In this document: positions 1-64,000 of the stretch, in pieces | How positions within the stretch are numbered: position 1 is the stretch's first letter | How the letters are laid out: each line of letters begins with the position of its first letter | Source of the DNA: Candidatus Nitrosocosmicus oleophilus | GTDB lineage: Archaea > Thermoproteota > Nitrososphaeria > Nitrososphaerales > Nitrososphaeraceae | DNA: 64,000 bases | NCBI RefSeq assembly: GCF_000802205.1 | Contig: NZ_CP012850.1 | Location: 1,178,001-1,242,000 of the forward strand | Direction: 5' to 3' | Notes under the pieces: model-generated | Database searches by the model: none | Told to the model about the DNA's origin: nothing | Seen by the model: only the letters and a program-made list of their open reading frames with translations | Made by a program: the position numbers and the translations under genes

Positions 1-165
1 GATCAAGAAAAAATGGAATCAATTGCTCATGAATTAAAAAAGACTATAGGTACAGGTGGAACCGCAAAAAATGGGATGATTGTGTTGCAAGGGGATCATA
101 GATCGAAGGTAACTGAATTTTTGTTGACCAAGGGTTATCCTAGAGAATCTATCGAAGTAATTTGA
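1..165 (+). CDS. Translation initiation factor aIF1/SUI1, C-terminal part (5' end outside window)
   Basis: The reading frame is open from base 1 and stops with TGA at 163-165, giving 54 residues. The end has the SUI1/eIF1 fold signature: a KTIGTGGTAKNG basic loop, then LQGDHR and a C-terminal FLLTKGYPRESIEVI strand-helix. aIF1 binds the 30S subunit and helps start-codon choice. The N-terminal half lies upstream of the window, so start and length cannot be judged. No frame damage is visible in the part seen. The loop and QGDHR motifs make the family call firm. Confidence 0.9.
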   Translation, partial: DQEKMESIAHELKKTIGTGGTAKNGMIVLQGDHRSKVTEFLLTKGYPRESIEVI

Positions 166-453
166 TTAAGAATCTATATATACAATCAAATGATTTTTTT
201 GACGAGGCTATTACTACATTAATTTCTTCTTTCTCATTAGATATATTGTGTAAAGACATTCTGATTTCCAAGACGTAAATAAACCATGTACTCTAACACT
301 CTATGAGATTTTAACGATTTTTTTGGATTTGTGTAAGCGGTATAGTTCAATATACCTATCTTACTTATGGGGGTATATTGCTTTTTTACCTTACAATGTT
401 TTTCTATTGTATAACTATTTGCATAACTGCTTTATGAAATTCAAATTTACCTC

Positions 454-481
454 TCCCTTCATTTTTACTTTAATGAAGGGA
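454..481. terminator. 10-bp perfect hairpin between aIF1 and GDH
   Basis: The arms TCCCTTCATT (454-463) and AATGAAGGGA (472-481) are perfect reverse complements around an 8-base loop. The hairpin lies about 290 bp after the aIF1 stop and 96 bp before the GDH ATG. It could end the aIF1 transcript or be an mRNA leader/operator element of GDH. The rest of 166-577 shows no gene. Only the symmetry is directly seen. Confidence 0.45.
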
Positions 482-577
482 TTTCTCAAACTTCAATAAA
501 TGGTGAATATGATCTTAATGTTAATCCTATAGACTATTTAGAAGCACATAATATGTACAATATTAGAAATTAACCAC

Positions 578-1864
578 ATGGAGAGCTCCGGGTGGTCTGA
601 AATGGATGAGTGGGGCCCAGAAAAAATATTGCAGGTGTATGACCCTGACACTGGTATGAAAGGTGTTTTGGTTATTGACAATACCTCTACTGGTCCTGGC
701 AAAGGAGGAATAAGGTTTGCAGAAAGTGTTACTCTTACAGAGGTTTTTAAGCTCGCAAGAACAATGACTTGGAAATGTGCGTCAGCAGGACTACCATTCG
801 GCGGTGCTAAAGGAGGAATTCTGGCCAACCCAGGTAAAGTAAATCAAGTAGAATGGATTAAATCCTTTGCTAAAATGATAAAACCCTATTGTCCCTCCCA
901 ATATATTGCAGCTACTGACGTTGGAACAACCGAATTGGATATGGCAGTATTTGCACATGAGATCGGAGATATGCGAGCATGTACTGGTAAGCCGCAAGAA
1001 CTTGGAGGAATTCCTCACGAACTAGGTACAACTGGTTATGGTGTAAGTGTTGCACTAAGAACCACAATAGACTTTTTAAAAGACATCAAACGTAAAGGAT
1101 TAGATATTTCCAAACCTCTTCTCGCTCTCACAAACACCTTAGACAAGAAAAGAAATGATTTTAAAATAGTTATTCAGGGATTTGGCAATGTAGGTTCATT
1201 TACTGCAAAATTTCTAAATGATTTAAATATAAAAGTTATAGGCGTTAGTGATGTCTCGGGGTTTGTATTTGATGATAATGGTTTGGATATTCCGAAATTA
1301 ATGAGCGACATGAAAGACAAGTCCAAGTTAAGTGATCTACCAGTAGATAATCATAATCATCAAAACCACTCTTATAATATTTTAGATAAAGACGAAATTT
1401 TTAATGTAGATTCAGATATTTTTATTCCTGCAGCTTTGACCGGTGTTATCAACGATAAGACTGCCCCCAAGTTATTAGAGCATAATGTAAAGATAATTGT
1501 AGAGGGTGCAAATATTCCAACAACTCCTACAGCTGATCAATATTTAGTGGATAATAATATTTTAATCATACCCGATTTTCTTGCAAATTCTGGTGGTGTA
1601 ATCGGATCATTTGTTGAGTATCAAGGTCGAACAGAAAAAGAAGCCTTTGATCTAATAGAATATAAAATTACAAATAATGTTAAAAGAGCACTTTACAATT
1701 CACTTTCATTAACTGACCAGAAAGATGATACTTCAGAATTTAATGTTAGAAAGGTTGCGATGGAAACAGCAAAACAAATAGTATATAGAGCAATGTTATT
1801 AAGAAAAGGCGCAATTAGTGTCGCAAGAGAAGCATATGCAAGAAAGGAACGAGTAATTTATTAG
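578..1864 (+). CDS. Glu/Leu/Phe/Val-type dehydrogenase (probable glutamate dehydrogenase)
   Basis: This enzyme family reversibly deaminates an amino acid (here most likely glutamate to 2-oxoglutarate) with NAD(P). In the 428-residue product the glycine-rich segment GLPFGGAKGGI (residues 71-81) carries the family lysine at K78. TDVGT (113-117) supplies the catalytic Asp. GFGNVG (201-206) is the Rossmann dinucleotide loop, followed by NAD-domain sequence ending in DFLANSGGV. The N-terminus is short: homologues usually have 10-20 residues before the EWGPEK segment. No ATG precedes 578 in frame before a TAG at 539-541, so ATG 578 is the only conventional start. A non-ATG start or small upstream deletion is possible. 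It stands alone, with no operon partner. Confidence 0.93.
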   Translation: MESSGWSEMDEWGPEKILQVYDPDTGMKGVLVIDNTSTGPGKGGIRFAESVTLTEVFKLARTMTWKCASAGLPFGGAKGGILANPGKVNQVEWIKSFAKMIKPYCPSQYIAATDVGTTELDMAVFAHEIGDMRACTGKPQELGGIPHELGTTGYGVSVALRTTIDFLKDIKRKGLDISKPLLALTNTLDKKRNDFKIVIQGFGNVGSFTAKFLNDLNIKVIGVSDVSGFVFDDNGLDIPKLMSDMKDKSKLSDLPVDNHNHQNHSYNILDKDEIFNVDSDIFIPAALTGVINDKTAPKLLEHNVKIIVEGANIPTTPTADQYLVDNNILIIPDFLANSGGVIGSFVEYQGRTEKEAFDLIEYKITNNVKRALYNSLSLTDQKDDTSEFNVRKVAMETAKQIVYRAMLLRKGAISVAREAYARKERVIY

Positions 1865-2199
1865 ATTAATTGAATTGATGTTACTAACACAAATGGATAA
1901 GAAAGGATTTGCCTATCGTATATTGTGAATCTGATAGAATTATCCTTGGATCCTTACACGTCGTAGAAACCTTCTATTGGTAATCAATACTCAAATTGTT
2001 GCAATTGATAAAACCATACAGCAAACGTCTCAAAAACAATAATTAGTGTGATTTTTAACTTAGACTCTGCAACCTATTTTTCCACTCTTAGTTTCTATAA
2101 CAACGAGGTTGCAGACTATAAATAAATTAAAAAACTATGATTAACGTTATGTTTTTGCTACAGCCGACCAAATTATCGTAAAAAAAGATAATATCGACA
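1865..2199. other. Gap with a spaced 10-bp inverted repeat
   Basis: No gene is seen between GDH and the insertion element. TCTGCAACCT (2066-2075) is repeated as AGGTTGCAGA (2106-2115) in inverted orientation with a 30-bp spacer. It could be an operator or a relic of an older element end. Nothing else was recognised. Confidence 0.35.
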
Positions 2200-2207
2200 C
2201 TTTAGAT

Positions 2208-2870
2208 GCTCTGTTCATTTAACGAAATCTTATAGCTTGAAGATACTTTATCTTCTTTATGATTACCAGAAACAAAACACCTTCAAAGTACGTATACTAT
2301 GGTCTGTATTTGTATTTTTCAGGTCTATTGCTTAGGAGAGCAGCCGAAAGATTATCTTATATTTTCAAACGAAATCATGTTTCTATTTGGAACTGGATTC
2401 AAAAGTATCATCCCAAAAGGATATCATCAAAGAGAAAAAGGATCGCAGAATATATTATAGATGAAACACTGATCAAGGTTGGTTCTCAATATATCTGGCT
2501 TTGGGTAGCCATAGAACCAAGAAACAGACAAATTCTCGCACTAAACATATCTAAGGAAAGAAACATGCTCATAGCAGAGAGATTTATTTCCGGTTTAGTA
2601 AGGATTCACGGAAAGCATCCAGTATCTACAGACAGAGGTACGTGGTATCCTCAAGCATGCAGGTTCTTGAACCTTGATCACCACATTCATTCCCACTACG
2701 AGAAAAGTATCATAGAAAGGAAGATGCAGTACATCAAGGATAGGGCTGAAAGTTTCGATGACTACTTTCCATGCAAAATGAAGAATTGTAATCTAAATCA
2801 CATAATCAATTGGTTGACTCTATTTGTAGATTATCACAACAAGGAGAGAAACCGTTAAGTGAACAGAGCC
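2208..2870 (+). mobile_element. IS6-family insertion sequence, apparently intact
   Basis: The ends are 17-bp inverted repeats with one mismatch: GCTCTGTTCATTTAACG at 2208-2224 and its partner at 2853-2869. The 8-bp sequence CTTTAGAT flanks both sides (2200-2207 and 2871-2878), which is the duplication length expected for IS6. The right end carries one extra terminal C that the left end lacks. The element is about 663 bp, shorter than most bacterial IS6 elements. It encodes one transposase. The perfect target duplication suggests a fairly recent insertion. A decayed relative lies at 25946-26479. Confidence 0.9.
2259..2858 (+). CDS. IS6-family DDE transposase
   Basis: The 199-residue product carries out cut-and-insert or replicative movement of its own element. 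An N-terminal HTH-like region (LLLRRAAERLSYIFKRNHVSIWNWI, about residues 23-47, described by position) precedes the DDE core. The acidic triad is visible as D68 in IIDET, D125 in STDRGTW and E153 in IIERKM, with K160 seven residues after the Glu. The FDDYFP segment after the Glu is typical of the family. The frame is undamaged and fills almost the whole element, so it is likely active. Confidence 0.93.
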   Translation: MITRNKTPSKYVYYGLYLYFSGLLLRRAAERLSYIFKRNHVSIWNWIQKYHPKRISSKRKRIAEYIIDETLIKVGSQYIWLWVAIEPRNRQILALNISKERNMLIAERFISGLVRIHGKHPVSTDRGTWYPQACRFLNLDHHIHSHYEKSIIERKMQYIKDRAESFDDYFPCKMKNCNLNHIINWLTLFVDYHNKERNR

Positions 2871-2957
2871 CTTTAGATTCAAAAAACCATTAAATAGCAT
2901 AATGAAATGATGCTTTAAAAAAAAGAAAAGATATTGTGTAGAGATTGTCTATTCTGA

Positions 2958-5783
2958 TCATGGATTGATTGTCAGAGGATTTTGTTGCTTCTCGGTTAAG
3001 CTGCTTTTCCAATAGTTTGGCAGGTTTTGCACCCAGCCATCATAAATATTAGGAATCGCTAGTACTCCTTGCCCTCCTGTTCCCTCTAAATCTGTTATTT
3101 TGTCATCAGTTATTGTATCATTTGAAGCAACAAGTGATACCTTTCCAGCAATCGATGCATCCACCGGATTTCCATCATTGTTTGGATCCCCATCTACTAC
3201 TATGGCCTCATTTGAGAAGGTACTTGAAACGTATGCATAATATCCACCCCCTTTCTTTGCACCGAAATTAACTCCGTGACATCCGGCATCACATGGTAAT
3301 TCTTTTACTACCTGATCAGTGTCGGTATCCAGTATTGTTATTGTTCCGCCGGTATTTGCTGTTACTATATATTGACCATCTGGACTTACAGGTGTCTGTA
3401 TTGGAAGAAAACCGACCGGCCCAGTTGTATTACCTGTTATTGGATCGTAATTGGCGAGGAGGTTAATTTTCTTTATCAGCGTAGCGTTGGTAGTATTTAT
3501 GACACTCATAGTACTGTCAAAAAAGTCTGCAACGTATGATTTACTACCATCCGGCATCATTCCAACTGCAACAGGGGATACGCCAGTCTTTACTTTTCCG
3601 ATTATTTTATCTTGCATCATATCATATATGGTTGTAGTTCCAGTAAGCGCATCTGGAGTTACCATGTATCTGTCATCAGAACTCATCCAATGACCGTGTG
3701 GATGAGTTGAGGGTGCTGATGGAGATTGTAACAAGATAAACTTTTCAAGATTAAATTCAGGATTCGATGACACCACAGTTACTCCATCTTCACCGTTTAG
3801 CGCTATATACAGTTTGTCAGTTGTAGTTCCAGTCATTACATGAGATGGGTCATCTCCAACTTGTATGTCCTTTACAAGCTCACCAGTTGTGCGGTCAAAT
3901 ATGGTTGTTCTGTTATCAAACCACTGAGTTTGGTAAATGAGTTCTTGATTTTTGTCAGTCCACATGTTGTGAGGATTATTCATATTGATTTCAGGCAAAG
4001 CAACTTTCTTACTTACGTTCCAAGTGGTACCGTTAATGGCCGTAGCAGTTCCCGGTTTAGTCTTGCCAGCAGTTTTTTCAAACTGTGTATCAATCCATAT
4101 TTCTCCCACTGCAGGAACCGTTGGATTTGACAAAGGAGTCAAAGTAATGTTTTGACCATATGTCTTTTCTAATACGTCTTTGACATTAACGACAGTCCCG
4201 TTTGTTATTCTAGCATCTACATCAGGATATGAAACGTGCCATGGTTGGGAGATATTTGTATAATCCTGCCAGTTTGGTGGAGAAGTTGCAATAAAGAATG
4301 TCCTTAACAACTTTAAGGCCAAATCACTATTTGTAGGAATCGTAACTCCGTTTATCAAAGTAAGTTCTTCGCCCAAGTCCAGTCCCTCTGTATCCGGATC
4401 ATCAACAATGACTGCAGCAAGCATGAAAGGATGAAGACTGCATGCAAATACATATAATCCAGGCTCGTCAAGGTTTACTATTGCTCCTCCCTTGTATGCC
4501 ATCATTTGACTAAATGGCATGTGGCTAGCGTTCTTAGGATATATTATGCTAGTTACGGTGTGAACGCCATGTGTACTATCCATCATAAAGTTAACTGTTC
4601 CAGACTTGTTTATTATCGCTAGTGATTCGCTACCTGTGTTTGATATGTCGCCTTTGAGATTTGTAAACCATTTACCTGGTTCATCACTAATTGAAAATGA
4701 TGCAAAGTTTTTGTAGGGTGATGCGCCAGGAATACTTTTTTGGGTCGACTTGTCTTCTGTCATCATTGCCTTTACTTGTGAGGATGCGTTGGCAGAAAGT
4801 ACCTTAAAGGTAGACATCATGCCTGCTTCCATATGAGAGAACACATGACAATGGTATTGCCAGTCGCCAGGACCCACACCATCGCCTGCATCTATGACAA
4901 ATACATGGGTCTTACCTGGATGGATTTCTTTTACATCAATGATATTACTTGTACCCGGATCGACCCATCTGTGAGCATGTAAATGGAATGTATGAGAGTG
5001 ACCATTGGGGTTTGATGACGGGCCTATTCCAACAATGTGGAAACGGATCTTTTGATTCTCTTCTGCTACAGGTACTGGATTTGTCCACAGAGGAGTTTGC
5101 GTACCGTTCCTATCTACTTCCATCCCCCAAAAGGTTGACCCCACCATAAACAATAGGACTTCTTTATCCAATTCATCAAGAGGTATGGTTGTTATTTTTC
5201 CATCTACAAGGGCCTCTGTCATCCTATCCTTAGGATTAACAATAACTACTCCATATAGTCCTCTATCACCTAATTCTTCATCTTGATATACGTATGTTCC
5301 TGGATTAGATGCAACAAAATCTTCTTGGGTTGTATTTCCACCTAGATGGTTGATTGTTATAAGGGCCTTGTCACCCTCGCTTATCACTATAGCCGGTCCA
5401 GGAATGGTGGCGATAGTACTATAGTTATTTGTGATGTTTAATTTAGTACCATTAGTTTGATTAATTATGTGTTGAATCATTTTATATGCTGGCTCACCAT
5501 CTGGTAGTACCTGCTCTTTAATCACTATGTCATGTACAGCAGAACTTGAATTTAGAACCATGTTTCCATCAGTTGTATTTGACGAAACTTTAGATGATAT
5601 AGTATCAAATACCTTACCATCATCGTTATTTGTCTGAGTCATTGGAATAAATGATTCAATTCCTCGTGCTATCCCGGGAGCTGTCATTGTTGAAGACAAA
5701 ATTAGCGTTGCAATGACTACGGAATAAAGAACATTAATTTTCTTGATCCATCTAGTATGGTTATTATCGTTGTTGTATGACAT
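2958..5783 (-). CDS. Secreted multicopper oxidase-cupredoxin-beta-propeller fusion (MCO-B)
   Basis: The 941-residue protein has an N-terminal signal/membrane segment (about 17-36). It then has two multicopper-oxidase cupredoxin domains, a third cupredoxin and a C-terminal YVTN-like propeller (about 595-930). Domain 1 (about 110-185) has lost its copper histidines. Domain 2 keeps a full small-laccase-type set: HTFHLHAH (264-271) and HCHVFSHMEAGM (311-322), giving type-1 and trinuclear ligands. Domain 3 has a mononuclear site, H408 with C448-x2-H451-x2-M454. In the propeller, histidines recur at one blade position (NPHNMW 605, DPSHVM 649, HPHGHWM 694-698, CHGVNFG 836). It acts outside the membrane. 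It starts one base after the stop of MCO-A, so the two are co-transcribed. The substrate is unknown. Confidence 0.88.
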   Translation of the reverse strand: MSYNNDNNHTRWIKKINVLYSVVIATLILSSTMTAPGIARGIESFIPMTQTNNDDGKVFDTISSKVSSNTTDGNMVLNSSSAVHDIVIKEQVLPDGEPAYKMIQHIINQTNGTKLNITNNYSTIATIPGPAIVISEGDKALITINHLGGNTTQEDFVASNPGTYVYQDEELGDRGLYGVVIVNPKDRMTEALVDGKITTIPLDELDKEVLLFMVGSTFWGMEVDRNGTQTPLWTNPVPVAEENQKIRFHIVGIGPSSNPNGHSHTFHLHAHRWVDPGTSNIIDVKEIHPGKTHVFVIDAGDGVGPGDWQYHCHVFSHMEAGMMSTFKVLSANASSQVKAMMTEDKSTQKSIPGASPYKNFASFSISDEPGKWFTNLKGDISNTGSESLAIINKSGTVNFMMDSTHGVHTVTSIIYPKNASHMPFSQMMAYKGGAIVNLDEPGLYVFACSLHPFMLAAVIVDDPDTEGLDLGEELTLINGVTIPTNSDLALKLLRTFFIATSPPNWQDYTNISQPWHVSYPDVDARITNGTVVNVKDVLEKTYGQNITLTPLSNPTVPAVGEIWIDTQFEKTAGKTKPGTATAINGTTWNVSKKVALPEINMNNPHNMWTDKNQELIYQTQWFDNRTTIFDRTTGELVKDIQVGDDPSHVMTGTTTDKLYIALNGEDGVTVVSSNPEFNLEKFILLQSPSAPSTHPHGHWMSSDDRYMVTPDALTGTTTIYDMMQDKIIGKVKTGVSPVAVGMMPDGSKSYVADFFDSTMSVINTTNATLIKKINLLANYDPITGNTTGPVGFLPIQTPVSPDGQYIVTANTGGTITILDTDTDQVVKELPCDAGCHGVNFGAKKGGGYYAYVSSTFSNEAIVVDGDPNNDGNPVDASIAGKVSLVASNDTITDDKITDLEGTGGQGVLAIPNIYDGWVQNLPNYWKSSLTEKQQNPLTINP

Positions 5784-5784
5784 T

Positions 5785-6852
5785 TCAAACCACCTCTTTA
5801 TTTACTGAATTTTCAAATACTTGTGCATCTAAAGAATCGGATATAACAAAATCTCCCTTCATACCTCCGAGAAGGTTAATTGTCGAATTATCATAGTAGC
5901 TTGAATTTTTGTTGGCTTCAATAGTAAAAACATGATTTGCAAGAGGACCTATTATATGAGAGTTGATAACCTTGTTTGTTCCCGGACTTAGCCATTCAAT
6001 ATTATCCATTGTGAAATTGTGAAATTCGTTTCCTGTCGATTGAATATTGAATCTAACGATACTATTATTGGCTGCAGTTAATGTCGGATTGGTTCCCAAT
6101 TGTGTATGCTTTCCACCCTTTGAATAATCTACTTCAGTTCCCCAAAACACATCATCATTGACAAATAAAATATAATCTTTGTCGATGTCGCTGACATTTA
6201 CCTGTTTTGGAACACCATTAATCAAAGCATTTACCTTTCCGTCAGAGGGATTTATAATTATACTTGAAAAAAGCCCTACTGTCTCAAGACCATCCATGCT
6301 TTTTCCTAAAACATTTCTTCCAATGGTATGATCATGAAAAGGCCATGAGCCAGCCGTACCATTTGCAGCATCCCATTTAACAGTAAATGGTTTTGTAGGA
6401 GAAGCAGCCTGATCAGAAACCTTGTTTAATTCCTTTAATGTTCCGTCACTAGTTATTTTATAATGCGCACCATGAGTGTGAACACCTGGATAACCCCATC
6501 CCATTTCATTAACGAGTGTGATAATTACCTCATCACCTTCATTTACTATGATGGTAGGCCCAGGAATAGTAGTCTCATTAGTATAGTTGGAAGTAATATC
6601 CTTAGTTTCATTACTAGTAACATCTCGAACTAAATAACTGTTGAGATTGTAAGCAATTCGATCTCCGCTTAGTTCATCCACTCCCATCTCAATTTCATGG
6701 GATTTTACATGATGGTTTTCTTGTTCTATCCTTGGGTTAGACTGAGCAAATACGTTAATAGCACTACTTGATGGTAGAGAATTTGCAACTATCAAACCAA
6801 CCGTTAGAGCTACTATTATGTTACGCGACTTAAGTAAATTGTATATGTACAA
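5785..6852 (-). CDS. Secreted two-domain multicopper oxidase-like protein (MCO-A)
   Basis: The 355-residue protein has an N-terminal hydrophobic segment (about 11-30) and two cupredoxin domains. Domain 1 (about 95-205) keeps trinuclear-cluster ligands HTHG (125-128) and FHDH (172-175). The Cys of a type-1 site is Asp here, as in domain 1 of small laccases. Domain 2 (about 225-340) reads FHNFTMDN where ligand-bearing domains read HTFHLHGH, and it lacks the HCH motif. So MCO-A alone cannot form a full copper set, but it complements domain 2 of MCO-B. It is the first gene of the pair, with a TATA box just upstream. A structural role is the alternative. Confidence 0.85.
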   Translation of the reverse strand: MYIYNLLKSRNIIVALTVGLIVANSLPSSSAINVFAQSNPRIEQENHHVKSHEIEMGVDELSGDRIAYNLNSYLVRDVTSNETKDITSNYTNETTIPGPTIIVNEGDEVIITLVNEMGWGYPGVHTHGAHYKITSDGTLKELNKVSDQAASPTKPFTVKWDAANGTAGSWPFHDHTIGRNVLGKSMDGLETVGLFSSIIINPSDGKVNALINGVPKQVNVSDIDKDYILFVNDDVFWGTEVDYSKGGKHTQLGTNPTLTAANNSIVRFNIQSTGNEFHNFTMDNIEWLSPGTNKVINSHIIGPLANHVFTIEANKNSSYYDNSTINLLGGMKGDFVISDSLDAQVFENSVNKEVV

Positions 6853-6882
6853 TAACCTGATCGAATAAATAATAAAACGGCG

Positions 6883-6892
6883 TTATATAATA
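6883..6892 (-). promoter_or_regulatory. TATA box for the MCO-A/MCO-B operon
   Basis: Read on the minus strand, the sequence around 6883-6892 is ATTATATAAC, about 31-40 bases before the MCO-A start. This is a good archaeal TATA match, and the spacing predicts a very short or no leader. Confidence 0.5.
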
Positions 6893-7178
6893 GATCGGTA
6901 TTGAATGCAAATTTCTGTAATCTTTAGCAATTGTTTGTATACAAAACAACGAAATCTAGCTCGATACTGCAGTTTTGCTGGGTGCAACATTCTATGTCGC
7001 GGTATAACAGAATTAATCGATTGGATTGATCCCACATATTTATAGAATAATTGAAGGTGACGCCAAAATTGAGATAACCTCTGAATAGTTATTAAAATGT
7101 AAAACTAATAATTATTCAAAGAACTATTTGATGCACATCCTTGTTCTCTTTTTATATGTATCAGATAGCACAACTGAA

Positions 7179-7224
7179 TGCAATTGATTAAAATGCAATC
7201 CTTTATGTGGAAATATTATTATAG
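7179..7224 (+). promoter_or_regulatory. TGCAAT direct-repeat promoter module, orphan copy
   Basis: TGCAAT occurs at 7179-7184 and again at 7194-7199, a 15-bp period, followed after 15 bases by ATTATTATAG (7215-7224). The same words with identical spacing occur at 19890-19935 before the NDH-2 gene. Only a degenerate transposase remnant on the opposite strand follows here, so the module may have lost its gene. It could bind a regulator as two same-side half sites. Confidence 0.45.
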
Positions 7225-7315
7225 GTCTGTCATTAAATAATTGAGGCTGGGTCATTATTCATTTTGATAATCTCATCCAGTAACCATATATTTAATCAAA
7301 TTAGGATCCAAGCAA

Positions 7316-7486
7316 CTACTTGATCATTCTTCTGGGATCATTGTTTCCGTTCATACAATTATGATAAACAGATATCTGGTACAGCAATACGGATAACAGT
7401 ACAATACCATGCACTCTATCATCTCCTTTTAAGGGTACTGGATCTATACTGAATACGGACTCGATATGTTCTATCAGAGGTTCTAT
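7316..7486 (-). pseudogene. Probable transposase C-terminal remnant
   Basis: The minus strand is open for 56 codons before TAG at 7316-7318. It reads IEPLIEHIESVFSIDPVPLK, then a hydrophobic segment GIVLLSVLLYQISVYHN ending NNDPRRM. This order (a V/I-E-x-x-F segment, a basic/hydrophobic helix, then a short tail) resembles the end of DDE transposases of the IS4/IS5 type. No start, no catalytic core and no inverted repeats were found. The family call is tentative. Confidence 0.4.
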
Positions 7487-8847
7487 GGGTATACATCTCT
7501 ATTTTTTTAAGAATTGTAATTGTAGATAATATTTCAATAATTTATGGGAATTATAATCTATTAATTTAGGTAAATCCTTGACTACAGATCCTACAATATT
7601 ATTAATTTTTGTTTTTTTTTCTTGAGATCAAGCTAATGGATATTGAATTGAATGGTATAAAGAAGAAACAGAATTATATGATCATATAAAGCTAGTAACT
7701 ATATTGATTTATGTGAAATGGTATATTTATTTCTCAAATCTCTATCCAAATACCTTTTTTAATGTCCTCAAATCAATTTCTCTAAAATATCTATTATTAC
7801 TACAATAAGAGGATGGATGTCGATGTAATATATATCACAACCCCTATTACCATTATAAGAAAATAATATTCTTTTGGATGAAATTTAAAGCCTCTTTATT
7901 AGATTTAATTTAGATAACTCTCTAGTTAATTAGTTAATTACTGACATACACTATAGGGTGGATTCTTTAAGAGTATAAGAAACCCCATCCAAAGATCTCA
8001 TTAGTTTGGAAGCTGAAGTATATCTTTGTATTCACTATTACCTCAACCGTGAAAAAAAAGCTGAATATTGTTTGGATATGTATATCATTTCCTTTAAAAA
8101 TTAAACATTATACAATTCAAACCGGAGATTAAGCGATTTAGTGTAGATATCTTTCATACCTTTTTTGCCTATACATCAATTGGAAAGGAAAGATAAGTAA
8201 AGATTGCCTGGAAAATCCAATATATCTCAGAAGAATTCTGCATTGTCTAGCGTTGATTTTGGTACAATGGAATTTATGAATGGTTAATATCAAAAGATAC
8301 AAATTCTTGAGATACTTGGATAGTAGTCAAAGACTATTTTGATAATAAATATGTAATTTTATTTGATAAAAGTATTCTTAGCGATGTTATTGTTGCTTAT
8401 AGGGACGTATGCCTTTGGTGTATGACCTGTAACACTGATGATTGTGGTCATGTGGGATTTGCTAAATGTCTGAAACAAGATTACGATCGAAACGACCAAA
8501 TGGTTCTTTAGGTAAAATAGGATAAAACCATAAGTATTAATAATCAATGATTTCTCAAAAAGATCACTTACATCTTTATATTTGCATAAAAATTATTGAC
8601 AAGACCGAAGCTTAATCATTTCACATGAAATAAGCAAGTAATTAAATTAACTTCTAAAAATATTCAAAAACCGCTTTGTCTATCTTTTATCTCCTATATA
8701 CAACAAGTTCAAAAGGGCTAAAAAATTTCATTGGTTGTATGGTTTTAGATTTGGACAGGGATTAGATTGAATATAACATCAATTGATTTGCCTATATCTC
8801 ATACTACAACAGTAAGCTCCTACTATATTTTCAAACCGATCAAAGCG
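7487..8847. other. Long gene-poor stretch
   Basis: No gene could be supported in this 1.36-kb AT-rich stretch. A 62-codon minus-strand frame (8359-8547) has a hydrophobic start but no recognisable motif and is not called. The stretch may be eroded mobile or duplicated DNA, like the remnants on either side. Confidence 0.4.
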
Positions 8848-9315
8848 TTATCTTACTATTAATACTGCACAGTCTACTTCTTCCGCAACCTTTCTTGCAA
8901 CACTTCCCAATTTCCTAAACATTCCTGAAATTCCTTTATGTCCACTGCTACCCATTACAATGAGATCGGTGTTATTCTGTTTAGTAAAGTCTATAATTTT
9001 TTCAGCAGGATCACCTATTTTAATTTCTGTGGTAATATAAACATTGTTTTCAGTATACTTGTTTTTGACATCCTTCATAATCACAATCATTTCATTCTTT
9101 ATCTCATTATGAATCTTATTAACTAACGGAGATATGATCACTTCATTGTTTTTTGATTCTATTTTTGAAAAATGAATCGGTAAAGGAATTTCGTTAATTA
9201 CATGTAGTACAAAGATTTGAGTTTTATCCACCGTAGATAATTCTATAGCTTTTTCCAAGGCCTTGATGGACAACTTGGAGGTATCATAAGGTACTAGTAT
9301 ACGATTAAAAGGCAT
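8848..9315 (-). CDS. Universal stress protein (UspA family)
   Basis: This is a single-domain UspA protein of 155 residues from the preferred start. The N-terminal strand RILVPYDTSKLSIKALEKA and the C-terminal nucleotide-binding signature GSSGHKGISGMFRKLGS fit the ATP-binding Usp subgroup (G-x2-G-x9-G-S). A start 33 bases upstream (9348) would add LIFFKTYYGL residues that lie before the conserved first strand, so ATG 9315 is preferred. It is one of three Usp genes here (also 9989 and 25377). Usp proteins in archaea are small cytoplasmic stress or energy sensors; the ligand is not deducible. Confidence 0.9.
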   Translation of the reverse strand: MPFNRILVPYDTSKLSIKALEKAIELSTVDKTQIFVLHVINEIPLPIHFSKIESKNNEVIISPLVNKIHNEIKNEMIVIMKDVKNKYTENNVYITTEIKIGDPAEKIIDFTKQNNTDLIVMGSSGHKGISGMFRKLGSVARKVAEEVDCAVLIVR

Positions 9316-9360
9316 CAAACCATAATAAGTTTTGAAGAATATAAGCAAATATCTACTTGA

Positions 9361-9746
9361 TTAGATAGCAAAAAAATTGAAGATAGCTCTGTCATTACCT
9401 CAGTCATTCTAATATCGTTTATGAATCTGGGAATATATGCAAAATTCTCTGACTATTTCATTTCTGAATCTTCTTTTGTAATAACAATGCTTATTGCAGC
9501 ATTTGATTTATTCTTTGTATATGGATTAACAGGGTATTTTACTTCGTATGTCATAGGGAAAAGGGACAAATCATCTAGAATTGCTGCCTTTGTAATTATG
9601 AGTTATATAAATAATACACACTTGTAGTAGTATTTGCATCTCAATTTTTCGGAACGGAAGTAGCTGCCTTGGCGGCATTTTATAATTTGGCTTATTATGG
9701 CTTAATGGTGCCATTGAAAAAATTATTTTTGATTGGAACTATGTAG
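9361..9746 (+). pseudogene. BASS/ACR3-like transporter C-terminal fragment, frameshifted
   Basis: Two reading frames join into one hydrophobic protein end. The first (from about 9361) encodes a membrane helix around ISFMNLGIYAKF and another around MLIAAFDLFFVYGL, then IMSYINNT. The second continues LVVVFASQFFGTEVAALAAF to a TAG at 9744-9746. The RNN/INNTL-ALF-FG-EVA pattern resembles the last helices of bile-acid:sodium/arsenite symporters. The break falls in an ACACAC run near 9616-9622, consistent with a dinucleotide slip. The N-terminal two-thirds is missing, so it is a dead fragment. Confidence 0.6.
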
Positions 9747-9988
9747 TATTCTTTTCGTCTTCTATATTTATTTATTAAAAAATAAAATTTGAAGCAAAAG
9801 GAATTTTGTTGCAATGGATAATAAAAAAGTAATGTTAATCTACTTTTGGATCTATCTACTGCATATATCTACTAACACATATTAAATTAAAGGCACGAAG
9901 TTCAATAAACTATTTTATATCCCGTAGTTTCATCATAATAATATATGTTTGCTCAAGTATATGATATCAAATATTGTTACTAATTCTA

Positions 9989-10489
9989 TCACCTTATTAT
10001 TGTCATAGGGCAAGAAACTGCTTCTGATACTTTTCTGGATACACTTCCAAGCCCTCTAATTTTAGCTAAACCCTGCAGTCCATTGCTTCCCATAACTATC
10101 AAATCAACTCTATTATTGTTAGAGTAATCTATGATATGATTAGTGGGATCGCCATAAAGAAATATTGACTCTAGCTTAACTCCGTCTATGGATTTATATG
10201 CCTTCTTTTTTTCATTCATATCTTTTTGCATTAAAGTTTTTGTTTCTAGATATATACTATTAGCATGTTCATTCAAAGATGTATTCTTATTTTCACGATT
10301 AATTTTCACTTTACCTAAAAGAGTTTTTGTAAAGGGTATTTCCTCTACTACATGTAGCATTAAGATTTTAATGATTCGCTTTTTTGGATCACCTAAAAAG
10401 ATCGATTTTGCTAAATATACTGCATACTCCAATGCGTTTTCGGAAAAGTGAGAACCATCATATGGCACCAAAATGACTTTTATGTCCAA
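9989..10489 (-). CDS. Universal stress protein (UspA family)
   Basis: This 166-residue UspA protein begins IKVILVPYDGSHFSENALEYA and ends with the ATP-binding signature GSNGLQGLAKIRGLGS and a PMTII strand. The middle is longer and more charged than in the 8848 paralogue, with a lysine-rich insert around residues 55-95. It is alone in its transcription unit, next to decayed genes on both sides. It probably acts as a cytoplasmic nucleotide-binding stress protein. Confidence 0.9.
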   Translation of the reverse strand: MDIKVILVPYDGSHFSENALEYAVYLAKSIFLGDPKKRIIKILMLHVVEEIPFTKTLLGKVKINRENKNTSLNEHANSIYLETKTLMQKDMNEKKKAYKSIDGVKLESIFLYGDPTNHIIDYSNNNRVDLIVMGSNGLQGLAKIRGLGSVSRKVSEAVSCPMTIIR

Positions 10490-10732
10490 TCTTAAGTAAA
10501 AACATACATATCATATCTTAATAGATTTACTATGACTGTAGGTTCCAGTTGATACAGTTTGACTGTAAAATAAATGTCTATTTATGAATCCAAATTGCTC
10601 TTATCAATATGTCGAATTAAAAACAAGTGATTATCCCTAGTTCATCTATTTTTTTATATCATGCAAAAGGATCTCCTTATACTATCGTTAGAGCAGCTAA
10701 CATTACCTTAAATAAATATATTTCAAAGAAAT

Positions 10733-10956
10733 ATGGGGCTAATAATATACGAGCATATAGTTTACCTCGGAAATATCGCTACGGCGGCAACATATGAATC
10801 GATGACTACCGTAGATAGAGATTTGGCTACTCAAGAACCTTCAATGAAGAGGGGGGTAGACCTGAAGAGCTGGCAAAAGTTGTTACATGTATTGCGGATG
10901 ATAACTTTTCTTTTGCCACAGGTAATACCATAATTATAGATGTTGGCAATATATGA
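10733..10956 (+). pseudogene. Short-chain dehydrogenase (SDR) C-terminal fragment, frameshifted
   Basis: The first frame gives ATYESMTTVDRDLATQEPSMKRG. After a run of six G at 10851-10856 the +1-shifted frame continues GRPEELAKVVTCIADDNF and ATGNTIIIDVGN to a TGA at 10954-10956. This is the standard SDR ending (GRPEE, then S/D-D, then TGxTIxxDGG). Adding one G restores a single frame, so a homopolymer deletion broke it. The Rossmann start and YxxxK motif are absent, so it is a remnant. Confidence 0.7.
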
Positions 10957-11022
10957 TTGTAATAAAAATAGTAGGGAAAGCCTTAAAAATTTATCTTCTA
11001 ATATCAATTAGTTATATTATAG

Positions 11023-11691
11023 TTGTTTGATAATTTTGAAACTAAAGTAATTGAATGTAAACAGTGTCCTCGTTTGATTAAATACATAAACCATGTAGGA
11101 CAAACAAAAGTAAAGAGGTTTATTAATGAGAACTATTGGGCAAAACCTTTACCAGGCTACGGTGATTCTGCGGCCACCCTTTTAATTATTGGTTTAGCAC
11201 CTGCAGCTCACGGCGGTAATAGAACAGGCAGAATATTCACTGGAGATAGCTCTGGCGATTGGTTAGCAAAAGCATTATTTGAAACAGGTTTTGCAAATCA
11301 ATCAACTAGCATATCTAAGAATGATGGATATAATTTAAGGAATGCCTATGTTACAGCGATAGTTAAATGTGCCCCGCCGAAGAATATTCCGATTCCTACG
11401 GAGATAACGAATTGTTCTCAACATATGAAGACAGAATTAAAGTTATTAGAAGATCATCTTAAAGTTATTATTACTCTTGGAAATATCGCTTTTGATAGTT
11501 ATTGTAAAATATCAGGTTTAAAAGGGCTAACCTTTGGTCATAATTTAGTATATCCTTTAGAAGGGGATAAAAAATTAATATCTTCCTATCACCCTAGTAA
11601 GAGAAATACAAATACGGGAACCTTAACATGGGATATGTGGATTAAGGTATTCAGAATTGCTCAGTCATTTGTTAATGCATCTCAAAAATAG
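11023..11691 (+). CDS. Uracil-DNA glycosylase, family 5 (UDGb)-like
   Basis: It removes uracil (and perhaps other deaminated bases) from DNA. The 222-residue protein starts at TTG 11023. CKQCPRL (residues 12-18) plus later cysteines in KCAPPKN and NCSQHM fit the four-Cys iron-sulfur site of family 4/5 enzymes. Motif A reads GLAPAAHGGNRTGRIFTGD, the family-5 form, where the catalytic acidic residue of family 4 is replaced by Ala. The C-terminal SSYHPSKRN is motif B. It is a single-gene unit. Family 5 suits an organism exposed to nitrosative deamination, which is inference. Confidence 0.92.
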   Translation: MFDNFETKVIECKQCPRLIKYINHVGQTKVKRFINENYWAKPLPGYGDSAATLLIIGLAPAAHGGNRTGRIFTGDSSGDWLAKALFETGFANQSTSISKNDGYNLRNAYVTAIVKCAPPKNIPIPTEITNCSQHMKTELKLLEDHLKVIITLGNIAFDSYCKISGLKGLTFGHNLVYPLEGDKKLISSYHPSKRNTNTGTLTWDMWIKVFRIAQSFVNASQK

Positions 11692-12005
11692 CCTAGGTTT
11701 TCAAATCATATTTATATTTTGTTGATTTAAATAAATTAACAATAAAGACAATTACATATTTTTCCTATACATGCTACCATCTATATAGTATTAGAATTTT
11801 CAATATGTAAACAAGTTAGTACAAGATGACAGAGCGAAAAATATTAGAAACGGATTAAACGCATCCCGTTGTTTTTCCATTATCTTTGGACAATGCAATT
11901 ACAATAAATTATAGTATATTTTTCTCTAATTATTACCTTCTCAATAACCCTTGAACTCTTTTATTTAAAAAGAAGAAAATTATAACTTTACCAAATCAAT
12001 GTTAG
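11692..12005. other. Intergenic, no gene seen
   Basis: AT-rich spacer between the glycosylase and the DUF488 gene. TTTAAA-type TATA-like words lie around 11960-11975, which would fit a promoter for the 12006 gene. No other structure was recognised. Confidence 0.4.
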
Positions 12006-12548
12006 ATGAACCTCAGATATTTTACTATAGGGCATTCGAATCGTCAATGGGATGAGTTTATGCGTCTCTTAGAAGATAATAAGATAGCATCAATAGCTGA
12101 TGTACGTAGGTATCCTGGTTCTCGAGTTTGTCCGCAGTTTAACAAAGAAAATATGATTAGAGAACTTCTGATAAAAAGCATTGAATATAGACATATAGAG
12201 AAACTTGGTGGAAGACGAAAACAAAGTGATAAAACATCAGTGTATGATAATAGCGGGTGGCAAAACAAGTCTTTTAAATTCTATAAAGACTATGTGGTAA
12301 CAAGTTCATTTAAAGAAGGCATAAAAGAATTACTTTTACTTTTAGCAAATTGTGATGGTTTTCTTGCTGTTATGTGTTCAGAAGCAGTGCCATGGCGCTG
12401 TCATAGAAGATTAATAGCAGACTATCTAATTATGATTGAAGGTATTTCTGTTTACAATATTATTGGGAACAGCAAACGCTTCAAACCTCATAAAGTAACT
12501 TCATTCGCTCTTCGTCAATCAGATGATTTAGTTGTTTTTCCTAATTGA
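12006..12548 (+). CDS. DUF488 family protein
   Basis: This 180-residue protein of unknown biochemical role belongs to DUF488. It opens with YFTIGHSNRQWDEF and carries IADVRRYPGSR (about 31-41) and the family C-terminal motif MCSEAVPWRCHR. The two cysteines, the Glu and the CHR triplet suggest a metal or thiol active site. It is transcribed alone. A second, more distant DUF488 (YeaO-like) gene is at 17615. Confidence 0.9.
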   Translation: MNLRYFTIGHSNRQWDEFMRLLEDNKIASIADVRRYPGSRVCPQFNKENMIRELLIKSIEYRHIEKLGGRRKQSDKTSVYDNSGWQNKSFKFYKDYVVTSSFKEGIKELLLLLANCDGFLAVMCSEAVPWRCHRRLIADYLIMIEGISVYNIIGNSKRFKPHKVTSFALRQSDDLVVFPN

Positions 12549-13175
12549 CTGATCATGTCTAAGAAGATCCACTATCATTTTGTTTCGAAACGTATCTTGT
12601 TACAAATGGAATATCAAATCGGGGCTTATCCCAAAATTCATTAGAACATACATTGTTGAATTCATTTTTGAAGTGTGACCTCCATTCATAATGAGAAGAA
12701 AAAAATAAGACTAAACCTTCTCCACACTTGAGAATCCGTCTAGATTATAAGATAAACTAAAATTATTTTACCCGATAAGAAGTTTTCCAAATCTGTGATT
12801 TGATCAGTTTATTTTTCAGGCAGAATAGGGTTCGAAAACCGTGCGCGTGATAGAACAAGGAGTGGGGAGAATGATCTAGAATTCGTACAGCTAAATCTTG
12901 CATAATCATTTAAATAAAATAATTTTAAGACAGTTATTAACCTTACATGACCTTCTAAATATTTTAGCCAATGTTTTTATTAAAAAGAGGATTGGTAATC
13001 CTTAGTATTCGAATTGATAGTATCACGTCTTTGTTATTTCACCGTTTTATCGTCGTCTGGTTTTTAATGTCGTAGCATATCAGATAAATCAAGATTCTGG
13101 AATTGCTTTTACAGTAATTATCGTTACTTTTAGTGTACATGAGGCGATGGTGTGCTATCTTTTGAGAGATTCATT
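12549..13175. other. Gene-free spacer
   Basis: No supported gene in 627 bases. AGGGTTCGAAAACC near 12828 looks briefly like a tRNA T-arm, but no acceptor or anticodon arm can be folded around it. The stretch precedes the 3' end of the broken ferredoxin. Confidence 0.4.
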
Positions 13176-13667
13176 CTATGTACCTTCGGTTTTTTCATGA
13201 TATTCCAGATTAGATTGATCTACCTTAATCGCTTGGGGAGGACATACAGATACGTAGGCCATGCACCAAATATAATCATGTTCTCTGATTGGATGGGACT
13301 TGTCGGTATAATCTTTTCTTTCTTCCTTTTCTATGCTACCAGTTCCTTCATTTGTCACATTGATCATCTCTAATGCAGGAACATCTTGTTCTGATATATA
13401 CCATTGATATACTTGAACAGGACAAGCTTCTATACAAGCCCCATCAGCAAAACCAGAATCCCAGTCTAATGCTACAGAAGTTCCAGGAACTCCTAATCCT
13501 ACATGTTCTTCCTCTCTTGCTTTGTATGCATCCTGGACTTCATTGCTGATGGATGTTTATGCGTCAGTTATTGCCGAACCCTAAACATAGTGAAAGTGTT
13601 CTTTATCAGAAAGATTATGTTTTCCAATTACTTCATAATTCTTTGGAAAATCTGGATCTACTGGCAT
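13176..13667 (-). pseudogene. Zinc-type ferredoxin pseudogene (third copy)
   Basis: It is collinear over 164 codons with the intact ferredoxins at 16890 and 40302, in one frame. Two in-frame stops (TAG then TAA) fall near codons 29 and 37. Three of the seven cluster cysteines are changed: C71 to Gly (DSGFADGAC), and C132 and C138 to Tyr (DYIWCMAYVSVC). It therefore could not hold the clusters even if read through. The DRNRDGRKD insert of the intact copies is also lost. It marks the left edge of cluster A. Confidence 0.88.
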
Positions 13668-14038
13668 ATAAAAATAAATTCAACGATACTTATAAACACC
13701 TACAATCGTATCAGAGTAGAAAGTCATCAACACACTTTAGCTAATTTCTCTAGTTCACATTTATAAAAGACAATTATTAGGTATACTGAAAGATTAAGAT
13801 AACTTTATCCATCAAATATGGTAAAAGAGGGTTTTTGTATCTTTGGGGTATGGGTAAATGTTTACTCGATATTAATAATATTCTGGTTTTAGATATAACA
13901 ACTGATAATCGCTTAAAGAAAGTATTAAATACCTTTACAAAATAATAATCTTCCATCAGTTTTTTATACAATGCATCTCTGAACTGCAACTTAAGCCGAT
14001 AAAATAGATATAGCATTACATAAGGATGTGTATGCAAG
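13668..14038. other. Spacer between ferredoxin pseudogene and membrane protein
   Basis: Short frames here lack any recognised motif. No promoter or hairpin stands out clearly. It may contain the former promoter of the broken ferredoxin on the minus strand just after 13667. Confidence 0.35.
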
Positions 14039-14596
14039 TCATATGCCTTTTTTTCTGTTTACCACTAAAAATCCAATTCCACCACAGATTATTCCAAAGA
14101 TTAATACCAGTATTGCAATAGCAATTGGTTCAACAAAGGGTGCTAGAACTTCATGTGCTTGCCCTGCGTTAAATCCCAACCCACCTACTGAAGTTGGAAG
14201 CATTGCTGCTCCACCTGTATATCCAGCTAACATTAATAGAGCCATTGCAACGGTGGTACCTATATTCATAAGAATAAGATGTATCCAAGCAAATACTCTC
14301 GCACCATTGTGATCTTTGTACTTTTTTTTGAGGACTCGCTCTATATATAAATAAAATAGGGCTGAAACTGCAACACCAATTACTCCAACTACGATGTACA
14401 TAACATAGCCTAAAGTAAACCAAGTGCCTGCTCCTCCTCCTGCTATTACTCTAGACACGCCCGGTTCTAGTATCGAAATTTCTCCAAATATTATGAAAAC
14501 TGTTAACCCAACAATAATTGCTCCCTGAACTATCGCAGCTGTTATGAATCTTCTAGTCCAAACCAGATTTAACTGATGATTTTCTCCATTATGCAT
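14039..14596 (-). CDS. Four-helix membrane protein, function unknown
   Basis: From the preferred ATG (14596) the protein has 185 residues. Four strongly hydrophobic helices are visible: around FITAAIVQGAIIVGLTVFII, FTLGYVMYIVVGVIGVAVSA, WIHLILMNIGTTVAMALLML and VEPIAIAILVLIFGIICGGI. A longer frame begins at 14740, but the added 48 residues look unlike coding sequence and precede the first helix. His residues in WIHLILMN and QAHEVL could bind a metal or heme. The pattern recalls small quinone- or oxidase-linked membrane proteins of ammonia-oxidising archaea, but I cannot name a family. Confidence 0.75.
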   Translation of the reverse strand: MHNGENHQLNLVWTRRFITAAIVQGAIIVGLTVFIIFGEISILEPGVSRVIAGGGAGTWFTLGYVMYIVVGVIGVAVSALFYLYIERVLKKKYKDHNGARVFAWIHLILMNIGTTVAMALLMLAGYTGGAAMLPTSVGGLGFNAGQAHEVLAPFVEPIAIAILVLIFGIICGGIGFLVVNRKKGI

Positions 14597-14894
14597 TTGT
14601 AAGTTAATGTTTATTGTACTATTTTTAGCACTATCATTCCCATATTCTTTGACTTTTACTATGAGAATATAGCTGCATAATTCTAGTCCATTATTTTGTC
14701 GTATTAATCTTGTGGAAAATAGACTTTTGTAAATAGACAATTCTGCAAATCTAATTCCGTGTTTTTGATGTCTAATATTTTGTGATATTTTTTTATATTA
14801 TATAGCATGCGACATGATGAGAATAAATGAAGGCATAGTAAGATGAAATTTTTCTATTAGTGTTATTAATACGTATCACAAAATAAAAGTGTAA

Positions 14895-15356
14895 ATGAAC
14901 TACAAAATAAATTTTGATGAATCCATTCCTGATATGATTGAAAGGCTAAAACAGGAACATGTACAATTTGAAATAACTTTAAACAAAATAACCAAATACA
15001 ATGAAGAGAATAACATCAACAAGGCAATAGAAACTATAAACTATATGAGCCAACCAATAATAAAACACGCTGTTGAAGAAGAAGCAAGGTTAATGCGAGT
15101 AATAATGCATAACGCGAAAGAAGAATCCGCCGATTCTATTAAAATAATGCAGGAGCATAATTGGGTTGTGGATTTTCTAAAACATAGAGTGTCATCTTTA
15201 GAAAATAGTATTTACCGACAACAAAACAAACAGGATAAACAATTTGAACAGAAAACTCGGAATGAAATTAATGAATTTGTTACAAATCTAAAGGAGCACT
15301 TTGAAGAAGAAGAACAGATTGTTTTTCCACTTGCACTAAAAGCAGATTTGAAGTAA
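14895..15356 (+). CDS. Hemerythrin/HHE-domain protein (copy A)
   Basis: This 153-residue four-helix bundle protein is expected to bind a diiron centre that senses or carries O2 or NO. Candidate ligands lie in KQEHVQFE (helix 1), KHAVEEEARL (helix 2), MQEHNWVVDFLKH (helix 3) and KEHFEEEEQIVFP (helix 4), matching the HHE pattern. The ATG fits the paralogue at 33242, which starts with the same YKINF-SIPDMI segment. It is transcribed opposite to its neighbours. Bases 15063-15169 are identical to copy B although the flanks differ strongly. Confidence 0.9.
   Translation: MNYKINFDESIPDMIERLKQEHVQFEITLNKITKYNEENNINKAIETINYMSQPIIKHAVEEEARLMRVIMHNAKEESADSIKIMQEHNWVVDFLKHRVSSLENSIYRQQNKQDKQFEQKTRNEINEFVTNLKEHFEEEEQIVFPLALKADLK
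15063..15169 (+). repeat. 107-bp perfect repeat inside hemerythrin copy A
   Basis: The bases from AAACACGCTG to GGGTTGT are identical to 33410-33516 in hemerythrin copy B. The codons on both sides differ at many silent and amino-acid positions. The patch encodes the second and third ligand helices. This points to ectopic gene conversion rather than simple shared descent. Confidence 0.9.
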
Positions 15357-15549
15357 ACAGATTTTTTTATGATATTAATCATCTTCATCAATTAGTTTTA
15401 TCCTAAGTTTGTCTTATATAGATGGTATTGCAGTCTTAGAAATTTATTTAAAAATACGGTTTTTTAATCTAAGATCGTTTATCTAACATAAATCTAAAAC
15501 CCTGATGTTTATTTGGAATAAAATATCTTTACAGATGCTTTTCTTTTCA

Positions 15550-15971
15550 CTAGTTTGCTGAAGATGGTTTCAGCAAATTGTTATTATTAAGCTGTACATT
15601 TTGACTAATTTTATCGACTTCTTTTATCTGTTGATTTTGTTGATTTATGAACTCAGTTATTTTGGCTAAAACATCCTCAAGCTCCATACCTTTTCTACCC
15701 GGACCACTGCCATCTACTAGCCCTCCAAATATTGAATTATGCATATCATGTGACTGCTTGTCAATATAACTTTGTCCTATAATATGAGATAAAATCCCGA
15801 TAGTATTTTCTTGCAGTCCCATTAGTTAACATCCTGCCAATACTTACAGAAGCCAGACCAGCTAACTGTTTATTAAGAAATTGCTTATTAAAACGAGCCG
15901 CATTAGCAATTACATCTGACGGAGTTAAATTATTTTTATCTTGTTTATTATTTTGAGTCTGATTATTGATG
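15550..15971 (-). pseudogene. GSGPGRKG-motif small protein, broken copy A
   Basis: It is collinear with the intact 140-residue gene at 36843. Its N-terminal part (NNQTQNNKQDKNNLTPSD) is in one frame and its C-terminal part (from GLQENTIGILS) in another. Compared with the intact copy, two bases are missing just after ATGTTAACT near 15827-15832. No in-frame ATG precedes the first part. The 90-codon downstream frame (15550-15822) has an ATG and could still give a truncated protein with the GGLVDGSGPGRKGMELED motif. I call it a pseudogene. The biochemical role is unknown. Confidence 0.75.
15629..15750 (-). repeat. 122-bp perfect repeat in the GSGPGRKG gene, copy A
   Basis: These bases are the exact reverse complement of 37065-37186 in the intact copy. 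They cover the most conserved protein segment (HDMHNSIFGGLVDG to INQQNQQ). The sequence on both sides has diverged, and the two genes lie in opposite orientation. A conversion patch is the simplest reading. Confidence 0.88.
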
Positions 15972-16139
15972 ACATAAAATTTAAAACAAAGTTATAGTTA
16001 TAATACCTAGATTTTGTTGTTATAACCATGATTTGTTCATTAATAATTTAATTAATTTTAGAATTTTCCATATCTTGTCTTATTTATTATTGGTTATTTT
16101 AGGTTATATGAATTCATCTATGCTCTTTAGGTCTATTCT

Positions 16140-16457
16140 TTAATTGATAAAAATATAAATACAATTCTCTTCAATCTTGCTATCATATATTTTTAAAGGA
16201 ATCTTTGCAGGAGGATTTTGTGATATACCAGTTTCTAGTTCAAACCTAGAAAAATGCAGTGGACAGGTGATAGTTTTTTCCTCTTCATTTAAGAAACCTG
16301 TCGACAGATCAGCATATTCGTGAGTGCATATTCTATCAGTTGCATAAATTTTACCTTGTATGATGGTTACAAGAATCTTTTTATCATCGTAATCAAATGC
16401 CACAATCTTATCATTATTTAAAATATCCACTTTACACACATTTATCCATGCCATCAT
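16140..16457 (-). CDS. Rieske [2Fe-2S] ferredoxin
   Basis: This small 105-residue soluble electron carrier has a Rieske site. The ligands are C44-T-H46 (ICTHEYADL) and C65-PL-H68 (CPLHFSRF), with the standard spacing of 18 residues between pairs. There is no signal or membrane segment, so it works in the cytoplasm, probably donating electrons to an oxygenase or reductase not seen nearby. A decayed copy is at 36380-36600 in cluster B. The first two codons are both ATG; either may start it. Confidence 0.93.
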   Translation of the reverse strand: MMAWINVCKVDILNNDKIVAFDYDDKKILVTIIQGKIYATDRICTHEYADLSTGFLNEEEKTITCPLHFSRFELETGISQNPPAKIPLKIYDSKIEENCIYIFIN

Positions 16458-16889
16458 AATATATCGATAATGATATCATCAATAACTGTTTACGTATTCT
16501 TTCAATTTTTACATTGATATTACAACAACGGGAGCTCAATTCAGATGTATAATGTATAAAAGATTAGCTAATCTAACGATGTATAATAAAATAATATGAC
16601 GATATTGTAGCTATACCTTTTTTCTATCTGGAATAGCCCTTTTAGATATCAATGGATAACAGTATGATCGATTTACTTTACTAAAACAATTTAAGAATCA
16701 TTTATGATAATCTTCCTTTTTGCTAGTTTGCTCTTACAGTATGGAACCAATTCGCTACAATTTTCCATTAATTTAATGCTGATTACTCGATACATTTTGA
16801 TCAAATATTAATGATGATAAAAAAAGAATTTTGAAATATTACTCTATTCATTGAAGTGATCGTATATGATAAGGTTGCAATTTTAGAGA
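16458..16889. other. Gene-free spacer in cluster A
   Basis: No coding frame with support was found in these 432 AT-rich bases between Rieske and ferredoxin genes. It should hold the minus-strand promoter of the Rieske gene just after 16457. Nothing else was recognised. Confidence 0.4.
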
Positions 16890-17402
16890 TTATTGTCTAT
16901 TTGTTTCACCCAAAGACTTTGACATTTCGTCATGAACCTGTAAATTTGCTTCATCAACTTTTATTGATTGAGTAGGACATACTGTTACACATGCCATACA
17001 CCAAATGCAGTCGCGTTCTCTTATTGGGTCTGATTTATCTGTAAAATCTTTTCTGCCATCTCTATTGCGATCCTCACCTATTCCTTCACTTGTTGCATTG
17101 GTCATCTCTATTGCAGGAACATCTTGTTCTGATCTATACCATTGATATACCTGAACAGGACATGCTTCTATACAAGCTCCATCAGCGATACACGAATCCC
17201 AGTCTAATGCTACAAAAGTTCCATGCACTCCTAGACCTACATATTCTTCATTTCTTTGCTTATAAGCCTCTTGAACATCTGCATTTTCAGAGGATTCAGC
17301 ATCAGTTCTTCCTGGGCCCCAAACAAAATGATATCTCCCATCTGCGTTTTTGTGTTTTCCTATAATTTGGTGATTCTTTGGAAATTCTGGATCTATTGGC
17401 AT
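16890..17402 (-). CDS. Zinc-containing 7Fe-type ferredoxin (copy A)
   Basis: This 170-residue electron carrier matches the archaeal zinc ferredoxin family. The N-terminal extension holds H11, H17 and H25, candidate zinc ligands. C71-x5-C77-x3-C81-P fits a [3Fe-4S] half. C132-x2-C135-x2-C138-x3-C142-P fits a [4Fe-4S] half. Between them lies an insert with D111-R-N-R-D115-G-R-K-D119, like a calcium-loop signature. Family members accept electrons from 2-oxoacid oxidoreductases. The CDS is base-for-base the same as copy B (40302), except that copy A ends GETNRQ and copy B ends GET. Confidence 0.93.
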   Translation of the reverse strand: MPIDPEFPKNHQIIGKHKNADGRYHFVWGPGRTDAESSENADVQEAYKQRNEEYVGLGVHGTFVALDWDSCIADGACIEACPVQVYQWYRSEQDVPAIEMTNATSEGIGEDRNRDGRKDFTDKSDPIRERDCIWCMACVTVCPTQSIKVDEANLQVHDEMSKSLGETNRQ

Positions 17403-17404
17403 AT
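16902..17404 (-). repeat. 503-bp perfect repeat covering the ferredoxin gene, copy A
   Basis: By eye these bases are identical to 40305-40807 with no mismatch. The identity begins three codons before the stop of this copy and ends two bases beyond the start codon. Upstream promoters differ completely. A recent copy or conversion limited to the coding sequence is indicated. Confidence 0.9.
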
Positions 17405-17614
17405 AGTGATAATATCATTTACCTATATAACAACTTGGAATTATTTGCAATCGTTAGTAATCAAAAGGTCAATTTAAAAAAACATTCACTTATAGTAGAA
17501 TCAAAAACGTGAAAATATTTTATTAAAACGGTTTCTATCATCGATCTGAAAATAGTCTATTTTGCTATGCTTTGACAAATGATTGAGCAATTCTAAATAC
17601 GTTAATCCATATAC

Positions 17615-17980
17615 CTACTTTTTAATATTCTCGAGATATTCCTTCAATGCAACTGCATTGTTGAATTTTTTGTCTTTTGCTCCATATAAGAAAATTACTG
17701 GACCTTTGTCTACTTTATCTAAAATGGTATTTATAGATTTATTACATTTCTCAAGTTCTTTAAAATATCTTGATTTAAATTCATCCCATTTTTTTTCTTC
17801 ATGATCAAACCATTTTCTTAACGGGGTACTTGGTGCAACATCCTTTATCCACAAATCGATATTTACCTCATTTTTGCTTAGGCCACGAGGCCAAAGCCTA
17901 TCTATTAAAATTCGGAAACCGCTGTTATCTTCATCACTCTTTCCCTTAGGATTATCATATATTCTTTCGATTTTTATCAA
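17615..17980 (-). CDS. DUF488 family protein (YeaO-like)
   Basis: This 121-residue protein begins IERIYDNP and carries RILIDRLWPRGLSK (about 24-37), LWIKDVAPSTPLRKWF and VIFLYGAKDKKFNNAVALKEYL. These are the conserved blocks of the YeaO branch of DUF488. The branch has no settled function. It lies downstream of, and on the same strand as, the ferredoxin, with a 210-bp gap toward it. Confidence 0.9.
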   Translation of the reverse strand: MIKIERIYDNPKGKSDEDNSGFRILIDRLWPRGLSKNEVNIDLWIKDVAPSTPLRKWFDHEEKKWDEFKSRYFKELEKCNKSINTILDKVDKGPVIFLYGAKDKKFNNAVALKEYLENIKK

Positions 17981-18239
17981 TGATATTATAACGACTTTGT
18001 ACTTAATTCATCTAGGATGTATAAAAGATTTGTCAAATCTTAGTAATAAAGGAGAAAAATAAAAAATGCATTTGTAATATTGACTCGATGGATTTCTCAA
18101 AAATAATTAAAGTTATGTATCAAATATAATCCCAAATGATCGATTCAACATTAGTTATTTCAAATACCAGTACAATTATTTTAAAGCCATTATAAAATAA
18201 TATGATTTCGCATTTAGTGTGTGAATAGTCATAAACCGT

Positions 18240-18890
18240 TTGTATCTCATGTAATTGTAGAAAAAAAAAGGAGAAAAGGGCGATACAAACATAATAGATA
18301 TATTATTCTAAAGCCCTGATTTCCAAATAACTTTGAAAAAATGGGATTAATGAAAACAATGCCAACTTCAGAGATATTGAATTTGTTTGGGTTGCAAATC
18401 CGACCAAAAATGGAAACATGCCGCATGAAATCAAAAACCAAAAGTTCTTGTGAAATATTCCTTTAAATATTTCAAAATTGTATGCAAATAAAAAACCTCA
18501 ACAATTCCTAACAGTATTAGAAGAGGCGCGAATATCAATTAGTAATAGATTCCCAAAAGATAATAAAATAGCACAAAGATTATAATAATCATCCAAGACT
18601 GTTTTTTAATAATTCGCCCCAAGGTTTAATCTTCTTTGATCCAATATTAACATCTATATGAACAGCAATTTCCAATGACACAAAGTAAATTAATGCTATC
18701 TTCCCTAACCTTTCGTAATCGTAAGGATTTAAGATCATGATTCCTTACTACAAAGGAAATTCACATCCCGGTATATGTTAGAAATAACATTCCGCAAAAT
18801 AATCTGAACCTTATTGGACCAAATTTCGAGACGAACCATTCGTTTAATCTATTATATTTATGTATTTCTTTTTACCAAAATTATGTTGAA
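18240..18890 (-). pseudogene. Decayed small membrane protein gene
   Basis: The minus strand shows broken but clearly protein-like pieces. FGPIRFRLFCGMLFLTYTGM comes first. Next is IMILNPYDYERLGKIALIYF and HIDVNIGSKKIKPWGELL. Last are two hydrophobic helices (IIIIFVLFYYLLGIYY, LIFAPLLILLGIVEVFYL) ending near YLKEYFTRT. Frames change and stops intervene several times. No family was recognised beyond a multi-helix membrane protein. The end points are approximate. Confidence 0.5.
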
Positions 18891-19026
18891 AATGTAAAAC
18901 ATATGTTAACTTGTAGTAATCTGAAAAATCCTATTGACAAAAGAAATGACGATAATTCCACTTCTCCATTGTTTTAATAATTAATTTATCAAGATCATGA
19001 TGGTCACATCATACCATCTATTATTC

Positions 19027-19527
19027 TTACTTGTAAAAAGAATTACTAAACCAAAAATGTGAAAAATCGTCGTATAATTCTTTCTGAGGTATAGGAAAAT
19101 CAGCCGATATAACTGTAGTAATTAATTCCTTATTACTCATCAGTAGTTTAAACATGTCATGTTCAGTAACAATACCTACAAGGGCAGTTCCTTCCAGAAT
19201 AATAACTCTTCTTATCTTTCGTTCATACATTAATTTCATTGCGTCTAAAACCGATGCATTTTGTGAGAGTGTAATTAATGGATAACTCATGAGTTTTCTA
19301 ATAGGAACTTCCAAGTCTGATAATGAAAATGTGCTTACTACTCTAACTACATCCCGCTCAGTAATGATGCCTACTGGATTTTTGCTCTCATTATTATCAA
19401 TAATTACAACTGAACCTATATTGTTGTCTATCATAACCTTAGAAGCACCAAAAACATCTTGTTCTTGATCAATTACTTTAACATTTTTATTAACTATCTG
19501 TGAAATACCAATCGATTCTAGACCCAT
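19027..19527 (-). CDS. CBS-domain pair protein
   Basis: This 166-residue regulatory protein has two CBS motifs. The first is about residues 8-65, ending GSVVIIDNNESKNPVGIITERDVVR. The second is about 76-130, ending RRVIILEGTALVGIVTEHDMFKLL; both are described in part only. Tandem CBS domains form a Bateman module that binds adenine nucleotides such as AMP, ATP or NADH. There is no fused effector domain. It lies upstream of and divergent from the NDH-2 operon, separated by 610 bp. Confidence 0.92.
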   Translation of the reverse strand: MGLESIGISQIVNKNVKVIDQEQDVFGASKVMIDNNIGSVVIIDNNESKNPVGIITERDVVRVVSTFSLSDLEVPIRKLMSYPLITLSQNASVLDAMKLMYERKIRRVIILEGTALVGIVTEHDMFKLLMSNKELITTVISADFPIPQKELYDDFSHFWFSNSFYK

Positions 19528-20137
19528 TAATTTTCTTATATTTCCTTTTATATTAAACTATATATTCTGAAACTGCTAGGTAATAAGATATAAGCAACAA
19601 ATCTTGGTATTATTACTAATTAAAAGTATACAAAGGAAATAACAAACTTAGTTTACATGTGAAATTATTATTTCAGTATAAAATGATATCATACATTCAA
19701 TAAATTCTCATTAACTTATACTTTTACTCATATACCCGTCCCCTGCTAAAAAAGATAATGCAATAGATAGTAGATTATATACAAAATTAACCATATATCT
19801 GATATATGCGCGAAAGTGGGAAAGTGCACTCATCAATCAGATGTATTTGATTAAACAATTGATGATCAGATATCAAAAATACATTCGAGTGCAATCGTTT
19901 AAATTGCAATCTCTTTATTAGATACATTATTATAGTTTAGAGAATAGCTTGATGATACTATGAGAAAATACCATATTCAAAATATACCAACACATTGTTA
20001 CTCTACAAATATTTTTAGCAGCAAATTTAACAATAGAAAACAGCAATATATTACAATCCATGCCAACTCAAGAAACAGTTATTGCATTTGAACCAATATG
20101 AATAATAACCACGTGGAATAAAACCGAGACATATCAA
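19528..20137. promoter_or_regulatory. Divergent control region with TGCAAT module (19890-19935)
   Basis: This region separates the CBS gene (minus) from NDH-2 (plus). TGCAAT at 19890-19895 and 19905-19910, then ATTATTATAG at 19926-19935, repeat exactly the words and spacings seen at 7179-7224. The start codon is about 200 bases further on, so either the transcript has a leader or the module is a distal operator. No gene was seen in the region. Confidence 0.5.
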
Positions 20138-21472
20138 ATGTTAAAGAAAAATAATGCAAATAAAAACAAACAAATTGTAATATTGGGTGGAGGATTTGGA
20201 GGCATTGGAGTATTAAAAAATCTTCAAGATGAATTTCGGGAAAATAAAAACATAGAAATCACCTTAATAAGCAAAAATAATTTCCTTCTTTTTACCCCCA
20301 TGCTTCCTGAAATAGTATCGGGAGCTATTGAAACAAGACATATAGTAACTCCTATTCGTTCATTTTGCAATAAATCAACGTTTTATGAGGCGGAAGTAAA
20401 ATCAATAGATTTAGACAACAAAGAGATAACTATAACTCATACTATTGGAAGAGAAACGCAAGATTCTGATGTTGAAGAAAAAGAAGGACACGATCATAAA
20501 CTTCGATATGATTATCTTGTTATTGCATTGGGAAGTGAAAACAATTTCTTTGGTAATTCTAATATCCAAGAAAATGCATTTACGTTAAAGACTATTACTG
20601 ATGCAATTATTTTAAGAAACCATTTAATCAAAGTTCTAGAACAAGCAAACATAGAACAAGATGACAAAGAGTTGAGAAAAAGTTTATTGACTTTTGTAGT
20701 TGTCGGAGGAGGTTTTAGCGGTGTTGAAACGGTAGGAGCAGTTAACGATTTCATACGCGAATCTGTCAAACGATATTATCCGAATATTTACATGTCAGAT
20801 GTAAAAGTCATCCTAGTTAGCGCTACTAATAATCTATTAGAACAAATAGATGAGGATCTAGGGCATTACGCTTTAGAAAAATTAAAGCAAAATGGAGTGG
20901 AATTTATTATGGATACTCTGGTTAAAGATATAGCCAAAAATACGACAATATTAAATAACGATATTGTAATACCTTGTTATTCTCTTATTTGGACTGCTGG
21001 AGTAACACCTAATAAATTAATTACAGATCTTAACTGCAAACATGATAAAAATCATAGAATTATCGCGAACAATTATTTAGAAGTAACTGGGTACGAAAAT
21101 AGTGTTTATTCTCTAGGAGATTGTGTTTCTATAATCGATCCTCATACAGGAAAACCATATCCTCCCACAGCACAGCACGCAATAAAACAAAGTGATGTTG
21201 TATCAAAAAACATTATTTCTTCTATCAAAGGGAAACCTGAAAAAGACAAACAATTATTTGATTACAAATCAAAAGGAATGATGGCACAGATTGGTAAAAG
21301 AACTGGAGTCGCAATTTTCTTTGGTAAAATCAAATTGCATGGGATATTAGCTTGGTGGCTTTGGCGTATGTATTATTTAATAAACTTACCCACAACAAAA
21401 AAGAAAATCAAGGTCATTGGGGATTGGACATTTGATTTCATCTTTAAACCTGATATAAGTCAAATTCAATAA
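20138..21472 (+). CDS. Type II NADH:quinone oxidoreductase (NDH-2)-like
   Basis: This 444-residue flavoprotein should oxidise NAD(P)H and reduce membrane quinone without pumping protons. The first Rossmann loop IVILGGGFGGIGVL (about 11-24) binds FAD. The second, FVVVGGGFSGVETVG (about 190-204), binds NAD(P)H. SLGDC (about 328-332) closes the FAD site. The C-terminal HGILAWWLWRMYYLINLPTT segment is amphipathic and would anchor it to the membrane. It heads a plus-strand run with patatin (70 bp later) and the Mo fusion. A sulfide:quinone reductase is less likely, since its extra cysteines are absent. Confidence 0.9.
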   Translation: MLKKNNANKNKQIVILGGGFGGIGVLKNLQDEFRENKNIEITLISKNNFLLFTPMLPEIVSGAIETRHIVTPIRSFCNKSTFYEAEVKSIDLDNKEITITHTIGRETQDSDVEEKEGHDHKLRYDYLVIALGSENNFFGNSNIQENAFTLKTITDAIILRNHLIKVLEQANIEQDDKELRKSLLTFVVVGGGFSGVETVGAVNDFIRESVKRYYPNIYMSDVKVILVSATNNLLEQIDEDLGHYALEKLKQNGVEFIMDTLVKDIAKNTTILNNDIVIPCYSLIWTAGVTPNKLITDLNCKHDKNHRIIANNYLEVTGYENSVYSLGDCVSIIDPHTGKPYPPTAQHAIKQSDVVSKNIISSIKGKPEKDKQLFDYKSKGMMAQIGKRTGVAIFFGKIKLHGILAWWLWRMYYLINLPTTKKKIKVIGDWTFDFIFKPDISQIQ

Positions 21473-21542
21473 AGAGAAAGGATAGGAAGATTTTGATATA
21501 TTTAAAAATAACAATAAGAAGAAAAGGGATAAGAGGATAAAA

Positions 21543-22697
21543 ATGGACATTGAAACCATTCTCGTACTTCAAGGAGGGGGTTCACTTGGTGCTTATGAAT
21601 GTGGAGTGTATAAAGCACTTTACAAAAGAGGCATCGAATTTGATATTCTCGCTGGTTCATCCATTGGTGCCATTAACGCGTCAATAATAACTGCTGCACA
21701 GAATTCAGAAAAAAATACTTCTGAAATCCTTGAATCTTTTTGGCTCACGCTTGCTGAAAATATCAACCCATCAGGTTTCAATTTTGAAATTCCATACCTA
21801 TCTTTTGATAAAAAAATGGCTCTATGGGCTTCAATGCAATCGTCGTTTTTTGGTAATTCAAAGGCATTCTTACCAAAATGGTTTAGTCCCGGTTCTCCCT
21901 TTTATTTTGATCCATCCAATTGGACGTATCTCTATGATTTGACTCCACTCAGAAAGACATTAAAAGGGTTTATAGAATTTGAGAATCTCAAGAAAATTAC
22001 TACTGACAAAAATGATAATAAATTCGACAAAAACAAATCAAACTCTGCAAGACTAATTGTAACTTCTACAGACATACAGAAAGGAGAACCAGTGATCTTT
22101 GATAATGCTCATATGGACATCGATGTAAATATGATAGCTGCTTGTGCAGGTTATCCTTTCTATGGATTAAAGTGGACCATAATAGATGGGAGATATCTAT
22201 GGGATGGAAGTTTGTTAACCAATACCCCAATGATGGAGGTTATGAGAGCGTCCCCGCTAAAAAATAAGAAGTTATACATTGTAGATGTTTTTCCACGTCA
22301 GCAAGAAGAAATTCCCAGTAATATGATTGAAGTTTGGCATAGAGCCAGAGATATAATGTTTATGGATAAAACAGACACAAATATAGAAATGCTAAAGATT
22401 AGTGAAAAATATCTAAACCTCTTAAAGAAAATGCACGATATTGTTAACTCAGAGGATGCGAAAATAGATCAAAGTACAAGAGATAAACTAAATCAATTAG
22501 ATTCTGACTATCGTTCCTTAACCCAAAGTCATGGCGCAGCCATAATGGATGTGGTAAGAATAGGTAGAAAGGAAAGAGATTCGCATTATTTATTTGAAGA
22601 TGCAGACTTTTCTAAATATAGGATAAAAAGACTTATTGAAGAGGGTGAAAAGGATGCAGAATCTAAGCTTAAAAGGGAAAAGAATGTTGTAAAGTGA
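21543..22697 (+). CDS. Patatin-like phospholipase (copy 1)
   Basis: This 384-residue lipid acyl hydrolase has the patatin Ser-Asp dyad. The oxyanion loop is LQGGGSLGAYECG (9-21). The nucleophile elbow is G38-S-S40-I-G42. The partner Asp is in WDGSLLTN (D221). The C-terminal 130 residues are charged and helical. It follows NDH-2 and precedes the Mo fusion on the same strand with 70-bp gaps, suggesting one transcription unit at the membrane. A paralogue at 46877 shares the whole architecture. Confidence 0.92.
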   Translation: MDIETILVLQGGGSLGAYECGVYKALYKRGIEFDILAGSSIGAINASIITAAQNSEKNTSEILESFWLTLAENINPSGFNFEIPYLSFDKKMALWASMQSSFFGNSKAFLPKWFSPGSPFYFDPSNWTYLYDLTPLRKTLKGFIEFENLKKITTDKNDNKFDKNKSNSARLIVTSTDIQKGEPVIFDNAHMDIDVNMIAACAGYPFYGLKWTIIDGRYLWDGSLLTNTPMMEVMRASPLKNKKLYIVDVFPRQQEEIPSNMIEVWHRARDIMFMDKTDTNIEMLKISEKYLNLLKKMHDIVNSEDAKIDQSTRDKLNQLDSDYRSLTQSHGAAIMDVVRIGRKERDSHYLFEDADFSKYRIKRLIEEGEKDAESKLKREKNVVK

Positions 22698-22767
22698 TTC
22701 TATATGAGGAGAAAAAGATATCAACGTACTCATGGTGTTGTGATCTCAAAAACATGTTAATGATCAA

Positions 22768-24246
22768 GTGCATTATGTAATGGTATTCGATGATTTCCCA
22801 TTTTGGTTACGGTTTGCACATTTTATAAATATAGTCTTTATCATTTTATTGATCAGAAGTGGTGTCGAAATACTTAGTGCTCTTCCAAAGTTATACTGGA
22901 ATGATCATGCAAGACCAGGTACAGAGTGGATAAAATTTACCAAAAAAAAGTTCACACCTAATTTTAAGAAAAGGACGTGGATTTCCCTTGAGGAAGAAGA
23001 ATCTTTTTCATCGTGGATAGCGTTACCGGGTCACAAGAACCTTGGAATAGGCCGTCACTGGCATTTTTTATCCATTATTTTCTGGATATCTAATGGTGCA
23101 GCATACTACATCCTACTTTTTACAAGCGGTGAATGGCAGCGGCTCATTCCTACTTCATGGTCGATTTTACCAGAGGCTATTAATGATGTGATGTTGTACG
23201 CAAGCTTTCAATTTAATCTTCCAGGTAATCCTTATGATTCAATACAACAACTAACGTATTTTAGCGTAGTTTTCTTACTTGGTCCATTCATGATTGCAAC
23301 AGGTGCTGCAATGTCTCCTTCTATAGATGCTAGATTTCCAAGGTATCCCAAGATCTTTGGAGGCAGACAGGCCGCACGATCTCTACACTTTCTCGGAATG
23401 ATTGGCTTTGTTTTGTTTATTATAGTACATGTAGCTATGGTTATATTATCCAATTTTTCAGAAAACATGGGTAACATTTTCTTAGGTCAGGCTACCAGTT
23501 TTGGCATCGCAGTTGGAATATTTGCACTTTTTGTTCTTGTAGTTGTAGCAGTTAATGTCTGGGCTACTGGCATTTCACTTAAAAATCCAAGGCTTGTACA
23601 GCGCAAACTTGGCGCTATAATAGATCCCATAAGACAAACTTTGTTTAATAAAGTTGTATCAAGACAACAGTTTTCAAAATCAGATGTAACACCTTTTTTT
23701 AGAGTTAATGGTTATCCCCCTGATACAAAAGAGTATGAAAACCTGATGAGAAATGGCTTTTCTGACTGGAGATTAAAAGTTCTGGGATTAGTAGAAAAAC
23801 CACTTGAACTCTCACTTGTGGATTTGTATGCATTAAAAAAAGAGATACAAATTACAGAACATTCTTGTATCCAAGGATGGACCGCTATAGGAGAATGGGG
23901 TGGAGTTAGTATGAATCATCTTCTTTCAAAATGCAAACCTCTCCCTCAAGCAAATTATGTAGTGCTTTACTCTTATCAATTTACTGACGGAGACCAATTT
24001 TATGAGGCAATTCCAATAGAACTTGCTAAACACCCACAAACCATACTTGCGTATGAGATGAACGGGGATTTATTAGATATACCTCATGGGGCACCGTTAC
24101 GATTGAGAGTTGAAACTCAACTTGGATACAAGATGGTAAAATGGATAAAATCTATCGAACTTGTAGACGATTATAAAAATATAGGTATGGGGCAAGGAGG
24201 ACATCGTGAAGATCATATGTATTATGATTTAGGTGCAGGGATTTAG
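22768..24246 (+). CDS. Cytochrome b-sulfite oxidase-type molybdopterin fusion protein
   Basis: This 492-residue protein joins an N-terminal di-heme cytochrome b-like membrane part (about 10-270) to a sulfite-oxidase/YedY-type molybdopterin domain (about 305-480). Candidate heme histidines are H18, H97/H99, H207 and H221 in hydrophobic helices. The Mo-binding cysteine is C367 in EHSCIQGW. In bacteria MsrP (Mo) and MsrQ (cytochrome) are separate proteins; here they are one chain. It may reduce oxidised methionines or another S/N-oxide with quinol electrons. It ends an apparent NDH-2/patatin/Mo unit. ATG at 22780 is an alternative start. Confidence 0.88.
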   Translation: MHYVMVFDDFPFWLRFAHFINIVFIILLIRSGVEILSALPKLYWNDHARPGTEWIKFTKKKFTPNFKKRTWISLEEEESFSSWIALPGHKNLGIGRHWHFLSIIFWISNGAAYYILLFTSGEWQRLIPTSWSILPEAINDVMLYASFQFNLPGNPYDSIQQLTYFSVVFLLGPFMIATGAAMSPSIDARFPRYPKIFGGRQAARSLHFLGMIGFVLFIIVHVAMVILSNFSENMGNIFLGQATSFGIAVGIFALFVLVVVAVNVWATGISLKNPRLVQRKLGAIIDPIRQTLFNKVVSRQQFSKSDVTPFFRVNGYPPDTKEYENLMRNGFSDWRLKVLGLVEKPLELSLVDLYALKKEIQITEHSCIQGWTAIGEWGGVSMNHLLSKCKPLPQANYVVLYSYQFTDGDQFYEAIPIELAKHPQTILAYEMNGDLLDIPHGAPLRLRVETQLGYKMVKWIKSIELVDDYKNIGMGQGGHREDHMYYDLGAGI

Positions 24247-24344
24247 AAGTATAAGAGATATGTTTAGACCTGAAATACATCGATCATGGTATAACAAGTT
24301 CAATGTCCTGTGCTGACCCTGTTAACTTAGATGCTTTCCCAAAA

Positions 24345-25159
24345 TTATCTTTCTATAGATGATCATACAACAAGAGAAACTGTACCAACCCTATTTCTCG
24401 GCGTTCTTCTTGTACCTTGTAAATAATTTTCTAAACCTGTTGAGCAATGAATTGGTTCTTTCGACAACTCACCTTCTTTTAGGGGAATATTTTTTGCTTT
24501 TGGGTTTCGCTTTTATTTTATTCTTATCCCTTGTCCTTTCTTTCTCTTGCATGGTACGTGTAGGAGATAGTCTCGTTTGATTAGATCCTGCTCCTCAGAT
24601 TTGAAATTGTATGCTTTGTCTAGACAAAGATGTTGCGGCCACATTCTTCTTCCTAATTTAGGTTTGGATGATGAAAACGATGATAGTCGTCTGATAACCG
24701 TAATATCTACAACATCAGTTCCCAGTTTGACCTCATGGGTGCTGGCATATGATATGATAAACAGAAAAAGGGATACCGTCCTTATTTGTCAAAATATGTC
24801 TTTTTGTGCTCAGTTTGCTCCTGTCTGTAGTATTATTCCCGGTCATCGTCCCCTAAAAGCGATCTGATAGATGTGCAATCTAATGATTGCCCTGTCCAGT
24901 TTATACCACCTTGATTATCCTATATTTTTAATAGTCTGATCCCTATCCTTTTAAAGATATCTAGTCTATTCCATTCCTTGAATCTCCTATGACATGTAAA
25001 GGTCAAACCGTCTTCTTTGGTGAGTATCTTCCACTGACAGCCAGTTCGCAGGACGTATAGGATACCGTCATGTACTTTTCTGTATGGTACTATCGGTTTA
25101 CCTATAATCTTGAATGGTTTCTCTCGGTAAAACAACTTTAATCTCATCCCATAATTCAT
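24345..25159 (-). pseudogene. IS5-type transposase pseudogene
   Basis: The N-terminal 79 codons (24920-25159) are intact and read RTGCQWKILTKEDGLTFTCH, then RRFKEWNRLDIF, a typical IS5/DUF4096 N-terminus. Further down the minus strand, in several frames, come GIIPQTGAN-like, DKAYNFKSEEQDLIKRDYL and VVERTNSLLNRFRKLFTRYK, which contains the Glu of the DDE triad. Stops and frameshifts interrupt it. No clear inverted repeats or target duplication were found, so the element ends are unknown. Confidence 0.82.
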
Positions 25160-25376
25160 CAGGAATCTTAAGTATGACAGACGTTCTTTATTATTACTCT
25201 CCTTAAGGATACTGGTCGTACCACTGTAAAAAAATCAACTAGCTATAATTCTATCGAATTTGGCATAAGCACTTGATAATAAGACTGAGAAAACATCGAA
25301 TATTTAAAAGAAATTATCTATATTTGTATTTAAATAGCCATGTACAAAGGCTTAATCTTTTTATTCTTAATACTAT

Positions 25377-25877
25377 ATGTATAAACATATCTTGTCAAAT
25401 TATGCTTCATTTAATTTAACAAATCAAAAAATTTCAAATATTCTAGTAGCGATAGATGGCTCCGAACATTCATTCAAAGCTGCAGAATATGCCATTGATT
25501 TAGCTAAATCTTTTGGAGCACACCTATATGCCGTTACCGTTACATATATTCCTGCATCAGAAAATCTATCACAAAAAGATGTAATAAATAAATCACTAAT
25601 AGAAGACAATATTGATAATAATGATAGAAAAGATGCAGGGAAGTGGTTTGAAAGCTTTACTCAAAATGCAAAAGAAAATGATATTCAATTAAAAACAGAA
25701 TTAATTAACAGTGCTAGATCTGTAGACTATGTAATATTAGAGTATGCAGAAAGACAAAAAATTGATTTAATTATGGTTGGAACTAGAGGACGAACAGGAT
25801 TTAAGAAATTATTGTTAGGAAGTATCGCCTCTTCTATAGTAACATATGCTCATTGTCCTGTAATGGTTGTTAAATAG
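25377..25877 (+). CDS. Universal stress protein (UspA family)
   Basis: This is a 166-residue UspA protein. The first strand is ISNILVAIDGSEHSFKAAEY. The ATP-binding signature GTRGRTGFKKLLLGS is followed by CPVMVVK at the C-terminus. About 20 residues precede the conserved strand, and an internal ATG is not available before it, so the ATG at 25377 is retained. It sits alone between two dead insertion elements. Confidence 0.9.
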   Translation: MYKHILSNYASFNLTNQKISNILVAIDGSEHSFKAAEYAIDLAKSFGAHLYAVTVTYIPASENLSQKDVINKSLIEDNIDNNDRKDAGKWFESFTQNAKENDIQLKTELINSARSVDYVILEYAERQKIDLIMVGTRGRTGFKKLLLGSIASSIVTYAHCPVMVVK

Positions 25878-25945
25878 TATTAACTAATGTCAAAATTGAA
25901 GGCAGTATCAAAGATAACTCCAGAGAAATGATACTTTAATAATTC

Positions 25946-26479
25946 GCTCTGTTCACTTAAGTATTTATAATTTACTGTCATGACAATCATCAAACTGATT
26001 CAGTAGATCATTATGTGGCCTAATTTACAATTCTTCAACTTGCAAGGAAAGTAATCCTTAAGACCTTCTGTTCTATAGTTGGTATACTGCATATTCCTGC
26101 AGTAATGTTGTTTTGATATTGGGATGTATGTAATTGATCGAGTTGCAGGAATCTACAAGCTTGTGGATATTAGGTGTTCCCATTCGTAAAAGGGGGGGAG
26201 CTTTTCATGAATCCGGACCAAATCTGATATAAACCTCTATGTATTGACAAGTTCTTAAATTTTTTTTTCTTGATTATTTTTTTGTATGATGTTCTTGAAT
26301 CTAGTTCCAAAGTACAAGATAGTTTCATCTAAAAAAATAAGGTAATCTTTCAAATATTTCCTTGTAAAAAGTCTGAAAAATATAAATGCAAACTGTAACC
26401 AATATAGTTTGACGGTATTCCACTTTTGGCAATTCTAATGAATCTTTATTCTACATCCTTATTTTAAGTGAATAGAGCC
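25946..26479 (-). mobile_element. Decayed IS6-family element
   Basis: The ends GCTCTGTTCACTTAA (from 25946) and TTAAGTGAATAGAGCC (to 26479) match the terminal repeats of the intact element at 2208-2870. AATAATT occurs just outside both ends, a worn target duplication. The minus strand inside holds transposase pieces matching the intact protein: LDETI, RFISDLVRIHEK, YPQACRFLQLDQ and a PC-K-NC-L end. Stops, frameshifts and about 130 missing bases disable it. It is an older insertion of the same lineage. Confidence 0.82.
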
Positions 26480-26769
26480 AAATAATTACAGAAATTTTGA
26501 ACCTGATAAATTAAGGAAAAAAATAAAAGCTAGATAAACATTATTGTGTTTTCTTTGTGAATAGATAAACTTTCCTTCCACCGTCTAAGGCTTCTCTATA
26601 TTCAAGTATCATAAATATAAATAGGAATACTTTTTTATTATTGCATTTTTGTCAATATTTTGTTAATTTTCCTAAAGGATTTACTGAAATATAAAAGTAT
26701 AACACATAGTCATCATGGTTTGAAGTTGTTAGAGATATGATGTTAGAAAAGTAATTAGATTAATTCCAT

Positions 26770-26862
26770 TTATATGACTTTATCCATAGTTATTTTATGA
26801 TGAATCTCAATTTTTCCCTTTAGTGTTCGATGGAGGCTTATTGCATCTTCTTCCAAACTCAA
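26770..26862 (-). pseudogene. Malic enzyme 5' fragment (30 codons)
   Basis: The minus strand encodes SLEEDAISLHRTLKGKIEI, the same as residues 2-20 of the malic enzyme at 41404-42612. About 43 bases are identical. The initiator ATG is TTG here, and the frame ends at a TAA after 30 codons. It lies 90 bp downstream of the fumarase stop. It is the stump of a lost malic-enzyme paralogue or a duplicated gene start. Confidence 0.82.
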
Positions 26863-26951
26863 TTAAACAATTAACTGAAATGTGATCTTGTTATGGTATA
26901 TATGATATTATTGTATAATTAGAACAGAAGATAAAGAATTTGAAATACTAT

Positions 26952-28652
26952 TTAATTATTTTTTGGGTCAGTACAATTTTCATGAGATGTCATATTCTCT
27001 GGCTTAACAAGTCGGTCATATTCTTCTCCAGACAAATACCTCAACGCAAGTGTAGCCTCTCGAAGAGAGATGCAATCTTTATGTGCTTTTTTAGCAATCT
27101 CTGATGATTTATCGTATCCTATGACAGATTTTAATGCAGTTACTAACATTAGAGATTCTGATACCATATCGTACATATATTTTTTATTTGGCACAATTCC
27201 TTGATCTTCTATTTGTTTTTCATCAACATGTATAACGTTTTTTTGTATACAAAATTCGCGAAATGTATTGCATACATCCGCTAAAAGCCTAATTGACTGC
27301 AATATATTGAATGCAATAACTGGCTTGAATACATTAAGTTCAAAGTTACCTTGTGAACCTGCCATTCCAATTGTCATGTCATTACCAATAACCTGACAAC
27401 ATACCATAGTCATAGCCTCACATTGAGTAGGATTCACTTTACCTGGCATTATAGATGATCCGGGTTCATTCTCCGGTATACGAATTTCACCTATCCCACA
27501 ACGCGGACCAGACGCCATCCATCTTATGTCGTTAGCAATCTTCATAAGAGAACAAGACAACGTTTTTAATGCGCCACTCATCGCAACAATAGGATCATGA
27601 CTGGCCAAAGCAGCAAACTTATTGGAAGCGGAGCGAAATGGTAATTGAGTCTCTTTTGCAATTTGTTTAGACATTTCTTCGCCAAATCCTTTGCAGGAAT
27701 CTAGTCCAGTACCTACTGCCGTACCACCTATAGCAAGATCATATAATCCATCAAGTGCTTGTTCTATGTACTTGTAATCCATATCAAGTTGCGCAACCCA
27801 GCCTGAAATTTCTTGTCCAAACATTATAGGTACTGCATCTTGTAAGTGGGTCCTGCCGACCTTGACCACATCTGCATATTCTCTGGCTTTTTTATGTAAG
27901 GCGTTCCGTAAATTAAGTATACTTTGCAGTAATGATATTCTATTCTTATTGTTGTGAAGATGTTGTATAAAGGGAGTATCTATAATCTCCAATACCGATG
28001 CAATGTGCATTGCAGTAGGAAAAACATCATTAGAGGATTGAGACATATTAACATCATCATTTGGATGTATCGGCTGTTTTGACCCGACGATTCCACTAGA
28101 TAATTCGATAGCACGATTGGAAATGACCTCATTGACATTCATATTTGACTGAGTTCCTGAACCTGTTTGCCACACAAAAAGAGGAAAATGATCATCTAGT
28201 TTCCTAGAGATAACTTCTGTAGCTGCATTTACAATAAGTGTGGCTTTTTCCTGTGATAATCTCTTATTTTTAGGTAATAGTGGAGATGAATTAACAATTG
28301 CAGCACATTTTTTGATTAAGGCTAAAGAATGTATTATTTCTAAAGGCATGTGATCATTCCCAATGGAAAAATGTTCTACAGACCGTTGGGTTTGTGCACC
28401 CCAATACCTGTCTGAATTTACTCTTATTTTACCCATACTATCAGTCTCATTACGCATATCATTCGTCGTGGAGAATTGGGATTTTCGTTTGTGTAACCTG
28501 GTTTGTAGATCTTTAATAGCATTGTATATATTAATCGAGTCTCCTGGCTTATCAAATATATTGTCAATAGATTTAGAATTTTTCAGTTCCAATATTCTAC
28601 ATATCGTGTCTATTGTTTCAATATCTTTATTTGAAAAATTTAAAGTATACAT
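26952..28652 (-). CDS. Class II fumarase (FumC family) with N-terminal extension
   Basis: It interconverts fumarate and malate in the TCA cycle. The core shows [43 protein letters not shown] and the signature [13 protein letters not shown]. The frame gives 566 residues, about 65-70 more than usual at the N-terminus. The extension ([18 protein letters not shown] onward) looks helical and protein-like. Met66 (28457) just before [10 protein letters not shown] would give a normal-length enzyme. It diverges from sdhA across 167 bp, a sensible pair for consecutive TCA steps. Aspartase is an alternative of the same superfamily, less likely. Confidence 0.9.
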
Positions 28653-28819
28653 AGATTAGTTACGTCTCGTTTCTTTAAAAGTTATTTAGACGTTTCATTT
28701 ACTTCATTAAATAAAGGATGAGTATTTCTATTCAATAAAAATTAAATCGAGAGATTATAATCGGTTTGAGTTGTTTTTACCGAAATATTCAATTGTATTA
28801 ATATATTATAGTATTCAGA

Positions 28820-30646
28820 TTGACCAAAAATGATAATCTTGATTCCACTCACGCACTAGATGTCTTAGTTATAGGTGGCGGTTCTGCAGGTCTTAGGGCC
28901 GCTATTGAAGCCCACGATGCCGGTGCAAATGTCCTTATAATTAGCAAGAGTAAGAGTGGAAATCCTCATACAGTATTGGCCAGGGGAGGTATTAATGCTG
29001 CATTAGGAACTATGGACCCTGAAGATAATTGGATGATACATGCTGCCGATACTTTAAAAGAAGGCGAATTTCTTGCAGATTATAGAAGAGTCGAAATTCT
29101 TTGTAAGAGCGCTCCAGATGCTATTAATGAGCTAGTCAACTGGGGTGCTAGATTCCATAGAGAGAAAGAAGATGGAAGATTAACTCAACGATTTTTTGGT
29201 GCTCATACATACAGAAGAACAGTTTTTTATGAAGATTGGACTGGCGATGAAATTGTACGTGTATTAATGAATCAAGTTGATCAAAGGAGAATCAAAATCA
29301 TGGATGATATTTACATCACACAATTACTAGTAAAGTCAGACAAAAAAGAAGACGATCCACTTTCAAAGGAAATCAATGGAGCAATTGGAATTGATCTAAA
29401 CAAAAGGCAAATTATATTATTTGAATGCAAATCTGCTATTCTTGCTACAGGTGGATACACTAGAGTTTATTCGACAAGCAGTTCTAGAATTTTTGAAAAC
29501 TATGGTGAGGGCATTTCCTTAGCTTATCGATCAGGTGTAGAACTAGTAGATATGGAAATGGTGCAGTTTCATCCGACTGGAATGGTTTGGCCTGATAAAG
29601 CTTCAGGAACTCTAGCCACTGAGGCTATACGAGGTGAAGGAGGGATATTGTTAAATTCGTCAAATGAAAGGTTCATGAAAAATTACTATCCCCAAAGAAT
29701 GGAACTTGGACCACGTGATGTTGTAGCCCGTGCTATTTATAATGAAATTCTTGAGGGTAGAGGTACAAAACATGGAGGAGTATGGTTGGATGCGACTCAT
29801 CTTTCGAAGGAGAAAATTTTAGATCGACTCCCTACCATGTATGAACAGTTCAAAAGTATTAATGGAATAGACATATCCAAAGAGAAAATGGAAGTTGGCC
29901 CTACTGCACATTATTCGATGGGTGGCATAGTAGTAGATGACAAATGTAGAACAAAAGTCAAGGGTCTGTTTGCAGCCGGAGAAGCAATAAGTCAAATTCA
30001 TGGGGCTAATCGATTAGGCGGAAATAGTTTACTGGATACCATGGTTTTTGGTAAAATTGCAGGCAGAGAAGCATCTAGATTAGCAAAAGAGACAAAAGAT
30101 GAAATTTCGCTCACGATTAATTCTTTATCACCACCTTTAAGCTTGAATGAAAATACATCAAAGGAATTCAAAGACGAAATCTTTATGGTTAAAGAACCAC
30201 TGGTCTTTCGCAATAAAATACAAGATTTAATGGAGCAGTATGCTGGAATAATAAGAGATAGCGCAAAGTTACAAAAAGGATTAAAGAATCTGTTGGAATT
30301 AAAAGAGGCATTTTACTCTAAAGACCATATTGTAAGGGATATTCGATTTGATGATGATAAAGATAATATTGAAAATATCATTTTAACTTTAGAAGTAAAA
30401 TCTTCTTTAATCGTTTGTGAGGCCATAATGAGGAGTGCATTGATGCGACAAGAATCTAGAGGTGCTCATTATAGATCTGACTTTCCAAATATAGATAATG
30501 AAAAATGGATGAAAAACATTTATTGTAAAAAAAATGGAGAGTCAGAAATGATATTGTCTACAGGTGAAGTCAAGGTAATCGAAGGACCGTTAAAAGATCT
30601 GCTCAAATCTCATTCCAAACCAGAACACCATCGTGAATTTGAATAA
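28820..30646 (+). CDS. sdhA: Succinate dehydrogenase/fumarate reductase flavoprotein subunit
   Basis: This 608-residue FAD subunit oxidises succinate to fumarate. VIGGGSAGLRAA (17-28) is the FAD loop. NPHTVLARGGINAAL contains H50, positioned for covalent FAD. VQFHPTGM, RGEGGILLNS, the active-site GPRDVVARAI and the GANRLGGNSLLDT segment are all present. The start is TTG at 28820, as no ATG precedes the conserved VLVIGGG. No sdhB/C/D follows here, so the other subunits must lie elsewhere. A frameshifted C-terminal copy is at 50083-50342. Confidence 0.93.
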   Translation: MTKNDNLDSTHALDVLVIGGGSAGLRAAIEAHDAGANVLIISKSKSGNPHTVLARGGINAALGTMDPEDNWMIHAADTLKEGEFLADYRRVEILCKSAPDAINELVNWGARFHREKEDGRLTQRFFGAHTYRRTVFYEDWTGDEIVRVLMNQVDQRRIKIMDDIYITQLLVKSDKKEDDPLSKEINGAIGIDLNKRQIILFECKSAILATGGYTRVYSTSSSRIFENYGEGISLAYRSGVELVDMEMVQFHPTGMVWPDKASGTLATEAIRGEGGILLNSSNERFMKNYYPQRMELGPRDVVARAIYNEILEGRGTKHGGVWLDATHLSKEKILDRLPTMYEQFKSINGIDISKEKMEVGPTAHYSMGGIVVDDKCRTKVKGLFAAGEAISQIHGANRLGGNSLLDTMVFGKIAGREASRLAKETKDEISLTINSLSPPLSLNENTSKEFKDEIFMVKEPLVFRNKIQDLMEQYAGIIRDSAKLQKGLKNLLELKEAFYSKDHIVRDIRFDDDKDNIENIILTLEVKSSLIVCEAIMRSALMRQESRGAHYRSDFPNIDNEKWMKNIYCKKNGESEMILSTGEVKVIEGPLKDLLKSHSKPEHHREFE

Positions 30647-30779
30647 GCATTAGTATTATTTGTTCCAAAAACTTCATAAAAATGACGGATTATGTGTTTA
30701 ACTAGCTATATAATCATGGATAGAAAATAATTATGAAAAGAAATTGATCTTATATAATAATGTGTTATTATAGCAATAT

Positions 30780-32561
30780 ATGACTGAATATGAGAACATG
30801 CGTACAGCGGATATCATCGCCGAAGCATTACTTGATTGGAATGTAGATGTCATTTTTGGGTTACCGGGTGATGGAATAAATGGATTTATTGAGGCATTAA
30901 GACTGAGACAGAATAAAATCAGATTCATCCTCGTAAGACATGAAGAATCTGCAGCATTTATGGCTTGTGCTTATGCCAAATATACCGGCAGGTTAGGTGT
31001 CTGCGTGGCTACTTCAGGGCCTGGAGCAATCCATCTTTTAAATGGACTATATGACGCCAAGGCGGATAATACTCCTGTTCTTGCAATTACAGGTACTACA
31101 TACTCGGATCTGATGAATTCTAATTATCAGCAAGATGTTAATTTGTTGCAATTATTTTCAGATGTTACAGTTTACAATAGTATGATTACTGTTCCTGAGC
31201 AAGCAGAAATGACTGTAGATATTGCATGTAGAACTGCATTAGCACAGAGAGGGGTAAGCCACCTAACTATTCCTATCGACGTCCAAGAAAAAAAGCTAAG
31301 TGGCAAATATTCTAGACATAATGTGGCTTATCATACATCAGATGTACATATTACAGAAACATCCCCAAACCATGCATTAATAGAAAAAGCATCTAAAATT
31401 CTTAATTCAGGGAGCAAGGTTGTTATATTAGCTGGACAGGGAGCTCTTCAATCAGGAGAAGAAGTTATTGCAGTCGCAGAAAGATTAGGTGCACCAGTTG
31501 TCAAAGCTCTTTTAGGTAAAGCGGTAATTCCTGACGACAACGTCTACAGTTTGGGCGGTATTGGTTTACTAGGCACTGAACCATCGAGTGATGCAATGAG
31601 TGAAGCGGACACTCTCTTTATGATCGGGACGTCATTTCCATATACAGATTATTTACCAAAACCAGGTCAAGCAAGGGGGATTCAAATAGATATAAAAGCC
31701 GAAAAGATTGGTCTACGATATCCAGTTGAAATTGGTTTGATAGGTGATTCAAAGACAATACTTTCTGAATTGCTTCCATTGTTGGTTCAAAAGAAAAATC
31801 TAGAATTTCTAAAATCAAAGCAGCAAGCAATGAAAAACTGGAATAGATTATTGAGAGAACGAAGCAGTAGAACCGATAATCCTATTAAGCCACAAGCTAT
31901 TGCAATGATGGTCTCTGAGGAATTAGAGGAAAACGCAATTATTTCTGTGGACTGTGGCACCAACACATCCTGGGCCGCTCGTTATATAGACATACGAAAA
32001 GGGATGAAATTTTCCCTCTCAGGGACTTTATCTAGTATGGGAAATGGTTTACCTTATGCAATTGCAGCACAGATTGCTTTTCCAGGAAGACAATCTGTCG
32101 CATTTGTTGGCGATGGTGGCTTGACTATGTTAATGGGTGAATTTGCCACTGCTGTTCAGTATGATCTTCCAATAAAGGTCATTGTTATAAAAAATAATAC
32201 TCTAGGAATGATTAGGTGGGAACAGATGGGTTTTCTTGGAAATCCCGAATATGGGGTAGAGTTTACTCCAATTGATTTTGCAAAGTTTGCTGAAGCATGT
32301 GGAGGTAAAGGCTATTCAATAAAAAAAGCATCTGAAGCAGCATCTATTATCCACAAGGCTATGAAGGAGAATAAACCAACATTAATTGAAGCATATGTTG
32401 ATCCTTTCGAACCTCCTATGCCTCCAAATGTTGGAATGGATTATGTAAATAATTTAGCCCAATCATTCGCAAAGGGACAACCATATGCCAAAAGAATTGG
32501 ATTAACGTTATTCAGAAACAAGGTGCATGAAGTACTAAAAAATTATCATACTCATTCATAA
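30780..32561 (+). CDS. ThDP-dependent enzyme, pyruvate oxidase/pyruvate:quinone dehydrogenase-like
   Basis: This 593-residue protein has the three-domain layout of acetolactate synthase and pyruvate oxidases. VIFGLPGDGINGFIEAL and RHEESAAFMACAYAK (with the cofactor-activating Glu) form the Pyr domain. The middle FAD/nucleotide-like domain holds ILAGQGALQSGEEV. VGDGGLTMLMGEFATAV and IVIKNNTLGMI form the PP domain. The ending lacks the long amphipathic tail of E. coli PoxB. It may decarboxylate pyruvate oxidatively, feeding acetate or acetyl units. It follows sdhA by 133 bp on the same strand, but co-transcription is uncertain. Confidence 0.85.
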   Translation: MTEYENMRTADIIAEALLDWNVDVIFGLPGDGINGFIEALRLRQNKIRFILVRHEESAAFMACAYAKYTGRLGVCVATSGPGAIHLLNGLYDAKADNTPVLAITGTTYSDLMNSNYQQDVNLLQLFSDVTVYNSMITVPEQAEMTVDIACRTALAQRGVSHLTIPIDVQEKKLSGKYSRHNVAYHTSDVHITETSPNHALIEKASKILNSGSKVVILAGQGALQSGEEVIAVAERLGAPVVKALLGKAVIPDDNVYSLGGIGLLGTEPSSDAMSEADTLFMIGTSFPYTDYLPKPGQARGIQIDIKAEKIGLRYPVEIGLIGDSKTILSELLPLLVQKKNLEFLKSKQQAMKNWNRLLRERSSRTDNPIKPQAIAMMVSEELEENAIISVDCGTNTSWAARYIDIRKGMKFSLSGTLSSMGNGLPYAIAAQIAFPGRQSVAFVGDGGLTMLMGEFATAVQYDLPIKVIVIKNNTLGMIRWEQMGFLGNPEYGVEFTPIDFAKFAEACGGKGYSIKKASEAASIIHKAMKENKPTLIEAYVDPFEPPMPPNVGMDYVNNLAQSFAKGQPYAKRIGLTLFRNKVHEVLKNYHTHS

Positions 32562-32882
32562 TAAACAGACGAGGCTCTGATTTGATACCATTTACCTCGT
32601 TTTCGGAGCGCTTCATTGAGTACGATCAATTTATCCTGTAAGCAATAACAACATTCAATATTAGTTAGGCGAGCCTCTTTTTTTGTCTTTGAAGTTGAGG
32701 ATACTGGACCAATATCTAGGTATGATTAGCCCACCATTGTAGATAAATGAGAATAATGAACTTATCTAGCAAATAATTAATCTCCATTAATGGAACAAAG
32801 TACAATAATATTTGGCAACCAAGGTTAAATGTGGTTCATAAGTGAGAATGTTTTTTGTGGCAAAAAAGGAGAAACAATATTC
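32562..32882. other. Intergenic, no gene seen
   Basis: Spacer between the ThDP enzyme and the CDGSH gene. No coding signal or strong hairpin was noted. Its right end carries the CDGSH promoter. Confidence 0.4.
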
Positions 32883-32890
32883 TTTATATA
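32883..32890 (+). promoter_or_regulatory. TATA box for the CDGSH gene
   Basis: TTTATATA starts at about 32883, 22-29 bases before the ATG at 32912. With archaeal TATA-to-start spacing this predicts a leaderless mRNA beginning at or near the A of ATG. Confidence 0.55.
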
Positions 32891-32911
32891 TCTATACTAT
32901 AGTAATAGAAT

Positions 32912-33085
32912 ATGACTAAAGTCGAACTCAAATGTACAGAAAATGGACCCATTATGGTAATGGTAGATGGTAAAACCTTTACAGTGTTATGCAGATGCGG
33001 TGGTTCTAAGAATAAACCATATTGTGATGGTACGCATGCAAGGATAGGTTTCAAGGCAGAATCTAGAGAAATTCAGATTTTATAA
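32912..33085 (+). CDS. Small CDGSH iron-sulfur protein
   Basis: This 57-residue protein holds one CDGSH-type [2Fe-2S] site. The ligands are C27, C29, C38 and H42 in the motif CRCGGSKNKPYCDGTH, followed by the usual GF. It has no membrane anchor, so it is a soluble redox or iron-sulfur transfer protein. It precedes the hemerythrin of cluster B on the same strand. The short length and the leaderless promoter fit the ATG at 32912. Confidence 0.93.
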   Translation: MTKVELKCTENGPIMVMVDGKTFTVLCRCGGSKNKPYCDGTHARIGFKAESREIQIL

Positions 33086-33241
33086 TCCCAAGTAACATCT
33101 GATTATCCTGACAGCCTTTTTATTTTGAGATTTTATATTATTTTATGTTATTTAAGGAAGTTGAAACAAACCAATAATAAACGTAGAGATGAGTATTAAA
33201 TTAAGTATCTTATTAATATATAATATTAAATAAAAACATAA

Positions 33242-33703
33242 ATGGTTTATAAAATCAATTTTAATAAATCCATCCCCGATATGATTAGTAGATTAAAACA
33301 AGAACATATAGAATTTGGATTATCTTTAAACAATATAACTAGATATAATAAAGAGAGTAACATTACAAAAGCAATTGAAGCTATACATGAGATGAGCGAA
33401 TCGATAATCAAACACGCTGTTGAAGAAGAAGCAAGGTTAATGCGAGTAATAATGCATAACGCGAAAGAAGAATCCGCCGATTCTATTAAAATAATGCAGG
33501 AGCATAATTGGGTTGTAAATTTTCTAAAACATACAATACCAGATATAGAAAATAATTTTTACCAACAAAGTAAACAGGATATGCAATATCGACAAAAAGT
33601 TCAGAATGAAATTAATGAATTTGCTACAAAACTGAGCAATCACTTTTCTGAAGAAGAACAAATCGTTTTTCCTCTTACGTTAAAAGCAGATATGCAGATA
33701 TGA
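33242..33703 (+). CDS. Hemerythrin/HHE-domain protein (copy B)
   Basis: This 153-residue diiron four-helix protein is paralogous to 14895. Ligand segments are LKQEHIEFG, KHAVEEEARL, MQEHNWVVNFLKH and NHFSEEEQIVFP. The last helix has Ser where copy A has Glu (HFSEEE versus HFEEEE). An AT-rich TATA-like run (TATTAATATATAATA) ends about 15 bases before the ATG. Bases 33410-33516 equal those of copy A. It begins cluster B and is likely an O2/NO or redox-stress responder. Confidence 0.9.
   Translation: MVYKINFNKSIPDMISRLKQEHIEFGLSLNNITRYNKESNITKAIEAIHEMSESIIKHAVEEEARLMRVIMHNAKEESADSIKIMQEHNWVVNFLKHTIPDIENNFYQQSKQDMQYRQKVQNEINEFATKLSNHFSEEEQIVFPLTLKADMQI
33410..33516 (+). repeat. 107-bp perfect repeat inside hemerythrin copy B
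   Basis: Identical to 15063-15169 in copy A, in the same orientation within the gene. Codons immediately outside differ (ATC versus ATA on the left, AAT versus GAT on the right). Confidence 0.9.
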
Positions 33704-33967
33704 AGTAGACTAAATTGAAATCAAATCTTCCCGCCAACAAATGCAATAACAATAATCACAATGTGACATAAAAAGAAAACCTGAACTTGCAGAAGTGAAA
33801 ATCAAACAGAAATGAGAAGATCATTAGTATCCTTCTCATGGAGTATAGAACGTAATTGATAAGGATTTGAAAGGTTAAATTGGGAATAGTGATTCAATGA
33901 TTCAGTGATTATTACAAATGATGTAATTGCATACCTTACAGCGAAAGACTATTAGTTAGTAAGTAAC

Positions 33968-34126
33968 ATGGATTTATCAAATGTAGAGCAAATCGTAATG
34001 CAACTTTGTATTCATAGTACATTCATTACTGCACCGGCTGAAATATTAGAAAAAAAGTGTCGACCAAACCATGAAGGATGTAAAAAACATGTCAAAAGAA
34101 AACTTTACCATGAAGATATTCACTAA
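33968..34126 (+). CDS. Possible 52-residue Cys/His-rich protein
   Basis: An ATG-started frame ends at TAA 34124-34126. The second half reads KKCRPNHEGCKKHVKRKLYH. Its C31, H35, C38 and H41 are spaced like a small zinc knuckle, and C14/H16 lie in the first half. No family was recognised and there is no neighbour evidence, so it may be a chance frame. Confidence 0.3.
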   Translation: MDLSNVEQIVMQLCIHSTFITAPAEILEKKCRPNHEGCKKHVKRKLYHEDIH

Positions 34127-34181
34127 TTATTCTAGCAATATTTTATAAACGACTGATTATAATTTATAAAATCAAACGCCC

Positions 34182-34860
34182 TATGCATCTTGCCACCACA
34201 TTTAGTAAATATATTTTTTCAGGTGGTCTCATTTATTCTATGGTAATGAATACCCTGGTTGGAGCATTTAACTTGTTAACAGCGTTTTCATTAGATGGGG
34301 AAATATATCGCATGTTTTATTAGATAAATGGAACAAGAGTATGATGAAGCCACCAAATTTGTATTAAAGGTAGGCACAGGATTTCATTCGGATTGATAGT
34401 GTATGGTTTTATAACTATATTTAAAGGCTCATCTCTTGTGGGATTGTGGGGTTTGGATACTCAAGTCTAAATTATTTTGGGAATGATAAAACATATCTAC
34501 AACTACATGAGTTATCAAACAAATTATCTAATCGGAGACTATAGGATGTTTTGATTACAGATTTTATACATGTAAACTCAAATATTACAGTAGAACAAGT
34601 AATTCAAAACTACTTTAATGTTTATCGAAAAAGTGAATTCTCTATACTAGATAGTGAAGGTTACTTACTATGGTCTGTATAAATAGACAAATCGGAGAAT
34701 CTCATTCTTTATCACGTTTATTGTCCCAAAATAGTAAATCAAATAAGAAAAAACTTGAATGTATAGTCAGCAAATCCGGTTTACTCAATATCACAAAGAA
34801 TGATAATAAATTCAAAAAGAATACTAAATAAATAAATAATAAAAATAACAACTGATTAAA
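34182..34860 (+). pseudogene. Site-2 protease (M50) with CBS domains, pseudogene
   Basis: Pieces in changing frames read GGLIYSMVMNTLVGAFNLL, then TAFSLDG (the NLxPAxPLDG metal-site motif of M50 proteases). They continue with EATKFVLKVG, a membrane helix ISFGLIVYGFITIFKGSSLV and NITVEQVIQNYFNVYRKSEF, a CBS-like segment. Stops and frameshifts separate them. The N-terminal HExxH half is missing. Intact homologues are membrane zinc proteases that cleave membrane-bound regulators. Limits are approximate. Confidence 0.7.
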
Positions 34861-35083
34861 CAAAAAGTATATGTACGTCATTGCAAACACTTTTGTTTTA
34901 GTTTTTAATTTTTGGCGTTAGATGTCATTATCATATCAGTAACTTATAAAAAGTGATTTTTTGCGGCTTCAGAAAAGTATACAGAATATGTGAACAAGGT
35001 GGAAAATTAGAATTTTTTTAGAGTTGAAATTATGATAGTTTGTCTAATTCTTTTATATCAAAACATTGTAGAATATAGTTGAA

Positions 35084-35506
35084 ATGACGGAAAATTCGAA
35101 AGATCAGTCATTGTCAGAATTAACTGTAGAAAAACGGAGTGGGAATATTGAAAAATTCGATGAGGAAAAGCTTGTAAGAGGAATTAGTAGAGCTGGTACA
35201 CCATTTTTGATTGCTAAAGATATTTCTAAATCGCTAGTACATAAATTGGCCGAGAATCCTCCTATTGACAATTTCATTTACTCTAGTAAAATTAGAGAAT
35301 ATGTTACACAAGAACTAAAGAAAAGAAATCAAAATACAATAGCTGAATCATATGCAGGCTATAGTAAAAATAATGTAACCTCAATTAAAGAACAACTTAA
35401 AAATAATAAATACGATTCAAAAGTTTCACAAACAAAAAACACTCAATCAAAACAGTTTGAAAAAGACAGAAAACGGTTTGCAAAAGACAAGGATAACGCC
35501 TTATAG
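35084..35506 (+). CDS. Stand-alone ATP-cone domain protein
   Basis: The first 85 residues match an ATP-cone: VEKRSGNIEKFDEEKLVRGI, the alanine-turn ISRAGTP, then a helix ending with IREYVTQEL. ATP-cones bind ATP/dATP in ribonucleotide reductases and NrdR. Here the rest is only a 50-residue Lys/Gln/Asn-rich tail, with no reductase or zinc finger. It may act as a nucleotide-sensing partner protein. It is a single-gene unit. Confidence 0.82.
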   Translation: MTENSKDQSLSELTVEKRSGNIEKFDEEKLVRGISRAGTPFLIAKDISKSLVHKLAENPPIDNFIYSSKIREYVTQELKKRNQNTIAESYAGYSKNNVTSIKEQLKNNKYDSKVSQTKNTQSKQFEKDRKRFAKDKDNAL

Positions 35507-35839
35507 AGATGTAAAAAAGCAGAAAATTAATAAAATTAATCATTTATTCTTTGCGATAAAACATGTTCCACTCACATACATGTTTATGAGATGATTACTT
35601 CAACCAAATAGATATATACTAGCTGTAGTAACCAGTTCCATAATAATAATGGAAGTACAAATATTTGTAACATAGGGCTATTTTTTGAATCAATTTACTT
35701 TATATTGTTCCATAACTAGATGGACTTTTCTTTCATATAGGGATTAATTTGTAATGGGAAGAATGATGTTTAATACTTTGAACTTAAATTTCTACTCCAA
35801 TAGTGACGTCAAACCCATGTCGAATTGCTAAGTGATAGT
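35507..35839. other. Gene-free spacer in cluster B
   Basis: No coding signal was recognised between the ATP-cone gene and the remnant that follows. Confidence 0.4.
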
Positions 35840-35840
35840 A

Positions 35841-36009
35841 TACTACTTAAATCAAAATGGAGAGGTAATGGTAAGGTTGGATAATAATGAAAGGATTGAA
35901 CTGCATAAACATAGCGTAAGATTTGATGACGATTCAAGGGAAATAGTTATTGATACCAGTATTGCAACTTACTAGATAGCTATAGATCAGGTTTCGTACT
36001 ATTAAATAA
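35841..36009 (+). pseudogene. Remnant of the 72-residue acidic protein family
   Basis: The plus strand reads NQNGEVMVRLDNNERIELHK, then SVRFDDDSREIVID and a damaged tail with two in-frame TAG/TAA stops. It is collinear with the intact gene at 41009-41227 from its residue 12 onward. The start is missing and Trp codons of the intact copy have become stops. It is dead or truncated at most. Confidence 0.8.
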
Positions 36010-36090
36010 ACCAAAATATTTTATAAAAGCATAATCAATGTTATATTATAAATTTATCTAAACTACATTTCATTTATTAAAAATTAATTA

Positions 36091-36372
36091 TTGAAGTCAG
36101 TAACGTCAATTTATAATCTATCGATAACTTATAAATACACTGGGCGCCTCTTGTACCAGATGTCGTCTATTTTCTTACAAAAGCAGAAATTAGAGGATAA
36201 TCGACAAGAGCGAATTTATAGCAATAGATTGCGTTTTAGAAATTTAAGATATTTTTTAAGATGTCAGAATTGCTTTTGGAAGGCGTCAACTTTATCCATT
36301 ACACCATATCAACACGATGCATATTTAAAAAAATGCCCTCTTATTGCGATGATAGAATCAATATGTTTTTGA
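36091..36372 (+). CDS. Possible small zinc-finger protein (maybe frameshifted at the end)
   Basis: The frame from TTG 36091 gives 93 residues; ATG 36160 gives 70 and is the better start. It contains C-Q-N-C (RCQNCFWKAS), a His in TPYQHDAYLKKC and a third Cys, as in small archaeal zinc-ribbon proteins. These usually end CPxC then IESIP. Here CPLIAMIESICF lacks the fourth Cys, and a +1 frame would supply PSYC, so the last codons may be frameshifted. Function unknown. Confidence 0.45.
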   Translation: MKSVTSIYNLSITYKYTGRLLYQMSSIFLQKQKLEDNRQERIYSNRLRFRNLRYFLRCQNCFWKASTLSITPYQHDAYLKKCPLIAMIESICF

Positions 36373-36379
36373 TTGACAA

Positions 36380-36600
36380 TAGATAGTATTCCATATAAGA
36401 CAATCAATTACAATGACAATAGGATTTTTGCAACCCGAATACAGGGTAAAATTTATGCAACTGATAGAATTTGTAAATCCGAATATGTTGATTGGTCAAC
36501 AGATTTTTTCTAAGGAAAAGAAAAAAACATTAACTGGTCCGCTGCATCTTGTTGATTTGAATTAAGAAGTGATGTGTCACAAAGCCTCTTGCAGACATCG
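36380..36600 (+). pseudogene. Rieske ferredoxin pseudogene (copy B)
   Basis: The plus strand reads TINYNDNRIFATRIQGKIYA, then TDRICKSEYVDWSTDFF, a stop, GKEKNINW and FELRSDVSQSL. It is collinear with the intact Rieske protein at 16140. The ligand pair CTH has become CKS, and CPLH is unrecognisable. In-frame TAA and TGA stops break it. It shows that cluster B once carried the same Rieske gene as cluster A. Confidence 0.85.
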
Positions 36601-36842
36601 TTGTAAAAAACAATGTTTGTATGATTGTAGATAACTGGATTCATATTCTGATCATTTGAATATTTTTAAAAAAACATAACTAGTATACGGAGTGTAAAAG
36701 ATCCAAAATAATCAATTATTACATTGGAAGATATAAAGAATATACTTGAAAGTGTAAAATTAATTAAATTATCAAAGACGATCTCATGAAATACCCTACA
36801 AGATATGAATATGATTATATACTTTATTCTCTATTCTAGAAC

Positions 36843-37265
36843 ATGAATAATCAAACTCAAAATAATAAACAAGATAAAAATAATTTAACTCCGTCAGATG
36901 TAATTGCTAATGCGGCTCGATTCAATAAACAATTTATTAATAAACAGTTGGCAGGTCCTGTTACCGTAAGTGTTGGCAAAATGTTAACTGTAATGGGGCA
37001 ACAACATAGTATTATTGGTATTTTATCTAATATCCTGGGAGATAGTCATAGTGATAAGGAATTGCATGATATGCATAATTCAATATTTGGAGGGCTAGTA
37101 GATGGCAGTGGTCCGGGTAGAAAAGGTATGGAGCTTGAGGATGTTTTAGCCAAAATAACTGAGTTCATAAATCAACAAAATCAACAAATTCAGGAACTCA
37201 TTGTTAGAATTAGTCAAAATGTAAAGCATAGTGAAAATTCAGAGAAATCCTCTTCCACTAAATAG
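36843..37265 (+). CDS. GSGPGRKG-motif small protein, intact copy B
   Basis: This 140-residue protein has a polar Asn/Gln/Lys start, then TPSDVIANAARFNKQFINKQ, and a conserved centre HDMHNSIFGGLVDGSGPGRK. An amphipathic helix follows (MELEDVLAKITEFINQQNQQ) and may form a coiled coil. I do not recognise a family. The GSGPGRKG loop could bind a phosphate or nucleic acid, but no Walker lysine context supports that. It lies between the dead Rieske gene and a gene-free spacer. It is the only intact copy of the pair. Confidence 0.78.
   Translation: MNNQTQNNKQDKNNLTPSDVIANAARFNKQFINKQLAGPVTVSVGKMLTVMGQQHSIIGILSNILGDSHSDKELHDMHNSIFGGLVDGSGPGRKGMELEDVLAKITEFINQQNQQIQELIVRISQNVKHSENSEKSSSTK
37065..37186 (+). 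repeat. 122-bp perfect repeat in the GSGPGRKG gene, copy B
   Basis: Exact reverse complement of 15629-15750. Sequence outside differs, including the first base on each side. Confidence 0.88.
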
Positions 37266-37909
37266 TAAAAAAATTATCTTTTAGACTAAATACTTTCAAT
37301 AATCAATTTGAGTTTTATATTCATTGTAAATGGAGTCTTAAACTAAGCGGTCGAATTTTTAGATGAATTTGTAATATTACAGTTCTAACACTGTCTGTAC
37401 CCAAAAAGATAACTATGATTGTAGAAGAGATTCGCTTGAGATTACGTCAAGTTTAATAACAATCAGTTGTAACACCCGTAGTAAAACATGGAATCATATA
37501 CAAACTTGTAGATTCATGAGACTTTATCACTACATCCAATCTCGATGTGAAAAAAAGGTTACAGGGTAACCTCGCAATATCTCAGTGATAAGACATAGCA
37601 GGTTTGCGATTACTTTCCCTAAAGTACAAGAACTGAATTAAACCTTTTAAAATAATGGTTGGATTTGTTTGCATTTAATTATATTAAATTTCATGTCTAT
37701 TTTACAGAGGAAGAGTAATGTGTTAAATTATGTCAAATCAAATAAACCTGAATAGCCCTCAATAAAGCCCGGGTCTATATTCGTCTGTAATTTATCTTTT
37801 TTCATGTTTTACAACTTACTGCTTTGAATCATCTACCATCAATAAACAATGATGGAGATAGAAATGATTACAATGACTTTGCTCGATTAAGTTTATTTAG
37901 TATCATCCT
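37266..37909. other. Gene-free spacer in cluster B
   Basis: No gene could be supported in these 644 bases. Frames are short and motif-free. It may be eroded coding DNA like its neighbours. Confidence 0.4.
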
Positions 37910-38065
37910 TTAACTCGTCGCATTTTCCAATTTTTCTATCAGAGTATCAACATAATCATTATCCATATTTCCTTCAAGACTTTCTAATGGACATGCATCT
38001 TTTGAGAATTGCAAAAGTACTTTTAAATTCTTCACATCAGTTGCTGAAAATTCAACTTGAACCAT
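37910..38065 (-). CDS. Possible small acidic protein, 51 residues
   Basis: A minus-strand frame with ATG at 38065 and TAA at 37910-37912 reads MVQVEFSATDVKNLKVLLQF, then SKDACPLESLEGN and a helical, acidic end. Composition and codon use look protein-like, and one Cys is present. No family is recognised. It is followed downstream by a gene-free stretch and preceded by the broken flavin reductase. Confidence 0.5.
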   Translation of the reverse strand: MVQVEFSATDVKNLKVLLQFSKDACPLESLEGNMDNDYVDTLIEKLENATS

Positions 38066-38125
38066 CTAGTAAATTCAACGTATTGTCTATTAAATATAAT
38101 GATCATTTTATACCAATTCCAAAAG

Positions 38126-38734
38126 TTAAGATCTTAAATGATTGATTTTACTAAAATTCATCATTATTGATAGGAGTGTACTATGTTTCTCTAAAATATC
38201 TTTTATACTTTGACGTGTATCCTCATTAGGCTTTTCTATGGAATGTAGGGACCAATATTTTCCATTAATGTATATTAACGCTTCTTTCTCAGAATTATAT
38301 ATTGCATATATTATCTCTCCAATTAGCATTACATGATCCCAAAAAGTGACCTCTTTGAATAACTTACATTCAGAACTTAATGAAGCCCCTTTCACCATAA
38401 ACACATCTATACTATCTGCTTGTTAGAACTGAAACCCCAAATCCTTCAAAGTATGAATTTTGTTATGGTATCTTCTACTATCTCCTCCAGCTACACTAGC
38501 AAGTATTGTCTGATCAGTTGCACTTAAGATAATTCCAAATTCTTTTGACGTTGTGATGTTTTTGACAGTGGCCTTTGTGAGTCCTAAAGAAACCGCTATA
38601 GGCCCTGGTCTATAAGATAGATGATATATTCATTCGCATGCCATAATATCATGACCATGAGGACCGTTTGATGTTATCAAGCCTATTGACATAGCGAATT
38701 TATTTGAACGGGGATCACCGCAAGGTAAACCCAT
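38126..38734 (-). pseudogene. Flavin reductase-like (FMN-binding split barrel) pseudogene
   Basis: A single 203-codon frame from ATG 38734 reads MGLPCGDPRSNKFAMSIGLI, then TSNGPHGHDIMACE, RPGPIAVSLGLTKATVKNI and SKEFGIILSATDQ. This is the layout of flavin reductase/flavoprotein oxygenase proteins of the DIM6 type. Two in-frame stops interrupt it: TGA at 38632-38630 (a Trp site by context) and TAA at 38425-38423. The frame is otherwise unshifted, so inactivation looks recent. The 92-codon tail still has an ATG. Confidence 0.83.
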
Positions 38735-38996
38735 AAAATAGAATTACAAGGCAGATATAATAAAGCGTTTAGAAGTTTTCTTCCATTAATCATGGAAGAA
38801 AATGATCTTACCGTTCCTAGTTTCACTGATTTTAACTTAAGCACATTCTGACCAGACTTTTATTTTTTGAGTTCTCATCTTTGGTCCTGCAGATTATTGT
38901 TTTATTATTGGTATTTAGAGACAATTATTGTATTTATATGTAAATAACACAAGATCAGCCTTTTATTCCTGATGCCCATATGATATAGATCAGCTG

Positions 38997-39227
38997 ATGT
39001 CAATAAATTTGATAAGAATTGTAATAATGATATCTATGTTTATGATATATCAAGGCAATTTTGTAAATGAAAACGACTATAAAGTCTATTCCATGAATGC
39101 CTCTAGTGAAATCGACAGATTGTTTAATAACCTTACTCTTGATTATTTAGGATCCACGGGCTTTAATATTAACGGCAAAGATGATTTAATAATGGATGTT
39201 GACAATTTAACAAATCTTCTTTCCTAA
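38997..39227 (+). CDS. Possible small secreted protein
   Basis: The ATG-started 76-residue frame begins with a short hydrophobic stretch (LIRIVIMISMFMIYQG) that could be a signal or anchor. The rest is polar with NASSEIDRLFNNLT and possible N-glycosylation sequons. TTTATATG lies about 60 bases upstream. No family is recognised, and a chance frame cannot be excluded. Confidence 0.35.
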   Translation: MSINLIRIVIMISMFMIYQGNFVNENDYKVYSMNASSEIDRLFNNLTLDYLGSTGFNINGKDDLIMDVDNLTNLLS

Positions 39228-39719
39228 TAACAGGGAAGTCAAAATCACTTGACATATTGACTAAGCTAATATTTTACTTTTAGAAACACGGAGTTATTGA
39301 TCAGTTCTATAAAAAAAGCAGATAAGATTCCAAACTTCAAATTAGAAGTTAGATGATCGATCTATAATAATGTGAAAATATGGATATCTAAAAATTTTTT
39401 TCTAGAGAAATTCTGCTGCGTTTACGTGACAAAGCCTACGAAAGTTGCATAGTTGATTCGTGTGATAGATAGATATTGTTTTTAATGCTTTATTTTATTC
39501 AGCAATCAATTGTATGCCCACGGGTTCGAACCATTTTTAACAAGGAAAATTATGGAATTTGAGTTGATGCACGTTTATACTAATTAAAATTGAAATGTAG
39601 ATTACAGACAAAAGCCCTCCATCCGACTAACTTCAACACTTATAATCAAAGGATCGATCTTTTCACTTTATTAAAATATAGGATGATAAGAAACTTCAGT
39701 TATGCCGCTTAATCAAAAG
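39228..39719. other. Gene-free spacer
   Basis: No gene seen. CGGGTTCGAACC near 39519-39530 is palindromic and T-arm-like, but no tRNA can be built around it. Confidence 0.4.
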
Positions 39720-39860
39720 ATATAGGAGAAGACGTCAATTAAAGGATATCAGTGTGACACTATTGCTTGTGACGAACCATCAACTGTTCAATGTCCTCTA
39801 TGCAAAACCCATGTGTAATAAACACAATACTGTACACATTCATAATCTTGAATGATTGCA
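39720..39860 (+). pseudogene. Small AN1/B-box-like zinc-finger remnant
   Basis: Two frames together read GYQCDTIACDEPSTVQCPLC, then KTHV and, after a one-base shift, CNKHNTVHIHN. The C-x4-C, C-x2-C and C-x2-H order is like AN1 or B-box zinc fingers. TAA stops follow directly in the first frame. The start is unclear. Confidence 0.4.
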
Positions 39861-40009
39861 TCACATTATTGAAATTTTGACACCACCCTTTGTTATCAAT
39901 TATAGATTGTGCCGATATCTTCCCATTGACAAAACGATACTATAGGGCGAATCTTAATAACAAATATAATTACAATATAGATGATGATATTTGATATAGA
40001 TTCTACTGC

Positions 40010-40221
40010 ATCATAATTTATTTTCATTTCTGAGTATTTTTGATGATCTTTTAAGGACCACTATATCCCTTTTTGCCGTAATTAACCCTATCGGTACTAT
40101 ACCTTTATTTGCCAGTATGATTCAAAAAATGCAAAAAGTCGATCGGGATAGGGTATTAAAAGCAACTGTTATTACAGCAAGTGCTTTAGTGATGAACTTT
40201 ACAGTTGCAGGGACACAATGA
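40010..40221 (+). pseudogene. MarC-family membrane protein, N-terminal fragment
   Basis: The plus strand reads DDLLRTTISLFAVINPIGTI, then PLFASMIQKMQKVDRDRVLK and ATVITASALVMNF, ending at TGA 40219-40221. The FAVINPIGTIPLF segment is the hallmark first helix of MarC/UPF0056 proteins. No ATG is present and the remaining five helices are missing, so it is a truncated relic. Confidence 0.75.
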
Positions 40222-40301
40222 AAAAATCAAGCTTATTTGATGGTAATACATTCGAATGCAATTATTTCTACAATAATAAAATGGTGTCACTCATTTATTT
40301 A

Positions 40302-40805
40302 TCATGTTTCACCCAAAGACTTTGACATTTCGTCATGAACCTGTAAATTTGCTTCATCAACTTTTATTGATTGAGTAGGACATACTGTTACACATGCCAT
40401 ACACCAAATGCAGTCGCGTTCTCTTATTGGGTCTGATTTATCTGTAAAATCTTTTCTGCCATCTCTATTGCGATCCTCACCTATTCCTTCACTTGTTGCA
40501 TTGGTCATCTCTATTGCAGGAACATCTTGTTCTGATCTATACCATTGATATACCTGAACAGGACATGCTTCTATACAAGCTCCATCAGCGATACACGAAT
40601 CCCAGTCTAATGCTACAAAAGTTCCATGCACTCCTAGACCTACATATTCTTCATTTCTTTGCTTATAAGCCTCTTGAACATCTGCATTTTCAGAGGATTC
40701 AGCATCAGTTCTTCCTGGGCCCCAAACAAAATGATATCTCCCATCTGCGTTTTTGTGTTTTCCTATAATTTGGTGATTCTTTGGAAATTCTGGATCTATT
40801 GGCAT
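40302..40805 (-). CDS. Zinc-containing 7Fe-type ferredoxin (copy B)
   Basis: The 167-residue product equals residues 1-167 of the 16890 ferredoxin. It keeps all seven cluster cysteines (C71, C77, C81, C132, C135, C138, C142) and H11/H17/H25 of the zinc site. The last codons differ because the identical DNA ends inside the final codons. Promoter sequence upstream of 40808 is unrelated to copy A, so the two may be expressed under different conditions. Both look fully functional. Confidence 0.93.
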   Translation of the reverse strand: MPIDPEFPKNHQIIGKHKNADGRYHFVWGPGRTDAESSENADVQEAYKQRNEEYVGLGVHGTFVALDWDSCIADGACIEACPVQVYQWYRSEQDVPAIEMTNATSEGIGEDRNRDGRKDFTDKSDPIRERDCIWCMACVTVCPTQSIKVDEANLQVHDEMSKSLGET

Positions 40806-40807
40806 AT
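40305..40807 (-). repeat. 503-bp perfect repeat covering the ferredoxin gene, copy B
   Basis: Identical by eye to 16902-17404, in the same orientation and 23,403 bp away. Confidence 0.9.
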
Positions 40808-41008
40808 TTACGTGATCCTAGTAATACTTATAACGCTTTGCAATCCAATATTAGTTAGGAAGCACTAAGCAATTAACTAAATCAGATAACTTTTATAAAA
40901 GTTGGATGAATTAATTCGAGTTGTCCTTTTGATTTATTGGCTCTAAACTATCTGATATAGGTAGCTTTGATCATTTATCAATACAAATGAAAATGGCAAG
41001 AAAAGATA

Positions 41009-41227
41009 TTATTCTTTACTAAAGCCTTCTTTGTGTATCCAATAGTATGAAACCTTATCAGCTCCAATCCAAAAGGTTTCAGTTCCAGCATCAATTATTA
41101 TTTCTTTTGATTTATCATCAAATCTTACGTTATGTTTATGCAGTTCAATCCTTTCATTATTATCCAACCTTACCATTACCTCTCCATTTTGATCTAAACA
41201 ATTTTTTATATTTTCATAATTTGCCAT
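41009..41227 (-). CDS. Small acidic conserved protein, 72 residues
   Basis: It reads MANYENIKNCLDQNGEVMVR, then LDNNERIELHKHNVRFDDKS and a tail with FWIGADKVSYYWIHKEGF. Alternating hydrophobic residues suggest a small beta barrel. No known family is recognised. Its existence as a gene is supported by a collinear pseudogene copy at 35841-36009 whose coding pattern is still visible. It lies next to the ferredoxin copy B on the same strand. Confidence 0.7.
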   Translation of the reverse strand: MANYENIKNCLDQNGEVMVRLDNNERIELHKHNVRFDDKSKEIIIDAGTETFWIGADKVSYYWIHKEGFSKE

Positions 41228-41403
41228 CTATTAATAAGAGTGTCTTCCTTTTTAAACCTTGTTACCATCTCACCAGAATTGTGATTTATTGACAAATTAG
41301 AAAGTTTGGAAAGATGATGGATAGTTTTTTTGTCCCCAGTTCACTATACAATCAGATAGGTGATCGGAATTCTTTACCCAAAGTATGTGTGATCATAAAC
41401 TGA

Positions 41404-42612
41404 TTATGTTATAGTTTTAGCCTTATTTTCTATATGACTTTGTATTGCATTTCTTAATGTATCAGTAACGATATGAATAATCCGAGGATCGTCAACTTTC
41501 GGTATTATATAATCCAATTTTAACTGTTTATTATCGAGTATATTTGCTATGGCTGTAGCAACGGCTACCAGCATACCTTGACTTAAAGTATTGATTCTAA
41601 GATCCAAAAGAGCGCGCAGTATTGATGGGAAAACTACTGCATTGTTTATTTGATTTGCGAAATCTGATCTACCAGTAGCAACAACTTTAGCACCTGCTTC
41701 TAAAGCATCAGGAGGTAGAATTTCAGGATCAGGATTACTTAAACCAAAAACAATTGGGTCTGAATTCATTGTTTGTATCATATCTCTATTTATCAATTTA
41801 CCCTTTCCAGACACCCCTATGAATACGTCTGCCCCTTTTATAACCTCGATAAGACTCCCATTTAATTTCATAGGATTCGATTTCTTTGATATCTCTCTTT
41901 TATATGGATTTTCTATACCCGCAATCCGATTTTCATATAATGCTCCAATGCTGTCAGTTACGACAATATCCTTGCATCCTGCTTCTGTCAGTATTCTGAA
42001 TATTCCATATCCGGCTGAACCTGCTCCTGCAATTACCACTCTTATTTTGTCTATTTTCTTTTGTACTAGTTTAAGTGCATTTAATAATCCTGCTAAAGCG
42101 ATTATTGCTGTACCATGTTGATCGTCATGGAAGACCGGTATCGTAAGTTCTTTCTGTAGTCTTTCTACAATCTCCAGTACTTTGGGTGATTCAATGTCCT
42201 CTATATTTATAGCACCAAAAATTGGTTGAATGGATTTTACTAATTTAATTATCTCCTCCTTATCTTTGGTGTCGATACACAAAGGAAAAGCATTCACACC
42301 ACCTAAAACTTTGAACAATACTGATTTTCCTTCCATGACTGGAATTGCCGCTTCTGGACCAACATTTCCTAATCCCAATACTCGGGTCCCGTCACAAACA
42401 ATGGCGACATTGTTCCATTTTGACGTATAATCAAATGCTAATTTTTTATCTTTACTTATGTCTCTGGCTACATATGCCACACCAGGAGTATAAATAAGGT
42501 CAAGTACATCGTTCTTGCCTTTAAAAGATTTATTTATGGCAATTGTATTGTGAATTTCGATTTTTCCCTTTAGTGTTCGATGGAGGCTTATTGCATCTTC
42601 TTCTAGGCTCAT
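41404..42612 (-). CDS. Malic enzyme (malate dehydrogenase, decarboxylating)
   Basis: This 402-residue enzyme oxidises malate to pyruvate and CO2 with NAD(P). It has the short archaeal/bacterial form. YTPGVAYVARDI contains the catalytic Tyr. NVGPEAAIPVMEGKSVLFK and FHDDQHGTAI form the metal/substrate site. VVIAGAGSAGYGI is the dinucleotide loop. GLSNPDPEI and an FPSILRALLDLRI segment follow. There is no phosphotransacetylase tail. It is a single gene. A 30-codon piece of its 5' end occurs at 26770. Confidence 0.93.
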   Translation of the reverse strand: MSLEEDAISLHRTLKGKIEIHNTIAINKSFKGKNDVLDLIYTPGVAYVARDISKDKKLAFDYTSKWNNVAIVCDGTRVLGLGNVGPEAAIPVMEGKSVLFKVLGGVNAFPLCIDTKDKEEIIKLVKSIQPIFGAINIEDIESPKVLEIVERLQKELTIPVFHDDQHGTAIIALAGLLNALKLVQKKIDKIRVVIAGAGSAGYGIFRILTEAGCKDIVVTDSIGALYENRIAGIENPYKREISKKSNPMKLNGSLIEVIKGADVFIGVSGKGKLINRDMIQTMNSDPIVFGLSNPDPEILPPDALEAGAKVVATGRSDFANQINNAVVFPSILRALLDLRINTLSQGMLVAVATAIANILDNKQLKLDYIIPKVDDPRIIHIVTDTLRNAIQSHIENKAKTIT

Positions 42613-43029
42613 TTAAACTATCAAAGTGAATATAGTAGCGTTATTGTATATACATTCCTATATAGGAGAATAAAAAGTATGAATTACCAGTCTAACTGTG
42701 TACCTTAAATAATTCAAAGTTTAGTATTATTTAGAGATGAAATGCAGGAATGTCAAAGACCTGACTGAAGGATTGTATACTGTGTTTGTGTGATCAATTA
42801 ATTTTTAGAAAAAAGAATTTCATATAAGTTGCACTCCAAAATATCTTCTTGGATCAACAATCACTTTTGAAGTGAATAACTTTCCATAGTATGTGATGCA
42901 TTTTTGCAGTTTGAGTCTTTTTACTATCGTAGTAGTCTGGTACATACGGAAATCAAATATAGTTAGTGTATGGTATTGTATTATAATGACAAAAGAAATA
43001 GCTCCGAGAGACTTATAAAAATAAACGAG
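42613..43029. other. Spacer with a possible oxidase C-terminal trace
   Basis: On the minus strand near 42835-42920, CITYYGKLFTSKVIVDPRRY followed by FGVQ recalls the C-terminal BBE segment of FAD-linked oxidases (YYG...DP..F). It is short and without an intact frame, so it is only noted. The malic enzyme promoter lies just after 42612. Confidence 0.25.
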
Positions 43030-43315
43030 AGCCGGGCAAATATATTATAATAGATGTAAGAGAAGGAACCGAGATGAAAGTCCAAGAATTCGATGGTGGG
43101 ATAGCAAGATATGGGGAACATTCAATATACCACTGGCACACTAAATAAGACTCCGAAATGGAGATTTAGATGACATACACAAGTTCCAGTATAACTTTAC
43201 TTTGCAATGGACAACAGGGCGAACATCGGTACAGATGAGCTTAATAGACAAGGGTTTAATGCCTTTAGTATTGAAACTGGATTTATTGCATGGAAACAGG
43301 AAGTGGAATGACGAC
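43030..43315 (+). pseudogene. Rhodanese-domain pseudogene
   Basis: The plus strand starts YIIIDVREGTEMKVQEFDGG, the IDVRE opening of a rhodanese domain. After frame changes it gives NKTPKW-like residues, then RANIGTDELNRQGFNAFSIE and TGFIAWKQEVE, a typical rhodanese end. The active-site Cys loop is not intact. Several frameshifts make it a pseudogene. Confidence 0.65.
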
Positions 43316-43719
43316 AAAATGTCATTAAATTTAGAAAAATGTAAACGGCCATATGAATAAAGATATTAAACAATATTGAGATCATGGAAAGAAAAACCTT
43401 TGCACCCGGATTGATTAGATGGAGTTTCCAAAATAATATTAAAAGTGGCACGAATTATCTTGACTTATACAACAAGGGCTAACATACAGATTAGTGAAAT
43501 ATGAATTATACTAAACGTAGTAATTCACCAATGAAATTGATTAACTAGGTGATGTTTTAAATTCTGTTTACAGAATTATCATCGAAAGACTATTTGAGAA
43601 TTTTCAATACTGTTTACCATATGGATACTATAGTGCTTAGGTCTACCTCGTACTTTTATCAACAACTTTCGGGAACTATCATTGTCATCCTGGCCGGGAG
43701 ATTATCCTAAAACATATTA
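43316..43719. other. Gene-free spacer
   Basis: Only short broken frames on either strand, none recognised. It lies between two pseudogenes and is probably eroded coding DNA. Confidence 0.35.
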
Positions 43720-44152
43720 CTGATAGGGAATTCATGAAACTTCTGAATTCAACAGAATGAATAGGATTTGGTTTTATCCCATATTCCCTTAAATTTTGGT
43801 TTTGTCATTATTGTTTCAGCAAGACCTTTCCAGCGAAACCGAATGTCAGAGGAAATCATTTTTCTTTTATTAAGTGAAATAAGAATTCAAATAAGTCCAG
43901 AAAAGCCACTATTGCATAATATTCGTCAGAGATATCAACTAAAGAAAATCGTTCTTCAAATATAGGACTTTCCTTTGCCATCTTGGTAAATACCTCCATA
44001 TTCTCGAGTTTAAACCTTGCTTCCATTATTCTAGGACATATTTGCCGTCCACTTTGCATTTTCATATTTTTTCTCACAATTGAAAAATTAACTATCGTCA
44101 CAACAAAAAGTCCAGCGACGATTATGAGAGAAATTAAGGGGATGTATGCCAC
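43720..44152 (-). pseudogene. Membrane-anchored hypothetical protein, frameshifted
   Basis: An intact first part (98 codons from ATG 44152) has one N-terminal membrane helix (IPLISLIIVAGLFVVTIVNF). A soluble part follows with RIMEARFKLENMEVF and YAIVAFLDLFEFLFHL. The protein then continues in other frames as WKGLAETIMTKPKFKGIWDK and EFRSFMNSL, which suggests two shifts. The layout resembles DUF4760-like proteins. Function unknown. Confidence 0.55.
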
Positions 44153-44343
44153 AAATGAATCCGTTTATAACATAGTAATAAAATAAACTGTATAATTATT
44201 TAACAGAAACTTAAAGAATGAAAATATTGAACAACTATTACCAAGAATAAATGGTCAATATCCAAAAAATAAATCTAGTTACATCTTTTAATTCCTACAA
44301 TTTTTTTATCATTATTTATATTTAGTAACTTCCTTGTACTTAT

Positions 44344-45399
44344 ATGAAATCTGCAAGAATCGTTAAACCACATGAACCTCTGAAAGTACAACAACTTGAC
44401 ATTCCCAAACCTACGGGTACTCAGGTTCTCATTAGAGTTCATTCTTCTGGAGTCTGTCATAGTGATATTCATTTGTGGGATGGAGGATATGAAGGCCTTG
44501 ATGGACAAATCCTTAAAACTACTGATAGAGGAGTAAAATATCCGTTGACTCCAGGTCATGAAATAGCAGGCACTATAGAAAGTCTAGGAGATCAAGCTGA
44601 AGGATTTAGCAAAAATGAAAAAGTTATTGTATACCCGTGGATAGGTGAAGGCTTATGTCCTGCTTGTAGAAGTGGCGAGGAAAACCTTTGTGATAAACCA
44701 AGATCATTAGGCGTTTATTTAGATGGAGGCTATTCAGAGTATGTATTAGTACCAAGTTACAAATATCTTATAAAAATAAGTGATGATTTGGATATGGATG
44801 CCGCTGCGACATTGTCATGTTCTGCACTTACAGCATATGGAGCAGTAAAGAATGCTAATTTAAAACCAAATGACAATGTTGTGATTGTTGGCACAGGAGG
44901 ATTGGGCTTGATGGCCATACAGCTTGCAAGAGCAGTTACTGGTGCCAGGATAATTGCAATGGATATAGACGACGACAAATTAAAAACTGCCAAGGATAGT
45001 GGCGCTAACGATATAATCAATTCTAAAAAAGAGGATCCTTTAAAGGCAATAATGAAATTAACTAACGGCCTGGGGGCTGATGCGGTAATTGATTTTGTCA
45101 ATGCATCAAAAACCGTAGAGATTGATATGCAATTTCTTAGAAGAAGAGCAAGAGTAGTATTGGTAGGACTATTTGGTGGCGAATTAAAATTGGGTCTAGT
45201 AAGTATGCCAACAAGAGCATATCGATTAATTGGATCGTATACTGGAACGATAAATGATTTGGTGGAATTAGTTTCATTAGCTAAAAGAGGAGTAATAAGA
45301 CCACTAATTTCAAACCGATTTAAACTTGATCAGGCAACACAAGCATTGACGATGTTAAAAGAGGGTAAAATAGAAGGTAGAGGTGTAATAAATCCATGA
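44344..45399 (+). CDS. Zinc-dependent alcohol dehydrogenase (MDR family)
   Basis: This 351-residue NAD(P)-dependent alcohol dehydrogenase is close in pattern to Sulfolobus ADH. GVCHSDIHLW holds the catalytic Cys. PLTPGHEIAGTIESLG holds the His-Glu pair. The structural zinc site reads GEGLC-PA-C-RSGEENL-C, with Glu in place of the first Cys as in Sulfolobus. VGTGGLGLMAIQLA is the Rossmann loop. The stop overlaps the start of the ALDH gene by four bases (ATGA), so the two are translationally coupled. They would oxidise an alcohol to its acid through the aldehyde. Confidence 0.93.
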   Translation: MKSARIVKPHEPLKVQQLDIPKPTGTQVLIRVHSSGVCHSDIHLWDGGYEGLDGQILKTTDRGVKYPLTPGHEIAGTIESLGDQAEGFSKNEKVIVYPWIGEGLCPACRSGEENLCDKPRSLGVYLDGGYSEYVLVPSYKYLIKISDDLDMDAAATLSCSALTAYGAVKNANLKPNDNVVIVGTGGLGLMAIQLARAVTGARIIAMDIDDDKLKTAKDSGANDIINSKKEDPLKAIMKLTNGLGADAVIDFVNASKTVEIDMQFLRRRARVVLVGLFGGELKLGLVSMPTRAYRLIGSYTGTINDLVELVSLAKRGVIRPLISNRFKLDQATQALTMLKEGKIEGRGVINP

Positions 45400-46811
45400 A
45401 GGATTCTATAACGGATTCAGCGATGGAATTTAAAACAATAAATCCTGCAACAGAAGATGTTATCAGCCAATATCAAATTATGACCAAGGATCAGATAAAC
45501 GACAAAGTAAAGAAATCCAAAATCGCATTTCAGGAATGGAAAAAAGATACAAACAAAAGAATTGATTTTCTCCATGCTTTTGCTAATAAATTACGAAAGG
45601 ACAAAGAAAAACTTGCTAGGACGGCCACAAATGAAATGGGAAAGGCAATAAAAGAAGCTAGATCCGAAGTCGAAAAATGTGCTTGGGTAATGGAGTATTA
45701 TGCAGATAACGGACAGATCCTTTCAACAGATGAAATTATAAATACAGATGCAAGGAAAACTGTAATAAAATTTCAGCCTATTGGAGTAATTGGTAGCATA
45801 ATGCCATGGAACTTTCCTTACTGGCAAGCATTAAGATTTGCGGCACCTTCACTAATGGTTGGCAATACAATTGTACTAAAACCATCTAGTGCCACCATGC
45901 AGTGTGGAATTGAAATGGAAAATGCTTTCAACAATACCGGGTTTCCAGAGGGGGTATTTCAAACCCTAATAGGTAATTCAAGTATCGCAGAGTCACTAAT
46001 TGATTCGGATATTAACGCTGTAACATTTACAGGAAGTGTTCCTATAGGTGCAAAAGTCGCACAAAGGGCCACATCACAAGTAAAGAAAACGGTTTTAGAG
46101 TTGGGAGGAAGTGATCCTTTCATAGTGTGTGGGGATGCGAATATTGAGAAAGCATCTGACGGCGCTATAAAGGGGCGCTTTATAAATTGTGGTCAAAGCT
46201 GCATAGCTTCAAAGCGTTTTATTGTAGTAAAAGATATAGCTAACGAGTTCATTGAAAAATTTGTTCAAAAAACTGAAAAACTTAGAGTAGATGATCCTCT
46301 ATTAGATGATACCGATTTAGGACCTCTTGTAAACTCTAGTGGCCTAAAGAAAATAGATTCTCAGGTTAAAGCCTCCATTAAAGAAGGTGCCGAAGTGCTA
46401 ACAGGAGGGAAACAAGTAGGAAAAAAGGGATATTTTTACAGACCCACAGTTCTTAAGAATGTTAAACCAAAAATGTCTATAGCTCAGGAAGAAGTATTTG
46501 GCCCAGTCGCTCCGATTATCATAGCTAGTGATGATGTGGAAGCCATAAGAATTGCTAATGATTCAGAATATGGTCTTGGAGCAAGTATATGGACTCAGGA
46601 TTTAGACAAGGCAGAAAGACTTTCAGGTGCTATCGAGTCAGGTATTGTATCTGTTAATAATGTCGTAGCTTCGGATCCTAGAGTTCCATTTGGCGGAGTA
46701 AAAAAGAGTGGTTTTGGGAGGGAACTGTCAAGATATGGTATGCTGGAATTTGTAAATATAAAATCAGTCAGGTTCTACGATCAATTAATTCATAACCATC
46801 ATGTTGAGTGA
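45396..46811 (+). CDS. Aldehyde dehydrogenase (succinate-semialdehyde type)
   Basis: This 471-residue NAD(P) aldehyde dehydrogenase has N139 in MPWNFP, the FTGS nucleotide loop (211-214), E235 in LELGGSDPF and the catalytic C269 in NCGQSCIASKR. EEVFGPVAPI and PFGGVKKSGFGREL are also present. The Cys context resembles the SSADH/GabD branch more than classical ALDH1, but the substrate is not certain. It overlaps the ADH by four bases and precedes a patatin by 60 bp. Confidence 0.92.
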   Translation: MKDSITDSAMEFKTINPATEDVISQYQIMTKDQINDKVKKSKIAFQEWKKDTNKRIDFLHAFANKLRKDKEKLARTATNEMGKAIKEARSEVEKCAWVMEYYADNGQILSTDEIINTDARKTVIKFQPIGVIGSIMPWNFPYWQALRFAAPSLMVGNTIVLKPSSATMQCGIEMENAFNNTGFPEGVFQTLIGNSSIAESLIDSDINAVTFTGSVPIGAKVAQRATSQVKKTVLELGGSDPFIVCGDANIEKASDGAIKGRFINCGQSCIASKRFIVVKDIANEFIEKFVQKTEKLRVDDPLLDDTDLGPLVNSSGLKKIDSQVKASIKEGAEVLTGGKQVGKKGYFYRPTVLKNVKPKMSIAQEEVFGPVAPIIIASDDVEAIRIANDSEYGLGASIWTQDLDKAERLSGAIESGIVSVNNVVASDPRVPFGGVKKSGFGRELSRYGMLEFVNIKSVRFYDQLIHNHHVE

Positions 46812-46876
46812 GGACGGAAAGATGTCGAGTAAAGTAATAGTGATCAATTGCATGCATAAGGTAGGACCATTTGACT

Positions 46877-48112
46877 ATGTCTGATAATGCTATCGAAAAT
46901 GTATTAATTCTTCAAGGTGGTGGTTCTTTGGGTGCATTCGGATGTGGTGTCTATAAAGCTCTTGTAAAAAATAACATCAATTTGGATTTGATCGCGGGTA
47001 CTTCCATTGGAGGTATAAATGCTGCAATAATAGCAGGAAGTAAAAGTGAAGAACACACTGATCAACTCCTCGAGAATTTTTGGGTAGAACTATCTGAAGG
47101 CTTTGTAGATATCGATGGTCTTTCACCATTTTTTGCTTGGAACAAGTATATGGAACAAATGCAAATATTTTCTAAATATGGATATTATCACTATTTTTCA
47201 GCTTTATCAGCAACAATAGCAGGAATAAGAGAAAACTACTCTTCAGATAGAATTAAGACGGAGATAAAAGTAGGACAAATGAAGTCCTTTTACAGTTCTG
47301 CCGTTTTTGGAAATAGTAAAATGTTTAACCCTAGATGGGCATCAGAATATGCTTTGAAGGATCCAGAATATTTTACACCACAAAAATGGACTTTCTTATA
47401 TGACCACTTGCCTATAATAAAAACTCTAGAAAAGTACGTCAATTATGACAAACTAAAACCAGAAGCAAATTCTAAGATCCGCTTAATTTTAACTGCTGTA
47501 AATGTTCTAAATTCACGCCCTTTAACATTTGATAGTTATAAAGAGCAAATAACTACTAAACATATCCTTGCAACTTCTGCTTATCCACTATATAATTTTC
47601 GTTGGATAGAAGTAAAAGACGGAGTCTTTGCATGGGATGGTAGTCTACTTAGTAATACTCCATTAAGAGAAGTTATAGCAGCTTCACCAAAAAGAGATAA
47701 AAGAATATACATCGTAGAAAATTATCCAAAGAACATAGACAATCTGCCAAATAATATGCCCGAAGTTTATCACAGAGCTAGAGATATTATGTTTTCAGAT
47801 AAAACAGAACACAATGTACAAATGTCAAAGGTGATATCAAGGTATTTAGATTATATTAAAGAACTTTATCAAATAGTAGAAAATAATATTGATAAATTAC
47901 AGATTGATGAAAAACAACTCAAGAGAATCCGTCAAAAATATAAAATATACAAACAAGAGCATGGAGCGGAAATCAAAGAAATTTATCATGTAAAACGTGA
48001 GGAGCCATACCCTCATATGTCTGAAAATGCAGATTTTTCGCCGCAGACAATCAAGAATGCTATAAAGGAAGGAGAAGAAAAAACAAACGAAATCATAAAA
48101 AATAAGAAATAA
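46877..48112 (+). CDS. Patatin-like phospholipase (copy 2)
   Basis: This lipid acyl hydrolase of 411 residues has the same plan as the 21543 gene. LQGGGSLGAFGCG is the oxyanion loop, GTSIG holds the nucleophile Ser and WDGSLLSN the Asp. ATG 46877 (MSDNAIENVLIL) is preferred to the TTG six bases earlier. It has a longer insert between the two motifs than copy 1. It follows ADH and ALDH on the same strand and may supply alcohols or fatty acids, or repair lipids. Confidence 0.92.
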   Translation: MSDNAIENVLILQGGGSLGAFGCGVYKALVKNNINLDLIAGTSIGGINAAIIAGSKSEEHTDQLLENFWVELSEGFVDIDGLSPFFAWNKYMEQMQIFSKYGYYHYFSALSATIAGIRENYSSDRIKTEIKVGQMKSFYSSAVFGNSKMFNPRWASEYALKDPEYFTPQKWTFLYDHLPIIKTLEKYVNYDKLKPEANSKIRLILTAVNVLNSRPLTFDSYKEQITTKHILATSAYPLYNFRWIEVKDGVFAWDGSLLSNTPLREVIAASPKRDKRIYIVENYPKNIDNLPNNMPEVYHRARDIMFSDKTEHNVQMSKVISRYLDYIKELYQIVENNIDKLQIDEKQLKRIRQKYKIYKQEHGAEIKEIYHVKREEPYPHMSENADFSPQTIKNAIKEGEEKTNEIIKNKK

Positions 48113-48470
48113 GTAATAAAAGCCCCTGCATGAAACAAGCTGTAAGACAATGAATGTTTAATTTACTTTATCTTTTTAACATAATCATATTTCTCGCATC
48201 TACTGTAAACAAACAAAAGTAAATTTATTTAATTTGAAATCCACTGTGGAAACAGAATTAGTAAATTCTTCTGAAGTTGTGATTCTATGATGTTTCTTAC
48301 CAGCCCCAAAAATAAATTATTTTCCTCTCAATCTCGTCTTTGAAGATAATCTATTATAATACAGAGTTAAAAAATTAGGAACGAGTTAACTACTGTCGGT
48401 ACTATTTAATTATCTTCCTTTGGATATCTTAATTCCACCAGATCATAAAGTTTTTCTCATTATTATTACG
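48113..48470. other. Convergent intergenic spacer
   Basis: This lies between the ends of the patatin (plus) and Rieske-FNR (minus) genes. It should contain both terminators, but no strong hairpin is obvious; T-rich runs are present on both strands. No gene seen. Confidence 0.4.
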
Positions 48471-49580
48471 TCAATAACCCGTAAACTCTTCCACCTTTAT
48501 TCTTTGTTCTGAAATTTTTAATTCTTCCTGTAATAAGGATTGCATAGCTTTTAACATACTTGGAGGACCGCAAATGTAGAATATTGAATTGTTTAATAAA
48601 CTATTGTCGAGGTATTTTAAAATCATTGCTTTGTTTATTCTCCCATACTCGCCTTTCCAATCATTTGCTGTTGTAATTGATTGATTATCATCATGTTTGT
48701 CTTCACTAACAGTATAGATGATCTTCAGATTTTTGTTTAATTTTGTCCATTCATCAAACTCTTTTTTGAAAAGGATGTTAACCGGATCCCTATTTGAATC
48801 AAACAATACTATTTTCAGGGGTAGTTGCTTATCTGTAGCGTATTTTATCATACTTCTAAATGGCGTAACACCAATTCCTCCAGAAAGAAACACAGCCGGT
48901 TTAGAATGATCATCATGCAACACAAATTGTCCTTCAGGACCCCTAACCTTGACTTTGGCCCCAACCTCTAACGTTGAAAGTCTTTTTTTATATGGAGAAT
49001 CCCTCATCCTTGTTGTGAACATTATAAAATCCTCTGTTGGTGAAGATGAAATGGTAAAATGCCTGATTGGACCTTTAGGATCATTATCGACACCACCTAT
49101 ATCAAAAAAGGCAAATTGACCTGTAGTATAGTCTGATAGTAATGTTGTCTGGCTCTTTTGTACTTGATTATCTTGTTTACTAAACTTAAATGACATTACA
49201 TCGGTTCCCTCCACTCTTATTTTTTCTAATAATTCTAGCTCAGGTAGGGGCGATGATTTAGTTTTACCTCGTATCTTAACCAGTATGTTGTTATCTTCTA
49301 TTTTTACTTCATACGCTGGTTCTGGTTCATTTGCTGGTGGGCTTGTTACCTCTCCTGTTCTTACATCAAATTTTGAATTATGCCAAGGACATTCGACTTC
49401 ATATCCATCAAGAGTGCCATCTGCTAGAGGCCCACCTTCATGAGTACAAATATTATTAATCGCGTAGTATTTTCCGTCAACATTAGCAATACATACACTT
49501 TCACCGTCAACTTGAACTTCTTTCATTTGTGATGGCGGTATGTCTTTAGTATCAGCAACTCTAATGAAACCTTCGTTCAC
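48471..49580 (-). CDS. Rieske ferredoxin-FAD/NAD(P) reductase fusion
   Basis: This 369-residue single-chain electron transfer protein has an N-terminal Rieske domain (about 1-105) with C45-T-H47 and C64-PW-H67. A ferredoxin-NADP-reductase-type domain (about 115-369) follows. The FAD motif is RHFTISSS (173-180), the nucleotide loop is SGGIGVTP (233-240), and CGPPSML (337-343) closes the site. Bacterial class I/III dioxygenase reductases use a plant-type ferredoxin at this place, so the Rieske-FNR order is less common. It could pass NAD(P)H electrons to an unknown oxygenase, nitrite or O2. No oxygenase partner gene is adjacent. Confidence 0.92.
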   Translation of the reverse strand: MNEGFIRVADTKDIPPSQMKEVQVDGESVCIANVDGKYYAINNICTHEGGPLADGTLDGYEVECPWHNSKFDVRTGEVTSPPANEPEPAYEVKIEDNNILVKIRGKTKSSPLPELELLEKIRVEGTDVMSFKFSKQDNQVQKSQTTLLSDYTTGQFAFFDIGGVDNDPKGPIRHFTISSSPTEDFIMFTTRMRDSPYKKRLSTLEVGAKVKVRGPEGQFVLHDDHSKPAVFLSGGIGVTPFRSMIKYATDKQLPLKIVLFDSNRDPVNILFKKEFDEWTKLNKNLKIIYTVSEDKHDDNQSITTANDWKGEYGRINKAMILKYLDNSLLNNSIFYICGPPSMLKAMQSLLQEELKISEQRIKVEEFTGY

Positions 49581-50082
49581 TTTCGTTCAGGTTTATTATG
49601 CATAACAATTTGTATATGGGTTCCTATTTCAACATCCCAAAATTTGTATTCTATAATATTATTACACATTTTAGCATTCTTCTTACTAAATATATGCATT
49701 TTATACGCAGATATAGTAAATTGTTATAGTAACCAAAAAGAAAGAAACTAATTGTCTATCTATTACACTTTACAGAATCGAAATTTTCCTGCGTTTATTA
49801 ATTGATCTTTTGCAAATATCCCAATTAACAAGATTTATTTACTGACCTGCCACTTTGTTTATTCCAAAAGAGTAATTATTTATCATTATTCCTCATTAAA
49901 ACAAGTTAATACCTTTTTCAAATGGATCAGCAAACAAGATAGGAGAAATATCATCAATTAAAACATTGTAGTAATAAAACAAATTAAGTTGATAAGATAT
50001 AAGTTAATTGACAGACAAAGCAATTAAGAGATCGAGATATTCAAAACATGTTAAAAATCAGACTAGATTAAGATAATATTAA
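49581..50082. other. Gene-free spacer with Rieske-FNR promoter side
   Basis: No gene seen. Sequence just after 49580 should hold the minus-strand promoter of the fusion gene. The remainder is AT-rich and unstructured by eye. Confidence 0.4.
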
Positions 50083-50342
50083 ATTTAATAAACTCGATAA
50101 CTTTCTGAAAGGATTTGGACTCGGTAATATATGAGGTATTAAACCCGCAGGACCGGTATAATCTGCATTTGGAAAGTCAGATCTAAAGTGAGCACCTCTA
50201 GATTCTTGTCGCATCAATGCACTCCTCATTATGGCCTCACAAACAATTAAGAAGATTTTACTTCTAAAGTTAAAATGATATTTTCAATATTATCTTTATC
50301 ATCATCAATTTGGTATTCTTTTACAAAAATTGTCTTTCCCAT
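50083..50342 (-). pseudogene. sdhA C-terminal fragment, frameshifted
   Basis: The minus strand reads IDDDKDNIENIILTLEVKSS, then after a one-base deletion CEAIMRSALMRQESRGAHFR and SDFPNAD. It nearly matches residues about 511-556 of the intact SdhA at 28820. Long blocks are identical at DNA level. The deletion makes TCT TCT TAA, a stop. After SDFPNAD the sequence departs and ends in an unrelated tail. It is a duplicated, broken gene end. Confidence 0.88.
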
Positions 50343-50534
50343 AATTTTCTTTTTTTATGGGTATTCAACCAATGGTTGATAATCAACAACCTTCTTTAAC
50401 AGTATCCTCGTACAACCCCTTTATAAAATAGAAAAGTAATACACCATAAAGAAAATTATGAATTATTGCTAAAACCCATTTAAGCTTGAATATCACACAA
50501 ATTATCACAGCTTTGACCTGTTTATATTCATGGA

Positions 50535-51587
50535 ATGGATATTAAGTATGAGAGCATTATGGGTTCAGAAAAGTTTGATCAAGGCGTACTGGGAATACAC
50601 CATGTTACGGCCATTGCCCGTGATCCTCAGAAGAATATTGACTTTTATACAGGTATTTTGGGATTAAGATTAGTAAAGATAACAGTAAATTTTGATGATC
50701 CTACAAACTATCACTTGTATTATGGTGATGAGTTAGGTAGGCCCGGAAGCATTATTTCATTTTTTCCGTTGGAATATGTACAACAAGGATGGAGAGGTAC
50801 GGGACAGGTTGATACGATATCATTTTCGATTCCCGAAAATGCAATAGAATATTGGATTAACAGATTTAAAGATAAAGGAATATCTCATAGAGGACCTACA
50901 AAACGATTTAACAGCGAGCAAATCATAACATTTGTTGATCACGATGGAGTAAAACTAGAGCTGGTGGCAAGTAAAGAAGCAGAAAATAGAAAAATAAATG
51001 CATGGAATGGGGGTCCCATATCAATAGAGCACGCTGTTAGGGGTTTACATTCAATTACTCTTACTCTAGAAGGATATGAAAAAACAGTTTCTCTTTTAAC
51101 TGATATACTGGGATTCTCTAAAATAGTAAATGAGGATAATAGAGTTCGTTTTCAGATTGATGATACTGTTAGAGGAGAAAAAGTTCAAACTACGGTTAAT
51201 TCTGCTCCTTCAATAGTGGATATAATATGTCACCCATATAGTCATCGAGGAACAAGTGGTCCTGGTACCGTTCATCACGTTGCATGGCGAACTTCTACAA
51301 ACGAAAATCAAGCTGAAATACGTAATCGAATAGTTAAATTTGGATTGAATGTTACCCCTGTTATTAATAGGGTCTACTTTAATTCTATTTATTTTCGAGA
51401 ACCAGGAGATGTATTATTTGAAATAGCAACCGATACACCTGGCTTTCTAGTTGACCAAGAATCTGCGGAATTGGGAAATAAACTTGTATTACCAAAATGG
51501 TTGGAACCTAAAAGGATTTACATCGAAAAGACATTGCCTTCACTTAAAATACCCTCTAAAGGAAATATGGGGCCTGAAACGAAATAA
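50535..51587 (+). CDS. VOC-family ring-cleaving dioxygenase-like protein
   Basis: This 350-residue protein has two or more vicinal-oxygen-chelate modules of the MhqO/extradiol type. The first opens LGIHHVTAIARDPQKNIDFY with a metal His. The middle has HAVRGLHSITLTLEGYEKTV and GPGTVHHVAWR. A late Glu lies in PGDVLFEIATD, giving the usual His-His-Glu iron site. It may cleave hydroquinones or act on related electrophiles. ATG 50535 is used. It is a single gene with no detected partner. Confidence 0.9.
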   Translation: MDIKYESIMGSEKFDQGVLGIHHVTAIARDPQKNIDFYTGILGLRLVKITVNFDDPTNYHLYYGDELGRPGSIISFFPLEYVQQGWRGTGQVDTISFSIPENAIEYWINRFKDKGISHRGPTKRFNSEQIITFVDHDGVKLELVASKEAENRKINAWNGGPISIEHAVRGLHSITLTLEGYEKTVSLLTDILGFSKIVNEDNRVRFQIDDTVRGEKVQTTVNSAPSIVDIICHPYSHRGTSGPGTVHHVAWRTSTNENQAEIRNRIVKFGLNVTPVINRVYFNSIYFREPGDVLFEIATDTPGFLVDQESAELGNKLVLPKWLEPKRIYIEKTLPSLKIPSKGNMGPETK

Positions 51588-52048
51588 AATGAAAACTAAT
51601 AAAAATATCCAAATTGAATACTGGATACTGAATATTTATATATAAATAGCAGTCAATATTTTTTTTCGACTGGTTAAAATGGTATAGGTTGATAAACAAT
51701 TGATCAGCAATCGTATTTTAAGTTCAATTGCAATTCGCAACCAGTTAAATTAATACTACCAGTTCATTTAATTAACGTATAGTCTAATATGCATATTGAG
51801 AATTCATCTTCATTGGCTTTGTCCCTTACGGGTTATACGTTTTAATCTAGTCACAGTTAAGATCTCAACTCCTCATGATATGGAGAACACTCTTTCACGT
51901 GGAAGACTTGAAGAGATGATAGAGTTTGGAAAAACTGTAAAGATCCTTTAGATGGAACCTCGTTGGCTATCCAAGAAATTGCTGTAATCCCTTTATTTGA
52001 AAAGGCGACTCATACTTTCGGTAAATGTAACATTCTTAGAGTTATAAT
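51588..52048. other. Spacer with an unrecognised coding trace
   Basis: Near 51850-52040 the plus strand carries protein-like pieces, STPHDMENTLSRGRLEEMIE with FGKTVK and, in another frame, DGTSLAIQEIAVIPLFEKAT. They look like one gene broken by a shift, but no family is recognised. The left part is a plain AT-rich spacer. Confidence 0.3.
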
Positions 52049-52291
52049 TTACACTCTTGAGTCGTTACTAGAATGACTTCCTCCTAAATATTTTAACCTA
52101 TTTTCTAAATCTGTTCCCATAGGGTACATTTTATCATTATTCGTATACTCATAAAGATACACCTGAAAAGTTTTACAATTGGGGCAATATTGATAATATA
52201 ACCTATGCCATAATTTTGTATCATCATTAGATTCAGGGTTATTGTGCCTTAATTGAGGGTGAAAGTGTTCTTTACAATTCTGGCATTGCAT
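52049..52291 (-). CDS. Small zinc-ribbon protein, 80 residues
   Basis: Two CxxC knuckles are visible: C3-Q-N-C6 at the N-terminus and C36-PN-C39 in YCPNCKTF, about 30 residues apart. This is a zinc-ribbon layout. The end is acidic and polar. Possible roles are transcription or metal handling, but nothing specific can be seen. ATG 52291 directly precedes the first knuckle and is a natural start. Confidence 0.75.
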   Translation of the reverse strand: MQCQNCKEHFHPQLRHNNPESNDDTKLWHRLYYQYCPNCKTFQVYLYEYTNNDKMYPMGTDLENRLKYLGGSHSSNDSRV

Positions 52292-52410
52292 GGTAGTAGT
52301 AGCTCGTAATATTATTAAACCGTTATGTGGGCGGCGGAATTCAATGATGACTTGCTATATCGATATGAATTTGAGTTTTGAATTACTCTATTACTTTAAA
52401 TATGCTTATA

Positions 52411-52983
52411 CTAACTTGAGCGAAGGGACTTCATAGCGCCCGCCCAAGTAACCAACTCGTCTAGCATAGTGTTAATCGATTTCTCATGAATATTATGAGG
52501 TTTAAATATTGAAAAGTTTTCAAAATCCGTATATATAGATAACTGCACTTGAGCTCGAACAGTAGCAACCTTAACCTCTGCCATAACCAAACGCAATTGT
52601 TCGACTGCACGTACACCTCCAGCGCTACCATAACTAACAAATCCAGCAACTTTGTTATTCCATTCTTTGAAGAGAAAATCAATAGCATTTTTTAATGCAC
52701 CGGGGATTCCATGGTTATATTCTGGTGTCACAAACACATATGCATCGAAAGAGTCGATTTTTGCAGACCAAATCTTAGTATGCTCCTTAGAATACTGACC
52801 CATAGAAGGTGGAATCGGTTCATCCAGTAATGGGAGGCTGTAGTCTTTAATATCCACCATCTCATATTCGGCGTCTCCTCGGCTGTTTGCCATCTCATAT
52901 ACCCATCGACTTACCGCTTCACCGTTACGTCCAGGCCTCGTACTGCCAATGACAATGGCAATCTTTAGTCTTTGGTTATTCAT
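52411..52983 (-). CDS. NAD(P)H-dependent FMN reductase
   Basis: This flavodoxin-like quinone/FMN reductase of 190 residues opens IAIVIGSTRPGRNGEAV, the phosphate loop. VTPEYNHGIPGALKNAID and SYGSAGGVRAVEQLR complete the flavin site. The frame extends to 53007, but the ATG at 52983 (MNNQRLKIAIV) gives the standard start just before strand 1. It likely reduces quinones, chromate or FMN with NADPH. It is convergent with no gene and stands alone. Confidence 0.92.
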   Translation of the reverse strand: MNNQRLKIAIVIGSTRPGRNGEAVSRWVYEMANSRGDAEYEMVDIKDYSLPLLDEPIPPSMGQYSKEHTKIWSAKIDSFDAYVFVTPEYNHGIPGALKNAIDFLFKEWNNKVAGFVSYGSAGGVRAVEQLRLVMAEVKVATVRAQVQLSIYTDFENFSIFKPHNIHEKSINTMLDELVTWAGAMKSLRSS

Positions 52984-53265
52984 ATAGCATTTAAACCGCG
53001 ACATCAATTATAGTTTATGGATAAATTTGTAATGATCTAATCCAATCATAAAAGTTGAGTTATATATTCATGTTTATAACCTATTTCTTACAAAAAGACC
53101 TATCACTTGTGATTTAAAATATCAAACTAAATAATCTGTTATATACTTAAATTAGATAATGAAAAATAATGAATAGGTCATCTGAAGATTTTGTATATAG
53201 GGTATGGATGGAATCTTCTGTTGCCTAAGATAATTTGAAAAATGCAATATATGGATGCTAAAAGA

Positions 53266-53502
53266 TTATAGTTTTTGGTTATATCTATCTTCAAGGTACG
53301 AAAGTCCTTTATCAGTTGTTACATATTGTAAATTGATCTCTGTAAATTGTAACATGCGATTATCCACTATGTAGGCTAATGTTCTGTTAATTTGACTTTT
53401 AGAGAGATAAGTTAAAGATTCAAAAATTTTTGATTTTGCAATGCCTTCTTTAGAGATTTCTAATATCTTTACGATTAAATCTTCTTTAAGAGACAATAAC
53501 AA
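53266..53502 (-). CDS. Small winged-helix DNA-binding protein
   Basis: This 78-residue protein starts at TTG 53502. LIVKILEISKEGIAKSKIFE, then SLTYLSKSQINRTLAYIVDN, forms a helix-turn-helix. QYVTTDKGLSYLEDRY is the wing and dimer helix. This matches the small archaeal wHTH regulators (ArnR/SSV-like single-domain type). The ATG just upstream is in another frame. Targets are unknown; the FMN reductase downstream is a candidate. Confidence 0.8.
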   Translation of the reverse strand: MLLSLKEDLIVKILEISKEGIAKSKIFESLTYLSKSQINRTLAYIVDNRMLQFTEINLQYVTTDKGLSYLEDRYNQKL

Positions 53503-53874
53503 CTAGACATTATCACGACTAAAATATGTAACTAAAGGGGAATGAAAGAATAACCTGCCTATCTAAATTTCGATTTCACATAATTACACAAGTCCATATT
53601 CTAAATCATTATTAATTCTATCAAAGATTCATTCAGCTGGTAAATGGAAGAATCAGATTAAAAAAACTTAATTCAAAAAAATCGGTATTTCCAGTTATCT
53701 CATATTAGACCACCTCATTACCATCTATCTTCCATTTATGAGGCATTATCCAATTCTTGATACAAGTTTAATCCCACATTTATCTGCTCACCGAAAGAAT
53801 GTTTATTTTTTATGATGTCCTGTTTTATGGTTTTGTTATAGGAAAAGGGTTGGAAGGGGTTAAAGGTATAGTGC
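53503..53874. other. Intergenic, no gene seen
   Basis: Spacer between the wHTH gene and the sugar dehydrogenase, both minus strand. No coding or strong hairpin signal was recognised. Confidence 0.4.
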
Positions 53875-55461
53875 CTATTGTAAAGTCGAGTTGCCTGCTC
53901 CCACATAATTGAATGCTATAAGCGCACCAGGGCTCCACAAAGTTGTGGTAGGTGTAATTGGACCATCTTTCATGGCTTGCACAGGGCCTGCCGGGTCTGT
54001 AATTACGTAAATGGTACTTCCGTCTGGACTAAAAGCAATATCTCGATAGCGGTTCTCAGAGCGGAAAAGATCTTGAGGTTTACCTTTGACTGCTGTGCCG
54101 TTGTCGTCCAGTGTCATTTTGATGATCTTTCCTCCCTTCAATGTAGTCATTAACAAGTTATTCTCCCATCCGGGAATAGTGTCGGATGTATAAAGACGTA
54201 AACTCGATGGTGCAACGGTTGGATAACACGTAGAGGTCATCTCTCCGCATGACTTGCCTGCCTCTGTAAAGTTAAAGCCTTTATCTACTGTGTAAAACGT
54301 TTGTATTGGAGGGACGAAATTTGTTGCATTGAATTCACTTTCACTTTTTACAGTCACACCAACAGGGGCAGGTGCTACATCGTTAAATTTTAATTCTGGA
54401 CAATTCTTTGCTGCAGACCAGTTGTAATACTGATACGCTTTGTCGTCAATATAGCCTGAGACATAAGGCCATCCATAGTTTCCACCTGCTACAAGGCGGT
54501 TCACTTCATCATCAGAATTATCGCCATGCTCCGAAATGTAGATATCGCCAGTAGGACCTATTGCTATACCTTGAGCGTTACGATGACCATAGGTGTAGAT
54601 GTGGCTTTGGATTCCATTAATAGCAGGATTATCTTCGGGAATTGAACCATCTGGATTCATACGAAGTACTTTACCTTCATATGTACTCCAGTTCTTGGCT
54701 GCCACCTCTTCAACTGTTGGAAGGTGTTGCGCCATGTTATTCAGACATGCTAAAGCCAACTGGTTTTTGCCCTGATCACCTATGGTATAGTATAGTTTGC
54801 CATCAGGTCCGAATGTCATACGTCCAGAGTTATGATCACTGCTTCCTGATAAACCACTAATTAGGTCTAGCGGCTCGCTAATATTGTTCGTAGTTGGATC
54901 GTAAGTGAATCGAGTAATTTTGGTTTTGAGCTCAGGCGCTGCTCCTTCATCAGATGTTTTTTCATATGTATAGGCTACGTAAATATGGTGTGTGCTATTG
55001 AAGTTGGGGTCAAATGCCATTCCTAGAACTCCATCCTGGCCTTTAGATTGGTTCGCGTTAGGGATAGGCATCGTGCTAAGCTTTGTACCATTAGTGGGAT
55101 CTACTCGTAAAATGTCCTTTCCTACTCGTTCTGTGATCCAGAGCGTATCATCAGGACCATAAAGAAGGTTTAGAGGAGCGCTAAGATTTCTTGCTATCAC
55201 ATTCACTGAGAAACCCTGTTCATTCAAAAGTTGTTCACGAGCTTGTTGTTGTGCTGGTGTTAAGGTTTCATTATTTGTTAAAGGAAATGGATCTTCTCCT
55301 TGTGCCAATACTGTTTGGACAATATTGGTGGCCGTGATAGTAGTATTAATAGAAAACCCACTAAACGTTGCTGGAACTACTGATAAAAGTATTAGTCCAA
55401 ACAATGTTACTGTCACAATATAACGCGTTGAGTTAAATTTTGAATCTTTATGGATAAACAT
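53875..55461 (-). CDS. Secreted PQQ-type glucose/sorbosone dehydrogenase-like protein
   Basis: This 528-residue six-bladed propeller protein of the GSDH family has a signal segment (about 14-35). Family blocks are LSAPLNLLYGPDDTLWITER, KGQDGVLGMAFDPNF, DHNSGRMTFGPDGKLYYTIG, YTYGHRNAQGIAIGPTG, SEHGDNSDDEVNRL and GGNYGWPYVSG, each quoted in part. The His in GHRN fits the catalytic region. It would oxidise sugars or aldehydes outside the cell, if PQQ is available. The insertion around LACLNNMAQHLP has two of few cysteines. It diverges from the DASS transporter. Confidence 0.88.
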   Translation of the reverse strand: MFIHKDSKFNSTRYIVTVTLFGLILLSVVPATFSGFSINTTITATNIVQTVLAQGEDPFPLTNNETLTPAQQQAREQLLNEQGFSVNVIARNLSAPLNLLYGPDDTLWITERVGKDILRVDPTNGTKLSTMPIPNANQSKGQDGVLGMAFDPNFNSTHHIYVAYTYEKTSDEGAAPELKTKITRFTYDPTTNNISEPLDLISGLSGSSDHNSGRMTFGPDGKLYYTIGDQGKNQLALACLNNMAQHLPTVEEVAAKNWSTYEGKVLRMNPDGSIPEDNPAINGIQSHIYTYGHRNAQGIAIGPTGDIYISEHGDNSDDEVNRLVAGGNYGWPYVSGYIDDKAYQYYNWSAAKNCPELKFNDVAPAPVGVTVKSESEFNATNFVPPIQTFYTVDKGFNFTEAGKSCGEMTSTCYPTVAPSSLRLYTSDTIPGWENNLLMTTLKGGKIIKMTLDDNGTAVKGKPQDLFRSENRYRDIAFSPDGSTIYVITDPAGPVQAMKDGPITPTTTLWSPGALIAFNYVGAGNSTLQ

Positions 55462-55729
55462 TACAAAAAGGTTTTAACATAAAATTATATAAAGATCTAT
55501 ATTTATTTCTTGATATTTTTTGAATCATTATATTAAAATATAAATCTGAACAAAAAACCTCATTTTTTGTGTAGAATCTCTAACTATTATATAACTTTTA
55601 TGCAATATGAGTAATACTATGATTCAAAATAAAGGATTATCAAATAAAAAATCAATAGTTGTAGCCTTTATAGAAATCTTAACAGATGTTTGTTATCACT
55701 CTAAAATATTTTCAAATTATGCCACATAG

Positions 55730-57355
55730 ATGGGTATATCAACTATAATCAATATAGTTGAAGTATCAGTAAACATGATTTCGCGTAATCTTATCACAAG
55801 AATCGGGTTATTTTTGGGCCCATTTTTGTTCATAATTGTAATCTTTCTTCCATTACCACAAATAGACGAGTTATCAATTGAAGCTAGGGTGGTTTTGGCA
55901 GCAACCCTCTGGATGGCCGTCTGGTGGATTACCGAAACAGTTCCTATTTACGTAACCGCTTTATTGCCTCTAATAATCTTTCCTTCACTTCATGTCACTA
56001 GTTTCACAGAAACCTCATTTAATTATGCAGATCCTATTATATTTTTATTTCTAGGTGGATTTCTCCTGGCCAAAGCTGTAGAAAAGTCGAATTTACATAA
56101 ACGGTTTGCATTTAATATCCTAAATCTATTTGGTACCAACCCAAAATATATTGTCGCGGCGTTCATGCTGGTAACATGGCTTTTAGGGGCATGGATGAGC
56201 AATACGGCCACAGCGATATTAATGCTTCCAATAGCGTTAGCAGTGATTTCATTGTTAGACAATGTGGAAAGACATAGCAAGTTTGTTGTGTGTCTATTGC
56301 TTTCCGTGGCATACTCTGCAAGTATTGGAGGGGTGACAACACTAATAGGAACCCCACCAAATGCAATATTTGCATCCTTAGCTAACTCCATAGCTGGCGT
56401 AGATGTAACGTTTAGTCAATGGCTTCTTCTTGGATTACCAATTGGAGGAATATCCCTTTTTGTAGTATGGCTCTATATGATCAGGTTTGGCTCCAAAATT
56501 ACAGATATAAATTCAGATGTTATAGGGGACAAGAATGTAATTAGAAAGAAATTAGGAGAACTTGGACATATTAGCAGAGATGAAAAATTAGTTGCAATTG
56601 TCTTTATTTTAACAGCTGCCGCATGGATTACTAGAGGGTTGATTTGGAAAGACATCTTACCAGTGGTGGATGATTCTATGATAGCAATTGCTTCAGCCAT
56701 TTTGCTATTTTTAATTCCATCCACTTCATCTTCATCATCATCATCATCAGGCAAAGAAAATCTCAAAGGATCAAAGTTAGAACACCCATCAAATATCATG
56801 AACAGAATGTCCTCTAATGGGAATCAAGATAATGACAACCATAAAAATAACAAAAATAATGCTATTAGTAATACATCTTCTAGACTATTGGATTGGAATA
56901 CTGCTGTTACTATTCCTTGGGGTGTTCTTATTCTTATAGGTGGAGGATTGGCTCTTGCTAACGGATTTACGTCCACAGGGCTTGGCGACTGGATTGCAGG
57001 GCAGTTGAGTTTCCTTGGAGGTGCAAATTACATAATAATCATTCTTGTGCTTGTAACTTTGGCGATACTACCTACTGAGATGATAAGCAATACTGCCACT
57101 GCGGCATTGTTACTTCCTATATCGGCCTCACTTGCAACATCGATGGGGATAAATCCCGTATTATTCATGGCACCAGTAGCAATAGCTACTAGTTATGGCT
57201 TCATTATGCCCGTTGGAACTCCGCCAAATGCAATTGTCTATTCATCCGGATACATATCTATGGCAAAAATGGCCAGAGCTGGTATCCCACTGGACTTTAT
57301 ATCAATCGTGATGGTAACAATATTGACTACTATATTAGTTCCGCTTGTATTTTGA
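55730..57355 (+). CDS. DASS-family (SLC13/ArsB-like) anion transporter
   Basis: This 541-residue carrier for di- or tricarboxylates or sulfate has two inverted halves. TLWMAVWWITETVPIYVTAL, a GGVTTLIGTPPNAIF hairpin in half 1 and MPVGTPPNAIVYSSGYISM in half 2 match the family signature. A polar linker of about 55 residues (about 326-380) separates the halves. It starts with a Ser run coded by TCA/TCT repeats and is rich in Asn. Met16 (55775) is an alternative start just before the first helix. It would feed C4 acids to the TCA enzymes in this window. Confidence 0.9.
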   Translation: MGISTIINIVEVSVNMISRNLITRIGLFLGPFLFIIVIFLPLPQIDELSIEARVVLAATLWMAVWWITETVPIYVTALLPLIIFPSLHVTSFTETSFNYADPIIFLFLGGFLLAKAVEKSNLHKRFAFNILNLFGTNPKYIVAAFMLVTWLLGAWMSNTATAILMLPIALAVISLLDNVERHSKFVVCLLLSVAYSASIGGVTTLIGTPPNAIFASLANSIAGVDVTFSQWLLLGLPIGGISLFVVWLYMIRFGSKITDINSDVIGDKNVIRKKLGELGHISRDEKLVAIVFILTAAAWITRGLIWKDILPVVDDSMIAIASAILLFLIPSTSSSSSSSSGKENLKGSKLEHPSNIMNRMSSNGNQDNDNHKNNKNNAISNTSSRLLDWNTAVTIPWGVLILIGGGLALANGFTSTGLGDWIAGQLSFLGGANYIIIILVLVTLAILPTEMISNTATAALLLPISASLATSMGINPVLFMAPVAIATSYGFIMPVGTPPNAIVYSSGYISMAKMARAGIPLDFISIVMVTILTTILVPLVF

Positions 57356-57360
57356 GGTAG

Positions 57361-57385
57361 TTGTGAATTGTGAATTGTGAATTGT
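57361..57385. repeat. 7-bp tandem repeat after the transporter
   Basis: The unit TTGTGAA is repeated three times and followed by TTGT, starting five bases after the transporter stop at 57355. It may be a slippage-prone tract. No function is evident. Confidence 0.7.
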
Positions 57386-58092
57386 CGAAAAAATATAAAG
57401 ATGTTTTTTTTCATATGGTTATTATGATATAGAAGGAATTTTTTATTGATGTCATTAATATTTAGGCTAAATGTGATTTCTCTTGATAATCAGTATAATG
57501 ACATCATAGATATATTCTTTAAGATGAATCTGAAAAATAGAGTTAAGTATAAAAAACGGTTTTGTTGTATAAACACTTTTAGTAATCCATCAATTTATGA
57601 ATTGCTATTACATAATAATAATGTCCTACAATTTGGATTAATATGAATCAATATGAATTAACTAGGTTTTCCATTTTTTATATTAAATGAAAGACTCAAG
57701 AAATAGTCAAGATATCAGAACTAAATTTGTTTTAAATTAAAGTTGACGATATTCAAAGAATGAACAATCCTGTATTTTCACTAAACTGAAAATTAATGTG
57801 TTTGTTTAGGTTGACAATTAACATTGTATGCTCTAGAGAATTATCAATACCTTTGCTTAAGCCCAATTAAGTTCCTGATTAGATCATATTAAATAGTATT
57901 ATGATTAACTGGGTATGCAAGTATCAATACTTGAAATGCTTGCTTAGAAGTGCGGTAGTTGGTTAGCATTATACCCCAGCGACCACATTTCTAATTAAAT
58001 ATATCACATTTTATAAATATCAAATATAAAGTTAATTATATCCCTTTTTGCGTTACCCTCAATTGTAAACTGTTTATAGATATATTGAGTTC
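57386..58092. other. Gene-free spacer
   Basis: No gene supported in about 700 bases. A plus-strand frame at 57446-57646 lacks any motif. GCGGTAGTTGGTTAGCATTA at about 57953 resembles a tRNA D-arm, but no complete cloverleaf follows. Confidence 0.4.
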
Positions 58093-58674
58093 TTAATCAC
58101 GCGGACCATGATAATCCTCTGGATATGCTTCTTTATTAATTGATTCTATAGGTTCTCCTGATGGTAAAGGACTGTCTTTGCTAACTTCATATTTTGACAA
58201 ATAAGGGTGATCGATTCTTAAAATTACATTCATACCAACTTGATATATCTCAGATTTTGGTATATCAAACCTCTTATTATTTTCTCCAAAGACTACAATC
58301 TTTTCATTAGTTTCCTTCATTACATGTCCCACATGATCTTCGTTTTTTGCTCTAACTCCTTTATTGAAAAGGGAATTTGGGTATCTTCCTTCATAAGTTC
58401 CTAAATCTATCTGTCTGTCGTTTGACTCCCAAGGGTCTTTTCTTCCTGATGGTAATGGGCTGTCCCTAGATCTAGCATACTTTTGTAAATCAGAAAAATT
58501 TAATCCTATTAACACATTGCCTCCAACCTGTTGTATTTCCTCAATAGGGATATCATATCTTTCATTTCCTTTACCAAAGACAATAATTTTATCCGGAGTT
58601 TCTCTTACAACAAATCCCAAGTCAGAATTATCAAGCGATTTTACCCCTCTATTGAAATACTTACCAGATGTCAT
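58093..58674 (-). CDS. PRC-barrel-like tandem repeat protein
   Basis: The 193-residue protein consists of two copies of a 71-residue module, residues about 7-77 and 103-173. Each has a start FNxGVxxxxxxxxGxVxxET, a strand pair KIIVFGKGNERYDIP or KIVVFGENNKRFDIP, and an end SKDSPLPSG or SRDSPLPSG. The strand pattern fits PRC-barrel/DUF2171-type small beta barrels. No signal or membrane segment is present. Such modules often bind RNA or other proteins; the role here is unknown. Confidence 0.8.
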   Translation of the reverse strand: MTSGKYFNRGVKSLDNSDLGFVVRETPDKIIVFGKGNERYDIPIEEIQQVGGNVLIGLNFSDLQKYARSRDSPLPSGRKDPWESNDRQIDLGTYEGRYPNSLFNKGVRAKNEDHVGHVMKETNEKIVVFGENNKRFDIPKSEIYQVGMNVILRIDHPYLSKYEVSKDSPLPSGEPIESINKEAYPEDYHGPRD

Positions 58675-59346
58675 ATATCACATTGGCAATTTCAGGTATT
58701 TATTATTGGAGGTTTATTATTTGCATTTTAAGTCATTAGCATGCAACAATATTTGTCTTCATTGCCAATTACACAAGTACAGCAACTATAATAGATAGAA
58801 ACGATCATAAATGTTTCCAAAATTGCTTATATGAGAATATTGATGAATTAAGTGGGCTCTCCTATTTGACAATTCAATATGGTTAGTATGATCTCAATAT
58901 TTGCCTCATTGATCTATATCCAATAATACTATCACCAAAATAGCGTGAGTAATAGACAAGGCTTGAAATAGGCTATATGAAATCGTCTATTATTTATCAA
59001 TAAATAGTTACTAAATTATATGATAGGCTAGTGGGTTATTAATGCAGATATTGTGTGTCTAATTCTAAAAGTTTAACCACACCATTAGAATTGGCTAATG
59101 ATTATGATATTGAAAACTCTAATGCATTCATCTCACTGTAGGGAGTAAACGTCTTTTGATATCAAAATTCCATAAAGAAATTCTAATGGACTAGAAAGAA
59201 AAAATAATTCAAATTGGCCGATAACACGGGACTAAAATCTTTGACATAAATTTAACAATATAATACCATATTCTCGGATTCTGAGGTACGGTTTAGTCAA
59301 TGCTGGAAGCGAGCATCCAAGCCCGCTTACATATGACAAAGTTCTC
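58675..59346. other. Spacer with a GC-rich hairpin (59307-59328)
   Basis: No gene seen. AAGCGAGC (59307-59314) and GCCCGCTT (59321-59328) pair with one mismatch around ATCCAA. It lies 19 bases past the methyltransferase stop in its direction. It could be that gene's terminator or the edge of the island to the right. Confidence 0.4.
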
Positions 59347-60222
59347 TTAATTGATTGCAGAATTTAATCTTATCACGATTTCGTCTATATATCCTTTATC
59401 AATTTCAAATCCAATGAATGAAACTCCTAGTTTATTTGAGGCAATTGCGGTTGAACCGATACCTAGAAACGGATCCATTGCTACCAAATCTTGTTTTAGA
59501 CCATGTAATCGTATACACATTTCTGGTAGTTTGACTGGAAAAGTTGAAGGATGAGGTCTTTCAGCTCTCTTTTGAATGGTTTTATATGGTATAAACCATG
59601 TATTGCCTCTGTCCCTTTTATCCCCTTTTGTTGATTTCCATCTTCTGATATTCGTCTTGTCCTGATAAGGAATTCTAACTGGTAATTTATCTAATGCTGT
59701 ATTTCCTTCCTTCGTAAAATGAAAAATATACTCATGACAGTCGTTTAAGAAGCGGTTGCTTACTACGGGTTTGAAATGTCCAACGGCAATATCATCTATT
59801 ACATTTTGATAATTTCCGACATCCTGTTTGTTGATGGCTATTGACTTTACCCAATGTATGACATTTTGTAAAGTGAAATCTTCTCTAATGGTATTAGCCA
59901 CATCCCAGGCCAACCATTGATCTTTGGGTCTATTACCTATGTTCAAGAAAAACGAACCATCATTTTTTAAAACTCGTTTTATTTCAGTTCCGACCATTTT
60001 TATCCAATCCAAGTATTCTTTTCTGGGAAGTGTATCTTTATAGGAATTGTAATTTAATCCGATGTTATAAGGAGGCGAGGTAACAACTACGTCTATTGTA
60101 TCGTCTTTTATAAAATCCTTCATTCCTGTTAAGCAATCTTTTAGATATAATTTGAGATAAGAACTCCGAGTCCCTTTTATGATTCCAAAGGGCAAATAAG
60201 ATAATGGTTTTTCCATTGCCAA
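59347..60222 (-). CDS. Site-specific DNA methyltransferase (beta class, N4-cytosine or N6-adenine)
   Basis: This 291-residue enzyme methylates a short DNA site with S-adenosylmethionine. The catalytic motif IV is TSPPYN (48-53). The AdoMet motif I is [13 protein letters not shown] (249-261), placed after the catalytic motif as in the beta class. SPPY favours N4-cytosine, but N6-adenine enzymes also use it. [11 protein letters not shown] precedes motif I as expected. No recognised endonuclease is adjacent; the unknown 288-residue gene upstream on the same strand is the nearest candidate partner. It may be an orphan or an anti-restriction gene of the island. Confidence 0.93.
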
Positions 60223-60357
60223 TAGTAATTATATCCATTTTGCTTAGTTATAGCTTTTTGCAAACAAGGTTGAATCCAGGAATTGCAAAATGAAACATAT
60301 TTATGAAATCCATGGAAAATTAATTTGAGTTGATTTTGACCCGGTTGTGACCAAATT

Positions 60358-61224
60358 TTAATTACTATCCGATAAATCATATTCAAAAATAGCCTTAAGT
60401 TTTTTTATAGATTCATAATATCCTTTGGTATCGAGATAACTACTGGAATCATTTAATTGCTTTGACATTTCTTCCATTATTGAATCATCAACGTTGGCTT
60501 GCAACTTACCCTCTGATTGGTTGATACGTTCGGCATTAGAGATTTTGTCCTTATTTATAAGGCCTTCCAAACCCGATACTTTGATTGAATCTTTAGGTTT
60601 GATGGTGGGTTCATTTTGTGACCTATCTTCTACAATATTTTCAAGCGCCCTTGAGGGCCGATTTGATTCTTTTGACATAACAAACATCGAATCAACCTTG
60701 TCTTGGTCATAATAATCTGACAAATTAGTAACAAACGGTAAATCTCTTATTAATAGTGTAATAGTCTTTGTCATTGAATGAATTTCTCTTAAGGGCTGTA
60801 TTTTTACTGAATCTTCTGAGCTGGGGTTCATTATGACATTCCAGAGTTCCTTTTTTGATAATTCCAGTTCATCGATGACTTTTCTGTATAACCCAATGTA
60901 AATATGATGGTTTTTTGCCATCTTGTAAAACCATGCCTTGTCCTCTAATTCCTCGGATTTCTTTAGATACTCTATTCCGGTTCTTTCAATCCAGATCTTC
61001 GTCTTTGAGGCAATATAGCATTGAATGTGATTTACCAAGGTAACTCCTCTCAATATGGCTTCCTTGTAACATAACCTTGTCCATTCTTTTTCAGTGTTTT
61101 TTAGAAATCTAATTGATTTAACTCTCTTTGATATTACTATATTCTCCTCAAACAAAGAGCCATATTCTTCATTTATATGAGCATTAATTTTATTTGAAAA
61201 ATCTGAATTCGTGTTTATATACAA
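60358..61224 (-). CDS. Unrecognised 288-residue protein upstream of the methyltransferase
   Basis: No family is recognised. The first 180 residues are mixed helix with many charged residues and aromatic-rich segments (KIWIERTGIEYLKK, WFYKMAKNHHIYIGLYRKV). The remainder is polar, with a Ser/Lys/Asp-rich linker and a final helix (YYESIKKLKAIFEYDL). No nuclease PD-(D/E)xK motif is obvious. It lies 135 bp upstream of the methyltransferase on the same strand. It may be a restriction or replication accessory of a mobile element. The coding pattern is convincing. Confidence 0.65.
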   Translation of the reverse strand: MYINTNSDFSNKINAHINEEYGSLFEENIVISKRVKSIRFLKNTEKEWTRLCYKEAILRGVTLVNHIQCYIASKTKIWIERTGIEYLKKSEELEDKAWFYKMAKNHHIYIGLYRKVIDELELSKKELWNVIMNPSSEDSVKIQPLREIHSMTKTITLLIRDLPFVTNLSDYYDQDKVDSMFVMSKESNRPSRALENIVEDRSQNEPTIKPKDSIKVSGLEGLINKDKISNAERINQSEGKLQANVDDSIMEEMSKQLNDSSSYLDTKGYYESIKKLKAIFEYDLSDSN

Positions 61225-61390
61225 GTCGTAATGGCATAAAGCTTTTTCTCTTTTGTTTTATATTTTCATTTGTTTATGCCTATTTTCAAATGTTCGTAAA
61301 ATTGTGATCGAGTAAAACAGATTCCGATCTTATAGGCAATTTGCAATATTGTTATTGATTCGTATAGAACATTATTAAAGGGATATTCAA

Positions 61391-61418
61391 TTTAGTTCTG
61401 AAGTCCTTCAGAACTAAA
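61391..61418. promoter_or_regulatory. Perfect 13-bp palindrome with a 2-bp centre
   Basis: TTTAGTTCTGAAG (61391-61403) and CTTCAGAACTAAA (61406-61418) are exact reverse complements around TC. It lies in the 478-base gap between two minus-strand island genes, where no other feature was seen. Its compactness suggests a dimeric repressor operator, a recombinase core site or a cruciform/terminator. It lacks a following T-run on the minus strand, so a simple terminator is less likely. Confidence 0.6.
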
Positions 61419-61702
61419 CTCCTAGCCATTTTAATAATGTTATATAAGAATGTTCCAAGAAATAAGTAAGGTTTGTTTGACCCTACTAGTAGCAAGAATG
61501 ATCTTAATATATACATGAAAGAAGGATTTCACTTGATCCTAAATTCTAATAGTAAAATCTACTTGGTGGATATTTTATTATCGGCTCTAAATTCGTCAAT
61601 GAAAGTCTATCTGTTGATAGTAGTTTCTTATAGGTGGTTGTCCTGTCTTCAAATTAGGAATTATTTCTTAAATTAGTGGAGTCGCCGTTCAGTATAATTA
61701 AC

Positions 61703-62824
61703 TTATCGTCTAATGCTTTGCATATTAATTCCAGTCACACCTTGTTCTGTTTGCACTTTATTCCTCGATTCTTCACCATTTCCATTTCTGTCCGAATAAT
61801 TATATTCAATGTCTTTAAAACTTGGATACGGTTGTTTGAAAGACAATCTGTTTTCTATTCTCAAACATTTTCCTTTGTATGGCAAGCGTTTTTGATAAAT
61901 CTGATAAAGCTGGTTTAGATGTTTTACTTTCAAATATCCTCCGGGAAATTTAAAGGAAATTCCGCCACCTTTTTTGACAGGTATTTTTTCTGCTACTGCT
62001 ATTTCCAAATCCTTAATCGGTATGTCATACGCACCGTCTATCTGCATGACTTTCCACTCCATAGGGTCGGCCGATAGTGATTTCTCACCTCCAATGTTTC
62101 TGCAAAAATGTTCAAGAATCTGGCCACATGTAATATAAAAATCCATCAGGCCATCATGGGTAAACAAATTGAACGGATGTCTGGACGATCTTATTGTCAT
62201 TATCATCCTTCCGTTGGGGTACAGAGATAATAGAACCCCTCTATATCTTGTTAGGGTATAATTTGATACCTTGGCTTTATTTTTCTGAGATGGGATACTC
62301 CATTCAAAATATTGATAATCATCCTTATAGTTTAGTTCTGTGGCGATCACTATATGGTGGAATTCAATAAATTTATGGTCTAGCATTTCGCCGACTGCAT
62401 CCATGTAAAATGTGGCTACCTTTAAAATCTCATTGACGTTTATAGCTCCTACTGAAGGTTTCACATCATAGGACACCTCGTCTTCCGTTTCAAAGTCTTG
62501 CATGTTAGAAAGAGCGTATCTTATTGCGTGACCTTTTCTTCTCGGGTGAGTGACAACAAGATCCCTTCCCTTTGCCCTCATAATCAATTTCTTTTTATTT
62601 TCATACCTAAGCCCAAGAATTACGATATCCTTAATCGTAGGATATTTTCTCGCCAGATTGAATTCTCCAATCTTCTCTAACACCAATCTAATATTCCCAG
62701 TTATTTTCTTGCCACTTATGGTTTCCAATTCGTCAACCAACGCTCTAGCTTCCTCGGTTGAGTGGGATTCATCATCTAGTGATGACTTGCCTTTCAGGTA
62801 AGCCAATAATCTTTTATTTATCAA
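61703..62824 (-). CDS. Unrecognised 373-residue protein of the right-hand island
   Basis: No known family is recognised. An N-terminal helical part (LLAYLKGKSSL, ARALVDELETISGKKITGNI) is followed by a mixed alpha/beta body. The body has MRAKGRDLVVTHPRRKGHAI and YRGVLLSLYPNGRMIMTIRS, an RHPFNLFTHDGLMDFY segment with two His, then KKGGGISFKFPGGYLKVKHL. The end is polar. It is the last of a tight minus-strand run, one base after the 153-residue gene. Replication, capsid or plasmid maintenance roles are all possible. The frame is long and undamaged. Confidence 0.7.
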   Translation of the reverse strand: MINKRLLAYLKGKSSLDDESHSTEEARALVDELETISGKKITGNIRLVLEKIGEFNLARKYPTIKDIVILGLRYENKKKLIMRAKGRDLVVTHPRRKGHAIRYALSNMQDFETEDEVSYDVKPSVGAINVNEILKVATFYMDAVGEMLDHKFIEFHHIVIATELNYKDDYQYFEWSIPSQKNKAKVSNYTLTRYRGVLLSLYPNGRMIMTIRSSRHPFNLFTHDGLMDFYITCGQILEHFCRNIGGEKSLSADPMEWKVMQIDGAYDIPIKDLEIAVAEKIPVKKGGGISFKFPGGYLKVKHLNQLYQIYQKRLPYKGKCLRIENRLSFKQPYPSFKDIEYNYSDRNGNGEESRNKVQTEQGVTGINMQSIRR

Positions 62825-62825
62825 A

Positions 62826-63287
62826 TTATAGAAAATCCACCCCTATGACCTTTGAGATGGACGATTTCCCATTACTCGTGAATGATGTGTTGCCTAACGA
62901 TTCTATAGATGGAAATGTTATGCTGGAAGTCGAGCACATTCCTTCATATTTTCTATCCATTCTAATGAATACGTGACTACCTGATGGAATGTTTGTTATA
63001 TTTTTGTTATTTATCCAAATCAACAATTGTTCACGGTCTATCTGTAACGGATAATTAATCGGGACACATTTAATTTTGGTTAAGATAAGAAAATGAATGG
63101 ATGAACTCTTATCCTCATTAGTTGTTTTAGTGAAGTCATGTTTTATATCGAAACATTTTTTACTTTTATTCGCCTCCCGTAGATCAACGAATGGATAGGT
63201 AATGAATAGAAACTTCTTGCGTCTTCCTGATTGATAATTTAGACTTTTCATCCCTGTGTCAAGTGTTTTATTAGTAAAAATTGCCAT
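62826..63287 (-). CDS. Unrecognised 153-residue island protein
   Basis: No family is recognised. It opens MAIFTNKTLDTGMKSLNYQS and has a basic patch (GRRKKFLFITYPF) and a central beta-rich part around FLILTKIKCVPINYPLQI. It is followed by the 373-residue gene after one base, so the two are translationally coupled. It is preceded by the 112-residue gene with a 24-base gap. Confidence 0.6.
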   Translation of the reverse strand: MAIFTNKTLDTGMKSLNYQSGRRKKFLFITYPFVDLREANKSKKCFDIKHDFTKTTNEDKSSSIHFLILTKIKCVPINYPLQIDREQLLIWINNKNITNIPSGSHVFIRMDRKYEGMCSTSSITFPSIESLGNTSFTSNGKSSISKVIGVDFL

Positions 63288-63311
63288 CCCAAAAATGTAA
63301 CATAATAACGG

Positions 63312-63650
63312 TCATGTAACTATGCAAACTCCCTTGTCTGATAAATCGCTATAGACTTTTTCGGTTAAATCGAGACACATTATTGCATCCATTACAATTT
63401 GTATAATCTTCACTCTACCACAAATCGGAAATTTTAATAATCGCATAAGCAGATCCCAATTGTCTTTAAAAATTATGACGTCTATAACTATCTCTTTATC
63501 ATTAATCTCTATTAGGGAACGATTTAATACTAACTTGCCTTCGTCATTTAATTTCATACAATGAATAGAAAAGTAATCATATAAATCACATAGAGTGTCA
63601 TAACTTTCTTCAGCGGTTTGAGAATTTTTCCTTACAGTATGGGAATTCAT
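63312..63650 (-). CDS. Unrecognised 112-residue island protein
   Basis: It is a helical, acidic protein (AEESYDTLCDLYDYFSIHCM, then LIEINDKEIVIDVIIFKDNW) with four or five cysteines and no known motif. Its start overlaps the stop of the 109-residue gene by four bases (ATGA pattern). It belongs to the same operon. Confidence 0.55.
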   Translation of the reverse strand: MNSHTVRKNSQTAEESYDTLCDLYDYFSIHCMKLNDEGKLVLNRSLIEINDKEIVIDVIIFKDNWDLLMRLLKFPICGRVKIIQIVMDAIMCLDLTEKVYSDLSDKGVCIVT

Positions 63651-63976
63651 AAACTATTACTCCACTTCATCATATTCATCTTCGAATTCTCGTTTCGATT
63701 AATCCAATTTGTTGGTAAAAACTTTACTTCTTCTTGTATCTTGAAAAGAAATCTAAATATGAGAATATTTTGCCATTTCCACGATTTTTTATCTGTTACT
63801 TTTTCTTTCTTACGAGTAGGCATTTCATTTGTATTTTTTTTGCAATAGCAATAGGATAAAGATTCTGAATTTGACTTTAGATCAATCTTTTTGTTGTGTG
63901 GTCCGATACACTCGGTACTGTTTTGAACATGTTTATATGGTTTTATAAAATTCTTAATGATCATTTTATTCATCAA
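63647..63976 (-). CDS. Unrecognised 109-residue basic island protein
   Basis: It is a Lys/Asn-rich basic protein with a possible metal pair (YCYCKK) and a lysine-rich stretch PTRKKEKVTDKKSWKW. Such composition fits a nucleic-acid-binding protein, but no fold is recognised. It is the first gene of the run seen in the window, and overlaps the next by four bases. Its start could be either of the first two ATGs. Confidence 0.5.
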   Translation of the reverse strand: MMNKMIIKNFIKPYKHVQNSTECIGPHNKKIDLKSNSESLSYCYCKKNTNEMPTRKKEKVTDKKSWKWQNILIFRFLFKIQEEVKFLPTNWINRNENSKMNMMKWSNSL

Positions 63977-64000
63977 AACCCAAATCTAGATTAAGTAAAT

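Follow-up and report, generated by a model that had tools for sequence, protein, structure and literature searches.

Ceruloplasmin and other six-domain oxidases form a pseudo-symmetric ring whose domains have degenerated so that a single trinuclear site survives, and in the multi-subunit manganese oxidase MnxEFG, MnxG alone bears a complete cluster. Among the copper oxidases of ammonia-oxidising archaea (AOA), MCO1 and MCO4 are described as carrying their T1-T3 centres within one protein (PMC7785015). Type B two-domain oxidases, the small laccases, build the cluster where two neighbouring protomers meet, one of them providing histidines from its domain 1 and the other from its domain 2 (PMC13151041). 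In the window (the whole stretch of DNA analysed, 64,000 nucleotides of Candidatus Nitrosocosmicus oleophilus, whose 3.43 Mb genome is a single contig), two genes encode MCO-A and MCO-B (A and B), which very probably are the subunits of an obligate hetero-oligomer that arose by duplication and complementary loss, its trinuclear site being predicted to form only between domain 1 of A and domain 2 of B (A-D1:B-D2).

The MCO-A gene (positions 5785 to 6852, minus strand, as for all features of both genes) starts with a TTG codon and encodes a 355 aa protein with an N-terminal hydrophobic signal and two cupredoxin domains. The trinuclear half-site is present in A-D1, where Cu-oxidase_3 is found (Pfam) and over which MCO-A matches small laccases in a PDB search: the HTHG motif (residues 125-128, 6469 to 6480) provides the cluster ligands H125 and H127, and the FHDH motif (172-175, 6328 to 6339) provides H173 and H175, these four His being kept in 57/57 pairs. 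It is absent from A-D2 (5818 to 6237), a retained cupredoxin domain that has lost the cluster His, and in which T, D, Y, D and N are aligned at the expected cluster His and type-1 Cys positions. The type-1 Cys is replaced by Asp in 52 of the 57 A proteins, with Met in 55/57 and one His in 51/57, a pattern of conservation which suggests a retained, altered site and not simple decay.

MCO-B (2958 to 5783) is a 941 aa protein with an N-terminal hydrophobic signal, a degenerate D1, an intact D2, a third cupredoxin domain (D3) and a beta-propeller. Its start codon (ATG, 5783-5781) is separated by a single base (5784) from the stop codon of A (TGA, 5787-5785), and an IS240-type (DDE) transposase ORF is found about 100 bases past its end (2259-2858). 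B-D1 (5223 to 5531) still begins with IPGP and is about 45 residues shorter than A-D1, the missing residues including both His motifs according to the alignment. In B-D2, where Cu-oxidase_2 is found (Pfam), HTFHLHAH (264-271, 4971 to 4994) supplies the type-1 ligand H264 and the cluster ligands H267 and H269, and HCHVFSHMEAGM (311-322, 4818 to 4853) supplies the cluster ligands H311 and H313, together with C312, H317 and M322 that complete the type-1 set (H264, C312, H317, M322), all eight ligands again being kept in 57/57 pairs. The PDB search matches MCO-B to small laccases over domain 2, and B-D2 to ceruloplasmin as well. An earlier note, made from the letters of this DNA and its ORFs, is confirmed on three points: the trinuclear ligands of A lie in domain 1 only (both motifs of the ORF), B has lost those of domain 1 and keeps a full domain-2 set, the same being seen in 57/57 pairs for each protein, and one base lies between the genes. 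It had also counted H317 among the cluster ligands, which is in fact a type-1 copper ligand, and had overlooked the D3 cupredoxin and the propeller, which make MCO-B more than a two-domain oxidase.

B-D3 (4374 to 4718) is plastocyanin-like, with a type-1 site (H408, C448, H451, M454) of which each ligand is found in 88/88 proteins. The propeller (2961 to 4121) harbors near-invariant H605, H648, H696, H698, C831, C835 and H836 (84-88 of 88 proteins from AOA, ammonia-oxidising bacteria (AOB) and methanotrophs), the last three forming a CX3CH motif; located near the inner-strand starts of several blades, this His/Cys set is a possible metal or substrate site. A structure model of D3 and the propeller was obtained with high scores (pLDDT 91.5, pTM 0.92), and since the folds nearest to it are those of ordinary YVTN propellers, with N2O reductase only at rank 41, a metal site in the propeller is put forward as a hypothesis. 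The propeller was also compared with L-NosZ (NF052460), an identity that fails with an E value of 6e-13 and 48 bits, far below the 700-bit cut-off of this NCBIfam equivalog, and the similarity, judged by these scores, is generic to propellers only. In another genus of Nitrososphaeraceae (L107, L108 and L109, from genomes G108, G169 and G216), D3 and the propeller are encoded alone, as proteins of about 640 aa without oxidase domains, so this module may act by itself.

How general are these losses? Ligands were counted in 57 non-redundant pairs, which come both from AOA of soil and from Nitrosomonas, Nitrosospira and their relatives. The four domain-1 His of A are present in 57/57 pairs and its domain-2 cluster His in none, B has 8/8 domain-2 ligands in 57/57, and of the four His of domain 1, B has lost three in 57/57, whereas the position of the fourth (H173) is still occupied by His in 25. 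Since motifs had played a part in choosing these pairs, all homologous ORFs were also sorted without a motif filter, yielding 57 A and 62 B proteins, 22 short and 12 long intact proteins, and 18 with D3 and the propeller only; no complete protein fell outside these classes among all relatives sorted, and the three ORFs left over are fragments that stem from a broken gene or were cut off at contig ends. Intact relatives (marine AOA, methanotrophs and an actinobacterial outgroup) possess all twelve ligands in 34/34 cases. The complementarity of A and B, identical in 57/57 pairs, is not a chance pattern.

The two genes also travel together. Within Nitrososphaeraceae, A and B are present in the same 13/70 genomes. 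In the family of Nitrosomonas sp. Nm84, A is found in 72/125 genomes and B in the same set minus one genome, whose A sits close to a contig end, with one further genome containing only a B fragment with internal stops. A scan of named genomes found many Nitrosomonas, Nitrosospira and Nitrosovibrio genomes to carry the pair. Of the 67 pairs listed, nearly all have A upstream of B on one strand, at a distance of no more than a few tens of bases. Two divergent A-B pairs occur in tandem in a Nitrosomonas MAG (L171:67-8115), and three AOA genomes (G317, G320, G082) have two divergent pairs each. Two B-like genes, which count against an obligate partnership, have no adjoining A: one (L106:6558-9710) lies between two transposase-like ORFs, in a genome with two other A-B pairs, and the other, from a Nitrosopumilus MAG (L113:8343-10859, equivalent to L181), encodes a B-like D2-D3-propeller protein from which most of domain 1 is absent. 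The intact oxidase of marine AOA is either fused to D3 and the propeller or alone; in one marine AOA locus (L110:2402-3993), D2 and D3 are missing and domain 1 is not in frame with the propeller, so that this is probably a decayed or misassembled copy. In methanotrophs, an intact two-domain oxidase gene is followed by a separate D3-propeller gene. Gene neighbours (in AOB, LuxR-type response regulators upstream; in methanotrophs, GTP cyclohydrolase I, ECF sigma factors and HTH regulators) indicate no function at these AOB and methanotroph loci.

In a tree built after removal of the ligand columns and including the actinobacterial outgroup, A forms one clade (100/99) and B another (99/98), and the intact proteins fall outside both. 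These clades, the conserved ligands and the existence of intact relatives point to one duplication of an intact two-domain oxidase, followed by complementary degeneration and by spread over two domains of life. In the case of A, archaeal sequences separate cleanly from bacterial ones, and in the case of B almost as cleanly, suggesting a single ancient origin of the pair, with few transfers between the two domains of life. The retained domains are closer to the intact proteins than the degenerate ones (A-D1 47% vs A-D2 32%; B-D2 45% vs B-D1 24%), and the distance matrices of A and B are correlated over the 57 pairs (r = 0.91, a value inflated by shared phylogeny). The earlier note had suggested looking for the pair in other Nitrososphaerota, where it is indeed found with the same losses, but it is not confined to them and is commoner in ammonia-oxidising bacteria. 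Lone homologues with intact ligands in both domains, which the same note regarded as evidence against its model, do occur in marine AOA and methanotrophs, but branch outside the A and B clades; read from the tree as the ancestral state, they account for the pair instead of contradicting it.

According to the mechanism that we propose, A and B would be paralogues serving as subunits of a single exported multicopper oxidase, which belongs with the small laccases (type B two-domain). Its ancestor would have been a homotrimer, with the cluster located where domain 1 of each subunit meets domain 2 of its neighbour, and following duplication of its gene, copy A would have lost the domain-2 half-site and copy B the domain-1 half-site, B also bearing the plastocyanin-like domain and the propeller. 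As A is devoid of domain-2 ligands and B of domain-1 ligands, only the A-D1:B-D2 interface can build a cluster, and the O2-reducing trinuclear site would now form exclusively there. The simplest assembly would be a pseudo-trimer of composition AAB or ABB, or else an A-B dimer, with a single active site. Electrons from the substrate would reach the type-1 copper of D2, perhaps by way of the propeller and the type-1 copper of D3, and then pass to the interfacial cluster. We infer the physical complex, its stoichiometry, copper loading, electron path and substrate. The obligate complex with a site only at A-D1:B-D2, as claimed in the earlier note, is well supported by comparison of homologues and by the known geometry; the 'halving or patterning' of sites that it associated with the complex is not, because a three-membered ring cannot alternate, so that AAB or ABB would hold one site, like ceruloplasmin, at one competent interface out of three.

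Structure prediction with AF2 was performed on the A-B read-through of a MAG named Candidatus Nitrosocosmicus (L127, Nitrososphaeraceae), which is 76% identical to the window over the A-B stretch and in which A and B are naturally in frame across one stop. The model (pTM 0.75) folds A-D2 and B-D1 with confidence, consistent with both being kept as structural domains. Covariation between A-D1 and B-D2 is weakly enriched (20 of the 50 highest-ranking, against 13.3 expected), and no enrichment was found between A-D2 and B-D1, the effective sequences numbering about 10 in both cases.

The full cluster is absent from A alone and from B alone, and B still has two complete type-1 sites, as would be expected if the two proteins worked apart as partly dead oxidases, A in copper binding or as a structural protein, and B in electron transfer via its type-1 sites only. 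Such separate action seems improbable: it leaves no reason for keeping the four His of A or H267, H269, H311 and H313 of B, whereas both half-sites are retained without exception in 57 pairs from two domains of life, and the genes adjoin and co-occur. It is still harder to credit that each half-site finds its complement in some other multicopper oxidase of the cell, even though eight further PF07732 loci are present in the host genome. Those examined are three-domain laccase-like proteins or carry a YHC type-1 motif in domain 1, and they show no match to A-D2, B-D3 or the propeller and weak matches to B-D2, while the adjacency, joint presence and parallel clades of A and B indicate each other as partners.

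A further explanation, compatible with the site shared between A and B, is that the A-B complex forms but performs its main chemistry in the propeller, whose electrons the oxidase module would take up as a sink. The near-invariance of the propeller His/Cys in AOA, AOB and methanotrophs, their position close to the inner-strand starts, and the fact that D3 and the propeller form a gene of their own beside an intact oxidase in methanotrophs speak for it; on the other side, the nearest folds are those of ordinary YVTN propellers, and metal binding is only something that we infer, so that we consider it rather unlikely. Returning to the site shared between A and B, the complex could conceivably be an unrecognised nitrifier enzyme, a pseudo-symmetric oxidase whose one interfacial trinuclear site is connected by two type-1 coppers to a His/Cys metal site in the propeller, where some small compound used by nitrifiers and methanotrophs, for example NO, hydroxylamine or a metal ion, would be oxidised, a doubtful assignment at this stage.

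Taken together, the A-B pair would represent a clean natural case of a homomer with interfacial sites turned into an obligate heteromer by duplication and complementary loss, for which marine AOA and methanotrophs preserve the intact state for comparison. It also illustrates how judging genes singly can cause the copper oxidases of ammonia oxidisers to be overlooked, or annotated as inactive, and brings to light a copper oxidase, cupredoxin and propeller system common to AOA, AOB and methanotrophs.

In the open-access literature, no paper describing the A-B pair was found, also not among work on hetero-oligomeric or two-domain oxidases, and none joining a multicopper oxidase and a propeller with Nitrosomonas, or a multicopper oxidase and a beta-propeller with methanotrophs. 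The pair, as its sequences indicate, is a real and conserved variant of two-domain multicopper oxidases, absent from the open papers searched. Like MCO1 and MCO4, it consists of copper oxidases of ammonia-oxidising archaea, but it is not complete in one protein: neither A nor B combines a complete T1-T3 oxidase with a blue copper domain as MCO4 does. The MCO4-like protein of the host (L005, 586 aa) has a blue copper motif at its C-terminus and bears the YHC motif in domain 1, and gives no match to B-D3 or the propeller. In a Foldseek search with the fused L127 model, ceruloplasmin came first, at a TM score of only ~0.26, with 9bxa among the matches. Ceruloplasmin is one chain, whereas in A-B the degeneration is split over separate subunits and stems from a separate duplication. 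MnxEFG (9bxa) is likewise a multi-subunit multicopper oxidase complex, but its complete cluster resides in MnxG, and A-B has a complete cluster in neither subunit. The closest likeness is to the small laccases (SLAC 3cg8, Ssl1 4m3h, 3t9w), which are homologous in sequence to A-D1 and B-D2: two cupredoxin domains homologous to theirs are found in each subunit, the same eight cluster His recur, the type-1 site is in domain 2 only (57/57 for B-D2, the Cys being lost from A-D2), and the same interfacial cluster geometry is expected. Unlike small laccases, B also contains a third cupredoxin and a propeller, and whereas the known enzymes are one-gene homotrimers with both half-sites on one polypeptide, the half-sites of A-B are carried by two paralogues and are both present only in A plus B jointly.
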